From the NCBI GenBank assembly GCA_020351775.1, contig CP070666.1:3297180-3361179 (forward strand): 64,000 nucleotides of DNA. Direction: 5' to 3'. This document shows positions 1 through 64,000 of this stretch, piece by piece; the stretch's first letter is position 1; every line of letters starts with the position of its first letter. Below the pieces are notes generated by a model that searched no databases, was not told the origin of the DNA, and saw only the letters and a list, made by a program, of their open reading frames with translations. This DNA is from Gemmatimonadota bacterium. GTDB taxonomy: Bacteria; Gemmatimonadota; Gemmatimonadetes; Gemmatimonadales; GWC2-71-9. The translations under genes were made by a program, and so were the position numbers.

Positions 1-2
1 CC

Positions 3-152
3 CCGCCGGTCTCCTCCGAGGAGCTCCGGGGCAAGCTGGACGCGTTCCAGACGGCCGACACGGCGACCGTGGCCGCCGAAACCGCGTCCCGCAATCAGCA
101 CCGGCGGGGGACCACGGCCAAGGCCGCGGAAGAACCGCTGGAAAAGATGTGA
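3..152 (+). CDS. C-terminal end of an unrecognised protein (truncated by the window)
   Basis: An open frame runs in from the left edge and ends at TGA 150-152, giving 49 residues that finish in PLEKM. It is polar, rich in Ala, Thr, Glu and Lys, with no motif I can name. Almost every codon ends in G or C, clearly more than in the genes that follow, and the composition changes right after the stop. The next gene converges on it with about 30 bases between. It could be a real gene tail of foreign or very GC-rich origin, or the edge of a misassembly. The lack of stops in 49 codons alone is weak evidence. Confidence 0.4.
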   Translation, partial: PPVSSEELRGKLDAFQTADTATVAAETASRNQHRRGTTAKAAEEPLEKM

Positions 153-182
153 GCCTGCATGATGTTCGAACCCGCCCGTCAG

Positions 183-1646
183 CTACTTCCTAATCCTCTC
201 CAAGACCGCAACACCGTTCGTGTTGTCCGGGTTGAGTTCAACAGACTTCTCGTAGTTCACGATCGCGCGCGCCGTATCGCCCGCCGCGAGATATGCCTCA
301 CCTAGGCTATCGTAGGGGTTCGACGCATCAGGATACTCGGACACGTTGAGTTCGAAAACCACAATTGCGTCTTCGATTCGGCCGGCACGCAACAGCCGGT
401 ACCCGAGGCTGTTGAGCAGGAATTCATCGAACGCCTCGACCGGGCTCGTAGTCTTCAACTGATGATACTGGGTGACAGCAGAGTCGATTCCGTGTTCCTC
501 GTAGGTATGTACCAACGACTCACGCACCGCACGCTTGGGAGAATCGTATGCCTCATAGCCAAGCCAGGTAGCAGCCGCGTGCTCACCACCGACGGTGGCC
601 GCCAGTAAGCCCTCCAGGATTGACTGCCCGTTCTCGCTGTTGGTGAACCACACGACACCGACGCGGTGCTCGGGGTACGAGATGGTGTAGGCCTTGTAAC
701 CAGTGTTGTCACCCCAATGCCAGAACGCGCTGCCGGCCTCGCTGCCCTGCAGTCCTATACCAAGCCCCCACGCGAGGTTCGAATCAACGTCTATCTGTGG
801 CGCGAGCATCGCGACTGCCGTACTGTCGTTCAAACGCGTCCCGTTCATGACGGCCATCATGAAGCGTGCGAAATCGGGAGCTGTGGTATGAAGCGATGCG
901 GCGGCGTTGCCCCGTCCACGTTGCGGCTTGTTCTTGCGCAGCACTTCGCCATCGGATCCGTGCGGCATGGCCACCACTTCCTCGAATTGCTCCTGCCAGA
1001 GGTAGCTGCTACTCGTCATCCCGAGTGGCTCGAACACCAACCGACGCACCAGCTGGTCTAGCGGCTCACCCGTCAGGTTCATGACCGCGAGCTGGAGATA
1101 AACGAATCCTTCGCCGGAGTAGCTGAACTCGGTGCCCGGCTCACGGTCGATGGTCAGTCGCCCTCCCCTAGGCCGCCAGTTGGGAAACCCGGGACTGTGT
1201 GTCAGTACCATGCGCGGAGTGATGAGCCAGTACCGCTCGTCGTGCGTGATCGCACTGTACTCGTAGTAATCGGCAATGGGTGTGTCGAGATCGAGCACAC
1301 CCTGGTCGACCAACTGCAGCACCGCGTAGGCGAACACCGGTTTGCTGAGCGACGCCGCCTCGAAGACGCTGTTGGTGGTGACCCGTGCCTGCGTCTCGGC
1401 ATTTCTCAGCCCGAACCCACGACTCCACACCAGTGCCGAATCTGTCGCGATGGCGATGGCGAGTCCGGTCACGGCGCCGCTGTCCATCAATGCCGGGACG
1501 ACTGAGTCGAGCTGGGCCAGCCGTTCCGGAGTGGTCAGCGTCGCAAGCGGGTCGGGTCCGCTACCGGCCCCTCCGAGGCAAGAGCTGGTGCCGATCGTGG
1601 CTGTCAGTGCAACTGCGATCAGGGAGAAGCGCGTCATGGATCTCAT
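183..1646 (-). CDS. Serine hydrolase of the beta-lactamase/PBP family with C-terminal TPR, probable lipoprotein
   Basis: A 487-aa protein of the class C beta-lactamase/DD-peptidase-like family (PF00144), which acts on peptidoglycan peptides, beta-lactams or small esters; the substrate cannot be told. The ATG at 1646 is preferred over an upstream GTG-like extension because it starts a signal sequence (hydrophobic core, Cys23 after TSS), so the product is likely a lipoprotein. The SxxK motif is SLSK (Ser99, Lys102); the second motif reads YSG instead of YxN, and HWGDNTGYK lies where the third motif belongs. Residues about 425-480 form tetratricopeptide helices (NPYDSLGEAYLAAGDTARAI), a common tail in soil and marine bacteria. 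It is monocistronic and converges on the truncated gene at the left edge. Confidence 0.9.
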   Translation of the reverse strand: MRSMTRFSLIAVALTATIGTSSCLGGAGSGPDPLATLTTPERLAQLDSVVPALMDSGAVTGLAIAIATDSALVWSRGFGLRNAETQARVTTNSVFEAASLSKPVFAYAVLQLVDQGVLDLDTPIADYYEYSAITHDERYWLITPRMVLTHSPGFPNWRPRGGRLTIDREPGTEFSYSGEGFVYLQLAVMNLTGEPLDQLVRRLVFEPLGMTSSSYLWQEQFEEVVAMPHGSDGEVLRKNKPQRGRGNAAASLHTTAPDFARFMMAVMNGTRLNDSTAVAMLAPQIDVDSNLAWGLGIGLQGSEAGSAFWHWGDNTGYKAYTISYPEHRVGVVWFTNSENGQSILEGLLAATVGGEHAAATWLGYEAYDSPKRAVRESLVHTYEEHGIDSAVTQYHQLKTTSPVEAFDEFLLNSLGYRLLRAGRIEDAIVVFELNVSEYPDASNPYDSLGEAYLAAGDTARAIVNYEKSVELNPDNTNGVAVLERIRK

Positions 1647-1777
1647 GGATACGTCCGTCCGATGAATGTCAGTACTATCATTCTGACGCTGTAAACCCGG
1701 CCCCAGTTTCACCTCTCGAGACCTCACCATGGCCGCCGGGACCGGCCGGACCAGGTAGACGTTGGCGTAACTGGCGT

Positions 1778-1805
1778 TTGACAGTCACATGGCGCATCGT
1801 AGTAG
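1778..1805 (+). promoter_or_regulatory. Possible sigma-70 type promoter
   Basis: TTGACA (1778-1783) matches the -35 consensus in full. With a 16-base spacer the -10 would be TAGTAG (1800-1805), only three matches to TATAAT. It would serve the tiny ORF at 1910 and the 78-aa gene at 2137. Weak support. Confidence 0.2.
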
Positions 1806-1909
1806 AGGGATCCCCTGCATCGACGGACTCCGCGCACGTGTGCAATAGGATCCCGTTCCAGCAGCGGAGGTTGACCAGCGCAGGACGACTACCGGCACCG
1901 GGAGGGCGC

Positions 1910-2011
1910 GTGGCAGCACTGATCGAATTCGTAGCAGTGTGGTGGTGGATGATAGTACTCGTTGCAGCAGGCGCGATTGTGTTCGTCGCCGCGCGCCGTC
2001 GAAGGTTCTAG
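1910..2011 (+). CDS. Possible 33-aa single-pass membrane microprotein
   Basis: A GTG-started frame encodes 33 residues: a short start, three consecutive Trp (VWWWMIVLVAAG), a hydrophobic span of about 20 residues and an Arg-rich end (ARRRRF). This is the layout of a one-helix membrane peptide with a cytoplasmic basic tail. A GGAGG (1901-1905) lies 4 bases before the GTG, slightly close. No homologue comes to mind. It may be chance in a GC-rich spacer; the hydrophobic-then-basic layout is the only real argument. Confidence 0.3.
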   Translation: MAALIEFVAVWWWMIVLVAAGAIVFVAARRRRF

Positions 2012-2136
2012 AACCAGCGTGTTCCTCGGCCGCCTAGCGCAGTCGTGACACCTGCTTCCATCGCGGCAGCCGGGATACCCGTTGTTCTCGGCGAGCAATG
2101 CGGTTCAGTACCTTGCTGACCTGACTGGAGATAGAA

Positions 2137-2373
2137 ATGATCAAGCTCTACGACAACAGTACCCAGTCTCTGCTCGGAGAGATTACCAAGGAGCAGCTCG
2201 AATTCCTCGTTGATCACTTGGAGGAGACCTCGGTCGAGGACCAGGACTACTACATCGACGCCCATACGGTCCAGACGTTGAGCGATGCCGGTGCTGACGC
2301 CGAGCTCGTCGACATGCTGAGGCGCGGACTCGGGGACCGGCATGGCTATGAGGTCCGCTGGGCCGATTCATGA
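2137..2373 (+). CDS. Small acidic conserved hypothetical protein (78 aa)
   Basis: A compact 78-aa acidic protein with a well-placed GGAG (about 2127) before ATG. It begins with a beta-hairpin-like segment (MIKLYDNSTQSLLGEI) and continues as amphipathic helix with the phrase EDQDYYID. I recall similar short proteins in Gemmatimonadota and relatives, sometimes misnamed galactosyldiacylglycerol synthase in databases; this is too short to be an enzyme of that kind. No signal peptide or membrane segment. Function unknown. Codon choice fits the neighbours, so it is likely a real gene. Confidence 0.7.
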   Translation: MIKLYDNSTQSLLGEITKEQLEFLVDHLEETSVEDQDYYIDAHTVQTLSDAGADAELVDMLRRGLGDRHGYEVRWADS

Positions 2374-2444
2374 CACGACCGCTTGCCGGTTATCTTTGAG
2401 GAATAGATAGTAGGAAGGCCGACACAATCAGCGGAGGCACTATC

Positions 2445-3361
2445 ATTCGAACTCCACTCGTACTGAGTTTGCTTGTGGCAGCCGCCTTCACTGGTCGGCC
2501 CACCGCCGCGCAATCCAGCTACCGGCTCTATTTCCTTGGTGGCCAGTCCAACATGGATGGATATGGCCAGATCTCGGACCTGCCGGAGGATCTCCGCAGC
2601 CCTCAATCCGGAGTAATGATCTTCCGCGGGAGTCCCGCACCCGATGGCGTTGCGGTCGATGGCCGCGGTATCTGGTCGCCGCTGCGGCCCGGTCACGGGG
2701 CTGGATTCTCTTCGAATGGTACATCCAACACCTACTCGGAACGGTTTGGTGTCGAGCTGACCTTCGCACAGCGACTCCAGGAATTGAGCCCGGTAACCAA
2801 GATCGCCATCATAAAGTATTCACGTGGCGGTACCTCCATCGATACGGCCGCGGCCGGACGGTTCGGATCGTGGGATCCAGATTACGGTGGCGCAACCAGC
2901 GTGACCCAGTACGACCACTTCCTTGCAACGATAAGCAATGCCTTGACCGAGCCCGATATTGACGGCGACGGACAGCCCGACAGGCTCATTCCCGCTGGCA
3001 TCGTCTGGATGCAGGGTGAGAGCGATGCGGCCTACACCGCGGAGATCGCTAGTCGGTATCGGTACAATCTCGAGAGGCTGATCGACCTGCTCCGAGCCGC
3101 CTTCAGGACGGATGACTTGCCAGTTGTGGTCGGCCGCATCTCGGATTCGGACAGGACGAGGACGGAGCGGTGTGGGACCACGGAGATATCGTGCGTGCGA
3201 TGCAGGCTGACTTCGTGGAGTGGGACGGCGCAGCTGCCCTCGTCACGTCGACCGACGACTACGACTATTCAGACCCGTGGCACTACGACAGCGAGGGATA
3301 CATCGACCTGGGCCGGCGCTTGGCTGAGTCTCTGGTTCGACTCACCGCCAGCCGTATGTAG
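2445..3361 (+). pseudogene. Frameshifted sialate O-acetylesterase-like (SASA/DUF303) secreted esterase
   Basis: Two frames together spell one carbohydrate acetylesterase of the SASA family. The first has the nucleophile block GGQSNMDG and WMQGESDA; the second, from about 3149, gives GQDEDGAVWDHGDI and the His block DPWHYDSEGYIDLGRRLA. The reading must change frame right after GRISDS (about 3149), equal to one missing base. Without repair, the first frame runs on to 3395 and loses the catalytic His. The start is odd: TTG 2469 would cut the signal peptide, while ATT 2445, 8 bases after GGAGG (2432-2436), gives the good signal MRTPLVLSLLVAAAF ending before AQS. Either a decayed gene or a sequencing error. 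Confidence 0.75.
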
Positions 3362-3411
3362 CCCGGATCGAACACAATGTGTGATAACACACTGATGCAA
3401 GACTGGGAGCC

Positions 3412-3897
3412 TTGGCGTTGAATATCTATCAGACAGAGAAACAATGGGAAAGCACTGCACCTACGACACTGGTGATCGCCTGCTCCGATGGACGGTTTCA
3501 AGAGGAGGTCGACGCATTTCTGCACAGTGAACTCGGCATACGTCGGTACGACAGGTTCTACGTACCCGGTGGTGCCGGCGCGCTCGCGTCCAGCGGTTTT
3601 GATTTCACACGCGCACATGATTTTCGCTCCGAGTGCAGGTTTCTGATCAACGCACACCGAATAGATCAGGCAATCTTGTTGTTCCACGGCCCGGCGGAAG
3701 ATGGACCCGAATCTGCGGCTTGTGCCGACTACAAACGGAAATCGCCAGGCAAGTCAGCTACCGAGCTTCGCAAGCAGCAGGACGAGGATGCGGCCGAAAT
3801 AATTCGAGACGGATTGGGCTCAAGCGTCACTCTCAGAGTATTCCACACAGAAGTGACGGCCGAGGGGTTCGTGAGATTCGTGCCGGTACGGGGTTGA
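3412..3897 (+). CDS. Beta-carbonic-anhydrase-like hypothetical protein
   Basis: A 161-aa cytosolic protein. The phrase VIACSDGRF near residue 25 looks like the CxDxR zinc and dyad block of beta-carbonic anhydrases, and the later LLFHGPAEDGPESAAC offers a His and a Cys, but with 11 residues between them instead of the usual HxxC. It is also shorter than classic beta-CAs (about 200 aa). It may be a divergent zinc protein that keeps the fold but not the activity. Start is TTG at 3412, or TTG at 3418 which sits 8 bases after GGAG. The 28-base gap to the next gene suggests cotranscription with the methyltransferase-like protein. Confidence 0.6.
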   Translation: MALNIYQTEKQWESTAPTTLVIACSDGRFQEEVDAFLHSELGIRRYDRFYVPGGAGALASSGFDFTRAHDFRSECRFLINAHRIDQAILLFHGPAEDGPESAACADYKRKSPGKSATELRKQQDEDAAEIIRDGLGSSVTLRVFHTEVTAEGFVRFVPVRG

Positions 3898-3924
3898 CCA
3901 CGGCCAAAGTACTCAACCATCCCA

Positions 3925-4446
3925 ATGAGCGAATCGGCGGACACCGAGAAGGAAACACGGCGACCACAGCTTCTCGACTGGTCTGCCGGAGCGGCGTTCT
4001 TGGCTCTCATTGTGCTGGACCGCTTCATTGAACGCGGTGGCAGCCGCCTCCTCTATCGATTGGGTATCATCTGCCTGCTGGCAGCTCCCGTCTTGTTCAT
4101 TCCACCTTTTGTCTTGCTCAAGAAACACGGGCAAGTTGACGCAGGTAGATCCTTCTTTTGCACCAAGGTCACCGTCGACCGCGGCCTGTATGCAGTCGTA
4201 CGACACCCACAGTACCTGGGGTACATCTTGTTGGCGCTTGGGTTCATGCTGCTATCACAGCACCTCGCTACGTTATCATTAGGTGCGATTGCCATCATCT
4301 GCTTCTATCTCTACACACTCGAAGAAGAGCAGTTCTGCGTGCGGCGGTTCGGTGTCGCATATGAGGAGTACTGCAGACGGGTGCCGCGGTTCAATATTGT
4401 GAGCGGTGTGATCAGATACCTCGTTAGGAAGCGTTGGACCGAGTGA
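3925..4446 (+). CDS. Isoprenylcysteine carboxyl methyltransferase-like membrane protein
   Basis: A 173-aa integral membrane protein with about four hydrophobic segments. The C-terminal half carries the ICMT/PEMT signature: RHPQYLGY, which binds S-adenosylmethionine, followed by an acidic EEEQF and YEEYCRRVPRF. Bacterial members of this family methylate small lipids, isoprenoids or phospholipids, but the substrate here cannot be read from sequence. The N-terminal 20 residues are charged and cytosolic. It follows the carbonic-anhydrase-like gene closely and overlaps the non-coding lead of the next gene. Confidence 0.8.
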   Translation: MSESADTEKETRRPQLLDWSAGAAFLALIVLDRFIERGGSRLLYRLGIICLLAAPVLFIPPFVLLKKHGQVDAGRSFFCTKVTVDRGLYAVVRHPQYLGYILLALGFMLLSQHLATLSLGAIAIICFYLYTLEEEQFCVRRFGVAYEEYCRRVPRFNIVSGVIRYLVRKRWTE

Positions 4447-4469
4447 ATACTGGAAGCGAGGGAAACCGA

Positions 4470-6131
4470 ATGATGAAGGATTGGAGTTCGAGGAGCAGGT
4501 ACGTCGTATTGTATATAGCTATCGCGGCCGGGATGTCCGACAATCTCTTTGCGCAACAGCCGCTGACCGTGGCAGAAGCAAGCGGGTTCACAGCCACTTC
4601 TCGCCACTCTGATATCGTGGACTTCATCACCGAACTGCAGCGCCAGAGTTCCCTGATCAACATCGAGATACTTGGTGTGAGTGGCGAGGGGAGAGAAATC
4701 CCGCTCATGGTCATCGGAGATCCTGTACCGACATCACCCGCCGACCTCAAGTACGACGACCGCGCTGTGGTCTACTTCCAAGCCAACATCCATGCCGGAG
4801 AAGTCGAGGGCAAAGAAGCTGCTCAGATGCTTGCGCGGGATCTGATACAGGGTAAGACGGCCGCGTACCTCAACGAACTGGTGATCCTGATCGCTCCCAT
4901 CTTCAACCCCGACGGCAACGAGAAGATCAGCACCGAGAACCGCCGCAATCAGGTGGGCCCTGAGCAGGGAGTGGGGATTAGATACAACGGTCAGAATCTC
5001 GACCTCAATCGGGACGGGATGAAGGTCGAGACGCCCGAGGTACGGGGGTTGATCCAGAACGTCCTGCAGCGCTGGGATCCACTGTTCTTCCTGGATAGTC
5101 ACACGCACAATGGCTCGTATCACCAGGAACCGGTAACCTGGACCTGGGGCCTGAACCCCAACGGTGACCCTCGGATACTCGATCACATGGAGAGAGTGCT
5201 ATTGCCGTACGTGACTGAGCGCATGCGAGAGGTGTACGGTACGCTCACCATCCCGCACGGTGACTTTGTCGATGTGACCGAGCCCGAGACCGGTTGGGTG
5301 CCCTTGGGACCCCAGCCGCGCTACTTGAGCAACTATGTCGGCTTGAGAAACCGGATCTCTATCCTGAACGAGCAATACCCCTATGTGGACTTCGAGACCA
5401 GAGTTCAGGGGGCGTACAATCTGTTTCTCACTTTCCTGGATTTCTTGCACACCAACAAGGACGAAGTCGTGGCGCTGGTACGCCAGGCCGACCGACGCGC
5501 AGTAGCACGAGGTTTGAGCCCATCAGAGGATGACGTCTTCATCGTGGAATACGAAGAGGGTCAGCCGATCGATCAAGCGCTCACCATCCAAGGGTACGAG
5601 ATGGAGCTGGTCGAGGGGTTTGGTGGCCGGCGACGCGCCAGGCCAACCGATGTGAAAAGGACATACTCCGACGTCCCATATCTGGCTCGCTTCACAGCGA
5701 AGCGTACAGTATCGTTTCCCACAGGATATCTGATCACGGTTCCCGACGAACGCGTACTGGAAACCCTGCTCGCGCACGGAATCGCGGTCGAGAAACTCAC
5801 CGAGGCGGCTACGCTGTCGGTTGAGTCATTCCGTGTCACAAGCGTCAGCGGTTCGAGCCGCCTGAATCAGGGCCACTACACCAGCTCGGTGGTCGGAGAG
5901 TACACCATCGTGGACAAGGAATTCCCGGTCGGGACACTGTTCGTGAGTACCGCGCAGGCACTCGGATCCGTTGCGGCGTACCTGTTGGAGCCGGAGAGCG
6001 ACGACGGCCTTGTGGTATGGAACTTCTTTGACCGCTACCTCCAGGCCCAGTGGGCCGATGCAGCTCAGATGTATCCGGTCTTCAGATTACTCACGCCGAC
6101 CAACCTGGTCACCGTGCCTGTGGCACACTGA
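4470..6131 (+). CDS. Secreted M14 zinc carboxypeptidase-like protein
   Basis: A metallopeptidase of family M14, 553 aa, exported to the periplasm or outside. ATG 4470 (or 4473) is chosen because it opens a signal peptide ending near FAQQ; an upstream TTG at 4434 would overlap the previous gene. Zinc ligands are visible as IHAGEVEGKEA (His and Glu) and LDSHTHNGS (third His); a Glu in ILNEQYPY is a candidate catalytic base. DLNRDGMK is the usual Arg/Asn substrate block. The last 180 residues are beta-rich with no enzyme motif. Peptide uptake or cell-wall peptide trimming is likely. A second, larger M14 gene lies at 8500. Confidence 0.88.
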   Translation: MMKDWSSRSRYVVLYIAIAAGMSDNLFAQQPLTVAEASGFTATSRHSDIVDFITELQRQSSLINIEILGVSGEGREIPLMVIGDPVPTSPADLKYDDRAVVYFQANIHAGEVEGKEAAQMLARDLIQGKTAAYLNELVILIAPIFNPDGNEKISTENRRNQVGPEQGVGIRYNGQNLDLNRDGMKVETPEVRGLIQNVLQRWDPLFFLDSHTHNGSYHQEPVTWTWGLNPNGDPRILDHMERVLLPYVTERMREVYGTLTIPHGDFVDVTEPETGWVPLGPQPRYLSNYVGLRNRISILNEQYPYVDFETRVQGAYNLFLTFLDFLHTNKDEVVALVRQADRRAVARGLSPSEDDVFIVEYEEGQPIDQALTIQGYEMELVEGFGGRRRARPTDVKRTYSDVPYLARFTAKRTVSFPTGYLITVPDERVLETLLAHGIAVEKLTEAATLSVESFRVTSVSGSSRLNQGHYTSSVVGEYTIVDKEFPVGTLFVSTAQALGSVAAYLLEPESDDGLVVWNFFDRYLQAQWADAAQMYPVFRLLTPTNLVTVPVAH

Positions 6132-6213
6132 CATGATGCGAGAGGTGAGCACAGTAAAACGTACGTAAACGGAGGCTAGCATCTTTGTCTAATACATATA
6201 ACAGGACGATGGC

Positions 6214-6687
6214 ATGGTGCGATCTCGCTCACTAGCTCCAGTCATACTTGCCGCGATTGCGGCGCCTGGCTGCACCTTGACAGCTGACCGTAGCTATCCG
6301 GAGTTCGACGCTACGTCCGCTGTGGACGCTTGGGTGGCCATGTGGAACTCATACGATCTGGACGCAGTCGACGAACTGTTCCTTACCGACTCGGCTGTAT
6401 CCTACCTATCCACCGAAAGAGAAGGCGTCATCACCGGCATCCATGCCGTACGCGAACATCATGCCGGCTTCGGCTTCGTGAGTGGTGGTGAAGCACCGGA
6501 AACCACCTTGTGGGTCGAGAACATACAAGTGAGTGAGCCGGGGCAAGTGGCAATCGTTACGGGAACCTGGCACTTCCGGCGCGGTCCCGATGCCACCGGT
6601 GAGCTACAGCGGGGTCCGGTAACGTTCGTGTACGTTCCGACCAACAATGGTTACCGGATTGCGCATGCCCATTTTGCGGAATACTAG
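6214..6687 (+). CDS. SnoaL/DUF4440-like (NTF2 fold) exported protein
   Basis: A 157-aa protein with an N-terminal hydrophobic signal ending APGC, a weak lipobox (Pro at -2), so it may be a lipoprotein. The rest fits the NTF2-like cone fold: an Asp-rich helix start (SAVDAWVAMWNSYDLDAVDELF), a loop with GITGI-like phrase (VITGIHAVREHH) and two closing strands (VAIVTGTWHF, VTFVYVPTNNGYRIAHAH). Such proteins bind small ligands or act as mild isomerases; nothing specific can be assigned. AGGA (about 6203) precedes the ATG. The VOC gene follows 16 bases later. Confidence 0.75.
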   Translation: MVRSRSLAPVILAAIAAPGCTLTADRSYPEFDATSAVDAWVAMWNSYDLDAVDELFLTDSAVSYLSTEREGVITGIHAVREHHAGFGFVSGGEAPETTLWVENIQVSEPGQVAIVTGTWHFRRGPDATGELQRGPVTFVYVPTNNGYRIAHAHFAEY

Positions 6688-6703
6688 GCGAGGGGGATCG
6701 AAC

Positions 6704-7054
6704 TTGAGAGAGTACCATCACGTCGGGATTCCCACACAGACGCCCCGGGAAGGGGAAGAGTATGTCGAGCAGTACGGCATGTACGTCGTGGGATACGACA
6801 CCAATCCCTACGGTATCGAGTGGCTGCGGTTCGAGCCGCACAGTCCGCTGCCCGAGCTGGTGCAGCAGGTGCCACACGTTGCATTCAAGGTCGACGACCT
6901 CGACGCCGAGCTGACAGGAAATGAAGTGCTGATCGAACCCAACAGCCCATCACCCGGCGTGCGCGTGGCATTCATCGAGCACAACGGGGCGCCAGTGGAG
7001 TTTCTGCAGTTCGACGAGGAATCCCAAGACTCTCCGCGCAGCCAGCCTGACTGA
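6704..7054 (+). CDS. VOC/glyoxalase-like family protein
   Basis: A 116-aa single VOC-type module pair. It opens with YHHVGIPT, the standard first strand and metal His of glyoxalase/dioxygenase relatives, has VPHVAFKVDDLDAEL in the middle and closes with VAFIEHNGAPVEFLQF, which supplies the last metal-binding Glu. Three possible metal ligands (His, His, Glu) are therefore present. TTG 6704 is chosen since AGGGGGA (6691-6697) sits at ideal distance and the family begins here; an ATG at 6647 would add residues that overlap the previous gene. Substrate unknown. Confidence 0.8.
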   Translation: MREYHHVGIPTQTPREGEEYVEQYGMYVVGYDTNPYGIEWLRFEPHSPLPELVQQVPHVAFKVDDLDAELTGNEVLIEPNSPSPGVRVAFIEHNGAPVEFLQFDEESQDSPRSQPD

Positions 7055-7121
7055 CGGGCGATCACGGCTGACCACTACGAACGGCCGCCGAGTCGGTCGT
7101 GAACACGAGTCCGCCAGTGAA

Positions 7122-7673
7122 TCAGCCTCTCAACTCGTCCAGCTCCTTAGCCGTACGTTCGAGAAGCTTCACCACCTCACGCACCTTCTCTTCATCGTCC
7201 CTCAGCCGCCACGTCGTTCGGTAGACCTGCCCTACCAGCTTCCCGACCTGACGAGTGACATCGGGCATGGGGTCGTTCAGCAGGTTGTCGAGCATGTCCT
7301 CAAGGCGGTCGAATATCTCCTCGACCGTTCCCTTGTTCTCGTCCAGGAACTCGCGTCCGGCTGCGGTAATGGAGTACACCTTCTTACCCTCGACCTCCTC
7401 GCTGCTTACCAGGCCTTCATCCTCCAACCACTGCAGCGTGGGATAGACAGTGCCAGGCGACGGCTTGTAGCAGCCGTGGGTGTGCTCCTCCAACTCCTTC
7501 ATGACTTCATAGCCGTGCATCGGTTTGTCCCTGAGGAGCTTCAGAATCACGTACTTCATGTCCCCTGCCTCGAACCACTGCCGCCGTCGCCTCCCTCTCC
7601 CCTTCCCGCGACCGCCGCTACCCATCCACCATTCCCACGGCCCCAATCCGAAGAACCAGTCGCGATCTCTCAT
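7122..7673 (-). CDS. PadR family transcriptional regulator
   Basis: A 183-aa DNA-binding regulator. Residues about 38-110 form the PadR winged helix (MKYVILKLLRDKPMHGYEVM, then PSPGTVYPTLQWLEDEGLV), followed by a charged helical dimerisation tail. The first 35 residues are Trp, Gly and Arg rich (DWFFGLGPWEWW and a GRGRRRR run), an extension seen in many PadR proteins of high-GC bacteria. PadR proteins usually repress nearby membrane or efflux genes and themselves. The DoxX gene upstream in the same direction and the AT-rich repeat-filled promoter at 7685-7730 fit autoregulation. Confidence 0.92.
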   Translation of the reverse strand: MRDRDWFFGLGPWEWWMGSGGRGKGRGRRRRQWFEAGDMKYVILKLLRDKPMHGYEVMKELEEHTHGCYKPSPGTVYPTLQWLEDEGLVSSEEVEGKKVYSITAAGREFLDENKGTVEEIFDRLEDMLDNLLNDPMPDVTRQVGKLVGQVYRTTWRLRDDEEKVREVVKLLERTAKELDELRG

Positions 7674-7684
7674 GGCTACCCCCG

Positions 7685-7730
7685 ACGATACGTCTAGATA
7701 TTACTCGTTGATATTACGTGCCGATATATC
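7685..7730. promoter_or_regulatory. Candidate PadR operator/promoter, AT-rich repeats
   Basis: Just upstream of the PadR start lies an island much richer in A and T than its surroundings. GATATTAC occurs twice in direct orientation (7697-7704 and 7710-7717, 13 bases apart), with a TCTAGA palindrome (7693-7698) and the palindrome GATATATC (7723-7730). Such clusters upstream of padR genes are commonly the autoregulatory operator. Binding is inferred, not shown. Confidence 0.35.
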
Positions 7731-7892
7731 TTAACCCTATGCGCTCAAGCTGTCAACTGCGTGCCCCAGCATCAGTGAACCGGTTCATCTCCACAGGCCG
7801 CCAGGCCCTGGGGTCGTCCGGGATGGGATGGGTCAGATCATCGATGGCTCGGCCCTGGCTGAGGGACCCGGGATAGACAGCCCGACGCGGCC

Positions 7893-8297
7893 TCACCCCC
7901 CGAGACTCAGCGGCCAGACCGTATTGCCATAGAATGCCACCAGCAGCGCTGCTCCCGCGATCGCAAGCGCCTTGAGAAAGTGCGCCATCTCGGACTGCCG
8001 GGTCTGGGGATCGGACTCGGTCCAGAACGGATGCAGCGCCCAGCCAGACGGGAAGACCGCTAAGAAGACCAGGCCAGCTCCGATGAATCGGTGCCATCCA
8101 AGTAGGATGAAGACGCCGCCGACCAGCACCATTAGGCCCATGGCCCATGCAACCACCCTGGGCCCCGGTATTCCCTTGAGTTGCATGTACTCGGCGATCC
8201 TAGGACTGAACAGATGCCGCAGGCCAAACACGATCAAGAACGATGCAAACAGGACGCGGCCGGCGAGGTGCAGCCATGGATAGATAGACTCGGGCAT
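7893..8297 (-). CDS. DoxX-like four-helix membrane protein
   Basis: A 134-aa inner-membrane protein with four hydrophobic helices. The first carries GRVLFASFLIVFGLRHLFSP, the second begins around PRVVAWAMGLMVLVGGV and contains the typical DoxX phrase GGVFILLG, and the loop before the last helix is polar. DoxX/DUF relatives are linked to redox stress and thiosulfate:quinone chemistry, but most members have no known role. It is 219 bases upstream of padR on the same strand, so it may be a PadR target, although it has its own start region. Confidence 0.75.
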   Translation of the reverse strand: MPESIYPWLHLAGRVLFASFLIVFGLRHLFSPRIAEYMQLKGIPGPRVVAWAMGLMVLVGGVFILLGWHRFIGAGLVFLAVFPSGWALHPFWTESDPQTRQSEMAHFLKALAIAGAALLVAFYGNTVWPLSLGG

Positions 8298-8499
8298 TTC
8301 AGCTCCGCGTGATCGTCAGTCAAGTGCCCCTTCCCGGACTCCCCCTCCTGCGTGCCATATACACTGCGGCAGACGTCCGCCATGTATGATGCCGCTTGAT
8401 GATCACCCCCACTACGAGGCGGCGCAAGTTGCCACCGACCCTCCCGCGACGCCATCTCTGTACGTACCTTCGATCCGGCCATAACCGAGATAACGAACC

Positions 8500-11250
8500 A
8501 TGAAATACGCCAGCCAGCCACCCACCCGCGCCATACTGCTGTGCACTGTTGCCGCCGTGCTCTTCAATGCACCCGCCACAGCTCAGGAGCGGTTCGGCTT
8601 CTTCGATCGCGGTCCCTACCGGCAGGCCGTACCACGACCCGACGACTTGCTCGGTTACCCAGCCGGAGAGCGCCAGACACAATACTCCACGCAGCAGGCA
8701 GTGCTCGACAGCATGATGGCCGCAGCCGGTGACCGGGTCCGCACCGAGGTGATAGGCGTGACAGAAGAGGGGCGTACAATGCGGATCTTGATCGTCTCCT
8801 CCCCGGAGAACATCGCGCGGCTCGACGAGATCCGCTCCGATGTCACCCGACTGGCCGATCCCCGCAGCACCAGTGCAGCTGAGGCCTCAAGGATCGCGGT
8901 GCGAACTCCCTTAGTCGTCATGCTGTCGTACTCGATCCACGGCAACGAGCCGGCGGGTTTCGAAGCAGCCATGTGGGTGGCGTACCAACTTCTCGCCTCG
9001 GACGAGCCCGTTACGCTGGAGATGCTACGGAATGCCGTTGTCGTCTTGAATCCCGCGGCAAATCCTGACGGGCACGAGCGCTTCGCCGTGTGGTACAACT
9101 CCCTGTTCGTGGGTAGCGACGAGCCCGCCGCGTATGAGTGGGATGAGCCGTGGGGCATTTGGGGCCGATATGGGCACTACCGGTTCGACATGAACCGCGA
9201 CATGATAGCCCTAGCACAAGCTCCGACACGCGCGATGCTAGCCGGTATCGTGCGGTGGCGGCCTCAGGTCTTTGTCGACCTGCACAGCACCACCGAGCAG
9301 TATTTCTTCGCGCCACCGTCAAGACCGATCAACCAGAACATCCCTGATCGCACTGCGCGCTGGCTCGAGACATTTGGCCGCGGAAACGCGGCAGCGTTTG
9401 ACCGCTACGGCTGGCAGTATTACACGCGCGAGACATTCGACCTGTTCTACCCCGGCTATTTCGATGCCAGCCCCTCCCTGCACGGAGCCACCGGCATGAC
9501 CTACGAGACCGACGGTGGCAAGGCCCTGAAGCGCAGGCGGGGTGACGGAACCGTGATCTCATTGATGGAGGGCATAGCCCACCACTATGTGGCGTCACTG
9601 GCAACCGTGGAGACCGCTGCGGCCAATCGAGAGGAACGGCTGCTCGACTACTACCACTTCAGGCGCTCGGCGATTGAAGACGCTCAGTCGGCCACCATGA
9701 AACGAGTAGTAATCCAACCGGGCTTCGATCAATCCAACGCGGCTCGATTGGTCGCCAACCTGCTGCGTCACGACATCGAGGTCACCCGGATCACCGAACC
9801 GTACTCGGCTCGCGCTACTCACGATTACATGGCGGGTCCGGGAGCAATGGGTGAGCGCCACGTGTTTCAGCCAGGTGCACTCGTCATCGATCTCGCTCAG
9901 CCGCAGGGCCGGTTGGCCAAGGCTTTGCTCGAACCGTTGGCCGAGCTGGACACAGAGTTCGTGCAGGAGCAGTTGGACAAGTTCGCTCGCAACGAGCGAC
10001 GCGGAGACGACGCCGCGAGCGATCGCTACGGATTCTACGATGTAACTGCCTGGTCCTTGCCCTACGCGATGGGCCTGAGCGCGTTCTGGACCGAGGATCT
10101 CGATCCCGTTGTCGGTAGCCGACTTACGCTGCCCGCCACCGGGGACCCAGTCAGGGGCCTTGCACCGGCAGGCGGTGTCTCGGGCCGCGGTCGCTCGGCA
10201 TACGTGTTCCGTAATGACCGTTTGGCCTCTGCCGAGCTGGCAGTGGCGCTGACACGAGAGGGGTTCGTGATCAACGTCGCGACCGAGCCCCTGAGTGCAG
10301 ACGGCAGGGATTACCCGCGCGGGGCCTTCGTGATACGCACGACACGCAACCCGGACTCCCTACACGATCGCCTTGCGGCCCTGGCACAGGAGATCGGCGT
10401 GACAGTCGATCCAGTCAACTCAGCATTCCCCGAGCCCGGCGGTGTGGGTGTCGGTTCCGGCCGCGTGCGACCGGTATTCGCACCAAGGGTGCTGGTCGCC
10501 TCGGGCGACGCGGTGAGCCTCACCAGCTATGGGGCACTGTGGCACTTCCTGGAAACCGAGTTGCGGCAGCCGTTCGTCCCCGTCTCGCTGGGTTCGATCG
10601 GTGGCATGACCACGCTGTCGGATTACAACGTGCTCATTATACCGAATGCGAGTTCCGGAGCGATCCGACGTGAGCTTGGTGACGGCGGCATCCAACGACT
10701 CAGACAATGGATCAGAGACGGGGGAGTCTTGATCGTATACGGCAGTGCTGTGTTGTTCCCTGGGGACGAGGACGTTGGCCTCAGCTCGGTAAAGGCTCTG
10801 AGTCTTGAAGACGACGAGAACGGCGAATCGGGTGACTCGTTGGTCAGCGATCCGTCACTCACTCCACCGCTGGTGTCTCCTACCGCCGGCTTCGAAAGAC
10901 CGGTGCGGCTGCCGGGATCCATCTTCAGGGCCACTCTGGACCAAAGCCATTGGCTGACGCTGGGCTACGAGCAGCAGTCCCTGGCAGTCATGGTGCAAGG
11001 TGGGACTTTCCTGGAACCCTCCGAGTCGGGAGACAATCCAGTCGCATTCGTCGGTGACGATCTACTACTGTCAGGTTGGGCCTGGCCGGATCACACCGAA
11101 CAGGCGCTGCAGGGAACTGTCTGGGCCGCCACCGAACGACAAGGACGAGGCAACGTGGTGATGATTTCCGGTGATCTGTTGTTCAGGGGGTTCTGGCGTG
11201 GGCCGGCAAAGCTGCTGACCAACGCGATGCTGTTTGGGACAGGCCGATAA
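8500..11250 (+). CDS. Large secreted M14 peptidase with C-terminal amidotransferase-like domain
   Basis: A 916-aa exported protein with signal peptide ending ATAQE. Residues about 60-370 are an M14 zinc peptidase domain: YSIHGNEPAG gives His and Glu ligands, FDMNRDMI the substrate block and VDLHSTTEQY the third His. Residues about 660-900 resemble the class I glutamine-amidotransferase-like fold that often follows this M14 group (VLIIPNASSG, then LRQWIRDGGVLIVYGSAV); I see no catalytic Cys there, so it is probably structural. Likely a periplasmic or secreted peptide hydrolase. Monocistronic; it faces the PDZ operon and shares a hairpin spacer with it. Confidence 0.88.
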   Translation: MKYASQPPTRAILLCTVAAVLFNAPATAQERFGFFDRGPYRQAVPRPDDLLGYPAGERQTQYSTQQAVLDSMMAAAGDRVRTEVIGVTEEGRTMRILIVSSPENIARLDEIRSDVTRLADPRSTSAAEASRIAVRTPLVVMLSYSIHGNEPAGFEAAMWVAYQLLASDEPVTLEMLRNAVVVLNPAANPDGHERFAVWYNSLFVGSDEPAAYEWDEPWGIWGRYGHYRFDMNRDMIALAQAPTRAMLAGIVRWRPQVFVDLHSTTEQYFFAPPSRPINQNIPDRTARWLETFGRGNAAAFDRYGWQYYTRETFDLFYPGYFDASPSLHGATGMTYETDGGKALKRRRGDGTVISLMEGIAHHYVASLATVETAAANREERLLDYYHFRRSAIEDAQSATMKRVVIQPGFDQSNAARLVANLLRHDIEVTRITEPYSARATHDYMAGPGAMGERHVFQPGALVIDLAQPQGRLAKALLEPLAELDTEFVQEQLDKFARNERRGDDAASDRYGFYDVTAWSLPYAMGLSAFWTEDLDPVVGSRLTLPATGDPVRGLAPAGGVSGRGRSAYVFRNDRLASAELAVALTREGFVINVATEPLSADGRDYPRGAFVIRTTRNPDSLHDRLAALAQEIGVTVDPVNSAFPEPGGVGVGSGRVRPVFAPRVLVASGDAVSLTSYGALWHFLETELRQPFVPVSLGSIGGMTTLSDYNVLIIPNASSGAIRRELGDGGIQRLRQWIRDGGVLIVYGSAVLFPGDEDVGLSSVKALSLEDDENGESGDSLVSDPSLTPPLVSPTAGFERPVRLPGSIFRATLDQSHWLTLGYEQQSLAVMVQGGTFLEPSESGDNPVAFVGDDLLLSGWAWPDHTEQALQGTVWAATERQGRGNVVMISGDLLFRGFWRGPAKLLTNAMLFGTGR

Positions 11251-11256
11251 GGCAGA

Positions 11257-11308
11257 GGGGCGGGTCGGACGGCCGCTGGATTTATCAGGCTGCCGTTCAA
11301 CCCGCCCC
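11257..11308. terminator. Hairpin between convergent genes, probable bidirectional terminator
   Basis: GGGGCGGGT (11257-11265) and ACCCGCCCC (11300-11308) can form a 9-bp stem, with an inner ACGGC/GCCGT (11269-11273, 11292-11296) extending it. It lies between the ends of the M14 gene and the PDZ gene. The T-tract is short on both strands. Confidence 0.4.
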
Positions 11309-11320
11309 CACCGTTCCGGT

Positions 11321-12400
11321 CTAGTGCCGCTCGTCCCTCCGGCTCCAATTGAGTACGTCGTCCCGCTCAGGAACGGTGATGCTCACCGTCTCATGGTTCC
11401 GATTCCGCATGATCTCGATGACCATCGTCTCACCAGCCTCATAGGAACGCATGATCCGGACGAGATGCGCTTGATCGGTCGGCTTGCGACCGTCGACGTT
11501 GAGAATCACATCTCCGCTCCTGAACTCGACGTCTTCGTCCTCGGGCGCCCGAATCACTAGGAGCCCCTCGCTGGTACCGAAGTACGCCCCCAGGTCCTCA
11601 TCCAGCTCCACCAGTTCCATCTCAAGCCAGCCGCTGGGCCAGAAGAGTCCCGAGAACACCGTCGCCACCCCGCGAGACGGCCGGTATGTGATGTTTGGCA
11701 CCGTCACTCCTCTACTGAGGACCGAAATCTCAGGGGCAACCGTGTACGCCCAGCCCGTCCGCCTTTCATCCTCGCCGAGCACGATGTCCGCGGTTCTGGT
11801 CTGGGAGCCACGGCGGTACGCGACGTGGAGCGTGTCGCCCACCTCGAGTTCGTCCTTTATTCCGACGAGCTTGGAGCTGGGTGAGGTGTCACGCCGGCTG
11901 GTGCGAGCCAGCGGCTTGCCATTGGCACTCACAATGATGTCTCCGGCCTCGAGTCCGGCTTCAGCAGCCGGACCATCCTCGACAACTTCGTCCAATACTG
12001 CTCCGATCGAATCGGTGCTGGCATCGCGCTCAGTGCTGAGGTAGACACCCATTTTGGGCCCCGAACTCGACAACGCGAATGCCAGCGAACCACCTGGATC
12101 GGTATAGAGCTCGAACGCCCGCGTGAAGCGGTCCCGGTCCAGCTCCCTCACGGCCCGGTTGAGCTCACTCACCGCGTCCTGGAGCTGCTCCCGTGCCTGC
12201 CTGCTCTCGCGCTCCTGCAGCATGCGCATGGCTTGCTCGAGTTGCTGTTGAGCCTCCTCCACTCTGCGCTCCGCCTCGCGCATCCGTTCTTCCTGCTGCT
12301 GCCTCTCACGCTCCGTCACCTCCTGCGCTACGGCAGTACCGACAGCAAGGACGGCGAACGCCAGGACCGTGGTCAAGCTGCGTCTCATGTTCGTGTTCAT
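11321..12400 (-). CDS. Periplasmic double-PDZ protein with N-terminal coiled coil
   Basis: A 359-aa exported protein. After a signal peptide ending AVAQE, residues about 27-95 form a long Glu/Gln/Arg-rich coiled coil (RMREAERRVEEAQQQLEQAM). Two PDZ domains follow: the first around 140-210 (VEDGPAAEAGLEAGDIIVSANG), the second around 270-345 (FRSGDVILNVDGRKP). No protease triad is visible, so it is a binding or scaffold protein rather than DegS/HtrA. It is the third gene of the ECF sigma operon, 46 bases after the anti-sigma gene with a good AAGGAG site. A role in sensing or relaying envelope stress to the anti-sigma factor is inferred. Confidence 0.85.
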   Translation of the reverse strand: MNTNMRRSLTTVLAFAVLAVGTAVAQEVTERERQQQEERMREAERRVEEAQQQLEQAMRMLQERESRQAREQLQDAVSELNRAVRELDRDRFTRAFELYTDPGGSLAFALSSSGPKMGVYLSTERDASTDSIGAVLDEVVEDGPAAEAGLEAGDIIVSANGKPLARTSRRDTSPSSKLVGIKDELEVGDTLHVAYRRGSQTRTADIVLGEDERRTGWAYTVAPEISVLSRGVTVPNITYRPSRGVATVFSGLFWPSGWLEMELVELDEDLGAYFGTSEGLLVIRAPEDEDVEFRSGDVILNVDGRKPTDQAHLVRIMRSYEAGETMVIEIMRNRNHETVSITVPERDDVLNWSRRDERH

Positions 12401-12446
12401 GGTATCCTACTCCTTGATCATACCATTGGCCGCCATGGCCATGGTC

Positions 12447-13124
12447 TCAGTGTTCGATATAGACCACCCGCTTGTTGTGCGTATTCACGAGTGCGTCCAT
12501 CAGGATGATCCGTTCCTGGAGCAACTGTCTCAATTGCTGTTCCACGGCCTCTCGCTCGGCAATCATCCGTAGCACGCGAGTATCCAGTTGGCGCCTGGCG
12601 GTGCTGTTCTCCCGGGCGACGAGCAGCTCCAGGACACGGCTGTCAATCAAGCCGATGCGGCTGTCGACCACATTGATCTGGTCCTCCAAATCCACGATCG
12701 CGAGTGCGGCCAGGCCGTTTACCACCCTGGGACGGGACACTACTGCTACGAGTTGGCTGTCGAGCTGGGCTGCCTGAGTAACAAGGTGCTGGATCTCCGG
12801 CTCGGATTGCTCCGGAGCCGCTGCCGGCCAACTGAAGAAGCCGTTGGCTCCGAGTGCCAGGGCAATCGCCGCAGCAGCAACCCACCCTGTTCTCACCCAC
12901 CAGATGCGCCGCCGCTGATCGACAACGCTCTGGCGCACGATCGACCACCGGTCCCGTGGAGCGTTGAGACTCGGCAGTGCCTTGAGAGCCGCCACCCGCT
13001 GGTGGATACGGTCTAGCTCATCACGGCAGTGAGCACACTCGTCCACGTGCGTTCTGGCACCGAGGGAACCCTCGCCATTGCGCACTTCCAGCAGTTCCTG
13101 GATCGAGCAGTGCCTCAGCATCAT
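12447..13124 (-). CDS. Zinc-type anti-sigma factor with periplasmic coiled coil
   Basis: A 225-aa membrane protein starting at the ATG overlapping the sigma gene stop (ATGA), so the two are translationally coupled. The cytosolic part has the ZAS motif HVDECAHC (Hx3Cx2C), which binds the ECF sigma factor. One hydrophobic segment follows at about 82-102 (GWVAAAAIALALGANGFF). The outer half is a helical, coiled-coil-like region rich in VDSRI/LDTRVLRM repeats. A longer reading to 13253 would run inside the sigma gene and is rejected. The sensor half of the protein has no family I can name. Confidence 0.88.
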   Translation of the reverse strand: MMLRHCSIQELLEVRNGEGSLGARTHVDECAHCRDELDRIHQRVAALKALPSLNAPRDRWSIVRQSVVDQRRRIWWVRTGWVAAAAIALALGANGFFSWPAAAPEQSEPEIQHLVTQAAQLDSQLVAVVSRPRVVNGLAALAIVDLEDQINVVDSRIGLIDSRVLELLVARENSTARRQLDTRVLRMIAEREAVEQQLRQLLQERIILMDALVNTHNKRVVYIEH

Positions 13125-13666
13125 GCCTCCTCGCCGAGCATTGTCCGGAGACGCGCATGGGCACGCGACAGTTGCGATTTGGAAAAGCTCACCGTCTTGC
13201 CCATCATCTCGGCTATCTCCTCGTGTTTGTAGCCCTCTACATCGTGCAACCACACAACTGCTCTGGCAGTATCTGAGAGCCGCGCCAGCGCCCTCTCGAG
13301 ATCGAGCTGCAGCGCCGTGTCGCCGTCCCTCACGCCCGCAGCACCCATGTCCTCGTGAAGCTCATCCGCCACCCGGTACCGCTCGTACCGAACCCGCATC
13401 AACGCCTTGCTCGCCGCAACCCGCTTGATCCACGCTGTCAGGCTCCCAGGTCCTTGGCCGCGGAACTGCTTCATGCTGCGGCAAACCTCGATAAAGGTCT
13501 CCTGCAACACGTCCTCAGCATCCTCAGCGGTGCGGCAGATCCTACGTGCCAGAGTGTAGACCAATCCTTCGTAGGCTCGGTACACCCGCTCCAGTGCATC
13601 CAGATCGCCGGCTTTTGCCCGCTGGATCGCGAGGTCGTCGACCGCAGCCAGGGATATCGGGCTCAT
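13121..13666 (-). CDS. ECF-type RNA polymerase sigma factor
   Basis: A 181-aa sigma-70 family protein with region 2 at residues about 20-90 (AYEGLVYTLARRICRTAEDAEDVLQETFIEV, here only partly quoted: AEDVLQETFIEV) and region 4 at about 120-175 (DVEGYKHEEIAEMMGK, then SKSQLSRAHARLR). Region 3 is absent, as in ECF factors. First gene of a sigma, anti-sigma, PDZ operon, so it probably drives its own operon plus envelope stress genes. The 190-base upstream region contains GC-rich inverted repeats but no promoter I can assign. Confidence 0.92.
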   Translation of the reverse strand: MSPISLAAVDDLAIQRAKAGDLDALERVYRAYEGLVYTLARRICRTAEDAEDVLQETFIEVCRSMKQFRGQGPGSLTAWIKRVAASKALMRVRYERYRVADELHEDMGAAGVRDGDTALQLDLERALARLSDTARAVVWLHDVEGYKHEEIAEMMGKTVSFSKSQLSRAHARLRTMLGEEA

Positions 13667-13756
13667 GTCGGTTAGATAGATGCTTCTGCGGCTGGGAAAG
13701 TCGCAGGAGACAGATCAGCCTCAGGATTCATTGCGGAGACAGGGTCGCGAAGAGCA

Positions 13757-13854
13757 GGGAGCGGGGAGCGGACTGGGGGTGAGTTTCGCGTTTGGTCGAC
13801 CCGGTGCTGACCTCATCTGGCCACCGCTGGTTTCGATCCCTGCGCCCCGCTCCC
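13757..13854. repeat. G-rich inverted repeat between leuS and the sigma operon
   Basis: GGGAGCGGGG (13757-13766) and CCCCGCTCCC (13845-13854) are exact reverse complements with 78 bases between, ending at the last codon of leuS. CCCCGCTCCCC also occurs at 47430-47440 in the TolC gene leader. It could terminate leuS or be a dispersed element. Confidence 0.4.
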
Positions 13855-16338
13855 CTAAACAACGATATTGACCAGTCGATCCTGCACGTGGATGGTCTTG
13901 CGGATCTGTCTCCCACCCACGAATCGCCGGACACCATCGTCGTTCAACGCCCGACCGAGAACTTCTTCCTGCGATATCCCCGGCGACACCCGAAGCCGAG
14001 CCCGGACCCTCCCGTTCACCTGAACCACCACCTCGATCTGGTCAGCTCGGGCCAGCTCTTCTTCGAATGTGGGCCACGATGCGTCATGCACGCTGCCACC
14101 CCGGCCGATCCGCTCCCAGCACTCCTCCGCAAAATGCGGAGCAAAAGGTGCCAGCATGATGATCAGCGGTCGCAGCAGCTGAGGATTCGCACCAGCGTCA
14201 CCACTGCTTCCAGCCCTGAGCGTATTGCTGAACTCCATCAGTGCAGAGATGGCGGTGTTGTAGTGGAGCCCCTCGATATCGTCAGACACCTTCTTGATGG
14301 TCTGGTGCAGCTTCCTCACAGCAGCCCGATCCATAGCGCCGGAGGCAGGACCCACTCGTGCCGAGAGGGCCCATACCCTGTCGAGGAATCGCCGAATACC
14401 CGCGATCCCCTCGTCCCGAAAGTCGCCCCCCTCCAGATACGGGCCGAGGAACATGAGGTACATCCGGAATGTGTCCGCGCCCCACTTAGCTATGTACTCG
14501 TCCGGTACGACCACATTACCACGCGACTTCGACATCTTCGCACCATCTTTGACGATGGTGCCATGTGCCCGAAACCGCGTAAACGGCTCGTCAAACTCGA
14601 GCAGTCCCAGATCGTGCAAAACCATCGTGATGTAGCGCGAGTACATGAGGTGCAGCACGGCGTGCTCGTTCCCACCGATATAGGAATCAACCGGAAGCCA
14701 CCTACGCGACAGCTCGGCGTCGAACGCGCAATCATCCTTCCCCGTAGAGGGATACCTCAGGTAATACCATGATGAATCGAGGAACGTGTCGGATACGTCT
14801 GTCTCTCGGCTACCCAGGTCGCCGCATTGGGGACACTCCACCCTATACCACTCTTCGTGCCGGGCGAGCGGCGACAAACCGCTCTCATCGGGCCTGAAGT
14901 CGTCGATCTCTGGTAGCAAGACTGGCAGATCCCGTTCTGGAACGGGAACGTTGCCACATTTCTCGCAGTAGATGATCGGGATCGGCGGGCCCCAGTAGCG
15001 CTGCCGCGATATGCACCAATCGTGGAGCCGGTACTGGACTTGTGACTTCCCTGAAGCCTGGCTGTCCAGCCACTCCGTGATCGCCACGACAGCCTCGGCA
15101 CATGACATCCCGTCGAACTGTCCGCTGTTGACGAGGACCCCATCCCAGGATATAAAGGGCAGACCATCGGCCCCGTCGGCCTCTACCTGATCTGTCTCCC
15201 CCATTGGATCCGGGCCGCCGGTCGGTGCAACCACCCTCCGAATCTCCAACCCGAACTTCTCCGCGAACTCATAGTCGCGCTCGTCATGGGCCGGAACGGC
15301 CATGATCGCTCCAGTCCCATACTCCATCAAGACGTAGTCTGCAATCCAGATCGGAACAGCTTCACCCGTGGCTGGATTGCGGGCGTAGGTCCCGGTGAAC
15401 ACCCCAGTCTTCTCTCGGTCCCCGACCTTGCGTGTGACGACGTCCTTCTGGATCGCCTGACGGCGGTACCTGCCCACTTCCGCTTGCTGCTCGGATGCCG
15501 TCATCTCCTCCACCAGGGGGTGCTCGGGAGCAAGCACCAAATAAGTCGCGCCGAACACAGTATCGGGCCGAGTCGTGTAGACGGGAATTCGGGTGCCGGA
15601 TGGTGTCTCGAAGATCAGCTCAGCTCCCTCTGAGCGGCCAATCCAGTTCGCCTGCATCGTGCGAGTCGACTCAGACCAATCCAATGTCTTCAGATTCTCA
15701 AGCAAGCGCTCGGCGAACTTCGTGATGGTGAAGAACCACTGTGACAGGTAGCGCTGGTGCACCCGTGTGCCTGGATGCCGCTCGCAGTAGCCGTCCACTA
15801 CCTGTTCGTTGGCCAGAACGGTCTTGCATTCCGGACACCAATTGACCGGAGCTTCCTTCTTAACAGCGTGGCCCGCCTCGTACAGCTTGAGGAATATCCA
15901 CTGGGTCCACTTGTAGTAGGCAGGATCCGTAGTGGCCAGCGCGTGATCCCAGTTGACCATCAGGCCAGTGCGCTGCAACTGTTCACGGAAGCGCGCGATG
16001 TTTGCCGGGATCAGATTGGCGGGATGTGTATTGACCTTCAGCGCGTAGTTCTCGGAATGTATCCCAAACGCGTCGAATCCGATCGGCTCGAACACATCCC
16101 ATCCCTGCAGCCGACGGTACCTACCGTGGATGTCACTGCCGACGAACGCGAAGACGTTCCCCACGTGCAATCCCTCGGCGGAGGGGTAGGGGAACATCAT
16201 TAGGTTGTAGTACGGCCGCTCTGCCCCGTAGATGTCGACGCAGTTCGTCCGGCGTTCAGCCCATCTTTGACGCCACTTGAGTTCCACCATCTCTGGATCG
16301 TAGGAGATGGGCACGGGATTCGGTTCAGGCATAGGCAT
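13855..16338 (-). CDS. leuS: Leucyl-tRNA synthetase
   Basis: Charges tRNA-Leu with leucine in the cytosol. The 827-aa length is normal for the bacterial form. The ATP-binding HIGH-type block is PYPSAEGLHVGN near residue 55, and the KMSKS loop appears intact as KMSKSRGN near residue 590. A zinc-binding knot (WCPECKTVL) and the CP1 editing region between about 225 and 410 (TTRPDTVFGATYLV, YGTGAIMAVPAHDERD) are present, so proofreading should work. The product ends in RLVNIVV. It stands alone, divergent from the chemotaxis receptor with only 56 bases between. Confidence 0.98.
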   Translation of the reverse strand: MPMPEPNPVPISYDPEMVELKWRQRWAERRTNCVDIYGAERPYYNLMMFPYPSAEGLHVGNVFAFVGSDIHGRYRRLQGWDVFEPIGFDAFGIHSENYALKVNTHPANLIPANIARFREQLQRTGLMVNWDHALATTDPAYYKWTQWIFLKLYEAGHAVKKEAPVNWCPECKTVLANEQVVDGYCERHPGTRVHQRYLSQWFFTITKFAERLLENLKTLDWSESTRTMQANWIGRSEGAELIFETPSGTRIPVYTTRPDTVFGATYLVLAPEHPLVEEMTASEQQAEVGRYRRQAIQKDVVTRKVGDREKTGVFTGTYARNPATGEAVPIWIADYVLMEYGTGAIMAVPAHDERDYEFAEKFGLEIRRVVAPTGGPDPMGETDQVEADGADGLPFISWDGVLVNSGQFDGMSCAEAVVAITEWLDSQASGKSQVQYRLHDWCISRQRYWGPPIPIIYCEKCGNVPVPERDLPVLLPEIDDFRPDESGLSPLARHEEWYRVECPQCGDLGSRETDVSDTFLDSSWYYLRYPSTGKDDCAFDAELSRRWLPVDSYIGGNEHAVLHLMYSRYITMVLHDLGLLEFDEPFTRFRAHGTIVKDGAKMSKSRGNVVVPDEYIAKWGADTFRMYLMFLGPYLEGGDFRDEGIAGIRRFLDRVWALSARVGPASGAMDRAAVRKLHQTIKKVSDDIEGLHYNTAISALMEFSNTLRAGSSGDAGANPQLLRPLIIMLAPFAPHFAEECWERIGRGGSVHDASWPTFEEELARADQIEVVVQVNGRVRARLRVSPGISQEEVLGRALNDDGVRRFVGGRQIRKTIHVQDRLVNIVV

Positions 16339-16394
16339 GGTAATCTAGCAACGCTTGCTCGCCCTGGCAGCCTTCCGTACCTTGCCCCTGTCCC

Positions 16395-18527
16395 ATGCCG
16401 ATCCGAATCACCGATCTCAGACGACGGGTCATTCTCGTCGCAACGCCGATCGCAATAGCCGTGATCGCGGCCGGAGGCTACCTGGCTGCTCGCGTCACTG
16501 CCGGTGAGTTCGAGCGCGCCGCCCGACTACAACTCGAGTTGGTGGCGCAGAGGACCTCCGTCCTGATTGACCAGTACCTGAGCGAGCGGGCCTCTGATGT
16601 TCGGATCCTAGCTCAAATGGAGGTCATCACCGAAGCGGCGTCAGCAGCGGGCGAAGAGACCCTCCGGTTGGGGCTGGAGTTCAGCTCCACCGATGAACTG
16701 GAACAGCGCTACGCCGATCAGCCAACCCTGGGTGGCGACGAGCTCGCCGGGCGCGTGCTTGCCGCGTTCCGTGACTCATCGGACTTCGCAGAGGTGCTCT
16801 TCACCGAACGACACGGATTGATCGTTTGGTCCACGGACCGGGCCTCCGATGTCGTCCAATCGGATGAGGAGTGGTGGAGTACGGCGCTCGAGACCGGGTG
16901 GTTCCAGGGGCAGCCAGCCCATGACGAATCTGCCGGCCGCGTAGGACTAGAGCTGGCAGCCCGGCTGGACGCCCAACCATCGGGCGAGCCTGTAGGCGCC
17001 CTCAAAGCAGTATTGGATCTCTCGCGGTTCGCCCGATGGTTGACAGCGGAGACTACTGCCGCGGTGACGATCGAGGCCATCGATTCTGCTGGCCGCGTTA
17101 TTCTGTCGAACGACTCGACCCGGCTGCTCGTACTAGCCGACTACGCTCCATCAGTGCCACGAACCGGCGAATCGTCCGTCGTCTCAAGGGCGGGAGCTGC
17201 AGGCAGAGAACTGATCGGTTCCGGGCCCACAAATGAGGATCGCTGGTGGGTGGTGGTGCGTCAGCCGCAGGAAACGGCACTCGCCGGGGCCCGCTCGATT
17301 CGCGAGACCATATACGTAGGTGCGGGCTTGGCGCTACTTCTGGCGGTATTGCTGCTTGCTTGGTTCACCGAGTGGCTGCACCGGCGCGTCACGAAGCCGG
17401 TCCAGGTGGCAGGCGCAGTGGCCCAGAGAGTGGCCGATGGGGATCTGTCGCTTGGAGTAACAACCGGCGCTGTAGGGACACAGGAGGTGAAGCGGCTGCT
17501 CGGATCTGTGCAAAAGATGGTGGCTGCTCTACGCCAGCTAGTCGGTGAGATGCGGACATCTTCTCAAGAGTCCGCGGCAATGGCAGAGCAGATATCTGCA
17601 GCGACCGAGGAGATGTCAGCCTCGACGCAGGAGATGGCCAACACCTGCCAGGACCTCTCGAGCCAAGCGACAGAACAGGCCGAGCTAGCACGCCAGTCGG
17701 CCGACGACGCTGCGAGGATCCTCGGCATATCGACGACGTTGGCCGACGGAGCCAACGTGGCAGCCGAGCGGAGCACGGTCCTTGCCGACACCGCCAGCGA
17801 GCACCGCGAGCGTCTCATCGAGGGGAGTCAGCAGCTGGCCAGGCTCGCCAGCGATCTGGAGAGGGGTGCTGCAGATGCTGAACGCCTAGCTAGCCTGTCA
17901 CAGGAGATCCAGCAGTTCCTGACGCAATCCAAGGCGATAGCAACTCAGACGAACATGTTGGCCCTCAACGCAGCGATCGAAGCGTCGCGCGCGGGGGGTG
18001 GCGAGGGCCGTGGTTTCGCTGTGGTGGCCGACGAGGTTCGCAAGCTCGCCAATCAGGCAGCGCGCTCGGCTGCGACCACTTCCGACGTGGTCCGAAGCGT
18101 ATTGAACACGGTGCGGGAGACCCAGAACCGGCTAGCCAATCTGGCGCAGGCCAGCACCGCTGTTCGTCAGGTCGCCGAGTCCGCAGCCGGCGCACTGGAG
18201 GAAGTGACGGGGGCGACGGCGGAGTCGAGCGCATGGAGCGATGAGATATCCAGGGCAGCCGGCGAGGTCAACAAACTCGTGGAGGACATAACGCAACGGC
18301 TGCATGCGATCGCTCAGGGAACCGAATCAGTGGTCGCAGCATCAGAGCAGATTGCCGCATCGGCAGAACAGCAGAGCGCATCCACTGAACAGATCGCAGC
18401 ATCAGCATCACAGCTGGCTGATGCTGCCGACCGTCTCACGATGACGGTAGGTTCGTTCCGCCTGGCAGGCGGTGACGCGACCGGCGCATCCGCAGGCAAG
18501 AGGCCGACCGAAGAACCGGCAGCCTAA
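16395..18527 (+). CDS. Methyl-accepting chemotaxis protein
   Basis: A 710-aa transmembrane receptor. One helix at about 13-33 and a second at about 306-327 (YVGAGLALLLAVLLLAWF) bracket a 270-residue periplasmic sensor that resembles a Cache-type fold but has no ligand motif I can read. A HAMP linker follows (RRVTKPVQVAGAV), then the long signalling coiled coil whose tip is QTNMLALNAAIEASRAGGG and GFAVVADEVRKLA, the conserved CheA/CheW contact. It lacks a C-terminal CheR/CheB pentapeptide and no che gene is nearby. The gene is monocistronic. Confidence 0.93.
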   Translation: MPIRITDLRRRVILVATPIAIAVIAAGGYLAARVTAGEFERAARLQLELVAQRTSVLIDQYLSERASDVRILAQMEVITEAASAAGEETLRLGLEFSSTDELEQRYADQPTLGGDELAGRVLAAFRDSSDFAEVLFTERHGLIVWSTDRASDVVQSDEEWWSTALETGWFQGQPAHDESAGRVGLELAARLDAQPSGEPVGALKAVLDLSRFARWLTAETTAAVTIEAIDSAGRVILSNDSTRLLVLADYAPSVPRTGESSVVSRAGAAGRELIGSGPTNEDRWWVVVRQPQETALAGARSIRETIYVGAGLALLLAVLLLAWFTEWLHRRVTKPVQVAGAVAQRVADGDLSLGVTTGAVGTQEVKRLLGSVQKMVAALRQLVGEMRTSSQESAAMAEQISAATEEMSASTQEMANTCQDLSSQATEQAELARQSADDAARILGISTTLADGANVAAERSTVLADTASEHRERLIEGSQQLARLASDLERGAADAERLASLSQEIQQFLTQSKAIATQTNMLALNAAIEASRAGGGEGRGFAVVADEVRKLANQAARSAATTSDVVRSVLNTVRETQNRLANLAQASTAVRQVAESAAGALEEVTGATAESSAWSDEISRAAGEVNKLVEDITQRLHAIAQGTESVVAASEQIAASAEQQSASTEQIAASASQLADAADRLTMTVGSFRLAGGDATGASAGKRPTEEPAA

Positions 18528-18642
18528 ATGGACCCAGCGAGCCGCTCCGGATAGCTCACAGTGGAAACAGCGGCGAGCCCCGGTGCCTGTCACACCAGCT
18601 CGATCCCGTCGTCGCCGATCCGGTCTGCAGCGACCACGTATG

Positions 18643-19734
18643 TCATCGCAGCACGCCTTCAATCACATCCAACAAGGCGACCAACCGCTCGACGGTGTGA
18701 TCGCCCATATGTCCAATGCGAATCGTCCGCTCCTTGAGACTGCCGTATCCCGATCCGATTGTCCAACCCTGCTCGGCGACGGCCTTTGCGATCTCCCGTC
18801 CATTGCGGCCCTGCGGAACCTCGAGGCAGGAGATCGTCCAGGAACGGCGATCCTCGTCAGGAAGATAGCCGAATCCGAGCTCACCACCTCTCCCGGAGAT
18901 CCACTCCTCCACCGTCTTCCGCATGGCCTCGTGTCTATCCCACCGCGCAGTGATTCCGCCAGACGCAGCGATCCGATCCAGCTGCGCAATGAGGGCATAG
19001 AGTAACGAGAGAGCGGGTGTATTGGTGGGTTGTAGCTTGGTGGCCGCCTCCTGGAACGCCACGACATCGAGGTACGCGCCCCGCTCGGGGATCCTCCTGG
19101 CGCGCTCCACCATCCGTTCCGATGCCGCACCCAGCGCCAAGCCTGGAGGCAACGCCAGCGCCTTTTGTGAGCCGGTGAATACGAAGTCCAACCCCCAGTC
19201 GTCGGTAAGCACCGGCAAACCTGCGATCGAAGTGACTCCGTCCACCAGCAACAGCACATCATCGAAACTGTGCACCACTTCTGCCAGTTCCTGCAGTGGT
19301 GCCAAGGCACCGGTTGAGGTTTCCGAATGAACGACTGTGACGGCATCGACATCGGAGTGTCTGAGTGCATCCTCCAGCATATCAGGTTCAATGGTGTTGC
19401 CGAGCGGTACGTTGAGACGAATCACGTCTCTTCCTGTGGCATCCACAATTGCCGCGAACCTCTCCCCGAAGGCACCCCCTACCAGGCACAGTGCGCGATG
19501 CCTAACACCTGACCGAACAGCCATCTCCATGAACCCAGTGGCCGCGCACGTGCCAACCAGGACGGCGCGCTCGGTGCAGAACAGTTCGCGCAACGGGTTA
19601 TCAGCGCTGGCGAGCAAATCCACCATCTGCTGCCCCCGGTGCGCGATCATCGGTCGCATCATTGCCTGGAGGATTTCGGGGTGTACTTCGGTAGGCCCCG
19701 GTAGGAAGAAGCGACCGAATTCTGCCGCATTCAT
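18643..19734 (-). CDS. Class V aminotransferase, alanine-glyoxylate/serine-pyruvate type
   Basis: A PLP enzyme of about 363 aa in the alanine:glyoxylate or serine:pyruvate transaminase group. The N-terminus FFLPGPTEVHPEILQAMMRP is diagnostic; the PLP-binding Lys lies in FTGSQKALALPPGLA near residue 190, and LLVDGVTSIAG supplies the Asp that pairs with the PLP ring nitrogen. The start is GTG 19737 or ATG 19734; the ATG is chosen, overlapping the upstream TGA by one base (TGATG). Last gene of a four-gene operon with NAD-salvage enzymes. Its exact amino donor is unknown. Confidence 0.9.
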   Translation of the reverse strand: MNAAEFGRFFLPGPTEVHPEILQAMMRPMIAHRGQQMVDLLASADNPLRELFCTERAVLVGTCAATGFMEMAVRSGVRHRALCLVGGAFGERFAAIVDATGRDVIRLNVPLGNTIEPDMLEDALRHSDVDAVTVVHSETSTGALAPLQELAEVVHSFDDVLLLVDGVTSIAGLPVLTDDWGLDFVFTGSQKALALPPGLALGAASERMVERARRIPERGAYLDVVAFQEAATKLQPTNTPALSLLYALIAQLDRIAASGGITARWDRHEAMRKTVEEWISGRGGELGFGYLPDEDRRSWTISCLEVPQGRNGREIAKAVAEQGWTIGSGYGSLKERTIRIGHMGDHTVERLVALLDVIEGVLR

Positions 19735-20396
19735 CACGTGTGAGGCTCCTCGGCAATGGTGTCTCTCATTCTCAGAGCGTCGGCTGTCACAATTGAGGAG
19801 ACTCCTCTTTCTTGCCAGCTGCTCAGCAGAACATCGCCCTCGCTAGGGACGATCGCCTTGGTGGCATCGGCCACGACAGCTAGCAGAGTGCGCGGCCTCC
19901 GAACCAACATTCCTTCAACCGCGTATCGGACACACACGTCGAGCGCAACACCGTACACGACTATCGCGCTCGGGTCAATCTCGTCCAGCACGTGCTCGAC
20001 ATTGGGATTGGTGAAGACGTCAAACCAGTGCTTCTTAAACAAAACGTCTCCCTCATGCTCACCAACGCGCCTCCTGAGCTCTGCAGGGTCGACTGGATCG
20101 GGTTCGATAAGAAGTGGATGCTGGAGACTCGTTTCCGGGATCTTTGCCTGACCAGGAGAGCCCCGCAAGCAGTGAGGTGGAAAGGTGACCTTGAGATCTG
20201 GGTATTCAGAGATCTCCTCATCATCCGGCAAGTGATCGTCGGCACTGGCGACTATTCGAATTCCTTGCGCATGGGCACGCGCTGTCAGCGCCGTGAGGTT
20301 GGGGATGATCGCCTCTGCATCGGGCACGTAGAGTCTGCCATCCGCGCGCATGAAGTCGTACTGAGTATCGACGTCCCAGAAGATCAGACGGGTCAT
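19734..20396 (-). CDS. Nicotinamidase-like isochorismatase-family hydrolase
   Basis: A 220-aa cysteine hydrolase, most like PncA, which converts nicotinamide to nicotinate. Catalytic residues appear in order: Asp in FWDVDTQYDFM, Lys in LFKKHWFDVF and Cys in GVALDVCVRYAVEGML. The metal-site pattern (ADDHLP and FPPHCLRG) supports nicotinamidase rather than isochorismatase. A longer upstream reading (to 20579) overlaps pncB and is rejected; ATG 20396 gives the family start MTRLIFWDVDTQYDF. It follows the nicotinate phosphoribosyltransferase gene by 31 bases, so the two steps of NAD salvage are adjacent. Confidence 0.88.
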   Translation of the reverse strand: MTRLIFWDVDTQYDFMRADGRLYVPDAEAIIPNLTALTARAHAQGIRIVASADDHLPDDEEISEYPDLKVTFPPHCLRGSPGQAKIPETSLQHPLLIEPDPVDPAELRRRVGEHEGDVLFKKHWFDVFTNPNVEHVLDEIDPSAIVVYGVALDVCVRYAVEGMLVRRPRTLLAVVADATKAIVPSEGDVLLSSWQERGVSSIVTADALRMRDTIAEEPHT

Positions 20397-20427
20397 GGCG
20401 TGCACTCTTGTGCTTGTTGGTGAAGCC

Positions 20428-21498
20428 TCAATCCCGTGCGACCAGCTCCAGCCGGTCGTTGGGGCTGTAGAACCGTCCCACCTTGGCACATGGCTTACCG
20501 TCCACCTTAACGACATCGGCTGTGAAGTCGAACTCCCCCTGTCCATGAAACAGTGAAGATCCGACTCCATACGCGTCAACCGGTACTAAGTGTTCCTCAA
20601 ACTGACGGATTCGCTCGACCGTGAAACCACCAGAAACCACGATCCTAACGTGCTGGAAGCCGGCTCTGTCCAAGGCCTCGCGCACGTTCCACACGAGACG
20701 CTCATTCACGCCAGTTGGGACGAAGGTTCCCATCTGCGGAATCACGGACTTGTCTACTAAGGTCCCAGCCGTATCGAGCCTCACTCCATACAGCTTCTCA
20801 CCTAGGCTGCGTGCCACGGCCAGCGCGGTCGCAACACTGTCATTGTCAAAATCGACTAGACTGATCAGTCTCACATTGTCGGGCATGTACCGAGCGAACT
20901 TCTGTGCGGCCACGACCGTGTCACCGCCATAGGCCGCTATTAGGGAATGAGGAACGGTTCCCACCCCTTCACTACCCCACCATGAGGCCTGGGCATCGGT
21001 CGATACTCCAATCGCTCCCGCAACGTGAGCTGCATAGCCGTCTCCAGTCTGCACCAACCAGTGGTCATGTCTGGCGGGGAAGAACATCACTTCCTTTGGC
21101 CGGGCTGCTTCGACTACCCGGCGTGTGTTGGTGCCAACCCGAGTTCGGCGCGCCAGAACACCGAGGTACAGGGTCTCCAGATGGGCAAAGGCCGAGTACG
21201 GACCGGCGATGGTCAAGGCCGTCTCGTAAGGTTGCACTTCATCGCCATCGTAGAGCGCATGTACCTCGAGATCTTCCCATGAGAACGAACAGAGCTTGAG
21301 AATCGCAATGGCTTCGTCGATGCCTCCGATGTATGCATGTGTCTTACAGAAGACCTGCATCACCACATGCGGGTGATGGTCGTCTTGAACCAACACTTCA
21401 CGCGTACGAGCAAAGTACTTGTCGCTGTAGTAGCCCGCCTTCATTCTGTCGACTGGCAGGTTGAAGATCTTAGGGTCCAGCCGTGCGCCGGGCTTCAC
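20428..21498 (-). CDS. pncB: Nicotinate phosphoribosyltransferase
   Basis: A 356-aa enzyme that joins nicotinate and PRPP to form nicotinate mononucleotide in NAD salvage. Family features are the type II PRTase barrel with FPARHDHWLVQTGDGYAAHV, a phosphate loop region around LISLVDFDNDSVATALA, and the late block VSGGFTVERIRQF with DAYGVGSSLFHGQGEFDFTA. The start is GTG 21498, whose TG A overlaps the stop of the upstream glycosyltransferase (GTGA). It is a little shorter than E. coli PncB, closer to the shorter archaeal-like branch. Together with the next gene it turns nicotinamide into NaMN. Confidence 0.9.
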   Translation of the reverse strand: MKPGARLDPKIFNLPVDRMKAGYYSDKYFARTREVLVQDDHHPHVVMQVFCKTHAYIGGIDEAIAILKLCSFSWEDLEVHALYDGDEVQPYETALTIAGPYSAFAHLETLYLGVLARRTRVGTNTRRVVEAARPKEVMFFPARHDHWLVQTGDGYAAHVAGAIGVSTDAQASWWGSEGVGTVPHSLIAAYGGDTVVAAQKFARYMPDNVRLISLVDFDNDSVATALAVARSLGEKLYGVRLDTAGTLVDKSVIPQMGTFVPTGVNERLVWNVREALDRAGFQHVRIVVSGGFTVERIRQFEEHLVPVDAYGVGSSLFHGQGEFDFTADVVKVDGKPCAKVGRFYSPNDRLELVARD

Positions 21499-22208
21499 CG
21501 TTCCGACCTCTCGATGACCTTATAGGCCAATCGCCGACGAATGAGCCACCTGACCCCGAGTGCGTCCCCCAGAGCTCGCGCCGCACGATTCCACATGCCG
21601 TATTTGCTCTTCCCGCTGAGCCGGCGCCGGTGCGCCACGGGTACCTCCATGACCACTCCTCCTTGCATCCGCAACAACGACGGCAAGAAACGGTGCATCC
21701 CGTCGAACCGGGGGAGGTCAAGCAACACCGCGCGGCGCATCGCCTTGAGGGAGCACCCTGTATCGCGGACCGCATCCCCCGTCACCCAGTTCCGTATCGT
21801 GTTTGCTATCCGGCTCTGCAGGCGCTTCCAACCGGAGTCCGCCCGCGACGCTCGGTACCCCACTACCGCGGCACATCCCGGGTTTTGCCGTAGCAGGTTC
21901 AGCAATCGCGGCACGTCTGCCGGGTCATTCTGACCGTCCGCGTCCAGCGTCACTACCACTTCACCGTGCGCCAGCTCGAACCCCGCGACAATCGCGGCGC
22001 TCTGTCCGGCACGCTGCTCGAGTGTGATTACACGGAGCTGCGGATGGGTGGACTGAAGCCGGAGCAGTTCCTCCAGTGAACCGTCCGCCGAGCAGTCGTC
22101 GACCGCTACCACCTCATGGTCGGCACCCCCCAGCGTCGCCTCGATCTCGTCGAGCAGCGGAGCCAGGTTATCGCGCTCGTCGAACACTGGTATTACGACT
22201 GAGACCAT
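21495..22208 (-). CDS. Family 2 glycosyltransferase, dolichol-phosphate-mannose synthase-like
   Basis: A 237-aa GT-A transferase with no membrane anchor. It begins VSVVIPVFDERDNLAPLLDE, has the nucleotide-binding EVVAVDDCSADGS and the metal DxD-type block VVTLDADGQNDPADVP, then a SLKAMRRAV acceptor block. Such enzymes usually transfer a sugar from a nucleotide donor to a polyprenyl phosphate. It is the first gene of the minus-strand operon containing NAD salvage genes; the link may be only convenience of transcription. The C-terminus is basic (RLAYKVIERSER). Confidence 0.88.
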   Translation of the reverse strand: MVSVVIPVFDERDNLAPLLDEIEATLGGADHEVVAVDDCSADGSLEELLRLQSTHPQLRVITLEQRAGQSAAIVAGFELAHGEVVVTLDADGQNDPADVPRLLNLLRQNPGCAAVVGYRASRADSGWKRLQSRIANTIRNWVTGDAVRDTGCSLKAMRRAVLLDLPRFDGMHRFLPSLLRMQGGVVMEVPVAHRRRLSGKSKYGMWNRAARALGDALGVRWLIRRRLAYKVIERSER

Positions 22209-22344
22209 ATCAATTGCTGCCCCGGCGGGCCGACGCGGGAACGTACGTTCTCGCAGTCAGCGAATCAAGTTGACATCTACCGTGAGTTTGGGGTTAATTC
22301 GCGGGGCCGCTCTGCGACTATCCAACAACGAAGGAGGTCCGACC

Positions 22345-23391
22345 GTGACACCCGAGTATTCGCGCCGTGAGTTCCTAGGTACCGCCTCCGGGCTAACTGC
22401 TGGTGCCGTAATAGCCCCCGGTCTGGCTGCCCAGGCTGCAGCCCCAGCGGTCCACGTTCGCAAGTCTTCGACGAACGTGGCGGTGGCATCCGGCAACGGG
22501 CTACGGGCCGTAGCGAAAGCAGGGGAATTGATGGCCCAGGGTGTGGACACCCTCGATGCCGCCATTGAAGGCGTGAAGATTCAGGAGCTCGACCCCAACG
22601 ATCCATCGGTCGGTTATGGAGGCCTCCCCAATGAGAATGGAGTGGTGCAGCTGGACGCCTCCTGCATGCACGGCCCCACCAAACGGGCCGGAGCCGTGGG
22701 TGCCCTCGAAGGTATCAAGACGCCCAGCGTAGTGGCCAAATACGTGCTCCTGTACACCGATCACATCTTCCTGGTCGGCGAGGGCGCCAAGAAGTTCGCC
22801 CTGTCATACGGCTTCAAGGAAGAGGACCTGCTCACCGATAGCTCTCGGCAGAGGTGGCTCCGCTGGCGTGCCAACCGCAGCGAGAGCGACGACTGGATCA
22901 ACGTGGACGAGGACGAGCAAATGGTACCTCGCCCCACCGGCACGATCAACTGCAACGTGGTGAATGCCAACGGTGACATCTCCTCCGTCACGACAACCAG
23001 CGGCCTGTCGTGGAAGATCCCGGGCCGTGTGGGCGACTCACCGATCATCGGCGCGGGCCAGTACACCGACAACGACGTCGGTGCGGCCGGGTCCACCGGC
23101 CGGGGAGAATCGAACATCAAGGTCTGCGGTGCCTTCCTGACTGTCGAATTCATGAGACGCGGTCTCAAACCGGCCGACGCCGCTGTCGAGACGTTGCGGC
23201 GGGTGGTGGCAACCTCCGAGCCCAGGCTGCTGGACGAGCACGGTCGGCCACGATTCAGCCTCAACTTCTACGCGGTGAACAAGAACGGCGAGTTCGGCGC
23301 CGGATCAGTCTACCCGTCACGGTATGCGGCGTTCGACGGCTCGGAAGCATTGCGGCTGGATACGGCGTACCTCTACGAGCGAGACGCGTGA
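22345..23391 (+). CDS. Tat-exported N4-(beta-N-acetylglucosaminyl)-L-asparaginase-like Ntn hydrolase
   Basis: A 348-aa self-processing amidase that cleaves N-linked GlcNAc-Asn or isoaspartyl bonds. GTG 22345, 8 bases after GAAGGAGG, opens the twin-arginine signal YSRREFLGTASG, so folded export is expected. The autoproteolysis site lies at GTINCNVV, with Thr200 as likely nucleophile (TGT-I where glycosylasparaginase has HDT-I), and the substrate loop KIPGRVGDSPIIGAG is intact. An upstream ATG at 22270 would spoil the Tat signal. It overlaps the next beta-barrel gene by GTGA. Confidence 0.92.
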   Translation: MTPEYSRREFLGTASGLTAGAVIAPGLAAQAAAPAVHVRKSSTNVAVASGNGLRAVAKAGELMAQGVDTLDAAIEGVKIQELDPNDPSVGYGGLPNENGVVQLDASCMHGPTKRAGAVGALEGIKTPSVVAKYVLLYTDHIFLVGEGAKKFALSYGFKEEDLLTDSSRQRWLRWRANRSESDDWINVDEDEQMVPRPTGTINCNVVNANGDISSVTTTSGLSWKIPGRVGDSPIIGAGQYTDNDVGAAGSTGRGESNIKVCGAFLTVEFMRRGLKPADAAVETLRRVVATSEPRLLDEHGRPRFSLNFYAVNKNGEFGAGSVYPSRYAAFDGSEALRLDTAYLYERDA

Positions 23392-24575
23392 GGCCGGCAC
23401 TAGTCGCGTTTCTCGCACTGGCGGCCGTCATCGACTCGAGCACAGCACAGCAGATAACGCCCAACCTGCCCAAACTGGGCTCGAGCTGGACCGATGTCGG
23501 CTATCCCAAGATCTACTGGACCCCGGCAAACGGAGCTTCATTCGGGCTCTACTACGCTCAGCTCCGGCCGCCCGGCTTCAACGATTGGGATGACGCACCA
23601 CCCTACCGCGCCAATATCTCCATCGACGGCGAGATCTCGACCTCCGGCAGTTACCGGCTGGGGTTGGAGTTCAAGTTTCCCAGCTTCTTCCCGGGCTGGC
23701 GCTTCGACCTGCGATTCCGGACAACGCGTCTGGCACGGCAGAACTACTTCGGGATCGGAAATGAAACTGCGTTCGACAACAACAAGGTGACTGACGCCCA
23801 GCCGTACTATTACAAAATGGACCGGCGCCGCCTGTTCTTGCGGGGGACAGCTCAGCGGCAACTCTTCTCCAGGCTGCGTGCCCTGGCCGGATTCCATCTG
23901 GAAGGGTGGCAACTGGACACACTCAGAGGACCTTCTCTACTGGGTGAACAAACACAGGCCGGGTTGGGCCCACCGATTGGCTCCCGTACCTGGCAGGTCA
24001 ACCTACGCTTGGGGCTCGTGTTCGACTCCCGGGACGACGAGGTGACACCCCGGCGTGGGGCCCTGATCGAGGCCCTGTTTGACGGTGCAGACTCGACCAT
24101 TGTGGGTGACGTGAGCTATGCCCGGTTCACCGCAGCTGCGGCAGCTTTCCAATCGGTCGGGGAGCGCCTGACCCTGGGCGCCCGTGTCGTCGGTCAGGCG
24201 ATGAGCGGCTCACCGCCGGTCGGGACATATTTCACGATCGAGGCCAGCGAGAGGGCCTACCACGGATTGGGGGGGAGTTCCTCACATCGCGGCCTGGCCA
24301 CAGGCCGATTCCTCGCACAAGACAAGCTGTTTGCCAACCTCGACGCCCGCTTCTTGTTGGGGGGACAGCGCCAGGTGGTCACGGTCGATCTCCTGGGCTT
24401 CATTGACGTCGGCCGCGTATTCCAGCCGGGGGATGACTTCACACTGGCGCGTCTACATGTTGGCGCCGGGCTCGGGCCCATGATCACGATCGGCCGCAAT
24501 GGCATCATCGGCTGGACTTTTGCTTGGGGCCCCGACCAGCTGCAGGTGCACACGCTTACCAGTTGGACATTCTAG
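23388..24575 (+). CDS. BamA/TamA-like outer-membrane beta-barrel protein
   Basis: A 395-aa outer-membrane protein. GTG 23388 overlaps the asparaginase stop (GTGA) and opens a signal peptide (VRPALVAFLALAAV, cut near STAQQ). The rest alternates as beta strands, with the surface-antigen phrases RLGLVFDSRDDEVTPRRGALIEA and AYHGLGGSSSHRGLATGRF that mark the Omp85/D15 family, and it ends in an aromatic Phe (LTSWTF) as barrel proteins do. No POTRA domain is present, so it is a stand-alone barrel, perhaps a lipid or protein exporter. Coupling to the Tat asparaginase is unusual. Confidence 0.85.
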   Translation: MRPALVAFLALAAVIDSSTAQQITPNLPKLGSSWTDVGYPKIYWTPANGASFGLYYAQLRPPGFNDWDDAPPYRANISIDGEISTSGSYRLGLEFKFPSFFPGWRFDLRFRTTRLARQNYFGIGNETAFDNNKVTDAQPYYYKMDRRRLFLRGTAQRQLFSRLRALAGFHLEGWQLDTLRGPSLLGEQTQAGLGPPIGSRTWQVNLRLGLVFDSRDDEVTPRRGALIEALFDGADSTIVGDVSYARFTAAAAAFQSVGERLTLGARVVGQAMSGSPPVGTYFTIEASERAYHGLGGSSSHRGLATGRFLAQDKLFANLDARFLLGGQRQVVTVDLLGFIDVGRVFQPGDDFTLARLHVGAGLGPMITIGRNGIIGWTFAWGPDQLQVHTLTSWTF

Positions 24576-24603
24576 CGAGATTCACGGTTCGGGGCACGGT
24601 ACC

Positions 24604-25152
24604 CTATCCCCCCTCCATCGTCCCCTCAATCAACTGCAAGAGCTCACTCAGAGTCGAGACGCCCTTGTCCTTCGCGTACCACCGCCGCACGCGCCAATAA
24701 CGCTCTTCCTTGGACATGCTGTCCTTGTGCTCCATCACCCATTGTTGCAGCTCGACCGGCCGCGGACCCCAGTGCCCGAGCTCCTTCAAACCAGCGTCGA
24801 GCACTATCACGATCGGGATCGCCCGTGACCCGCTGGTCAGGTACCGATCCATCACAGCCGGATTCTTATCTCGCTCGATGACTCGCACTTCCAGACACTC
24901 CGCCAGGTCACCCAGCTTTGCCAGAACCGGCACCGTGTTGCTCGCATCACCACACCAGTCCTCCACGATGGCAAGGAGCCGCAATCCTCGGCCGCACTCA
25001 CACGCCCGCTCGAGAGCCCAATCAGGAATCGGTGTGGTACGATACACCCCTTCCCACAACGGCCGGTTCTCCTCCGCCTTGGCGACGAAGTCGACATAGG
25101 GCAGGGCTGACCTCCACACCTCGTTGAAATCCGATGCGCCTGCTGTCGTCAT
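24604..25152 (-). CDS. Thioredoxin-fold family protein with WCGDAS motif
   Basis: A 182-aa cytosolic protein. The centre has the thioredoxin-like strand and turn LLAIVEDWCGDASNTVPVLA, with a single Cys where thioredoxin has CxxC, then VRVIERDKN and the cis-Pro region SRAIPIVIVLD. With only one active Cys it cannot act as a classical disulfide reductase; members of this family are called thioredoxin-family or bacillithiol-related proteins with unclear roles. It converges on the beta-barrel gene and stands divergent from the TetR gene. Confidence 0.82.
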   Translation of the reverse strand: MTTAGASDFNEVWRSALPYVDFVAKAEENRPLWEGVYRTTPIPDWALERACECGRGLRLLAIVEDWCGDASNTVPVLAKLGDLAECLEVRVIERDKNPAVMDRYLTSGSRAIPIVIVLDAGLKELGHWGPRPVELQQWVMEHKDSMSKEERYWRVRRWYAKDKGVSTLSELLQLIEGTMEGG

Positions 25153-25386
25153 GGTTCCCGTTACCCCAGTTGCCCAGGGGCTGGCCCCGTGGGCCTGCAG
25201 GAAATCTACTTTGCTGCGGGGTAGCCACGAATCGTACAGGTGAACACCCCTGTAAAGTGGCTCGTTCCTGATCCGGGCGGGGCTACAATGCGGCGAACTG
25301 AAGGTACGGGCGCGGGTGACTGGTCAGCCGGAAACAGGGCTGCAGGCCCTTACCAACTCAGGTCCCAACCTGTACGTTTGCGAGTG

Positions 25387-26004
25387 ATGACTCACGTACA
25401 GGGTGCTGATCCGTCCGGGAAGCGGCGCAAGAGAGATCCCAAGGGTACTCGGGAACGCCTGGTGCGAGCCGCGTTGGAGCTGTTCACGACACAAGGATAT
25501 TATGGCAGCACCACTCCTCAGATCGCAGCCCGAGCTGGAATCGCTGAAGGAACCATCTACCGCCACTTTGAAAGCAAGGAGCATCTGCTAAACGAGATCT
25601 ACAGGGCGGCCCTACGCTTGCTGATCAAGTCGGTGAAGGATTCGGCTCAATCACGTTCCTGCCGCGATCGGCTGTTTGGAGTGGCGCGGTCCTGGCTCGA
25701 GCTGGCCCGCCGCAGCCCACCGCTGATCAAGCTGATCTTTGGCAGCGACCTGACCGGCCTGCTCGATGCCAAGAGCCGAGATACCAGAAGGGAGTTTCGC
25801 CTGGAGCTGGAGAGAGTCATCGCGGCCGGCAAATCGGAGGGAGAGATTCGTGCGGGCTCCGTTGAAGTGTGGACGGACGTTTGGCTGCAGCTGGTTGTCT
25901 TGGTGCTCGAGCGAACCGCCAGCGGGAATTGGCCACCGCATCACGCTGCGCCCGAACAGGTGCTTCAGAGTGCGTGGGATGCCCTCAAAGCGGCAGGAAC
26001 CTAA
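25387..26004 (+). CDS. TetR/AcrR family transcriptional regulator
   Basis: A 205-aa regulator. ATG 25387 is selected since earlier in-frame starts add residues without family likeness. The HTH domain covers about 20-65 (RERLVRAALELFTTQGYYGS, then IAARAGIAEGTIYRHFESKE). The rest is helical ligand-binding and dimerisation domain, with a C-terminal hydrophobic helix (DVWLQLVVLVLERTA). Target genes are unknown; neighbours are the M1 peptidase on the opposite strand (3' ends overlap by four bases) and the thioredoxin-like gene upstream, divergent from it. Confidence 0.92.
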   Translation: MTHVQGADPSGKRRKRDPKGTRERLVRAALELFTTQGYYGSTTPQIAARAGIAEGTIYRHFESKEHLLNEIYRAALRLLIKSVKDSAQSRSCRDRLFGVARSWLELARRSPPLIKLIFGSDLTGLLDAKSRDTRREFRLELERVIAAGKSEGEIRAGSVEVWTDVWLQLVVLVLERTASGNWPPHHAAPEQVLQSAWDALKAAGT

Positions 26005-27626
26005 CCCCGTTGGTCGAGTCGGCTCACCGACATGAGGAGGGTCCCCTCCGGATCCAAGATCAGTCGTGTCGGCCGTTCGGCAGCCCGCATCCTTAGAGTA
26101 TCAGCCCAACCAGATACGTCGGCTGCCACCCGCTCCTCCACACCGCCGGCGAATTGCAGTAGCACCGGCAGTCTCAATCTGAACGCCTCCCAACTGCGAG
26201 GCTGTACTTGGTGCACTGCGACAACCACCGTACTATTGGCCTCGCTGTAGCTCCAGGCGACCTCCAGTTGGGGATATCCGGGGCGGAGTAACCACTGCTC
26301 GAAGAACCAGTCCATTGGCCGGTTCGCGTGTCGGGACATCACCGCGGCGAAGTCATTCGTCAGCACCGTCGAGTCCCGGAACAGCTGGTAGTACTCACCT
26401 ATGCCGGCAAAGAACAGTGAGTCTCCCAGTTCGCTTCTGAGCATGTGCAGGACCCAGGCCCCTTTTTGATAGTTGTTCGCATCCAGCAGCTCGAAAGGAT
26501 TGTCCACCGCAGTATCGATTACCGCCCGGTTCACCACAGATGACTGCATGTAGCCAGTCCTGTGCGAACGCATGATGTCGGCAAACGTCTCCGCCTCACC
26601 GATCAGTTCGTAGAACAGCGGTCCGAAATAGCTGGCAAACCCCTCGGACAGCCAGAGGTGGTGCCAATCACCCTGCGACACCGCATCGCCGAACCACTGA
26701 TGCGCGATCTCATGGGCAACGACCGCTTCACCCATTGTACGATTGGCATAGCCACGCTCGGCATAGAATATGGCGGAGCTATTCTCCATTCCCCCGTACC
26801 GCGTCGACGACTGAACGTGTGCGAGCTTTGCGTATGGGAAAGCTCCGATGACGCGGCTCATGACGGCAACCATCTCATTGGCCCGCCTGAACGGTCGCTG
26901 CACAGCAAAAGCGGAGTCCTCGGGGAAAGTCCACGCGGTCTGTGGAACTCCGTCGCTGTGACCCAGCAGGGCCACGGACATCACTCCCGTTCCCACCACC
27001 ATTGTGTGGACTGGTATCGGTCGGTCCTCCCGCCAACGCCACACGACGCGCCCCGCCGCCAGCGTGTCGACTCCCAAGAGCCGACCGTTGGCAACGGCAC
27101 GCCACCCGAGGGGCACCTCGATGCTGAACTGCACGGTGGCCTTGTCGCCAGGGTGATCTTCGCAGGGAAACCAGTGATGCGCACGTTCGGGCCAGTTGTC
27201 GGCAAAGGCGGTCCGTCTCCCGTGCACGTTGTCGCCAATCACCAATCCATCGCTGGGTGCGCCGCGATAGTAGATCGTGACTGCAAGCGTGTCTCTGGGT
27301 GGACCCCAGTGTTCAACCAGCAACTCATCAGGCTCTTCAAACGGGCCCTCATTCCAGCTCCATGGAACAGCCGCTGTGGCAACGTCCTGTTCCGTTCTGT
27401 GCACGGAGTCGACCGCAAGGGCGTTGTCGAAATCCAGTACCAGTGGACCGCTGCCGGCATGCACCACGTAGCGCACCTGAGCGGCAGCACTGACGACGGT
27501 GCCAGAGTCAGGAATAGACAGGGCTATGTCATAGTGAACGATGTCTTGCTCGTCGCGAATCAGATCGTCCACGATCGCAAGAGGCGAGCTGATCTGCATC
27601 AGGACGACGAGCGTGAGAATGAGCAC
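26001..27626 (-). CDS. Exported M1 family aminopeptidase
   Basis: A zinc metallopeptidase of about 541 aa. It shows the M1 exopeptidase block YGGMENSSAIF, the zinc site HEIAHQWFGDAV, and the downstream ligand Glu in LWLSEGFASYFG. GTG 27626 starts a hydrophobic signal (VLILTLVVLMQ), cut around SPLA; a longer reading extending to 27971 would enter the divergent symporter gene and is rejected. The exact start is uncertain, since GGGGAT is 13 bases away. Likely a periplasmic aminopeptidase. With the two M14 enzymes it suggests growth on proteins or peptides. Confidence 0.9.
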   Translation of the reverse strand: MLILTLVVLMQISSPLAIVDDLIRDEQDIVHYDIALSIPDSGTVVSAAAQVRYVVHAGSGPLVLDFDNALAVDSVHRTEQDVATAAVPWSWNEGPFEEPDELLVEHWGPPRDTLAVTIYYRGAPSDGLVIGDNVHGRRTAFADNWPERAHHWFPCEDHPGDKATVQFSIEVPLGWRAVANGRLLGVDTLAAGRVVWRWREDRPIPVHTMVVGTGVMSVALLGHSDGVPQTAWTFPEDSAFAVQRPFRRANEMVAVMSRVIGAFPYAKLAHVQSSTRYGGMENSSAIFYAERGYANRTMGEAVVAHEIAHQWFGDAVSQGDWHHLWLSEGFASYFGPLFYELIGEAETFADIMRSHRTGYMQSSVVNRAVIDTAVDNPFELLDANNYQKGAWVLHMLRSELGDSLFFAGIGEYYQLFRDSTVLTNDFAAVMSRHANRPMDWFFEQWLLRPGYPQLEVAWSYSEANSTVVVAVHQVQPRSWEAFRLRLPVLLQFAGGVEERVAADVSGWADTLRMRAAERPTRLILDPEGTLLMSVSRLDQRG

Positions 27627-27726
27627 GGAACGGAAGCTATCCCCATTCGATGAAAGCAGAAAGGGACGGAGCCTAGACAACCAGTGTCTATCGTTATATC
27701 TAGTTGCATCCTCACAGGAGAAAGCA

Positions 27727-29097
27727 ATGGAGCTTCCGGGTGCAGCATCCGAACGCGGTTCTTGGGGTACCCGTCTTGGATTCATACTAGCAGCAGTAGG
27801 ATCAGCGGTGGGGTTGGGGAACATGTGGCGCTTTTCGTATGTGGCTGCCGAGGGAGGTGGCGCCGCCTTTGTGCTCCTGTACCTGCTGTTCGTCACGCTG
27901 GTTGGAATTCCCGTGATGACGTCCGAGCTCATTATCGGCCGAATGACGCAAGTGTCGCCGATAAAGGCCATACGGCAACTCGGAGGTGCTAGCTGGGCTC
28001 CGCTGGGTTGGCTGTTCGTGGCCGCTGGCTTCGGACTACTATCGTACTACTCCGTAATAGCTGGGTGGACCATGCGGTTCGCCACCGATGCTATGCGCGG
28101 GGCTATCCCGCAGGATACAGCCACTTACTTCAATCAAGTCGGAACCAACTTACCGGCCATTGTCACGCATGTCATTTTCATGGCGATCACCGTCTTCATA
28201 GTCGGCCGTGGTGTCAAGAAAGGGCTGGAACGTACAGCCCTCATACTCATGCCGATGCTGTTCCTGCTCCTCGTGGGATTGGCCATCTGGTCGGCGACGC
28301 TGTCTGGTGGCGGCCCCGGCTATGCGTACTACTTGAAGCCACGCCTCAACGAGCTCCTCGACACTGCCATCATCACCGATGCTGCCGGGCAGGCGTTCTT
28401 CTCACTGAGCCTCGGTATGGGCGCCATCATGACCTACGCTTCCTACTTAAAGAGTAAGAGAAATCTGGGTCGTGAAGCAGTCACCATCGCCGCCACAGAT
28501 TTTGGTGTGGCATTTGTAGCAGGTCTGGTGGTCTTCCCCATCATCTTCCACTTCGGCCTCGGTGAGGCGATCGGCCTTGGCGGGGTGCTCAACACGGATA
28601 ACACCGTTGGCACTCTGTTCATAACCATCCCACCTGCGCTTCAGTCAATCGGCTCCTTTGGCAACGTGGTCATCGCTGCATTTTTCGTGATGCTGTTCTT
28701 CGCCGCCTTGACCTCGGCAATCTCGCTGTTGGAAGTCGTGGTCGCATCGGTGATCGACAACTGGCACTGGCCCCGTGCAGGCGCTGCTGTGACTTTCGGG
28801 ATTCTCATCACACTAGCCGGGCTTCCCTCGGCCCTCAACCTGAATTTCTTGACTTTTGCAGATCGGCTGTTCGGGGCCTTTTTCCTAATGCTCGGCGGGT
28901 TACTCACCGCTATCCTGGTCGGCTACCGTGCGCTGCCCGAGGCCGACCGGGAGCTAGCCCAGGGGCTCCAGCACCCAGGATTACGCAGAGCATGGTCTAC
29001 GGCAATCAGGTACTTTGTGCCGCCAGTCTTACTCGTGGTGTTGTCCTTTGGCATCAAGCCTCTATGGAACGCGTTCAGAGCCCTCATCGGAGGGTGA
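27727..29097 (+). CDS. Sodium:neurotransmitter symporter (NSS/SNF family) transporter
   Basis: A 456-aa inner-membrane transporter with about 11-12 helices, like LeuT/MhsT, importing an amino acid with Na+. The first helix has the unwound substrate site FILAAVGSAVGLGNMWRFSY, and helix 6 region carries LGMGAIMTYASYL; the second Na+ site residues look normal. ATG 27727 follows a CAGGAG 7 bases upstream. Its end overlaps the end of the E1-alpha gene on the other strand by 36 bases. Likely takes up amino acids released by the nearby M1 aminopeptidase, which is divergent; this link is inferred. Confidence 0.93.
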   Translation: MELPGAASERGSWGTRLGFILAAVGSAVGLGNMWRFSYVAAEGGGAAFVLLYLLFVTLVGIPVMTSELIIGRMTQVSPIKAIRQLGGASWAPLGWLFVAAGFGLLSYYSVIAGWTMRFATDAMRGAIPQDTATYFNQVGTNLPAIVTHVIFMAITVFIVGRGVKKGLERTALILMPMLFLLLVGLAIWSATLSGGGPGYAYYLKPRLNELLDTAIITDAAGQAFFSLSLGMGAIMTYASYLKSKRNLGREAVTIAATDFGVAFVAGLVVFPIIFHFGLGEAIGLGGVLNTDNTVGTLFITIPPALQSIGSFGNVVIAAFFVMLFFAALTSAISLLEVVVASVIDNWHWPRAGAAVTFGILITLAGLPSALNLNFLTFADRLFGAFFLMLGGLLTAILVGYRALPEADRELAQGLQHPGLRRAWSTAIRYFVPPVLLVVLSFGIKPLWNAFRALIGG

Positions 29098-30186
29098 GTA
29101 GCTAGCATACACACCTTCCAACGCAGACTCGGGTGCGGGACGGCTCGCTTCCCTGCTGGACAGAGCTTCCCTCTCCGCATCCTCGACCTCTTGGACGATC
29201 TCGGACTCTATCCGCTCCAGAACGTGAGGGCCGACCCCATCTCCCTTGAGATACTCCTCGTATAACCCTATCGGGTCACGTGCACCCCAATGGGTAAACA
29301 GCTCGGGCGGGATCAGCTCGCGCGCTTCCTGCTCGTCGTGTGTCGCATGGCCACCCATGCGGAACGTCTCGCCTGCCAGAACGACGGGGCCGGCTTCGCT
29401 CAAGCAGTGACGTACCGCGAGCTTGGTGGCAGCATACGCGTCCAGCACGTTGTTGCCGTCAAACGACCAGCCTGCCACTCCGTAAGCCTGGTGGACGCTC
29501 TCGAACGTGCCCGGCGGATGATGCACTGTGACGGGAGTTCCGAGAGCTATCTGGTTGTTCTGGATTATGAAGATCACCGACAAATGCTGAGCTACCGCAA
29601 GGCCAAGGGCCTCATGGGTCCCGCCATGCTTCATCGATCCATCGCCAACCCAAGTCAGCGCTATACCATCTTCCCCGCGCAGTCGGAAACCCAAGGCGAT
29701 GCCAACCGTAACGGGCGGCATAATGCCGATGTTCGAAATTGGCTGCAGCACCCTTCGGTCCAGATCTCCCACATGACCGTCGCGACCTCGTGATGGGGAG
29801 TCATATGTGCCGAGATAACCGCGTAGCATATCCGCCACCGGCATTCCCATCTCGCAACAGGCACCGGCGTTGCGGATCATAGGAGCTACGATATCGAGCC
29901 GCCGATTCAACGCATGCACTGGACCGACGGTCGCAGCCTCCTCACCCGTCCCCAACCACGCCTTGGATATGATACCATGCCGCACCCAACGCTTGAGGGT
30001 TATGTCATGCAACCGGGTGCGCAACAGTCCGCGATAGAGATCGAGCTTGGGCTCGCGATTGAGTTGCTCCACGATCGACCGCCGCTCAGGGTCGCGGTAC
30101 CAAGTGTCGACGAACTCAGCGCTCAACTCCGCATCTGGCTGCCAATCCACATACTCAGGTGGATCGTAGGCTGGAAACCTCTTCAC
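29062..30186 (-). CDS. Thiamine-diphosphate dehydrogenase E1 alpha subunit
   Basis: A 374-aa E1-alpha protein of the pyruvate/branched-chain 2-oxoacid dehydrogenase family. The ThDP block is intact: VGDGSMKHGGTHEALG, then FIIQNNQIALGTPV. The helix WLGTGEEAATVGPVHAL and the phosphorylation-loop-like segment GETFRMGGHATHDEQEA are present. The beta subunit, E2 and E3 genes are not in the window; E1 alpha normally pairs with beta, so this one must either find it elsewhere or act alone. It is flanked by a kinase gene on the same strand 120 bases upstream. Confidence 0.9.
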   Translation of the reverse strand: MKRFPAYDPPEYVDWQPDAELSAEFVDTWYRDPERRSIVEQLNREPKLDLYRGLLRTRLHDITLKRWVRHGIISKAWLGTGEEAATVGPVHALNRRLDIVAPMIRNAGACCEMGMPVADMLRGYLGTYDSPSRGRDGHVGDLDRRVLQPISNIGIMPPVTVGIALGFRLRGEDGIALTWVGDGSMKHGGTHEALGLAVAQHLSVIFIIQNNQIALGTPVTVHHPPGTFESVHQAYGVAGWSFDGNNVLDAYAATKLAVRHCLSEAGPVVLAGETFRMGGHATHDEQEARELIPPELFTHWGARDPIGLYEEYLKGDGVGPHVLERIESEIVQEVEDAEREALSSREASRPAPESALEGVYASYSPSDEGSERVP

Positions 30187-30305
30187 CGTCTGGTGGGTCC
30201 TTCACAAGGTGCGTTGCGCCCGATACCCTCGACTGACTCGATGCTAACCCCGGACCAGCAGGCTCGGTGGATTCCAGGCACCGGCACTCGTTACTGAAGC
30301 TCCGA

Positions 30306-31373
30306 TCATCCCAGCAGTTGTCGCATCCGCGCAGCATCTACATCGTCTGCTGCATCGATCAGTGCCAGGCCAAAATCCCGTGCTGTGTCATAACGGTCGT
30401 CAGCATCCGATGCCAGCGACTTCATCAACGCAACTTCCAACTTTGGTGGGAAATCCGAGCGATATAGGCGCAACGGTGTCGGCTTGCCACGAAGGCGAGC
30501 GATCATCATTTCCTGAGGTGTGCGCCCTTCGAACGGTAGCCGCGTGGTGAACATCTCGTAGGCCATTATGCCCAGGCCATAGATGTCACTGCGGGCATCT
30601 ATGTTCTTTCCCCGAATCTGTTCCGGGCTCATGAACTCGGGTGTGCCCAAGATGATTCCAGTGGCTGTCAACTTGGCCATGCTCGGATCAGCGCGATTCT
30701 GCTTGGCCAAGCCAAAGTCCATTATTACAGCGATTTCTCCGCCACCGTCCCGCGGCACCAACATTACATTTTCTGGCTTGAGATCGCGATGGATTATGTT
30801 TTGCTGATGCGCGAAGTCCAGGCCGGAACATATCTGGATGATGAACTCCATACCCATCGCTACCGACATAGCTCCGGTCACCGCTTCCCGGTCGGAGAGA
30901 AGCTCGCCACGTAGGTACGGCATTACCAGGTAAATGAGTCCGTCCTCGGTCTCGCCCAACCGCAAGATGCGACACACGTTCGGATGGTCGAGCCGCATTG
31001 CGAGGCCTGCCTCGCGCCTCAGGCGTTCTACTGAGTTCCGATCGCGACTCAGCTTGGGGCTCAGCACCTTGACGGCCAGGCTCCTTCCGCTATGCATGTC
31101 GGTGGCCTCATACACGTACGACATGCCCCCCTCGCCCAGCTTCCGCTCGATTCTGTATCGGTGATCAAGTACTTGATTAGCCAGCGAAGCGGCGCGGTCC
31201 ACCACAGGTGATTGCCGCGGGACGACATTCCGAGCCACAGTCTTCTCCCCTCCGGTGCTTACGGCAGACCGTCTCCCACTATCACCCACGTCGACTAAGG
31301 GACTGCCGTCCTTCGGACAGAATCGGGCATCACCTTCATATACGTTCTTACACCGCGGACAACGACGACTCAT
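30306..31373 (-). CDS. Serine/threonine protein kinase with N-terminal zinc ribbon
   Basis: A 355-aa cytosolic Hanks-type kinase with no membrane segment. Residues 1-28 form a C4 zinc ribbon (RRCPRCKNVYEGDARFCPKDG). The kinase domain starts about 72: LGEGGMSYVYEA glycine loop, LAVKVLS lysine, IIHRDLKPENVML catalytic loop, MDFGLAKQ magnesium loop and GTPEFMSPEQIRG activation segment. All key residues are present. Its start overlaps the stop of the REC-GAF-GGDEF gene upstream (ATGA), so both are made together. Substrates are unknown. Confidence 0.93.
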   Translation of the reverse strand: MSRRCPRCKNVYEGDARFCPKDGSPLVDVGDSGRRSAVSTGGEKTVARNVVPRQSPVVDRAASLANQVLDHRYRIERKLGEGGMSYVYEATDMHSGRSLAVKVLSPKLSRDRNSVERLRREAGLAMRLDHPNVCRILRLGETEDGLIYLVMPYLRGELLSDREAVTGAMSVAMGMEFIIQICSGLDFAHQQNIIHRDLKPENVMLVPRDGGGEIAVIMDFGLAKQNRADPSMAKLTATGIILGTPEFMSPEQIRGKNIDARSDIYGLGIMAYEMFTTRLPFEGRTPQEMMIARLRGKPTPLRLYRSDFPPKLEVALMKSLASDADDRYDTARDFGLALIDAADDVDAARMRQLLG

Positions 31374-32851
31374 GGACGCACCCTATTTCGGCCTTCGTTC
31401 TTGGCACGGTACAGCGCTGCATCAGCCCGAGCAATTAGGGAATCCGCCGTCGGCACATCGCCGTCGGGCTCTGCGCTCGCCACGCCAATCGAGACTGTAA
31501 TATTGAGGGGATCACCCGTCTCCGCAAAGTTGGTTTGCATTACCCGCTTTCGGAGACGTTCGGCGAAGACCAGCGCCCCGTCCACGTCAGTCTCCGGTAA
31601 GACTATGACGAACTCCTCCCCCCCGTACCGCGCAGCCAAGTCCACTGAGCGAACCTCTCTCCTCAAGAGATCGCCCATTTGGCGCAGCATGCTGTCCCCT
31701 ACCAGGTGGCCACGAGAATCATTCACATTCTTGAACCGATCGAGGTCAATCATCAGCACGCTGAATTCCGTTCGGTAGCGGCTGACGCGGTTCAGTTCGC
31801 GCTCCAGCCGCTCCATTAACGCACGGCGGTTGAGACAGCCCGTCAGAGCATCGATGGTCGCCAACCACCGATATCGCTCCTTGTCGGACTGCACCGTCTC
31901 CAACTCGTATGCCTTCTCGATGGCATTGATAGCCGTCTTGATGACCTGGTCGGCGAACGCCACATCAGACTGCGTAAGTGTTACACCCTGGTCGAGTGTG
32001 CGGAGAAAGAACACTCCCGATTGCGCGCCCTTGAGGCTGAATGGGATAGCAATCACGGACTTGGTCGGCACCTGAACGCCGTCTCGCTGCCAGCGCTCGC
32101 GAACCTCGGTATACAAGGGATCGTCCTGTACATCAGCCACCAACACCGGTTGGTTGGTGTCAAGAGCCTTGCGGATCTCGGGGTACCCATCGAGCTGTAT
32201 CTCCAGATTGCGCAGCATCGGGTTGTCCGAGGCCACAACCACCAGGCCGACCTCGCCGCCCGGCTGCGGAATCACAAGTGAGCATTTGGTGATATTCAAT
32301 ACGTGTGCGACTCTTCGAGCCAAGATGTGATAGATCTCTTCGGCCTTGAGCGCATCAGTTACCTCGTGCAGGATATCCACCATTTCTGCACGAATGGCCG
32401 CTTCCTCTGCCCGTGCCTTGGCCTCGGCAGCTTGCTCGCGGGCCTCGTCTCGTGCCTGCCGCAGCGCCATCCCCGTTCGAAGGTGTGCATCGACACGGGC
32501 TAGAAGTTCCTTGACCCGAAATGGCTTGGCAATGAAATCCGACGCACCTAGGCCGAGGGATTTCACCGTGCCGTCCTCAGGCGACATCGAAGAGATCATG
32601 AGGACCGGCAAATCACGCCAGCGGTCGTCACCCTTGATCTTCTCGAGAATCTGCAGCCCGTCCACCTTGGGCATCATGATGTCGAGCATCAGAAGATCAG
32701 GAGACACCTCCGACAGGCGAGTCAGCAGAGTACTACTGTCAGACACGGCTACTACATCGTGGCCCCTGTCCTTGAGTATCCAGACGAGCGTGTTCAGCAA
32801 CACTTCGTCATCGTCTGCGACGAGAATCGTCGCTCCCTCTCTAGTCGTCAT
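31370..32851 (-). CDS. Response regulator diguanylate cyclase (REC-GAF-GGDEF)
   Basis: A 493-aa soluble signalling protein that makes cyclic di-GMP. REC covers about 8-122 with phospho-acceptor Asp in DLLMLDIMMPKVDG and Lys in FIAKPFRVKE. A coiled helix leads to a GAF domain at about 165-305, then GGDEF at about 330-490. The active site is RYGGEEF, and RSVD five residues upstream is an intact inhibitory I-site, so product feedback is expected. No histidine kinase is next to it; it overlaps the Ser/Thr kinase gene instead, and the threonine dehydratase precedes it by 9 bases. Confidence 0.94.
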   Translation of the reverse strand: MTTREGATILVADDDEVLLNTLVWILKDRGHDVVAVSDSSTLLTRLSEVSPDLLMLDIMMPKVDGLQILEKIKGDDRWRDLPVLMISSMSPEDGTVKSLGLGASDFIAKPFRVKELLARVDAHLRTGMALRQARDEAREQAAEAKARAEEAAIRAEMVDILHEVTDALKAEEIYHILARRVAHVLNITKCSLVIPQPGGEVGLVVVASDNPMLRNLEIQLDGYPEIRKALDTNQPVLVADVQDDPLYTEVRERWQRDGVQVPTKSVIAIPFSLKGAQSGVFFLRTLDQGVTLTQSDVAFADQVIKTAINAIEKAYELETVQSDKERYRWLATIDALTGCLNRRALMERLERELNRVSRYRTEFSVLMIDLDRFKNVNDSRGHLVGDSMLRQMGDLLRREVRSVDLAARYGGEEFVIVLPETDVDGALVFAERLRKRVMQTNFAETGDPLNITVSIGVASAEPDGDVPTADSLIARADAALYRAKNEGRNRVRP

Positions 32852-32860
32852 CGCCAGATT

Positions 32861-33829
32861 TCACACGCCCTTGGCCAGAGCTGAAAGGACTGAAGGGTCT
32901 GCGTTTCCGCCGCTCACAATCAACGCAGTTGGCCCCACCAGATTGAGAACACCACTACGAACCGCTGCCGTAGTAACCGCTCCAGAAGGCTCCGCCATAA
33001 CTGCCTGCTCCGATCTCAACCACAACGTCGCCTCTGCGATTGCGGCGTCGCTAACAGTGACCCCGTCGGCTCGACCCTTCAGATGCCTGAAGGTAATTGT
33101 CCCCACAGAAAGCGGTAGTAACCCATCCGCTATGCTCTTCGTGCGTTCCAACCGCACGGGGTGTCCCGCCGCCAGCGCGGCGTTGAAACCGGCCGCTCCC
33201 TCGGGCTCAACCCCAGTCACACGAGCCCCCGGCCGCAGCTGGATGACTGCCGTGGCAACGCCGGCTGCGAGGCCGCCACCGCCAACTGGCACCACGACGT
33301 GCTCCACGTACGGCAGCTGCTCTACAATCTCAAGCCCAACTGTACCCTGTCCGGCCACGATGTCTGGATGATCGTATGGCGGTATGACGGTGAGACCCTC
33401 AGCCTGCGCCAACTCCATCCCCTTGTTGTAGCGGTGTTCCGAAGTGGTGCCGGCAAACACCACCTCCCCACCCCAGCGTTCTACTCCTGCCACCTTCATG
33501 GGCGGCGCGGTTTCCGGCATTACGATCACGGCGCGGACATTGACACGTTGAGCTGCGAACGCCACAGCCTGCCCGTGATTGCCACTAGAATAGGTGAGTA
33601 CACCGCGCTTGCGGAGTTCGGGGGACAACCGGCGCACCGCAGTCCACGCCCCCCGTAGCTTGAACGCTCCCGTCGCGTGTGTGTTCTCAAGCTTTAGATA
33701 TACTGGTACGCCTGCTAGGTCTGTGAGCGCCGACACAGGCACCAATGGAGTGACTTCGGCGACTCCCACCAGCCCACGAGCTGCTTCCCGAATCGCCCCA
33801 ATCGTGACCAGGGACTCGGATGAGTTCAT
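32861..33829 (-). CDS. Threonine/serine dehydratase, PLP-dependent
   Basis: A 322-aa fold II PLP enzyme that deaminates threonine to 2-oxobutyrate or serine to pyruvate. The PLP Lys lies in NTHATGAFKLRGAW near residue 56; YSSGNHGQAVAFAA binds the substrate carboxylate, VPVGGGGLAAGVA is the glycine loop holding the phosphate, and VSGGN near the C-terminus contacts the pyridine ring. There is no C-terminal ACT regulatory domain, so it is the short catabolic or biodegradative type rather than IlvA. It follows gyrA closely (17 bases), probably in one transcript. Confidence 0.88.
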   Translation of the reverse strand: MNSSESLVTIGAIREAARGLVGVAEVTPLVPVSALTDLAGVPVYLKLENTHATGAFKLRGAWTAVRRLSPELRKRGVLTYSSGNHGQAVAFAAQRVNVRAVIVMPETAPPMKVAGVERWGGEVVFAGTTSEHRYNKGMELAQAEGLTVIPPYDHPDIVAGQGTVGLEIVEQLPYVEHVVVPVGGGGLAAGVATAVIQLRPGARVTGVEPEGAAGFNAALAAGHPVRLERTKSIADGLLPLSVGTITFRHLKGRADGVTVSDAAIAEATLWLRSEQAVMAEPSGAVTTAAVRSGVLNLVGPTALIVSGGNADPSVLSALAKGV

Positions 33830-33846
33830 GGGACCTGCTTCGCTTA

Positions 33847-36342
<2,496 letters not shown>

Positions 36343-36365
36343 TGCGTTCCCGGTTGGCTTACGAC

Positions 36366-36388
36366 AAAAGGGGCCGCTTTCCGACCCC
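36366..36388 (-). terminator. Intrinsic terminator/attenuator just upstream of gyrA
   Basis: On the minus strand, GGGGTCG, loop GAAAG and CGGCCCC (36388-36370) make a 7-bp stem with one G-T pair, followed by TTTTGTC (36369 downward). It can end transcripts of the BlaI/M56 operon or a small RNA from the upstream spacer. If the promoter at 36402-36430 is the gyrA promoter, the hairpin sits at the very 5' end of the gyrA mRNA. Confidence 0.6.
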
Positions 36389-36401
36389 TGGAGGTCCTTG
36401 C

Positions 36402-36430
36402 AATATACCGATTGGTGGGGCTCAGAGCAA
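36402..36430 (-). promoter_or_regulatory. Candidate gyrA promoter
   Basis: On the minus strand TTGCTC (36430-36425), a 17-base spacer and TATATT (36407-36402) form a sigma-70-like promoter with a good -10 and a modest -35. It would start transcription near 36395, about 53 bases before gyrA. No footprint or mapping data; sequence match only. Confidence 0.4.
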
Positions 36431-36476
36431 TTCTGATGCCGCGCTGTAAGCTATTGTCCAGGTAGCAGTTACGGTC

Positions 36477-36614
36477 GGCGACTCCAGGCAGGGTTTCTCG
36501 GCGGATCCTCCGGCCCGAGGGCGTCCCGGTGGGGACGCGCCATCCCGGCGGCCCTGTCGGCCGTCAGGCACTAAGCAAGCCCCAGGCGGAAACCCCGGGG
36601 CCTGCTGATGCGCC
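36477..36614 (-). ncRNA. Candidate structured RNA or structured 3' region between M56 gene and gyrA
   Basis: This 314-base gap holds a compact set of nested pairs. GGCG (36477-36480) pairs with CGCC (36611-36614), GCAGG (36488-36492) with CCTGC (36601-36605), and GTTTC (36493-36497) with GAAAC (36589-36593). Inside are the hairpins CTCGG/CCGAG (36497-36501, 36515-36519) and GCGTCCC/GGGACGC (36521-36527, 36532-36538). On the minus strand it is followed by the T-tract terminator at 36366. It lacks the marks of tmRNA, RNase P, SRP or 5S RNA. Strand is assumed from the terminator. Confidence 0.35.
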
Positions 36615-36655
36615 AGGCTACGAAAGAGACAGACGCGGCAAAAGCGGGAGTTAGA

Positions 36656-37873
36656 CTACCTCCGCTCAGCGATCGGCTGAAGCTTTCCCGTCTCCTCGAC
36701 ACCCCCTTTCTTGGTCGTTATGATCACGATGCCGTTGGTTGCACGGTCGCCGTAGATTCGCTGCGCAACGCTGTCTTTGATTACCTGGATGCTTTCGATG
36801 TTCAACGGGTCGAGCGTCTCGAGGATCTCGTGACGCTGTGTGTGCACTACTACGCCATCGAGCACAAACAGTGGCTCATCGCCTTCCCCTTGCCTCACCA
36901 TGACGGTCATGGCATCCCTTGCTTCGCCTACGAGCCGAGCCTGCGGTGTATTGCGCTCCAGAGTATCACCTGTCGGGGTCTCGCAGGCGAGCACCGCGAA
37001 CGTGACGGCCAGCGCCCCGCCGGCGATCGCCCGGCCCAGTCGCATACGTGGTTTCCAGGTCATGAGATGAATCCTCCTTGCCAACAAAGAGGTTTTCTTG
37101 ATGAACGCGAGGGTGGGCAGGTGGTGGCGCGCCGAACGGCCGCCGACCTCTAGCAAGAGAGAGCTGTAGGCGAGCACATCCACGCCGCGCCTGAGCATCC
37201 GCTCGTCGCAGTCGGCTTCGACCGCCTGGCGCAGACGCCGCAATTGGTACCACAGAGCTGGGTTCCACGGCGCTGCTACGACCAAGAATAGGCCGCCGAC
37301 CATGAGTGGGAGGTCCGCTGCACGCAGGTGCTCCTCTTCGTGCAGCGAAATCAGCCGCTGGACATCGTGCTCCAGCTCGAGCACCCAAGCGGGAACCACT
37401 ATCGAGGCTGCACGAATCCCAACCACTGCAGGTCCCACATCAACACTCAGCCAGGCCGTGCCGCCTCCCACACTCACGCGTTCCCAGTCACGCCTTTCTC
37501 GGGCCAGCCGCCGGACCGACCAAAGAAACAGGACGAAGAGGCCGCCGGTCATGGCACACCAGACCGCCAGCAGCGGAACGTCCAGCCTGGCTGACCACGG
37601 TTGCGGAACAGTCATGGAACCAATTACGGGCGGCAGCACCAAGGTCTCCGCACGGCTCACGAGATCGCCCACCAGGGAGCCAGCGCCGCCGACCGGATGC
37701 AGGTCAGGGGCTACCACACCCACGAGGAGCAGGGCGATCGACCCCGCCAGGGCCACGACCCAGACCCAGCGCGCCGACCGCCCATACACCCGTAGACCAG
37801 CCTCAGCTGCCCTCGCCGCGAGTGCCAGAAACGTGGCAGTCACCAGAGCGTAGACCATCAATTGGGCGATCAT
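36656..37873 (-). CDS. M56 (BlaR1-like) membrane metallopeptidase with TonB-plug-like C-terminus
   Basis: A 405-aa integral membrane protein with several N-terminal helices, a zinc site HEEEHLRAADLP (HExxH) at about 178 and the third-ligand region EADCDERMLRRG, as in BlaR1/MecR1 sensors. After a further hydrophobic stretch, residues about 325-395 look like the plug domain of TonB-dependent receptors (PLFVLDGVVVH, IESIQVIKDSVAQRIYG, NGIVIITTKKG). BlaR1 has a penicillin-binding domain at this place instead, so the signal is probably not a beta-lactam. It overlaps the BlaI gene by ATGA. Confidence 0.88.
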   Translation of the reverse strand: MIAQLMVYALVTATFLALAARAAEAGLRVYGRSARWVWVVALAGSIALLLVGVVAPDLHPVGGAGSLVGDLVSRAETLVLPPVIGSMTVPQPWSARLDVPLLAVWCAMTGGLFVLFLWSVRRLARERRDWERVSVGGGTAWLSVDVGPAVVGIRAASIVVPAWVLELEHDVQRLISLHEEEHLRAADLPLMVGGLFLVVAAPWNPALWYQLRRLRQAVEADCDERMLRRGVDVLAYSSLLLEVGGRSARHHLPTLAFIKKTSLLARRIHLMTWKPRMRLGRAIAGGALAVTFAVLACETPTGDTLERNTPQARLVGEARDAMTVMVRQGEGDEPLFVLDGVVVHTQRHEILETLDPLNIESIQVIKDSVAQRIYGDRATNGIVIITTKKGGVEETGKLQPIAERR

Positions 37874-38244
37874 CGCTCTACCTCCCCCAGCCGCTCGTCC
37901 AGCATCCGCCGGATCCGACGCAACTCGTCTTCCGACACCGCCTCGTCCGACAGCAGTCTAGCAACCAGTAGTTCCCGCGACCCCTGGTAGATCTTATCGA
38001 GGATCCGCCCGAGGACCTTTTCTCCAGCAGTAGCTGGCTCGACAGTGGGGAAGTAGCGGAACGCCTTACCCTCCAACTCGTGGCGCACATACCCCTTGGC
38101 TTCGAGCCCCCGAAGGACTGTGAGCACGGTCGTATAGGCAAGCTCCTCAGTGAGGGTCTCCTGTACCTCGGCGACCGTCGCGGATCCCGTCTCCCACAGG
38201 ACTGCCATCACGTCCAGTTCCCGGTTGGTCAGGTGGAGAGACAT
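37870..38244 (-). CDS. BlaI/MecI family transcriptional repressor
   Basis: A 124-aa winged-helix repressor. The N-terminal DNA-binding domain shows LTNRELDVMAVLWETGSATV and TVLTVLRGLEAKGYVRHE; the C-terminal helices form the dimer (LDKIYQGSRELLVARLL). In BlaI the M56 partner cleaves the repressor between the two parts, near the Phe/Asn pair; the loop KAFRYFPTVEPA may hold such a site. It is first in a two-gene operon with the M56 protein and probably represses itself; an inverted repeat 80 bases upstream is a candidate operator. Confidence 0.93.
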   Translation of the reverse strand: MSLHLTNRELDVMAVLWETGSATVAEVQETLTEELAYTTVLTVLRGLEAKGYVRHELEGKAFRYFPTVEPATAGEKVLGRILDKIYQGSRELLVARLLSDEAVSEDELRRIRRMLDERLGEVER

Positions 38245-38324
38245 GGCCCTACTCCGTAAATCAGTGTCTTGTAAGTCTTTAGGCTATAGGACCTTGCTCT
38301 CGGCAAGTCAGCCCAAGCCACTTG

Positions 38325-38342
38325 TTACTATATACTTAGTAA
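38325..38342. promoter_or_regulatory. Inverted repeat, candidate BlaI operator
   Basis: TTACTA (38325-38330), six bases TATACT, then TAGTAA (38337-38342) form a perfect inverted repeat in an AT-rich spot upstream of the BlaI start. Size and symmetry suit a small dimeric repressor, but it does not exactly match the BlaI TACA/TGTA core. Confidence 0.35.
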
Positions 38343-38435
38343 TTCGTAGGAAGTTCCGCAAGGCCGACCGGCACCGTGAAGCTGGTTGGATCGGCCTCGG
38401 CGAGGCGCAGCGGGAGTCCGGTGCGGGTGGCCCGC

Positions 38436-39491
38436 CTAGTCCCTGTTCGGCGACCCGGTGGGCCGGGCCGGCACCCATGCCATGCCGTCGGGCTCGTCGC
38501 CAGCCAAGATCTCGCCAGCCAGTGTCCAGTTGACTAGATCGATGACCGAAACCTTGTCGTCCGCCGTGTTGGCCACGTACGCGGTCTCGTTATCCGGCGT
38601 GATCAGGATCCCCACCGGAAAGGCTCCGATCTGCAGCCGGCGGACCACTCGCCAGCCGACCACGCTGACAGCCACGACTTCGCTGCCGCGGGCGTTGGAG
38701 ACCAGCAGTTCTGTTCCGTCGGGCCGCATCTTGACTCGGATCGGGAACTCACCGACCGGCAGCGTGCGGATCACCTGGTTGCTGGCGACATCGATCTCAG
38801 ATAGCGTCCCCGCGACCCGATTGGTCACGTACACTCTGTCCCCGTCAGGCGACACGTCGATTCCCTCGGCGCCGGCACCCGTCTGGATATGCGCTAGCAC
38901 CTTTCCCGTCCGGGCATCGATCGCCGTCGAAGTTCCGCTGCCGATATTGGCGGTGTAAACCCGCTGCTGTCCCTCGGAAATCGCGACTTGGTGGGTCACA
39001 TCCTGCGAGGTCTCGACCTCCTGCAGTATGCGGCGCCCGATCGGATCGATGTGCAACACGTGCTGCGATCCTTCCGTTGTCACCCAAATTGTCCCGTCCG
39101 AAGCAGCCACGATGCCGTGGGGTCGGCTGTGCGGCGACAGGGACATGGCGCCCAGTGAAATGCCCTGCTCCAGATCTACGATGGTGATCGTGCTCCCTGG
39201 CTGAGCGCCAGTCCCGTAGTCGGTCACGTACGCCAGCAGGCCGTCGGCAGACACGGCAACCTCATGCGGTGCGAATCCAGCCGGGACCACTCCGATTTCT
39301 TGCCGTGTGGAGGGGTCGACGATGGACACGCTGTTCGAACTCTTGTTCACGATTAGCAGCCGCTGCGCCGCCGCCTGCTGCGGCGCCGCAGCAAAGCCAG
39401 CAAGAACGAGCACCAGAGCAGCTTCGGCCGGAAACGTGGCTCGACTCAGGCGGGGCCTCCTCGAGATGTGCCAGATCGAGTTCACTTCCAC
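38436..39491 (-). CDS. Exported YVTN/YncE-type beta-propeller protein
   Basis: A 351-aa secreted protein. An N-terminal signal with a long polar head ends QQAAAQR. Seven-bladed propeller repeats follow, each with the YVTN-like line: LLIVNKSSNSVSIVDPST, LAYVTDYGTGAQ, RVYTANIGSGTSTAIDAR, RVYVTNRVAGTLSEID and TAYVANTADDKVSVIDL. Such proteins bind ligands, matrix or partners at the cell surface; no enzyme residues are seen. It lies 145 bases after the efflux operon on the same strand and is separated from it by a hairpin terminator, so it is transcribed on its own. Confidence 0.88.
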   Translation of the reverse strand: MEVNSIWHISRRPRLSRATFPAEAALVLVLAGFAAAPQQAAAQRLLIVNKSSNSVSIVDPSTRQEIGVVPAGFAPHEVAVSADGLLAYVTDYGTGAQPGSTITIVDLEQGISLGAMSLSPHSRPHGIVAASDGTIWVTTEGSQHVLHIDPIGRRILQEVETSQDVTHQVAISEGQQRVYTANIGSGTSTAIDARTGKVLAHIQTGAGAEGIDVSPDGDRVYVTNRVAGTLSEIDVASNQVIRTLPVGEFPIRVKMRPDGTELLVSNARGSEVVAVSVVGWRVVRRLQIGAFPVGILITPDNETAYVANTADDKVSVIDLVNWTLAGEILAGDEPDGMAWVPARPTGSPNRD

Positions 39492-39569
39492 CCCTCAAGC
39501 GGGTAGATGATAGCACCCGCCGAACGATGTTGTAAGGAGAGCCATTGCTTATGACCCCTTGAATAGCGA

Positions 39570-39593
39570 AACCCCGGAATGCCACCCGGGGTT
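39570..39593 (-). terminator. Terminator at the end of the RND efflux operon
   Basis: AACCCCGG (39570-39577), eight loop bases and CCGGGGTT (39586-39593) form a perfect 8-bp stem about 45 bases after the last efflux stop codon. On the minus strand it is followed by TTTCGC, a short T-tract. Likely an intrinsic terminator. Confidence 0.6.
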
Positions 39594-39636
39594 CCCATAC
39601 CTCCCTGAGCTCGTGGCCTCAGCTGCCGCCCCGCAC

Positions 39637-42600
39637 CTAAGTCGCAGGCGCCTCCAGCAACTCTCGGGCTGCCATCCTCCTCCGCTCCGGTCGCAACTCG
39701 AACATCAAATACAGCGCCGGAGTCACCGTCAGAACCAGGATGGTTGAACTGGCTAGCCCGCCGATCAATGCATAGCCCAAGGCGTTCCAGATGTTGGCAT
39801 CCGCGTACTCACTGAACAGCACGAGCGGCAACAGACCGAAGATGGTGGTGGTGCTAGTCATCAAGATCGGCCGCACCCGCTCCAGGGTCCCGCGTAGCGT
39901 GGCCTCCTGCAGCGCCAGGCCTTCGTTACGGCGCAGATGGTTGACGTGGTCCACCAACAGGATCGCGTTGTTGACCACTATCCCACCCATCATGATCACC
40001 CCGATGTATGCTTCGCGCGTGAAGCTCGCGTCGGTATAGAAGAACATCAGAAACACGCCGATCAGCGCCATCGGAACCGTCAGCAACACACACAGCGGCT
40101 GCCGCAGCGATTCGAAAAGCGCTGCCGTCACCATGAACACCAACACCAGGGCTACCGCCAGCACGGCCCAGATCTGCTTCTCCTCCTCCCAGTCCCAGCG
40201 CCACTCGTCTCGCCCCTCGATCTTGTAGCCGTGCGGCACCGCCGTTGCGTTCATCACGGCCTCCTGCACCCGGTCTCCCAGCTTGGACGGGCCGCGAAAC
40301 TCGTAGCTCACGTTGCGGCGGTACTGCTGGTCCTCACGGACCACTCTGTTCAACACCTGGCGCTCAGTCAGGGTGGCGACATCCCCCAAGCGCACACCCT
40401 CCCCATTCGGAGCCCTGATCAACAACTCCTCAAGCTGCAAGACGTCGAACTCCTCGTAGTCCTCCAGCTTCACCTCGAACCGCACCTCCTCACCGTCGAT
40501 GCGGATCTGACTGGATTGCCCTTGGCCAGGGACCGCAGCCGCAACCTGGTAGACGACGTCCTGCGTGGTGATACCGTGGAGGCCCAAACGGTGCCGGTCG
40601 ATCGCAAGTGCGAACTCGATCACCTTGTCGCGCGATGCCACGAAGTAACCCATCGAGTTGACGTCCACATCACGCACCCGGGAGAACCGCTCCAGGCGGC
40701 GTCCTAAATCCTCGGCGATGTCCCGCACTCTCTCGTAGTTGTAGCCTAGCACCTTGATGGTATAGTTGGGCGCCCCACCACCGCCACCGTAGAACGACGG
40801 ACCGTATCCATAGACCCTGACCTCCGCTCCACCGAACAAGTAACTGTAGGCGAGCAACTGCTCCTTGATCGCTACCGGTACCAGCGTCGTCTCCAACGAA
40901 TCCGGGAAGGTCACACGCATCCTGGCGTATTCCGGCCGCACGAACGCCGTGAAGCGCTCGATCTCGGGCATCGGCCTGAGTTTGTCCTCGAAGAACCGCG
41001 TCAGCTCGTCGACCCGCTCAAGTTCCGAACCGCGGGGGAGGGTGATGTAGATCTGGATATAGGTGTCACTCCCCCCCCAACGGCCCCACACGATGCCACG
41101 GTTCACGTACTTGTTGAACACGTAGTAGGACATGCCGAACGCGATGACCGCCACACCGACCGTGGCTAGTGGCAGTAGCGGCCAGCCCCGCCGCCGCGTG
41201 AGGCGCAAGGTGAAGGCCAGTATGGCCGCGTAGAACCGGACATAGATCGGAGCTCGCTCGATGGCGAGCCCGTTGGTTCGTTGTCCAGAGGAACCGGCCA
41301 CCGGCGAACGATCGACGACGCCCAGCCGACGGACCCCTCTTCCGGCGAGCACCTTGCTGGCCAGCCCCGGGATGAACGAAAACGCCACGAACAGGCTGGC
41401 CAGCAGGCTCATACCGACAACGATCGCTAAGGGGACATAGAAGATGCGTAGCTCGCCCTGCAGGTAGACAAACGGGATGAACACGATGACGGTGGTGAGC
41501 GTTGCAGCCAGGATCGGCAGCACGACCTCCTTGGCGCCGCGCTCGGCCGCCACCGTCGGCTCCTCTCCCTTCTGTCGCTTACGATAGATGTTCTCCAGCA
41601 CCACGATGGCATTGTCGACGATCAAGCCGAATCCCATTGCCAGGCCCATTAGGGTCAGCACGTTGAGCGTGAAGCCGCCGAAGTAGATCAGGTTGAGGGC
41701 AATGAGGATCGAGAATGCGATGGTCATGAAGACGATCGCTGCAGACCGGAACGACCGGAGAAATACGAGCAAGACCACGAAGATCACTCCGGCGGCAATG
41801 AGAGCCCGGACGCGCAGATCCTGCAGCTGCTGTTTGATGTCCTCGCTCTCATCCTGGTCGAGTATCAGCTCCACACCCAGCGGGTGGATCGTCGCGATCT
41901 CTTCCAGCCTCGCCTTCACCCGGTCGGCCACTGCAACTGTGTTCACACCCAGTTCTTTGTAGACTTGGAACGAGATGGCGGGATGCCCGTTGATGCGGTT
42001 GTAGCTGGTGGGCTCCTCGTAGGTGTCGTGCACCATCGCTACGTCTTCCACCCGTACAATGCGACCCTGATCGGTGAGCAGCGGTGTGCTCCTGATCTCG
42101 TCCGCCGACTTGGTGTTGTGCCGGATCGCCACGGTGCGCAGCAGCCCGTCCATCTCCACTGCACCGGCCTCTGCCACGTACTCGAGCTCGCTGACACGCT
42201 GCGCAACTGTCCACGGGCTGAGCCCCAACGCATTGATTTTGCGTTCATCCAGCTCGATCTGGAGCACCCGCTCGCGACCGCCTTGTACCTCTACGGTTGC
42301 CACCCCTTCGACCAGCAACAATTCGGGAACCACTCGGTCATCCACATGTGCTCTGAGCGCCTCCTGGGTGTAGGGTCCCGTCAACTCATAACGCAGGAAC
42401 GGCGTCGTCTGGTCTCTGAACTCGTCAGGTACGTAGGGGGTGACTCGCGGCGGGTCTACACCGGGTGGCAGTTCGTCCTCCAGCACGGTCAGTCGCTCGG
42501 AGAGATCGAGCCGCGCGAAGTCCATGTCGGTCTCACGCTCAAACTCGACCTGGATGAGGGCCAAGGCGGACCCATACTGGTCGAGTGATGTGGAGGTGAT

Positions 42601-42831
42601 CTTCTCGATGCCGGCCACCTGCTGAATGGCCGCTTCGATGGGCGATGTAACGAACGCCTCCATCACCTCGGGTGAGGCACCTCTCCATGTGGCCTCGACC
42701 CTGAGCTGAGGCAGATCCGTATCCGGCAGCAGCTCGATCGGGATGTTGCGCCACGCGGCTACGCCCAAGAGCGCGATCCCGACGTACGCCATAGTGATAG
42801 CGACCGGACGCCGAATGGACAGGCGAATCAT
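39637..42831 (-). CDS. RND efflux permease, second of the operon
   Basis: A 1064-aa proton-driven inner-membrane transporter of the HAE/AcrB-like superfamily. It begins MIRLSIRRPVAITMAYVGIALLG (quoted only in part: RRPVAITMAYVGIA) with the usual first helix, has two large periplasmic loops, and carries the proton-relay Asp in GLIVDNAIVVLENIYRKRQ. The second half repeats the fold with GGIVVNNAILLVDHVN. Its start overlaps the stop of the first permease (TGATG). A run of eight C at 41071-41078 is read in frame. It exports drugs, lipids or metals through TolC; the substrate is unknown. Confidence 0.94.
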   Translation of the reverse strand: MIRLSIRRPVAITMAYVGIALLGVAAWRNIPIELLPDTDLPQLRVEATWRGASPEVMEAFVTSPIEAAIQQVAGIEKITSTSLDQYGSALALIQVEFERETDMDFARLDLSERLTVLEDELPPGVDPPRVTPYVPDEFRDQTTPFLRYELTGPYTQEALRAHVDDRVVPELLLVEGVATVEVQGGRERVLQIELDERKINALGLSPWTVAQRVSELEYVAEAGAVEMDGLLRTVAIRHNTKSADEIRSTPLLTDQGRIVRVEDVAMVHDTYEEPTSYNRINGHPAISFQVYKELGVNTVAVADRVKARLEEIATIHPLGVELILDQDESEDIKQQLQDLRVRALIAAGVIFVVLLVFLRSFRSAAIVFMTIAFSILIALNLIYFGGFTLNVLTLMGLAMGFGLIVDNAIVVLENIYRKRQKGEEPTVAAERGAKEVVLPILAATLTTVIVFIPFVYLQGELRIFYVPLAIVVGMSLLASLFVAFSFIPGLASKVLAGRGVRRLGVVDRSPVAGSSGQRTNGLAIERAPIYVRFYAAILAFTLRLTRRRGWPLLPLATVGVAVIAFGMSYYVFNKYVNRGIVWGRWGGSDTYIQIYITLPRGSELERVDELTRFFEDKLRPMPEIERFTAFVRPEYARMRVTFPDSLETTLVPVAIKEQLLAYSYLFGGAEVRVYGYGPSFYGGGGGAPNYTIKVLGYNYERVRDIAEDLGRRLERFSRVRDVDVNSMGYFVASRDKVIEFALAIDRHRLGLHGITTQDVVYQVAAAVPGQGQSSQIRIDGEEVRFEVKLEDYEEFDVLQLEELLIRAPNGEGVRLGDVATLTERQVLNRVVREDQQYRRNVSYEFRGPSKLGDRVQEAVMNATAVPHGYKIEGRDEWRWDWEEEKQIWAVLAVALVLVFMVTAALFESLRQPLCVLLTVPMALIGVFLMFFYTDASFTREAYIGVIMMGGIVVNNAILLVDHVNHLRRNEGLALQEATLRGTLERVRPILMTSTTTIFGLLPLVLFSEYADANIWNALGYALIGGLASSTILVLTVTPALYLMFELRPERRRMAARELLEAPAT

Positions 42832-45800
42832 CAGGTGCCTCTCGCCGCTTCAGGGCCTACGGCCCTCTCAGAACCGCCAGTACCCTCCGCCGCAAGTGCT
42901 GACAATCCGAACATCGCCCTGATCTTGCGCCTCACTTCATCGAGCAAGTCATACGCAACTGGCACGACGACCAACGTCAGGGCGGTGGCGCTGATGAGAC
43001 CGCCGATAACTGCTATGGCCAGCGGGGCCCTGAGATCAGCGCCGCGACCGATGCCCAGTGCCATTGGCGTGAGCCCCAGCACCGTTGTGACCGTGGTCAT
43101 CACGATCGGTCGCAGCCGGACTCGACCCGCCTCGAGTATCGCTCCTCGCAGCGCCATGCCGGACCGGCGCATTTGGTTGATGAAGTCGACCTTGACGATA
43201 GCATCGTTCACCACGATGCCAACCAGAATCACGAGTCCGATGAGGCTCATGGAGTTGAGGCCCTCGCCGCCGATGAACAGCGCCACCGTGGCACCGACCG
43301 TAGCCAACGGGACACTCAGCAGGATTGTGAAGGGATGCACGAATGACTCGAACTGCGCCGCGAGTATCATGTAGACCAGCAACAGTGCCAGGCCGAACGC
43401 GAACGCCAGGTCGCGGAAGCTGCGATCACGCTCCTCGTTCTCACCGCCTACCTCGATCCGGAGTGCCCGTGGTGGCGGATTGGCCGACAGCAGGGAGCGC
43501 ACATCTACCAGCGCTGCGTCGAGGCCGCCGGCCGCATCGGCATATACGGTTACGGTCCGCGCCTGCTCCAGCCGGCGTACCTCTGCCGGCCCGACGGTCT
43601 CACGTGCGTTCACCAACTGGCGCAGCGGGATGCCATCGACCCGCAGGATGTCGAGCGTGGTCGCCGAGCGTCGTTGATCCTCCGGGAGCCGGATCACGAT
43701 CGGCACCTTCTCGTCGAAATCCACGAAATCGGTGGTACTGAGGCCGCTCATGTAGTTCTCGACGGTCTGGGCGATGCGTCGCGGCTCGACGCCGAACGCC
43801 GCGGCACGCTCGCGATCGATCTCGACCAGCAGCTCGGGTTGCCCTTCCTCAACCGCCATGCGCACGTTGGTGAGCGAGCCGAGCGTCTGGAGCCTCTGCT
43901 CCAGGCCGCGGGCGTGCTGCCACGCGGCTTCCAGATCATCACCCCTCACTCGCACGGCCAGGTCGGCTTCACCGCCCCCGAGCAGTCTGCCCAAGGCCGT
44001 GGCGGTGCCCGTCTCGATCGCCAACGCCCCCGGCGGGAACTGGGCAAGTTGCGGTCGTGTCCTGGCAATGGTTCTATCGGTGCGCTGTCCGGACTTGAGC
44101 CGCACCTCCACCACGGCGGTGTGGAGTCCGCTCTCCTCGACCTCCACACCTGCGACGGCCTCCTGCAACCCAATGCGGGCGAAGACCGCATCTACGGCCG
44201 CATCGGCCGCGAACACCTGCTCCAGCCGCTGTGCGGCAGCGGCCGTTTCCTCCAGCGCCGTCCCCCGAGGCAGCTCGAGCCGCGCCCGGAACGAGCCCTG
44301 GTCGACGTCCGGCAACACACTGCGATCCAGCGTGCCCGCCACGGCGAGCCCCGCGAAGAGCGTGAATGCCGCGAAGCCAACCACCCTGGCTCTGTGGTCC
44401 AGCGCGCGCTCCAGAACTCCGTGATACCAGTCGGCAAACACGGCGAACCTGCGATCGAACCAGTCGAGCAGCGGTCGGAACAGGCGGCTCATTGCCGTTC
44501 CGGTCGACTGTGCTGCTGACCGGACCACACGCTTGGCAAAGGACGGCTTGACCGTGCCCCCAGCGTGGGCCACCCAGCGCGCGGCCAGGGTAGGTAGCAG
44601 CGTCAGCGCCACGATGAGACTGGCACCCAGGGCAAACGCAACCGCAAACGACAGCGCGCCGAACAGCTCCCCCGCCACTCCCTGGACGTAGATGATCGGA
44701 CCAAACACGCTGATCGTGGTCAACGTGGACGCCGTGATCGCGCCCTGGACCTCCTCGGCGCCGCGGCTCGCGGCTTCATTGGGATCGGCACCGGCCTCAC
44801 CGTGTCGGAAGATGTTCTCGAGTACCACGATCGAGTTGTCGACCAGCATGCCGACACCCAGCGCGAGTCCTCCCAGGCTCATGATGTTGAGTGAGACGTT
44901 GGCGAGATCGAGCAGGGCAAACGAGGCCACGACCGACAAGGGAATCGCCAGCGCAACCGCGACGGGATATCGCGCGTGACGCAGGAACAGGAACAGGACC
45001 AGGAACGCTAGTATACCCCCGTAGATCAGCGCCTGGACCACGTTGGAGATCGCGTCCGTGATGAAGCCAGCCTGGCTCATCGCCACGTCGAGCTGGACCT
45101 CGGGGAACTCGGCCTTGAGCTGGTCGAGCACCTCGTTCACCCGGTCGGCAACCCGCACCGTGTTGGCACCGGACTCCTTGAACAGGAGCAGGCCCACTGC
45201 CTCATGCCCGTTGTAGCGCGCAATCGACTCCCGCTCGCGGAACCCGTCAACGACGGTGGCCACGTCACGCAGCAACACCACGCTGCCGGTCCCCGAAGTA
45301 TCGTTGGGGCTCGGACCCAGGGGAACTTCGGCGATCTGATCGACAGTCTGGAACTCACCCAGGGTCCGCAGGGCATACGTGTAGCGGCCGCGTCGGATGC
45401 GGCCACCTGGTGCGCTCTGGTTGGCTGCTTGGAGTACTGCGCCGATGTCCTGGATCGTGAACCCATAGCTCTCCAGCAGCCGTGGATCGACTTCCACGTG
45501 AATCTCGCGCTCAAGGCCGCCGACCAACGCCGCCTCCGCCACGCCGTCCACCTGTTCCAAGCGGCGCTTGAACACCATCTCTGCGAGGTCTTTGAGCGTC
45601 GCCAGATCCCCAGTGCCCGCCACGCTGACTGCCATGATGGGCTCCGAACTGGGGTCGGTGCGTAGCACTGCGGGGCGAGAAGCGTTGTCCGGCAGTCTGC
45701 CGCGCATGTTGTCCAGCTGCTCGCGCACGTTGAGGACCGCGAAGTCCATGTCGGTGCCCCACGTGAAGCGCAGTGTCACGAGCGACACACCCTCGCGCGA

Positions 45801-46049
45801 CACGCTCTCGATTTGCTCCGCTCGAGGCACCCGTGCCACCTGGCGCTCGATAGGTTCGGTGACGAAGCGCTCGACTTCCGAGGGACCGACGTCAGGATAG
45901 GTCGTATAGATGACCAGCCGCGGATAGGCTACCTCGGGCAGCAGGTCGATGGGCAGCCGGAAGAAGGAAATCACCCCCAGCATCGCGACTGCCAGGAACA
46001 GCATAGCCACCGCTACGGGGCGCCTGATACACCTTCCTGGTAACGACAT
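42831..46049 (-). CDS. RND efflux permease, first of the operon
   Basis: A 1072-aa RND transporter with 12 predicted helices and two periplasmic loops. The key motif is GMLVDNSIVVLENIFRHGE with the proton-relay Asp, and the second half shows GIVVNDAIVKVDFIN. The protein differs considerably from its downstream neighbour, so they are paralogues, not a recent duplication. It lies 20 bases after tolC. Two permeases with one adaptor resemble the MdtBC arrangement, where both permeases form one complex; that is an inference here. Confidence 0.94.
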   Translation of the reverse strand: MSLPGRCIRRPVAVAMLFLAVAMLGVISFFRLPIDLLPEVAYPRLVIYTTYPDVGPSEVERFVTEPIERQVARVPRAEQIESVSREGVSLVTLRFTWGTDMDFAVLNVREQLDNMRGRLPDNASRPAVLRTDPSSEPIMAVSVAGTGDLATLKDLAEMVFKRRLEQVDGVAEAALVGGLEREIHVEVDPRLLESYGFTIQDIGAVLQAANQSAPGGRIRRGRYTYALRTLGEFQTVDQIAEVPLGPSPNDTSGTGSVVLLRDVATVVDGFRERESIARYNGHEAVGLLLFKESGANTVRVADRVNEVLDQLKAEFPEVQLDVAMSQAGFITDAISNVVQALIYGGILAFLVLFLFLRHARYPVAVALAIPLSVVASFALLDLANVSLNIMSLGGLALGVGMLVDNSIVVLENIFRHGEAGADPNEAASRGAEEVQGAITASTLTTISVFGPIIYVQGVAGELFGALSFAVAFALGASLIVALTLLPTLAARWVAHAGGTVKPSFAKRVVRSAAQSTGTAMSRLFRPLLDWFDRRFAVFADWYHGVLERALDHRARVVGFAAFTLFAGLAVAGTLDRSVLPDVDQGSFRARLELPRGTALEETAAAAQRLEQVFAADAAVDAVFARIGLQEAVAGVEVEESGLHTAVVEVRLKSGQRTDRTIARTRPQLAQFPPGALAIETGTATALGRLLGGGEADLAVRVRGDDLEAAWQHARGLEQRLQTLGSLTNVRMAVEEGQPELLVEIDRERAAAFGVEPRRIAQTVENYMSGLSTTDFVDFDEKVPIVIRLPEDQRRSATTLDILRVDGIPLRQLVNARETVGPAEVRRLEQARTVTVYADAAGGLDAALVDVRSLLSANPPPRALRIEVGGENEERDRSFRDLAFAFGLALLLVYMILAAQFESFVHPFTILLSVPLATVGATVALFIGGEGLNSMSLIGLVILVGIVVNDAIVKVDFINQMRRSGMALRGAILEAGRVRLRPIVMTTVTTVLGLTPMALGIGRGADLRAPLAIAVIGGLISATALTLVVVPVAYDLLDEVRRKIRAMFGLSALAAEGTGGSERAVGPEAARGT

Positions 46050-46069
46050 TCGGACTATCTATACCTGGT

Positions 46070-47488
46070 TCACGGCCACACCGGGCGACCAACCAGCCGC
46101 TCCAGTTCGACCACGGCGTTCGTATATGTGAGCCGAGCGTTGAGCGCCGCCCGCGCGTCGTTGGCGGACTGCGCTACGACCTGCTGCAACTCGAAGAAGG
46201 ACGCAATACCGAGCTGGTACTGCTGGCGGGTCATCGCGACGCGCTGGAGCCCCAAGTCTGCCGATCGCTCTGCCAACAGTAGCTGGTGGTGGTAGTTCTC
46301 CACGTCGATCAGCGCGCTACGAATCTCCCGCTCGAGCCGGAGCCGAGTCTGACGCAGCTGCTCGTGTTGAACCTCCTGGTTAGCGGCGGCCTGGGCGATA
46401 CGGTTTGAGGTGCTGAACCGGTTGAAGATGGGCCAGGACAGGTTGAGGCCCGCCTGCCAGTACTGGTCCTGGGGATTGAAGTCCCACAGCCCGCCGTAAC
46501 CCTGTTGGCTGCTGCTGCGCGTAACGCTCCCGGAGAGAGACAGAGTGGGCCACCACGCGCCCCGCGCCGCACTCGCCTCGTAGTCGGCCTCCGCAGCACT
46601 GGCAGTGGCCTCGAGCACGGCCGGGTTCTCTCGCACCACGTGGTCGACCAGCGCCCTCGCATCGAGCAGTGCCGGATCGAAAGCCTCGGGAAAATCGCCC
46701 TGCACCTCGAACTCGACCGACTCATCCAGTCCGATGGCCTCTGCGAGGAGTAGCAGGGCCTTTCTGTAGTCACCCTGCGCGCGCGCCAGTTGCTGTTCCT
46801 GGCTGGCGACGTTGGCCTGCGCACCCAGCACGTCGGCCTGATCCCTCGCCACCACTCGAAGCAGTCGCTCGGTTGTCGACAGATCCTCCTGCCGGATCCG
46901 GAGAAGCTCCTCTTCGATCTCGATCGAGCTCAGTGCGGCAACGACCTGGTAGAATTGCCTCTTGATCTCCGCATCCAGCGTGACCTCCTCGGCGTCCACG
47001 GCATAGTGGGCGGCATCCGCACCGGCCCTGGAGCTTCTCAGGCTGTAGACGTTCTGCAGCCCGTCGAACAGCGTGATGCTGGAGTTCAGGCCCTGCGAGG
47101 AGCCACTGCTCTCGATCGTACGTGACTGGTCGACGTTGATATTGCCGCCAAAATCGTCTTCGCCAGTCGAGGTGATCCTCCTCGAGCCACTGAAGCCGAA
47201 ACTGACTCTGAGGTCGGGGAAGAACGCACCGGCGGCAGCCCTCACGTTCGCGCCGGTCGCGTCCGCCCGTATGACGGCCTGGCGATATTGTGGATTCCAC
47301 TCGCGGCCCAACCGCAGGGCATCTTCCAGCGTAAGCTTGGCCGGCACGTCCTGCGCAGCGACCATCGTCGGTGTCACCATAGTCGCGGCCAGCGTTAGCA
47401 ATCTGGCCATGAGCGCACTGACGACCGTTCCCCGCTCCCCGCCCCCCACCCCCCGAACTCCACGCTCTCCTCTATCCCCGATACTCAT
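46070..47488 (-). CDS. TolC family outer-membrane efflux channel
   Basis: An outer-membrane duct protein of about 472 aa with the two-fold helical repeat of the TolC family: LTLEDALRLGREWNPQYRQAV at the front and LSWPIFNRFSTSNRIAQA with QLRQTRLRLEREIRSALID in the second repeat. The start is uncertain. ATG 47488 overlaps the adaptor stop (ATGA) but adds a Gly/Arg-rich leader encoded by a G-rich repeat; ATG 47410 gives the clean signal MARLLTLAATMVTPTMVAAQ. It works with the adaptor upstream and the permeases downstream. Confidence 0.9.
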   Translation of the reverse strand: MSIGDRGERGVRGVGGGERGTVVSALMARLLTLAATMVTPTMVAAQDVPAKLTLEDALRLGREWNPQYRQAVIRADATGANVRAAAGAFFPDLRVSFGFSGSRRITSTGEDDFGGNINVDQSRTIESSGSSQGLNSSITLFDGLQNVYSLRSSRAGADAAHYAVDAEEVTLDAEIKRQFYQVVAALSSIEIEEELLRIRQEDLSTTERLLRVVARDQADVLGAQANVASQEQQLARAQGDYRKALLLLAEAIGLDESVEFEVQGDFPEAFDPALLDARALVDHVVRENPAVLEATASAAEADYEASAARGAWWPTLSLSGSVTRSSSQQGYGGLWDFNPQDQYWQAGLNLSWPIFNRFSTSNRIAQAAANQEVQHEQLRQTRLRLEREIRSALIDVENYHHQLLLAERSADLGLQRVAMTRQQYQLGIASFFELQQVVAQSANDARAALNARLTYTNAVVELERLVGRPVWP

Positions 47489-48666
47489 TGCGGCCTCCCT
47501 CCTGCCGCCTTGACGTCCGCCACCAACCGGATCGGCGCGTCGTGCGTCAGAGTGTAGTGGCCGTCGACCAGCACGACTTCGCCCGGCTCTACCATGTCGG
47601 TGTCGGGATTCGGCACCAATTCGACGAGCGAATCGTTCATGAGTCCCGTGGTCACGTAGCGCCACTTGGCCAGACCTTCCGAGCCCTCACCTTCGAACAC
47701 GAACAACATCGCCCGACGATCCCGCTCCAAGATGGCTGCTCGCGGGACAAGCAAACGATCGGCGAAGGTTTGGGCTTCCAGCGAGACGCGAGCGTACATG
47801 CCCGGGAGAATTCGTCCCTCGGCATTCGGCACCAGCACGGTCACCCGCGCAGTACGGGTCTGCTGCTCGACCACGGGATTGACGGTCTCGATCGTTCCAA
47901 CGAAGGTCTCTCCGGGAAATGCCGAGAACGAAACAGAGGCCTTGCGCCCCGGGGAGAGGTAACCGACCTCACCCTCGAGCACCTGCACCTCGACTTTGAT
48001 CGGGTCCAAGTCAACCACCGTGAGCAGCTCGTCACCCACTCGGGCGAATTCGCCCTCCACAACACGGATACTCGCGGCCCGGCCTCGGAACGGCGCTCGA
48101 ATATCCGTTCGCGTCAACTCGAGCCTCGCCCTGTCGACAGCCACCTCTGCTTGATCAAGCCCACTGCGAGCTCGCGCGACTCGATCACGCTCAGCGCGAA
48201 CCTCCGGATCGGTGATCTGATCGTCGAACAGCGTGAACTCCTGGTAGCTTGCTTGAGCCTGCGCCAGCCCAGCCTCAGCGTCTGCCAGGTTCAGCTCGTA
48301 CTCGGTCGGGTCGATTTCGATCAGAAGTCGACCGCCGCCCACACGGTCGTTCTCCTTCACATGAATCCGGGTTATCGGACCCTGGACTTGGGCCAACAGC
48401 CTGGATTGCTTGATGGCCGCCGCTTGAGCCGCGGCCGATACTGAGACGATCAAGGTATCCCGGACGGCGACGGCGCCCGCTACTGGAATCCCGATGTCAG
48501 TCGAGAACGCCGCGTTGGCTGACACCTCCGGACGTTCCGCGTCGCTGCCGGTGGCGTCGTCTCCCTCGGAGTCACCGGATCCGGTGATGCGTTTGTAGCC
48601 ACCGTACCCGCCGGCGCCAAGAATGGCCACGGCGGCCACTCCGATTAGGTACTTAGATATGGTCAT
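47485..48666 (-). CDS. RND efflux periplasmic adaptor (membrane fusion protein)
   Basis: A 393-aa HlyD/AcrA-type adaptor anchored by an N-terminal hydrophobic helix (LIGVAAVAILGAGGYGGY). It has the biotinyl-lipoyl halves (RIHVKENDRVGGGRLLIEIDP and LTRTDIRAPFRGRAASI), a helical hairpin between them (about 115-165), a beta-barrel (VEVQVLEGEVGYLSPGR) and a membrane-proximal domain. No lipobox Cys is seen. It is the first gene of the operon adaptor-tolC-permease-permease and is divergent from a receiver-like regulator across 340 bases. Confidence 0.93.
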   Translation of the reverse strand: MTISKYLIGVAAVAILGAGGYGGYKRITGSGDSEGDDATGSDAERPEVSANAAFSTDIGIPVAGAVAVRDTLIVSVSAAAQAAAIKQSRLLAQVQGPITRIHVKENDRVGGGRLLIEIDPTEYELNLADAEAGLAQAQASYQEFTLFDDQITDPEVRAERDRVARARSGLDQAEVAVDRARLELTRTDIRAPFRGRAASIRVVEGEFARVGDELLTVVDLDPIKVEVQVLEGEVGYLSPGRKASVSFSAFPGETFVGTIETVNPVVEQQTRTARVTVLVPNAEGRILPGMYARVSLEAQTFADRLLVPRAAILERDRRAMLFVFEGEGSEGLAKWRYVTTGLMNDSLVELVPNPDTDMVEPGEVVLVDGHYTLTHDAPIRLVADVKAAGGRPQ

Positions 48667-49007
48667 AAGGCACTAGCCCACGTCTGAGAGCCGGGTTGAG
48701 CACTGGACGGCACCAACCCCTTGATGGCATCAGCCTCGGTTTCGAATGCAGCGACTTCTCCTCACCCGATCTGCTGCACTCGGTCGATCCGGCTGACACC
48801 AATCGCGGCACGCTTGATGCGAAACAGCCAGCCTTAAGATGCATGAGCTTATGAGTTGGTTGCGCATATGCAATATGCTGGTCGTACCCGAGATTTCTAT
48901 AGCCGGTCCGCTAAACTGCGAGCGGGATCTTGCTCACCTCGTTCGATGGCGCGATGATACGTGTCAACCGGCCTCCTTAGTTAACCACTCAGTAGGAGCA
49001 GGCGCCG
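48667..49007. other. Divergent intergenic region between efflux operon and regulator
   Basis: About 340 bases with AT-rich spots. GCATATGC-like palindromic text (near 48865) and TTGCTC ... GATGATAC (48930-48960) are modest promoter-like signals toward the regulator; I see no clear promoter toward the adaptor. No RNA gene or repeat family is recognised. Confidence 0.3.
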
Positions 49008-49874
49008 TTGTCAAGTAGGTCATCAACCAGATTTCACAGACCGGCGATTGCCGTCAGCGTTGCTGATCCCGGTGCGATGGTTCACGCTCATTCTGCAGTC
49101 GAAGCTCTCGGAGGCAGACCACGTCACGTGTCACCGGTCCAACTACTACAGGTGGCCGACGGTCCGGAATTCGCTGGCCTCATCTATGATCTGGCTCCGT
49201 GGAATAAGAGCGTAGTGCCGCTCTTGGGGATGCTGCGGCAGAAACACCCGGACCTCCCGATCCTGCTGTACGCTCCGAGTCGGCCGGAAGTGTCGCAAGC
49301 CCTTTTGCAGCTACGTCACTCTGACGTCACGGGATTGCACGTTGAATACCAGGACCGGGCCGGTCGGTCTCTGATGGCGCTGCGGGATCACGTCCGGTGG
49401 CTGCTCGCTGCCGTACACGCTGCCAAAGTGACACACTTGCTGCAGCTACTCCTGCCAAACATGCCCGGCCGTGCAAAAGGATATGTCCAGCGCATCCTCG
49501 ATCGCATCGCAGACTCCAGCGCGTCACGGCAACTCTCGGTGTCATCCGTGCTGGCCGGATCGAATCTACCGCTGCGCACGCTGCAGTATTCTCTCGGCGC
49601 AGCGGGTCTGCCGCCTCCCAAGATACTGCTCGACTGGGTAACCCTTCTGTTCGCGACCCTCTCAGCAGATGTATCCCGCCGCACTACTATGGAAGTGGCT
49701 CGCGACTTTGGGTTCGACACACAGAGGATCAATCGCCTCCGGCGCCGCCTCCTCCACAATGCGGTCGGCAGAATTAGCCCCGCTCAGGAGTTCGATATGA
49801 CATTCCTTGCGTTTGCAGAGGCATGCAGCGTCTCCCAGCGAACGGCAAGCACATTGCTCAAGTGGACCGGGTAG
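49008..49874 (+). CDS. Receiver-like domain regulator with C-terminal HTH
   Basis: A 288-aa protein, start TTG 49008, 9-10 bases after TAGGAG. Residues about 10-120 resemble a response-regulator receiver: an early Asp (VSVADPGA), a phospho-acceptor-like Asp in GLIYDLAPW and a LYAPSR strand, but no Lys in the expected last strand, so it is probably a degenerate receiver. The C-terminal 110 residues are helical with two helix-turn-helix-like stretches (TTMEVARDFGFDTQRINRLR and ACSVSQRTASTLLK). Divergent from the RND operon, it is the natural candidate regulator of efflux. Confidence 0.7.
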   Translation: MSSRSSTRFHRPAIAVSVADPGAMVHAHSAVEALGGRPRHVSPVQLLQVADGPEFAGLIYDLAPWNKSVVPLLGMLRQKHPDLPILLYAPSRPEVSQALLQLRHSDVTGLHVEYQDRAGRSLMALRDHVRWLLAAVHAAKVTHLLQLLLPNMPGRAKGYVQRILDRIADSSASRQLSVSSVLAGSNLPLRTLQYSLGAAGLPPPKILLDWVTLLFATLSADVSRRTTMEVARDFGFDTQRINRLRRRLLHNAVGRISPAQEFDMTFLAFAEACSVSQRTASTLLKWTG

Positions 49875-50028
49875 CGACACCGCGCATCTACCCAGCTCCG
49901 AACTCCACTCCAGCGTCACGCCGCAGCGAGACCCTGCCCGATGGCCTCGGGGATCGGGCCCAAGTGCAACCCTCCACGGTATCAGTGCATCTAACTGGTT
50001 GAAGACACGGCACAGAGGCTGATCGAAT

Positions 50029-50268
50029 ATGCAGTTGGCCGGCAGCGGATTCGGACTGCGGAGTCTGCTCTACGCAGGAGGGAATCGGGCGCTGATCGCT
50101 AGGGCGGTGCAGGCCAGGACTCCGCTGCCGGTCAAGCGCATTGTCAGATTCGGCGACTGCTACACCCTGTACGATGACAAGGGCAACGCCATTGGCAAAA
50201 TCTGCCATCCCGAGAGTTCACCGCGCTTGGGACGGAACCAGGAGACGGTGCTCCTGAGGCGAGACTAG
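50029..50268 (+). CDS. Small hypothetical protein (79 aa)
   Basis: A 79-aa frame with sensible codon use and GAGG at about 50015. It contains VKRIVRFGDCYTLYDDKGNAIGKICHPE, which looks like a small beta-sheet domain, and is basic overall. I know no family for it. It follows the regulator by 155 bases and converges on the alcohol dehydrogenase gene. It may be a real small gene, but support rests on codon use and length alone. Confidence 0.45.
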   Translation: MQLAGSGFGLRSLLYAGGNRALIARAVQARTPLPVKRIVRFGDCYTLYDDKGNAIGKICHPESSPRLGRNQETVLLRRD

Positions 50269-50355
50269 ACAGCACGGCGTGGCGCGCCGGTCCCCCGTCA
50301 AGTGAGACGTGCGCCCTTCAGCGATTCCTTTGGGTGCTGCGGCCCTTCGGCCAAT

Positions 50356-51405
50356 TCAAATCTCCACAGCGATCTTCCCCATCTGCTGCCCACTCTGCAA
50401 CCTGTAGAACGCCGCAAGACCGTCGTCAAGCGAATACACAGAATCTATCGTCGGACGGAGCTGCCCGCGGCCAAGCAGCTGCACAATCTCATGATATTCC
50501 GCAATGTTGCCCATGGTGGATCCCATGATCGTCCATTGATGCCAGAACATCCGCCGCACATCGGTGACAGCCTTCGGCCCTGTCGTTGCCCCACATGTCA
50601 CGAGCCGGCCTCTCTTTGCGAGGGCACGAAGCGAACGCTCCCAGGTTTCTTCACCAACGTTCTCGACGACCACGTCGACTCCACGTCGGCTAGTGAGGCG
50701 ACGGATCTCCTGCACCACGTCCGTTTCAGCATGATTGATGACCGCATCCGCTCCCAGCGACTTCGCAGCCGCGAGCTTCTCTCTGCTGGATGATGTCACG
50801 AAGACCGTAGCACCCATGAACTTGGCGATCTTGAGGGCGGCACTGGACACCCCGCCACCCACACCCCAGATCAGCACTGACTCTCCGGGCCGGAGCTGAG
50901 CCCGTGTCACGAGCATTCGCCATGCCGTGAGGGTCACCAGCGAAAAGGCCGCGGCTTCGGCCCACGTCAGCTCCTCGTGAGGCGCTGACAAAGTGGGCAT
51001 GGGTTCCAGGTTCTGTTCCGGGACTACCAAGTACTCTGCCAACGTCCCCGGCAGATGCTCTCCGAGGAGTCCGTAGCTGTCACACAACGAGTGCTCACCA
51101 GCCAGACAGTACTCACAGTGGTGACACGACACACCGGGATTGATCATCACCCGATCCCCCTCCTTAGCTCGTGTCACGGTAGCACCAGCCTCTGCAACGA
51201 TCCCGGCGCCGTCGCCGCCAAGTATGTGGGGCAACTCCAGAGACAAACCCGGTAGGCCTCGCAGTGTCCAAAGATCGAGATGGTTCAGAGCCGCTGCCTT
51301 CAGCTGGACCTTCACGCTACTACTGGAAGACAGTCCTGGCTCAGCAACTTCAGTGACCTCCAGTTGCGAGAGGTCACCGTGTCTGCGCATTACGATTGCC
51401 TTCAT
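50356..51405 (-). CDS. Zinc-type alcohol dehydrogenase/quinone oxidoreductase family enzyme
   Basis: A 349-aa MDR dehydrogenase. The GroES-like N-terminal domain holds the structural-zinc block VSCHHCEYCLAGEHSLC with all four Cys, and HILGGDGAGIVAEAG in the catalytic domain, though the first catalytic-zinc Cys is replaced (AALNHLDLW), as in quinone-oxidoreductase relatives. The Rossmann half shows VLIWGVGGGVSSAALKIAK, the NADP-binding loop TSSSREKLAAAKSLGA, and FWHQWTIMGSTMGN. It reduces or oxidises small carbonyls or quinones; substrate unknown. Monocistronic. Confidence 0.9.
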   Translation of the reverse strand: MKAIVMRRHGDLSQLEVTEVAEPGLSSSSSVKVQLKAAALNHLDLWTLRGLPGLSLELPHILGGDGAGIVAEAGATVTRAKEGDRVMINPGVSCHHCEYCLAGEHSLCDSYGLLGEHLPGTLAEYLVVPEQNLEPMPTLSAPHEELTWAEAAAFSLVTLTAWRMLVTRAQLRPGESVLIWGVGGGVSSAALKIAKFMGATVFVTSSSREKLAAAKSLGADAVINHAETDVVQEIRRLTSRRGVDVVVENVGEETWERSLRALAKRGRLVTCGATTGPKAVTDVRRMFWHQWTIMGSTMGNIAEYHEIVQLLGRGQLRPTIDSVYSLDDGLAAFYRLQSGQQMGKIAVEI

Positions 51406-51460
51406 TCCGACCGATCGTGCAGACTTGGGGTGGAAGTAGAACCTGCTGGGTGAAACCTAC

Positions 51461-51486
51461 CCACGGGCGGAGAGCGCCGCCCGTGG
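51461..51486. terminator. Strong hairpin after the Ig/PD40 gene
   Basis: CCACGGGCGG (51461-51470), loop AGAGCG and CCGCCCGTGG (51477-51486) form a perfect 10-bp stem. It lies two bases downstream of the stop of the minus-strand surface protein gene. There is no T-tract, so it may act with Rho or protect the mRNA end. Confidence 0.5.
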
Positions 51487-51487
51487 T

Positions 51488-53710
51488 TCAAGGTCGGAAC
51501 ACCGGTGATAACAGTCTATCTGCAGCCGACTCAGGATGAACTTGTGAGGGCACCGCGTCTCCTGTCAAAGGCAGGATGTAGAGGCGGTTCTCCCTTCCCG
51601 AGGGCCCCTCAGCGACCACAACGACTGCAAGTATATCGGCCGCTGGAGCAACGGCATAGTCCTCCACCATCAACCCTTCCGGTGAGAGCCGAGAGACTTC
51701 ACGCGTGAAGTTCATCCGCTCCACTCTCTGACTCGAGACACGACCTCGTCTTTCAGAGACCACGTACACCAAACTGGAGTCGCCGATCCAGGCCGGGTTC
51801 GTCTCGTCTTGGTCCGATGACGTGAAGTTGCGTTGGTTCGATCCATCCAGATTCATCAAGTAGAGATCGCTCTCGCCATCGCGCACTGACGTGAAGGCGA
51901 TCGTCTGGCCATTGGGAGATATCACCGGCTGACGGTTGGGTTCGTCGCCATGAGTGAGTTGCCGTGGCTGGCTGCCGTCGGCATTCATTATCCAGATCTG
52001 CGGCACGCCCCCGGCGTCCGATTCATAGACGATTCGCTCGCCGTCCGGCGTCCAGCACGGTGAACGTTCGACGGAAACCGTCGTGTTGAGTTGAACCGGA
52101 TTGGAGCCGTCTGCGTCCGCGATGAGGATGTCGAAGTTGCCGCGGCGGTCAGATACGTAGACGAGCCGCGTTCCGTCCGAGGAGAATCTGGCGTCGTATT
52201 CGGCACCAGGCTGATCGGTGACTTGATGCAGTAGCTCCGGTTGCCCCGGGTCGAACGAGTACAAATCAGCGCTTCCATCGGCGCGGGCGTAGGTGACCAG
52301 GATCTGGCCCAATACGTACACGGTGGCTGTATCGCTGGAGCCCCATGGAGTGCTCACGACTACGCCAGCAGTACCGTACCCGACGGGATCCAGATTCCCG
52401 TCAGCATCGACTTCTACCACCAGGGGATCCGTGGATGTCCAAGTAACTCCGGTAGCCTCGCTGACAGGGGTCCCGTCCTGGTCGGTGAACGAGGCCACGA
52501 GCCGGCGCCTCTCAGCCCGTCCCAGGGTCAAGCGGCCGGCCTCCAGCGCGAGACCTCCCTCGATAACGTTGATCTGCCACGTACCTTCCAGACCCTCACC
52601 GGGGGCTCGCACGGTGAGTTCGGTTCTGCCCAGAACCTTGCCGGTGAGTTTGCCGGTGGCAGGATCGAACGAGGCTACCGCGGTATCCCGAACCAGCCAC
52701 GTCACCGGCGCCTCGGGAACCGGTGTCTCGTCCGCGGCCCGAGCCGTAGCGCTGAATCCGATCGAACCTCCCAGCGGGACTGCCACAGGTCCCCGATCCC
52801 GCTGTGGCAGCAAATCCAGGAACTCCACCGGCCGGTGTACGGTGACCGGGAGCCGACTTTGCTGTCCGTACCCGGAGACGACCAGCTCCGCCTGTCCGGC
52901 CCCTACACCCGTGACCACCCCGATGGGCGAAACACGCGCCACAGTGACATCGGTGGATCGCCAAGTCAGCCGTCTGGGCTCTAGCCGCCGGTCGTTCTGT
53001 TCAGGGACCACAACCCTGACCGTGTCACTCAGTTGGGGCGAAACGCCCAATATCTCCCGATCGAATCCAAACGGTGTCTGGGCCACCTGCACCGTGACAC
53101 GGGCGATCAGTCCGCTGGCAGACACCACCTCGACTACACCCTGGCCCGGCGTCAGACCCACCACGGAACCTTGAGGCGAGACAGTAGCTATGTCCGGCGT
53201 CAGCGAGCGCCAGTTCACCTCTGAGGGCGCCGTTGGTGAACCGTCGTCCGTGAGAAACCTCACCCGCAGATCCACGTCCTCAGTCGGCAGCAAGAACACC
53301 GATCCTGGTTCGATCTGCAACACGGTCGCAGCGCCGGCTGCAGCAATCGGGCCTGGTGCCACACCCGCAGCAGACACCTGGATTGCAGCGGAGGCCGAGC
53401 GGTTGCCAACCTTGGCCTCGATAGTGGCGATCCCCTCGGCGACCCCGACCACTGCTGCGATTCCTGGTACGCTGGGATCTGCCTCAACCACCACGACGGC
53501 GGGATTGGAGGATACCCAGACGAATCTCGCGGTCGCGATGTTGTCGCCACGGGCGTCGTATGCCGTGGCCAATAGCTCGCGGCGCTCCCCAACCGCGAGC
53601 CTCACGGTACCGGGTGCAAGTTGGACCTCAGCCACCTGCTGCGCCCGAAGCATTGGAGGCTGCGCCGCAAGTACCACAGCGAGGGAAAACAGTATGCGCG
53701 ATCTATCCAT
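51488..53710 (-). CDS. Exported protein with Big_2-type Ig-like domains and PD40/TolB-like propeller
   Basis: A 740-aa secreted or surface protein. A signal peptide ends LRAQQ. Residues about 28-470 contain four to five bacterial Ig-like (Big_2) repeats, each with a phrase like VWVSSNPAVVVVEAD, VGLTPGQGVVEVVSASG or GTAGVVVSTPWG. The C-terminal 260 residues are PD40/TolB-like propeller blades: ARFSSDGTRLVYVSDRRGNF, PCWTPDGERIVYESDAGG and PVISPNGQTIAFTSVRDG. It probably binds proteins or carbohydrates at the cell envelope. No protease domain is seen. Monocistronic, with a terminator hairpin right after it. Confidence 0.87.
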   Translation of the reverse strand: MDRSRILFSLAVVLAAQPPMLRAQQVAEVQLAPGTVRLAVGERRELLATAYDARGDNIATARFVWVSSNPAVVVVEADPSVPGIAAVVGVAEGIATIEAKVGNRSASAAIQVSAAGVAPGPIAAAGAATVLQIEPGSVFLLPTEDVDLRVRFLTDDGSPTAPSEVNWRSLTPDIATVSPQGSVVGLTPGQGVVEVVSASGLIARVTVQVAQTPFGFDREILGVSPQLSDTVRVVVPEQNDRRLEPRRLTWRSTDVTVARVSPIGVVTGVGAGQAELVVSGYGQQSRLPVTVHRPVEFLDLLPQRDRGPVAVPLGGSIGFSATARAADETPVPEAPVTWLVRDTAVASFDPATGKLTGKVLGRTELTVRAPGEGLEGTWQINVIEGGLALEAGRLTLGRAERRRLVASFTDQDGTPVSEATGVTWTSTDPLVVEVDADGNLDPVGYGTAGVVVSTPWGSSDTATVYVLGQILVTYARADGSADLYSFDPGQPELLHQVTDQPGAEYDARFSSDGTRLVYVSDRRGNFDILIADADGSNPVQLNTTVSVERSPCWTPDGERIVYESDAGGVPQIWIMNADGSQPRQLTHGDEPNRQPVISPNGQTIAFTSVRDGESDLYLMNLDGSNQRNFTSSDQDETNPAWIGDSSLVYVVSERRGRVSSQRVERMNFTREVSRLSPEGLMVEDYAVAPAADILAVVVVAEGPSGRENRLYILPLTGDAVPSQVHPESAADRLLSPVFRP

Positions 53711-53937
53711 CGAACTCCATCACCCGCGAAAGACCGTAACTACCTGCCAAATATAGGGATATGTTCCGCTACGTTAGGCCAGGCCAGCCACAGTGTCAAG
53801 GCAAGACCTCACGAGCAAAGAGTGACCTGCGACCCCAACCGCCCGAGCGCAACAGAATGGATCTGCCCAACCACTTGCGGTTGGCCACCCTGTCTACAGA
53901 ATGTATAGACGTGCCATCAACCGACCGAGGTAGGCGT

Positions 53938-54549
53938 ATGACAATGAATCCTGATCCCACCGGTCCCAGCTTTGGCGGTCCAGGCATGTGGGACCCGATG
54001 CCCCTGATTCCGCCGACGCGGCCTCAGCGAGAACCGAGCGAGCCCAAAGAGAAGCCAGCTGACCTGATCTGGTCCAGACCCGAGGTACGTCCGCCTGCTG
54101 CCGAACCGGCGGCCGAGGCGGAGGCCGCGCCCGCTGCCCAGAAAAAGCGGCCGGCGCGGGCCAAGGCGGTGTCCAAACCGGCCAAGAGGGCCGCGCCGCG
54201 GAAGAAGGCTGCCAAGAGTAAGGCTGCAACGAAGCGTGTCGGCAAGAAGAAGACCGCCAAGAAGAAGACCGCGAAGAAGAAGCCCGTCAGGAAGAAGACG
54301 AAGAAGAAGCCCGTTAAGAGGAAAGCGGCGAAGAAGAAGATTGACAAGAGGAAGGCCGTGAAGAAGCGACACGCCAAGCGTAAGGCGACCAAGCGCAAGA
54401 CGGCCAAGCGCAAGACGGCCAAGCGCAAGACGGCCAAGCGGAGCACCCGACGCAAGGTTGCGGCGAGAAAGGGCACCAAGAAGCGCACAGTCCGGAAGAG
54501 GTCCGGCGGCACGAAGAAATCAAAGGCGCGAAGGGGAAGACGGCGTTAA
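53938..54549 (+). CDS. Lys/Arg-rich histone H1-like protein
   Basis: A 203-aa protein. ATG 53938, 7 bases after GAGG, replaces the longer reading from 53761. The first 60 residues are Pro-rich and acidic-neutral; the last 130 are almost only Lys, Arg, Ala and Thr in KKxxAKRK-type repeats. The DNA shows a tandem unit AAGCGCAAGACGGCC (15 bases) repeated at about 54391-54440, coding KRKTA. Such histone-H1-like tails bind DNA and compact the nucleoid. Slippage in these repeats would change length without breaking the frame, so number may vary between strains. Confidence 0.85.
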   Translation: MTMNPDPTGPSFGGPGMWDPMPLIPPTRPQREPSEPKEKPADLIWSRPEVRPPAAEPAAEAEAAPAAQKKRPARAKAVSKPAKRAAPRKKAAKSKAATKRVGKKKTAKKKTAKKKPVRKKTKKKPVKRKAAKKKIDKRKAVKKRHAKRKATKRKTAKRKTAKRKTAKRSTRRKVAARKGTKKRTVRKRSGGTKKSKARRGRRR

Positions 54550-54572
54550 CGTCAACAGAGGGCAAGCCACCT

Positions 54573-56032
54573 GTGAGAACCAGCTTGGCCGTTGAGTGGG
54601 GGCGGCGACGTGGCGGTTGGGTGGAGTTCGGTTGCGACCCTGTGCACCCCCGCCGCTACCCCACACTGTGGTCGACAGGGAGGCTCGTTTTGCTCCTGCT
54701 TGCTGCGCTTACGGGCTGCCTCGGACCCGGTAGCGACAAGACTGCGTATGTAGGTGCCACCGTGTTCGACGGGACGGGCGCACCGCCAATACTCGACGGC
54801 GTGATCATCGTTGGCGACGGACGAGTCGAGCAGGTAGGCCCCCCCGATCTCGTGAAGCCCCCTCGGGGAGCGCTCGAAATCCGCCTGGACGGTAGGTGGG
54901 TAATACCGGGCTTGATCGACGCCCACGTGCATCTTGAGCGCTGGACCCTATCTCGGTTCCTTGCCTACGGCATTACCTCCGTTAGGGCACTCGGCGGAGA
55001 TCGTGACACCGTAGTTGCGCTGCGTGACTCGGTGCTGGCGGGCGCGATTGCTGGACCCCGGCTCTACATCTCCGGCCCGATGATCGACGGGCGGCCCGCT
55101 ACTGGGGGGGGGCCACCGAAGTCCGCGATGCCACCGCGGCCCGCCGGGCAGTAGATGATCGCGTTTTGATCGGCGCGGCGCAGGTGAAGGTCTATACCAA
55201 GCTCGACCGACGGCTGCTGGAGCCGCTGCTCGATGAGGCCGTCGCACTGCAAATGCCGGTCGCCGCACACCTTGGCAGAGTCGATGCGCTGACGGCTGCC
55301 CGGATGGGAGTGACATCCCTGGAGCACATGAGCGGTGTGGTGGAGGCGGCCTTGTCGGACCCGGCCAGGCTTTATCGGGCCCATGATGACTTCTTCACCG
55401 GCTGGAAGATGTTCGCACGGGCGTGGTCCTCCCTGGATTCTGCCGCCTTGGACCGAACGGCACGTGCCCTGGCCGAGACCGGGGTAGCTGTCGTACCGAC
55501 GTTGGTGCTCCACGAGGTATATGGCCACCTGGCAGATCAGGAGTTCATTGAACGACTGGACCTGACGGGCGTTCCGCAGCAGGTCCAGGAGGCGTGGGAC
55601 ATCCCCGATCTCATACGGCGCGCGGGGATGCGGACGGCAGATTTCACCGCGTTCCAGCGTGCCCGACCCTCGCAGGATCAGTTTCTCCGTCTGTTCAGCA
55701 GGGCGGGCGGCACTATTGCAGCCGGCACCGACACACCCAATCAGCTGCTTGCGCCCGGTGCCGGCCTGCATCGCGAACTTGAGCTTCTGGTCGCGGCAGG
55801 GTTGAGCAACGAACAAGCGCTGTTGGCAGCGACGCGTGAGGCAGCACAGGTCCTCGGCTCAGATTCCCTCGGCGTGCTCAAGCTAGGGGCCGTCGCAGAT
55901 TTTCTCGTGCTCACGGCGGATCCGCTCGACAACATCTCGCACACCCGGAGAATCGAGCGTATCGTACTGCGAGGAACCAGCTATGATCCGGTGGAGTTCA
56001 AACAGGACTGGGAAGGAAGACGGGAGAGGTGA
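54573..56032 (+). pseudogene. Amidohydrolase lipoprotein interrupted by a frameshift at a nine-G run
   Basis: Two frames join to one metal-dependent amidohydrolase. The first (stop at 55154) has a lipobox LTGC after a hydrophobic stretch, GWVIPGLIDAHVHLE-like metal block (VIPGLIDAHVHLE) and GPMIDGRPAT; the second, beginning near 55112 as ATEVRDATAARRAVDD, gives the metal His AAHLG, LEHM and the Asp in GTIAAGTDTPNQL, ending DFLVLTADPLDNI. The switch lies at nine G (55104-55112); ten G would restore one frame. GTG 54573 or GTG 54642 may be the start. Sequencing error or phase-variable switch cannot be separated here. Confidence 0.8.
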
Positions 56033-56101
56033 CGCGGATCGTGAAGTCACAGGTGCGGATACGGGATTCGCGGCCCTGTGACATAGTCGGGCACACTTCT
56101 C

Positions 56102-56734
56102 ATGATCGCCGGAGCGGAGTCGCCAGTGTTTGACAAGACCATCGATCGAGCTGTGATACACGCCGATGAGAGTTGCTTGGGCAACGGGATGGAAGGGACC
56201 AACCCGGGTGGCGCTGCGTCGCTGGTGGAGATCCTCCGGGCCGAGGAGATCAGCCGGTATGACCTCTACATCTCGGCACCCGACACCACCAACAATCGGA
56301 TGGCATTGTCTGGCGCAATAGCTACCATCGCACTGGTAACCGAACGATGCGGACGGGTGCCTCTGATTTTCGTTTCCGATTCGCAATATCTGGTCAAGGG
56401 AATCTCGCAGTGGGCACCCGGTTGGCGAGCCCGGGGCTGGCGGCGCAAAGGGGGACGGGTCGAGAACCTGGAAATGTGGAAGCGACTGGTTGTGGTCAGC
56501 AGCAAACAGCAGGTCACGTGGATATGGGTGCCTGGACACGCGGGACACGCGAAGAATGAATATGCCAACGACCTGGCGATACGCGCGGCGACTGAACAGT
56601 CCATATCCGAGGGCCTGATTGAATCGGGTTTCGATGAGTGGCTGCTCAGCCGACGTTCGCGAGGCCTGTTCGCAGACTACGATCCCGACCGCAACACGAG
56701 AGAGCTTGGCGCGGCACTCGAACAAAAACAATGA
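56102..56734 (+). CDS. Ribonuclease HI-like protein with altered catalytic residues
   Basis: A 210-aa protein clearly of RNase HI fold: AVIHADESCLGN (first Asp), DTTNNRMAL, FVSDSQYLVKGI (third Asp) and VPGHAGHAKNEYANDLA. Compared with E. coli RNase HI (Asp10, Glu48, Asp70, Asp134), Glu48 in NRMEL is Ala here, and Asp134 in NERCDELA aligns with Asn, although the next residue is Asp. It may be an inactive binder of RNA-DNA hybrids or a subfamily using other acids. It starts the ten-gene operon and overlaps the dCMP deaminase gene (ATGA). Confidence 0.85.
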   Translation: MIAGAESPVFDKTIDRAVIHADESCLGNGMEGTNPGGAASLVEILRAEEISRYDLYISAPDTTNNRMALSGAIATIALVTERCGRVPLIFVSDSQYLVKGISQWAPGWRARGWRRKGGRVENLEMWKRLVVVSSKQQVTWIWVPGHAGHAKNEYANDLAIRAATEQSISEGLIESGFDEWLLSRRSRGLFADYDPDRNTRELGAALEQKQ

Positions 56735-57231
56735 CTGCATTCAAAGACGGCGTTAGCAGCAACACCCATCCTCTCAACATCCTACCGGACGGAGAAGAGC
56801 CCCAGCTCGACAGGATACCGCTTTTCGAAGTGTACATGAGAATGGCCGAGGAACTGGCCAAGCGGTCTACGTGCGCCCGGCTCCAAGTTGGCACAGTCGT
56901 GACCGACGCACTGCTGGAGAACGTCTTGGCCATCGGGTACAACGGGAATGCTAAGGGTTTCCCCAATCAGTGCGACTCCTCAACGCCGGGCGTTTGCGGG
57001 TGTCTGCACTCAGAGGTCAACGCCCTCGTCAAGGCGCCGGGAGATATCCGCGACAAGGTGCTCTTCATAACTGACAGCCCTTGCGTCATGTGTGCCAAGC
57101 TGATAATCAACTCTGGCACGACACACGTGTTTTACCGTCGGCCCTACCGCGATACGAGCGGTATCAGAGTTCTGGAGGCAGCTGGAATCACTACGGTACA
57201 TTATGACCGCTGGGCCGATGAGTGGCGTTAG
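56731..57231 (+). CDS. Deoxycytidylate (dCMP) deaminase-like zinc enzyme
   Basis: A 166-aa cytidine/dCMP-deaminase-family enzyme. ATG 56731 overlaps the previous stop. The zinc site is complete: CLHSEVNAL (His and catalytic Glu) and SPCVMCAKLI (two Cys). It fits dCMP deaminase (HxE and PCxxC at the usual spacing, with substrate loop YNGNAKGFPNQC), giving dUMP for ThyA encoded 5 kb downstream in the same run. Start region residues GVSSNTHPLNILPDGEE are a polar extension. Feedback control by dCTP/dTTP is known for the family and not visible here. Confidence 0.9.
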   Translation: MTAFKDGVSSNTHPLNILPDGEEPQLDRIPLFEVYMRMAEELAKRSTCARLQVGTVVTDALLENVLAIGYNGNAKGFPNQCDSSTPGVCGCLHSEVNALVKAPGDIRDKVLFITDSPCVMCAKLIINSGTTHVFYRRPYRDTSGIRVLEAAGITTVHYDRWADEWR

Positions 57232-57251
57232 GGAGGAGTCGTACCAGCAAG

Positions 57252-57923
57252 ATGGATGATCTTGAGCGGCTTTTTGAGAGATTGGTGGAGGTCCTCGCCA
57301 GGGAAGATCCCTCTCGGCTCCGAATGCCGTTTCAAGTGTCTGAGCTGTACCAAAGCATAATCCCATACCGCCGCTACAGGAATCAGCTCCAGTTCGACAC
57401 CAACCAAGACTATGAGATGGCAGTACTGCGCCTATTGGCAGGGGAGGGCGGCTACCTAACGGTTGAGCCCAGAGAAGTGCAACAACAGCTCGCCGAGGAG
57501 GTACAGGCGATCAATCCTAACCCCGGTGTTTTTCGGGAGTTTGCTGCCGCCCGTGTGGTACTGAACACCGAAGCGATACGAAACTTGATGAGCACCTCGG
57601 ATTCCTACGCGCCGCCGGCAGGAATGGCGGACAAGACGCCCGAAGGCGCGGCACGCTATGCTCCAGCCCCACGCGTCACTCCGTCAACCGCGCAGCTCCA
57701 ACCAAGCACCGAGTCAGCTGAGACTCCACCGAAGCTCCGTCCACAGGCAGGTGCAGACAGATGCCCTCAGTGCTCGGCGACGCTACCACATGATCGCGAG
57801 GTCAGCTTCTGTCCGTTCTGTGGTGATCGAGTGCGAGTAACTCACTGCCCTAGGTGTGGTTGCGACATAGAACCACGCTGGCGGTTCTGTGCGGATTGCG
57901 GCGCACCCGCTGGCGACGGTTGA
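57252..57923 (+). CDS. Hypothetical protein with C-terminal double zinc ribbon
   Basis: A 223-aa protein. The first 110 residues are helical and of no family I can name ([17 protein letters not shown], then [10 protein letters not shown]). A Pro/Thr-rich linker (about 125-165) leads to two zinc ribbons: [22 protein letters not shown] and [20 protein letters not shown], eight Cys in all. ATG 57252 is 14 bases from a strong GGGAGGAG. The double ribbon is typical for proteins that dock onto partners or nucleic acid. It sits between dCMP deaminase and the SPFH gene, 16-20 bases from each. Confidence 0.8.
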
Positions 57924-57939
57924 GGAGGGGGGCTGTCTC

Positions 57940-58788
57940 ATGGAAATCCTGCTGGGTGCACTCGGGGTCGCGGCTGCTTACGCCTTCAGCAGCCTCCGTG
58001 TTCTCAAGCAATACGAACGCGGCGTCACATTCCTACTTGGGAAATTCTGGGCTACCAAGGGACCAGGTCTGGTGTTTGTGCCGTCGATCGTGGCCAAGAT
58101 GCAGAGGATCTCCCTACGCATCATCGCGATGGATATCCCTCCGCAAGATGTGATCACGCGGGACAACGTGTCTATCAAGGTGAACGCGGTGCTGTACATG
58201 CGGGTCAAGAATCCGGAAATGGCGGTGATAGAGATCGAAGACTATCTGTTCGCCACCAGCCAGTTGGCCCAGACCACGTTGAGAAGTGTGCTCGGAGAAG
58301 TGGAGCTCGACGAACTGTTGGCCGATCGCGAGAAGATCAACGGGATCCTCAAGCAGATAGTGGATGAACGAACTGAGCCGTGGGGTATTGAGGTCTCAGC
58401 CGTTGAAGTGAAGGACGTAGATCTGCCGGTTGAGATGAAGCGCGCTATGGCACGCCAGGCGGAATCGGAACGAGAGCGCCGCGCCAAGGTGATTGCTGCA
58501 GAGGGAGAGTTTCAGGCGGCAGATCGTCTGGCACAGGCAGCGCATATCATCGGTCAGGAGCCCTCGGCATTAACGCTGAGATTGCTGCAGACGGTCGTGG
58601 AGATTTCCAGCGAGAACACGTCGACGGTCATTCTGCCATTGCCAGTCGACATAATCAAGCCATTCACGGATCTGGCCAAGAAGATCACCGATGCAACTGG
58701 AAAGCAGCTTCCCGAATCTACGGCAGCGACGTTGCCAGAAGTGACTGAATCGACACGAACGGAACAGCACCTCCGATCAAATGAGTAA
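57940..58788 (+). CDS. SPFH/band 7 domain membrane protein (slipin/stomatin-like)
   Basis: A 282-aa membrane-bound scaffold. ATG 57940 follows GAGGAGGGGG. A single hydrophobic N-terminal segment ([13 protein letters not shown]) is followed by the SPFH domain: [38 protein letters not shown], and the coiled region [20 protein letters not shown]. This is the prokaryotic stomatin/slipin layout, not flotillin, and no NfeD gene is beside it. SPFH proteins form rings in membrane microdomains and guard membrane proteins. It overlaps the next gene by eight bases, suggesting joint production. Confidence 0.92.
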
Positions 58789-59662
58789 CGACCTAGTCCC
58801 GACGAATTCTCGCTTCGACAGACCCGCACTGGAGCGGATCATCCAACGGGCTGCAGAACTGCAATCGAGAGAACGGGACATCGGAGATTCTCTCACCGAA
58901 GACGAGCTGCTGAGCCTCGGTCAAGAAGTGGGTATCGCTCCCGGCCATTTGCGACAGGCCATGCAGGAGGAGCGGACCCGGGCTCTCGTTCCCGTAGAAC
59001 GTGGCACTCTCGTGCGGCTGGTTGGCCCGCGACGCGTCGCATCGGAACGCGTCATCGCAAGACGCAGCGACACGATCGAAAGGGAGCTATTCCGGTGGAT
59101 GTCCGAAGGTGAACTGCTCCAGGTCAAGCGCCGCTACCCCGATTCCATCGCATGGGAGCCGAAGGAAGGTGCATGGGCATCTCTCAGGCGTTCACTGGGG
59201 GTCGGCGGGCGGAAGTACCTGCTGGCCCGCTCGCGCGAGGTCGTCACACGAGTCACGACAGTGGATGACAACCGTTGCCTGGTCCAGTTGATCGCGGATC
59301 TGTCCAATACACGCAGCGAGTACCTACTGGGCAGCGGAATCGTGATGGGGAGCAGCGCGGCTGCCACTGGAATAGCACTTGTACTTGGGGTCCTGCTCCC
59401 GGTGGCAGTCATTCCCGCCGTCCTCGGTGTGCCGATCGCGTATTCAGTCGCGCGTGACCGACGGCGCCAGGTAGAGAGACTCCAGGTTGCCCTGGAACAG
59501 ATCCTCGACCGACTGGAGCACGAGGACTTCGACGGCAAATCCAGGCCGAGCAAACAGCTGCCAGGGTTGGTCGAACGTGTGACGGCTGAAATTCGCAAGA
59601 ACCTCGGGATCGATGACAGTCGTGACGACTGCAACAACACCGCTATCCTTGATACCGACTAG
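58781..59662 (+). CDS. Two-helix membrane protein of unknown function
   Basis: A 293-aa protein overlapping the end of the SPFH gene. Residues 12-65 are a helical domain with the phrase [12 protein letters not shown] and [18 protein letters not shown], which I recall from unnamed proteins of related bacteria. The middle is basic and beta-like. A hairpin of two hydrophobic helices at about 188-230 ([18 protein letters not shown] and [17 protein letters not shown]) anchors it, and the tail is helical and acidic. No catalytic motif is seen. A structural partner of the SPFH protein is likely but inferred. Confidence 0.75.
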
Positions 59663-60182
59663 CTCCGCTCGGGTCCGCCGCCGCTGTGCTTGGCACGTAC
59701 CGCCGCTGCCACCGGTCCGCCAGGCGACAACCGCACTAACCGTGGCGGCGTTGGCTGTCGCATGCGGCGCGGGAGCCGTCCGACCGCGGTTCGAACCGTT
59801 CCCACAGGCACTATCCGATACGGTGCATGCGTTCGCAGATTCTGTGACGATACAGATCGGCGAATTGCTGGTTGCTGAAGGACTGGACGTACGACATCTC
59901 CGGCCTGCTGAGGGATTCGCAGAAACAAAGTGGTTCGATGTGACGACGAAGCGCACCACAAGCTCGATGACACTCGACACGGACTCAGTTGTGCGATTTC
60001 GTTTCTGGGCGGATGCGGCCTCGGTGGACGCGTGCCTCGTGGTAGCTGAAGCGGTCAAGCGACGAATCCTCGACCCGTCACTACCGGAGCGCGAGACTGA
60101 GGAGCCGGTTCCTCCTCAGCATCCAGCGACCGAGATCCTCCGAAGGATCCTCACCAGCTTGAAGGAGCGTAACACGGGGTGA
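59613..60182 (+). CDS. Probable lipoprotein of unknown function
   Basis: A 189-aa protein with a basic lead and a hydrophobic stretch ending in the lipobox-like AVACGAGA, so it is likely lipid anchored in the periplasm. ATG 59613 overlaps the previous gene by 50 bases; the true start may be later, but no better start is found before the signal. The mature part has helices and strands with DTVHAFADSVTIQIGELLV and FRFWADAASVDACLVVAEAV; no family is recognised. It lies between the two-helix membrane protein and the FAD reductase. Confidence 0.65.
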   Translation: MTVVTTATTPLSLIPTSSARVRRRCAWHVPPLPPVRQATTALTVAALAVACGAGAVRPRFEPFPQALSDTVHAFADSVTIQIGELLVAEGLDVRHLRPAEGFAETKWFDVTTKRTTSSMTLDTDSVVRFRFWADAASVDACLVVAEAVKRRILDPSLPERETEEPVPPQHPATEILRRILTSLKERNTG

Positions 60183-60204
60183 GAATCTGGAATCACAGCC
60201 ATCA

Positions 60205-61434
60205 GTGGTCCGGAATAGGTCGGTAATGACAAGTGAAGCCGTTGACGTTGGGCTCTGGGACGTTGTAGTCGTTGGTGCTGGACCAGCCGGCGCCACCGCA
60301 GCAGCACACTTGGCGTCGTTCGGCCACACTGTGCTGTTACTCGACAAGCATCGGTTCCCGCGAGACAAGGTCTGCGGAGACGGACTGATTCCCGATGCTC
60401 TCAAGAGTCTCAGGGATCTTGGGCTGTATGAGACAATACGACGGGAAGGACACTGTGTCGACAAGATCGTCGTATTGAGTCCGTCTGGCATTCGAGTCGA
60501 GATAGATGCGCAATGTGTCACGCTCAAACGGCGGCAACTCGACAAGCTGATCGTAGACGAGGCTGTGGCCCGCGGTGCGACGTTCGCAGCCATGCTGGTC
60601 CACCGAATCCGACAGGACGCAGACGGCAGCGTTTACGCCGACACAGCAGATCCCGACACCCGTATCCATGCGCGCCTCGCGATACTCGCCACGGGTGCAG
60701 ACGTCACATTGCTTGAAGGACTGAGCATGCTGGGCCGGAGAGCACCTAGTGGGATAGCAGCACGGTGCTATGTCCGCTCACCCGTGCAGGTCGATGAGTT
60801 AGTTGTGTCATTTGATCGATCGATTGCTCCAGGATATGCCTGGATCTTTCCACTGGGAGGGGACGAATACAACGTTGGATGTGGTGTGTTCTTTGACGGG
60901 CGGAAGGGCAAAACGGTCAATCTACGCGACGAGTTCAGCACCTTCACCTCCAAAGTAACGATAGCGCGATTGCTCATGGATCGGGCCGAATCAATCGATG
61001 CTTTGCGAGGTGCGCGTATCAGATCAGGGCTTTCCGGCTCTTCCCTGCATAACGGTGGCAGCGTGATCTCGATCGGCGAGGCGGTCGGGGCAACGTACCC
61101 GTTCACCGGGGAGGGCGTCGGTAAGGCGATGGAAACCGGTTCGCTGGCCGCTCTCCAAGTGCACGCCGCGCTGGAGCAGTCGAGCCTAGATCCTCTGCGT
61201 CGGTTCCCCTCCCTAGTCGATGAACGCCTGATGCCACGCTATCTTGGCTACAAGGTCGCGCAGCGTTGGATCTCCAGGCCATGGTTGTGTGACCTCATCG
61301 CAGCGCGGATCCGGTCGAGCCGCTCCCTCCAGGGCTTGGCGGCTGGCATCATCAACGAAGCCACCGATCCGCGGGATATATTCACATGGCGCACCTTGCT
61401 CCCGCAATGGAGTAGACGATCGAACCTAACGTAG
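60205..61434 (+). CDS. Geranylgeranyl reductase-like FAD-dependent oxidoreductase
   Basis: A 409-aa flavoprotein. The FAD site is VVVGAGPAGATAAAHLA near residue 20, the second motif is RFPRDKVCGDGLIPDAL, typical for the geranylgeranyl reductase family, and the late block ISIGEAVGATYPFTGEGVGKAM closes the FAD pocket. GGR enzymes reduce double bonds of prenyl chains (in archaeal lipids, chlorophyll, menaquinone). ATG 60205 or ATG 60226 can be the start; the second gives MTSEAVDVGLWDVVVV. It precedes the squalene/phytoene synthase gene by six bases, so a polyprenoid product is plausible. Confidence 0.88.
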   Translation: MVRNRSVMTSEAVDVGLWDVVVVGAGPAGATAAAHLASFGHTVLLLDKHRFPRDKVCGDGLIPDALKSLRDLGLYETIRREGHCVDKIVVLSPSGIRVEIDAQCVTLKRRQLDKLIVDEAVARGATFAAMLVHRIRQDADGSVYADTADPDTRIHARLAILATGADVTLLEGLSMLGRRAPSGIAARCYVRSPVQVDELVVSFDRSIAPGYAWIFPLGGDEYNVGCGVFFDGRKGKTVNLRDEFSTFTSKVTIARLLMDRAESIDALRGARIRSGLSGSSLHNGGSVISIGEAVGATYPFTGEGVGKAMETGSLAALQVHAALEQSSLDPLRRFPSLVDERLMPRYLGYKVAQRWISRPWLCDLIAARIRSSRSLQGLAAGIINEATDPRDIFTWRTLLPQWSRRSNLT

Positions 61435-61440
61435 ACGATC

Positions 61441-62520
61441 ATGGCAACTGCGACTCAGACACACCGCGTTAGGGAACGTGAGTTTTGCGAGGATATGCTG
61501 CCCAAGGTGTCCCGGACCTTCACCATCTGCATCCGATTGCTGCCCGAGGATCTGCGGCACGCTGTGCTTCTCGCATACCTGCTATGCCGGGTAGCCGACA
61601 CTCTGGAGGATACACCCTCGTTGGAGCCGCGTGACAGAATCCGACTGCTACGTGCTTTTGCTCGATGCCTCGAGAGCGACGGCTGCGACGCCGACTTGTT
61701 GCGACACACGTTTGAGTCGTTTCAATCCGACGAGGAGCTTCTGACACGCGAGGCCGACACGGTGCTGGCGGAATTCCGCAGATTGCCTGTAAGGCAGCAA
61801 GACGCTGTGAGGCCATGGATCTCTGAGATGTGCGCGGGTATGGCGGAGTTCGCCGGCCGCACGAGGATCAAGTCGGAAGATACTCCACTAACGACAGTGG
61901 ACGACTTGGAGCGGTATTGCTACTATGTTGCGGGGACCGTGGGCCACCTACTGACTGAGCTGTTTCGACAGCATCGACCTTTCCCTACCGCAGCACAGTA
62001 CCAACGCATGAAATCGCTCGCTACAAGCTTCGGGCTGGGCCTACAACTCACCAACATCATCAAGGACGTCGCCGATGATCGCCGTCGGGGACAGAGCTTT
62101 TTACCACGACAGATGTGTCAGGATGCGAGAATCAGACCTGATGAAATCCAAGACAAGAATCACCTCGCCGAATCCCGGCAGGTGCTGCAGTTACTGATTC
62201 GGAAGGCCAAAGGACATCTTTGTGATGCCCTGCACTATTCCACAGCCCTACCACGTCGCCACTACGGAATCCGCAGCTTCTGCCTCACATCATTGTACTT
62301 CGCAGTCGCCACACTGCGAATGGCGGACCGTGACCCGCGGTTGCTGGATCCCGACCAGAAAGTGAAGATCCCACGTGGCCAGGTCTACCGCACGATCTTG
62401 ATCACTAGGCTCATCGCCCCGGTGAATTGGATGGTTAAGCTCTATTTTCGCATACTTGCAGGCGGATCATGGTGGCAGCGATGTCGCAGTATGACACCAA
62501 CATCACCAGCAACCAATTGA
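61441..62520 (+). CDS. Squalene/phytoene synthase family protein
   Basis: A 359-aa head-to-head prenyltransferase. Both Mg-binding Asp motifs are intact: DTLED (Asp53-Asp57) and DVADD (Asp209, Asp212, Asp213). [17 protein letters not shown] is more like squalene synthase than phytoene synthase (which has YCYRVAG). It should couple two farnesyl diphosphates to squalene, or two geranylgeranyl units to phytoene; squalene is favoured. The C-terminal 35 residues are hydrophobic then basic ([12 protein letters not shown]), perhaps a membrane tie. Hopanoid cyclase genes are not in the window. Confidence 0.88.
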
Positions 62521-62536
62521 AGGACGTGCCTCGCTC

Positions 62537-63331
62537 GTGAAGCAATACCTCGATCTCCTGCGATTCGTCCTCGACCACGGCGTGCGCAAGGCGGATCGTA
62601 CCAGAACAGGGACCATCAGCACCTTTGGCTGCCAGATGAGATTCGACCTGAGTGTCGGATTCCCACTCGTCACAACCAAGAAGCTGCACGTCAAGTCAAT
62701 CATCTACGAGCTCCTCTGGTTTCTCCGCGGCGACACTAATATCCGCTACCTCAACGAGCATGGAGTGAGTATCTGGGATGAGTGGGCCGACGATCATGGC
62801 GACCTCGGCCCAATCTACGGTCGCCAGTGGAGATCGTGGCCCACACAAACCGGCGCGCCAGTAGACCAAATGAGCGAACTAGTGACAAACATCCGACGGG
62901 ATCCGGATTCGCGGCGCCTCGTGGTGAGCGCATGGAATGTGTCGGAAGTTCCGCAAATGGCGCTGCCGCCGTGCCACGTCTTCTTTCAATTCTACGTGCA
63001 CGAAGGTCGGCTGTCTTGCCAGCTGTATCAACGGAGCGCCGACCTGTTCCTTGGTGTACCGTTCAACATCGCATCCTATGCTCTCTTGACCATGATGGTG
63101 GCTCAGGTTACTGGTCTGCAAGCGGGCGAGTTCATTCACACTTTCGGCGATGCGCATCTCTACGTGAATCACTTGGACCAGGCGCGGCTTCAGATCACCC
63201 GACAACCGCGGCCGTTACCGAACATGATCATCAGACCGAACGTGAAGTCGATCTTCGACTTCGAGTACGAGCATTTCACACTGACCGGTTACAGGCCGCA
63301 TCCGCACATACCCGCAAAGGTGGCCGTATAA
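62537..63331 (+). CDS. thyA: Thymidylate synthase (ThyA)
   Basis: A 264-aa enzyme, the same length as E. coli ThyA, which methylates dUMP to dTMP with methylene-tetrahydrofolate. The nucleophile is Cys146 in [12 protein letters not shown], exactly the E. coli position; [11 protein letters not shown] and the dUMP phosphate Arg cluster [12 protein letters not shown] are present, and the protein ends [10 protein letters not shown]. It lies 16 bases after the squalene/phytoene synthase gene. Its TAA overlaps the proposed start of folA. Dihydrofolate made here is recycled by that next enzyme. Confidence 0.97.
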
Positions 63332-63861
63332 TCATCTCACTAATAGCAGCGGTGGCCGAGAACCGGATCATCGGCGCAGGCAGCGCTCTTCCGTGGCACC
63401 TGCCGGCTGACATGCGCCATTTCAAGGAACTGACCACTGGGCACACGGTGATAATGGGACGCAAGACGTTCGAGACCCTCAACAAACCGCTGCCCCGCCG
63501 TCGCAACGTGATCATAACCAGAGATCGAGACTACCATCCTGGCGGTGTGAGCGTCGCCCACACGCTGTCCGAGGCACTGAGTCTCGCCGCAGGTGAGAGG
63601 GAGGTGTTTGTGGCGGGCGGCGGTGAGATCTACCGCCTTGCGCTCCCACACGCGAACCGTCTCTATCTAACGGTGGTGCATGCCGACTTCGAGGGCGACA
63701 CACTGTTCCCGGAGATCGATTGGACCGAGTGGACGCTGCTAGAGGAAGAAAGGCATGAGGCGGACGAGAATCATGCCTTTTCGTTTTCGTTCAAGTGCTT
63801 CCAACGAGTGGACAAACGGCTCGTGTCGTCGATCCGACACGAGCCGTCAATCGAAGCCTAA
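63331..63861 (+). CDS. folA: Dihydrofolate reductase, apparent AUC start
   Basis: A 176-aa NADPH-dependent enzyme that regenerates tetrahydrofolate after ThyA. Motifs are ISLIAAVAENRIIG, ALPWHLPADMRHFKEL, VIMGRKTFETL and FVAGGGEIYRLAL. No canonical start gives this N-terminus: GTG 63349 loses the first strand and upstream ones lie in thyA. ATC 63331 gives MISLIAAVAENRIIG, matching E. coli DHFR, overlaps the thyA TAA by one base and follows AAAGGTGG by about 7; ATA 63328 is the alternative. Coupled reinitiation is likely. The last 16 residues extend past the usual end. Confidence 0.9.
   Translation: MISLIAAVAENRIIGAGSALPWHLPADMRHFKELTTGHTVIMGRKTFETLNKPLPRRRNVIITRDRDYHPGGVSVAHTLSEALSLAAGEREVFVAGGGEIYRLALPHANRLYLTVVHADFEGDTLFPEIDWTEWTLLEEERHEADENHAFSFSFKCFQRVDKRLVSSIRHEPSIEA
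63816..63847. terminator. Strong hairpin at the folA end, probable terminator of convergent genes
   Basis: ACGGCTCGTGTCG (63816-63828), loop TCGATC and CGACACGAGCCGT (63835-63847) form a perfect 13-bp stem inside the last codons of folA. On the minus strand it is followed by TTTGTCC, so it may also terminate the EF-G gene. Codons of the stem give the unusual tail of the DHFR. Confidence 0.6.
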
Positions 63862-63868
63862 CCGCAGG

Positions 63869-64000
63869 TCAACCCTTCGCAGCCTCCTCCTCTTCCCGCT
63901 TCCGCTCGGCGATGATCCTCTCTGCCACGTCAGGTGGAACCTCTTGATAGCTCGAGAACTCCCAGCGGAACGTTCCTCGCCCGTGTGTCATCGAGTGCAG
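63869..64000 (-). CDS. fusA: C-terminal end of elongation factor G (truncated by the window)
   Basis: The last 43 residues of an EF-G run in from the right edge: [20 protein letters not shown], then [18 protein letters not shown] and a stop at 63869. The MTHGRGTF block and EVP-DVAE-II are typical of the end of EF-G domain V, which helps translocate tRNA and mRNA on the ribosome. The Trp after FR and the Glu-rich tail suggest the fusA2-like branch, but this is not certain. It converges on folA and shares a hairpin with it. Confidence 0.88.

Follow-up and report, generated by a model that had tools for sequence, protein, structure and literature searches.

What does a BlaR1-type regulatory pair respond to when its sensor end is a piece of a TonB-dependent receptor plug? 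To our knowledge, the signals of the widespread BlaR1 relatives are known only for beta-lactams. The question is raised by two genes in a 64-kb stretch of Gemmatimonadota DNA (the window), from a genome that is a single contig of 5.5 Mb. The blaI ORF is located upstream and the M56 ORF follows with an overlap of 4 bases, both on the minus strand (Table 1), which places a BlaI repressor and an M56 protease in one operon, as in BlaR1-type pairs. Besides Penicillinase_R, Pfam finds weaker helix-turn-helix families in the BlaI ORF. Two families match the M56 ORF above their curated cut-offs, namely Peptidase_M56 at E 1.6e-13 and Plug at E 2.8e-7, and no further family does.

Table 1. Features of the BlaI/M56 locus, with positions in the window
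Feature	Position	Strand	Size or basis
M56/BlaR1-type membrane metalloprotease with plug-like tail	36656..37873	-	405 aa; ORF, Pfam, AlphaFold model, BlaR1 fold
BlaI/MecI/CopY-type repressor	37870..38244	-	124 aa; Pfam PF03965 (Penicillinase_R), E 5.1e-31
Zinc motif HEEEH, residues 178-182	37328..37342	-	translation; H178, E179 and H182 invariant in 63-row alignment
Final transmembrane helix (residues 278-297), resembling the signal peptide of a lipoprotein	36983..37042	-	model; Cys297 at 36983-36985
Periplasmic tail, Cys297 to end	36659..36985	-	predicted lipoprotein after putative processing
Plug core, residues 334-388, C-terminal half of SusC/RagA plug	36710..36874	-	Pfam, PDB sequence, NCBIfam, fold
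Putative BlaI operator TACTA-N6-TAGTA	38326..38341 (18-base form TTACTA-N6-TAGTAA, 38325-38342)	-	0 mismatches
Terminator-like stem-loop between M56 gene and gyrA-like gene	36369..36389	-	consensus match only

The structure of the protease core is similar to that of BlaR1. The model built on 63 relatives has a mean pLDDT of 83, compared to only 39 for a single-sequence model, and its residues 2-265 match S. aureus BlaR1 (8ext) with a Z score of 17.3 and an rmsd of 2.8 over 225 residues. Residues H178, E179, H182, D187, E219, D223, Y236 and R267 are invariant across the 63 aligned rows. The BlaR1 literature (PMC9834060) names H201, H205, E242, D246, D210, Y261 and R294 as catalytic, and spacing and alignment equate these with H178, H182, E219, D223, D187, Y236 and R267, respectively. 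The M56 protein keeps all of the catalytic residues so named together with the M56 fold, and is a BlaR1-type protease. A sequence-only reading of this DNA had proposed an HExxH zinc site and a BlaR1-like membrane part; the HEEEH motif, the Peptidase_M56 match and the fold bear this out. Pfam assigns neither a penicillin-binding nor a beta-lactamase family to the protein, and the NCBIfam model blaR1_generic gives 22 bits against a cut-off of 400.

The same reading had placed a plug-like domain at the periplasmic end, instead of a penicillin-binding domain, and had suggested structure prediction against SusC plugs; Pfam, PDB sequences, TIGR04056 and the fold comparison all agree with it. Among PDB sequences, the last 109 residues match a SusC homologue (E 1.4e-10 over 62 residues) and RagA (E 3.4e-10). 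The tail aligns with model positions 140-209 of the 981 in TIGR04056 (SusC/RagA; E 3.1e-18) and also matches TIGR04057, with scores under the whole-protein cut-offs in both cases, as expected of a fragment. Foldseek superimposes it on 8a9y over 59 columns (2.1 Å, 47% identity), and the match to 6zlt has a Z score of 4.3 over 74 residues, a low value being expected at this length. The nearest SusC-type chains in the fold comparison share 36-48% identity with the tail, the match lists bearing only on the families that they contain. The plug match is far beyond chance. In place of the penicillin-binding domain, the protein ends in the C-terminal half of a SusC-type plug. Only this second half is clearly matched; nothing of the first half is recognisable with confidence, and no TonB box is evident in the tail. 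The protein stops 17 residues past the plug core and has no 22-strand outer-membrane barrel, so it is not a TonB-dependent receptor.

The new part of this architecture is located at the joint between core and tail; plug tails as such are a domain combination that is known, or at any rate in plain view. Lys/Arg residues precede the last helix, which ends in VLAC (residues 294-297) and is followed by ETP. VLAC fits the lipoprotein-type pattern (of the PROSITE type, scored 105-140 residues after HExxH), at an internal rather than an N-terminal position. For its conservation, 172 M56 ORFs were reduced to 161 by dropping 11 that were short or without the motif, and to 102 at under 80% identity; this set derives from the best-scoring matches of the window protein in Gemmatimonadota and is biased towards its kind. 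The pattern is present in 82 of the 102, exactly at +120 from HExxH in 45 of them, although some matches are dubious, for example one at +112 inside the helix. About 2.4 matches would be expected from the background in the remaining core (18 in 28,050 positions). A stricter four-letter rule retains 78 of the 102. In a second sample, from an HExEH motif search in named organisms and overlapping the first in part of its genomes, 64 of 79 usable proteins (80 loci) have the lipobox. In comparison, it is found in 4 of 33 other M56 proteins of Gemmatimonadota collected by Pfam (12 of the 42 loci there having no usable protein) and in none of 7 from Bacteroidota. Two alignments carry less information: A2 holds lipobox-bearing rows only (45 of 78), where a conserved Cys has no weight, and A3 is not limited in this way, yet has few rows without the lipobox. 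In a small sample of Myxococcota relatives, a lipobox-like Cys ends the helix in L253 and L265 alone, which are very close. A disulfide role of Cys297 within the tail was considered and rejected, as a second Cys is missing from 69 of 78 tails.

The lipobox is not distributed evenly over tail classes. It is found in all 42 plug tails, the one tail with both plug and TonB_C, 25 of 42 TonB_C tails and 14 of 17 others. With 17 of 42 TonB_C tails lacking it, it is not required for every tail. The link between plug and lipobox is inseparable from descent (three usable pairs), and kinship may explain it.

Plug tails are common, accounting for about 40 of the 102 non-redundant Gemmatimonadota relatives, and the TonB C-terminal domain forms the other large class. 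Pfam assigns TonB_C to 42 tails, Plug to 38, CarboxypepD_reg families to 2 and ExbD to 2; our own profiles give 43 each for Plug and TonB_C, with one tail counted in both, and the counts vary slightly by method. The earlier suggestion of plug-like tails in further M56 proteins therefore holds, at 38-43 of the 102 Gemmatimonadota relatives and 1 of 7 Bacteroidota proteins. The latter come from plasmid-labelled records with seven M56 loci, where the same half plug is present in one (57.5 bits) and TonB_C in three. Reportedly, surveys of TonB proteins have listed M56-TonB fusions. In named genomes, relatives of the window protein are almost all in Gemmatimonadota records, with few otherwise titled (one Myxococcales, some Gammaproteobacteria), and none were found in the viral contigs searched.

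The window genome contains a second BlaI/M56 pair (L003/L036, G000:C1:4706815-4708600), with a TonB_C tail and its own exact operator. In a tree of the core, the window protein and this paralogue are sisters (SH-aLRT 95), and the plug/TonB_C label requires 7 changes, at least 3 of them forced by well-supported branches. These label changes, together with a plug/TonB_C sister pair in one genome, show that TonB-system tails have been exchanged on one chassis. The sequence-only reading had overlooked this sister, as well as the lipobox (VLAC, Cys297) and the operator before blaI.

Several M56 genes show other arrangements. Plug and TonB_C occur together, in either order, in the tails of L078, L192 and L182 (the latter two by eye), and two or three M56 genes, mostly plug-tailed, lie next to each other at L087, L108 and L131. 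Two further M56 genes of the window genome (L001 and L002) have a HELAH motif and repeat tails without a lipobox, and both are accompanied by a BlaI-like gene of their own; the repeats are HEAT-like in L001 and of the DSDYELAELLI type in L002.

The genomes with M56 relatives also hold short genes that encode a signal peptide and a plug with no barrel. Sixteen of 21 such free-standing plug ORFs have a lipobox, after three edge or long rows were dropped; the five without it include L029, possibly a truncated receptor, and L032, which is counted twice. These genes suggest that, in this phylum, the plug also serves as a lipoprotein apart from the protease. The window genome has two free plug lipoproteins (L351, G000:C1 near 4851402, plus strand; L352, G000:C1 near 3617089, minus strand). 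Besides these two, small free-standing SusC-type plug proteins are spread over many genomes of the phylum (L030, L334, L336-L346, L348 and L350), most with a lipobox, and some retain a SusC-like VGYGTQ stretch close to the start.

The putative operator is located about 80 bases upstream of blaI, and presumably resembles the staphylococcal bla/mec operators. Allowing up to two mismatches, the window has 2 matches, compared to 0.11 expected. The exact 16-base core occurs at only 2 sites in the 5.5-Mb genome, each before one of the two related BlaI/M56 pairs. The shared 15-base form has no site in this genome at one or two mismatches, and a site with three, at L038, appeared to sit within a coding stretch. 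At loci of the window kind, a perfect operator precedes blaI in 15 of 23 (L016 being cut off, and duplicates of the window dropped). Across 15 genomes there are 20 exact sites, 14 at pairs of the window kind, 1 at another BlaI/M56 pair and 5 elsewhere. A reversed control pattern is equally or more frequent (5 compared to 2 forward sites in the window genome, 20 compared to 20 in the 15 genomes), and it is therefore the placement of the sites, 15 of 20 at BlaI/M56 pairs, and not their number that is informative. Judged from the sequence, BlaI likely controls its own operon from the putative operator. A wider BlaI regulon in the window genome was set aside as unproven, exact sites being present only at both pairs. 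In two related genomes (L371 and L372), an exact operator is found 25 kb from the M56 pair, before what by eye is a CDP-alcohol phosphatidyltransferase-like gene.

Besides BlaI, no family recurs widely among the compared neighbour genes of the M56 relatives, and no beta-lactamase or mecA-like gene was noticed adjoining the window pair. A YncE-like beta-propeller gene (by Pfam) is located directly upstream of blaI, at window positions 38436-39491. Six-bladed propeller genes also adjoin M56 genes at L380, L385, L083, L077, L069 and L147; one lies immediately 3' of the M56 gene in 4 of 104 loci, and a Parabacteroides operon combines a beta-propeller (DUF4934) with an M56 gene. Terminator-like stem-loops number 2 in the 64-kb stretch by consensus match, compared to 1.2 expected.

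The account that we prefer, to which we give an even chance, is that the tail is processed as a lipoprotein and that BlaI is regulated via the state of the tail. BlaI would repress its own operon from TACTA-N6-TAGTA. The M56 protein would be inserted with the zinc site facing the cytoplasm and the tail in the periplasm. Lgt would lipidate Cys297 and LspA, which is encoded in the genome (E 5.1e-36), would then cut before it. The protease core would stay in the inner membrane, whereas the plug lipoprotein may be carried to the outer membrane and come close to TonB-dependent receptors. Whether the protease cleaves BlaI would depend on the tail: on whether it is still joined to the core or has been cut and lost, and on whether it is free or touches TonB or a receptor. 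An outer-membrane receptor or its peptide as the source of the signal, as the sequence-only reading had it, is a conjecture. In E. coli, an Asp after the Cys keeps lipoproteins at the inner membrane; the residue after the lipobox Cys is often Asp in the relatives, which makes the proposed sorting less certain. A literature search, with most subscription journals outside its scope, retrieved no account of M56 proteins with plug tails or of lipoboxes among the relatives of BlaR1, and no precedent for cutting of the last helix of a polytopic protein by LspA. According to PMC9834060, S. aureus SpsB (signal peptidase I) cuts BlaR1 behind the last helix at Gly331, the sensor is shed, and the G331K mutation abolishes the cutting. 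Gly331 is at +130 from the first zinc His, and Cys297 at +119. Since BlaR1 is cut by a signal peptidase at the matching place, the simplest reading of the joint is that signal peptidase II is used there and that the sensor would become a lipoprotein. In a more specific and speculative form, which we consider unlikely as it stands, the Gemmatimonadota M56/BlaI pair would be a split receptor: the released plug or TonB_C lipoprotein would be bound for the outer membrane, and the protease would register directly when maturation of the lipoprotein fails or is slowed, or when the TonB system captures it, and relay this to BlaI, so that the pair would monitor both lipoprotein traffic and TonB-dependent transport.

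The main rival of processing plus regulation is a classic BlaR1-like receptor whose tail stays attached through the last helix and responds to a ligand in the periplasm or to touching TonB or a receptor, Cys297 being lipidated at most as an extra anchor and never cut. The attached domain does the sensing in BlaR1 (PMC9834060). The same plug and TonB_C tails occur without a lipobox in Bacteroidota, whose proteins, if functional, would manage without one, and 17 of 42 TonB_C tails in Gemmatimonadota also lack it. A consensus lipobox at a fixed place in 82 of 102 relatives would, however, have no evident purpose if it were never cut, and we consider this rival a serious one with a lesser chance of being right. 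The tail lipoprotein could also be the product and not the sensor, with the pair controlling mainly its own synthesis and the freed plug or TonB_C lipoprotein influencing TonB-dependent transport, for instance as a competitor of the receptors. The exact operators mostly at BlaI/M56 pairs, the scarcity of recurrent neighbours and the existence of free plug lipoproteins favor such a product; the half plug without an evident TonB box, the 5 of 20 exact sites away from such pairs, and an operator search that would miss diverged sites elsewhere argue against it, and it seems rather improbable to us.

Two further explanations are less probable. The tail might be a passive remnant of a gene fusion, and the lipobox might simply follow from the alanine richness of the helix. 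The helix is rich in Ala, Leu and Val and the tails vary widely, yet Cys makes up only about 1.1% of core residues elsewhere and is fixed at one place in most relatives, and the plug core is retained across phyla, which leaves a remnant with a slim chance. Slimmest of all is the chance of an ordinary beta-lactam sensor, for which the BlaI/BlaR1-type core and the operator-like site would speak; we rejected it, as the M56 protein has no penicillin-binding or beta-lactamase family and the tail is a plug. If processing plus regulation is true, one protein couples lipoprotein maturation to transcription. This would be a new and testable twist on a known sensor type, with the sensor end perhaps detached and then anchored as a lipoprotein of its own.

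Compared to known systems, the locus combines familiar parts. Bacteroidota M56 proteins with TonB_C, CarboxypepD_reg-like (by eye) or plug tails (L380, L382, L384, L385 and L386) have the same chassis and tail modules, and differ from the window protein in the absence of the lipobox noted above. The window tail matches the conserved second half of the SusC/RagA plug (PF07715, TIGR04056/TIGR04057), including NIESIQVIKD...YG..A.NGIVIITTKKG; unlike the receptors, it is barrel-less, has no confidently recognised first half and is fused to a protease. The BlaR1/BlaI (MecR1/MecI) systems of Staphylococcus and Bacillus likewise have an overlapping repressor/protease pair, the BlaR1 fold, the catalytic residues and an operator-like palindrome. 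The tail of BlaR1 also lies outside the inner membrane after the last helix, as here, and is cut at this joint by signal peptidase (PMC9834060). The window protein differs: it has a half plug for the penicillin-binding domain and a lipobox, of the signal peptidase II type, for the signal peptidase I site. In one phylum, TonB-module tails sit on a putative lipoprotein cutting site, where signal peptidase I trims BlaR1.
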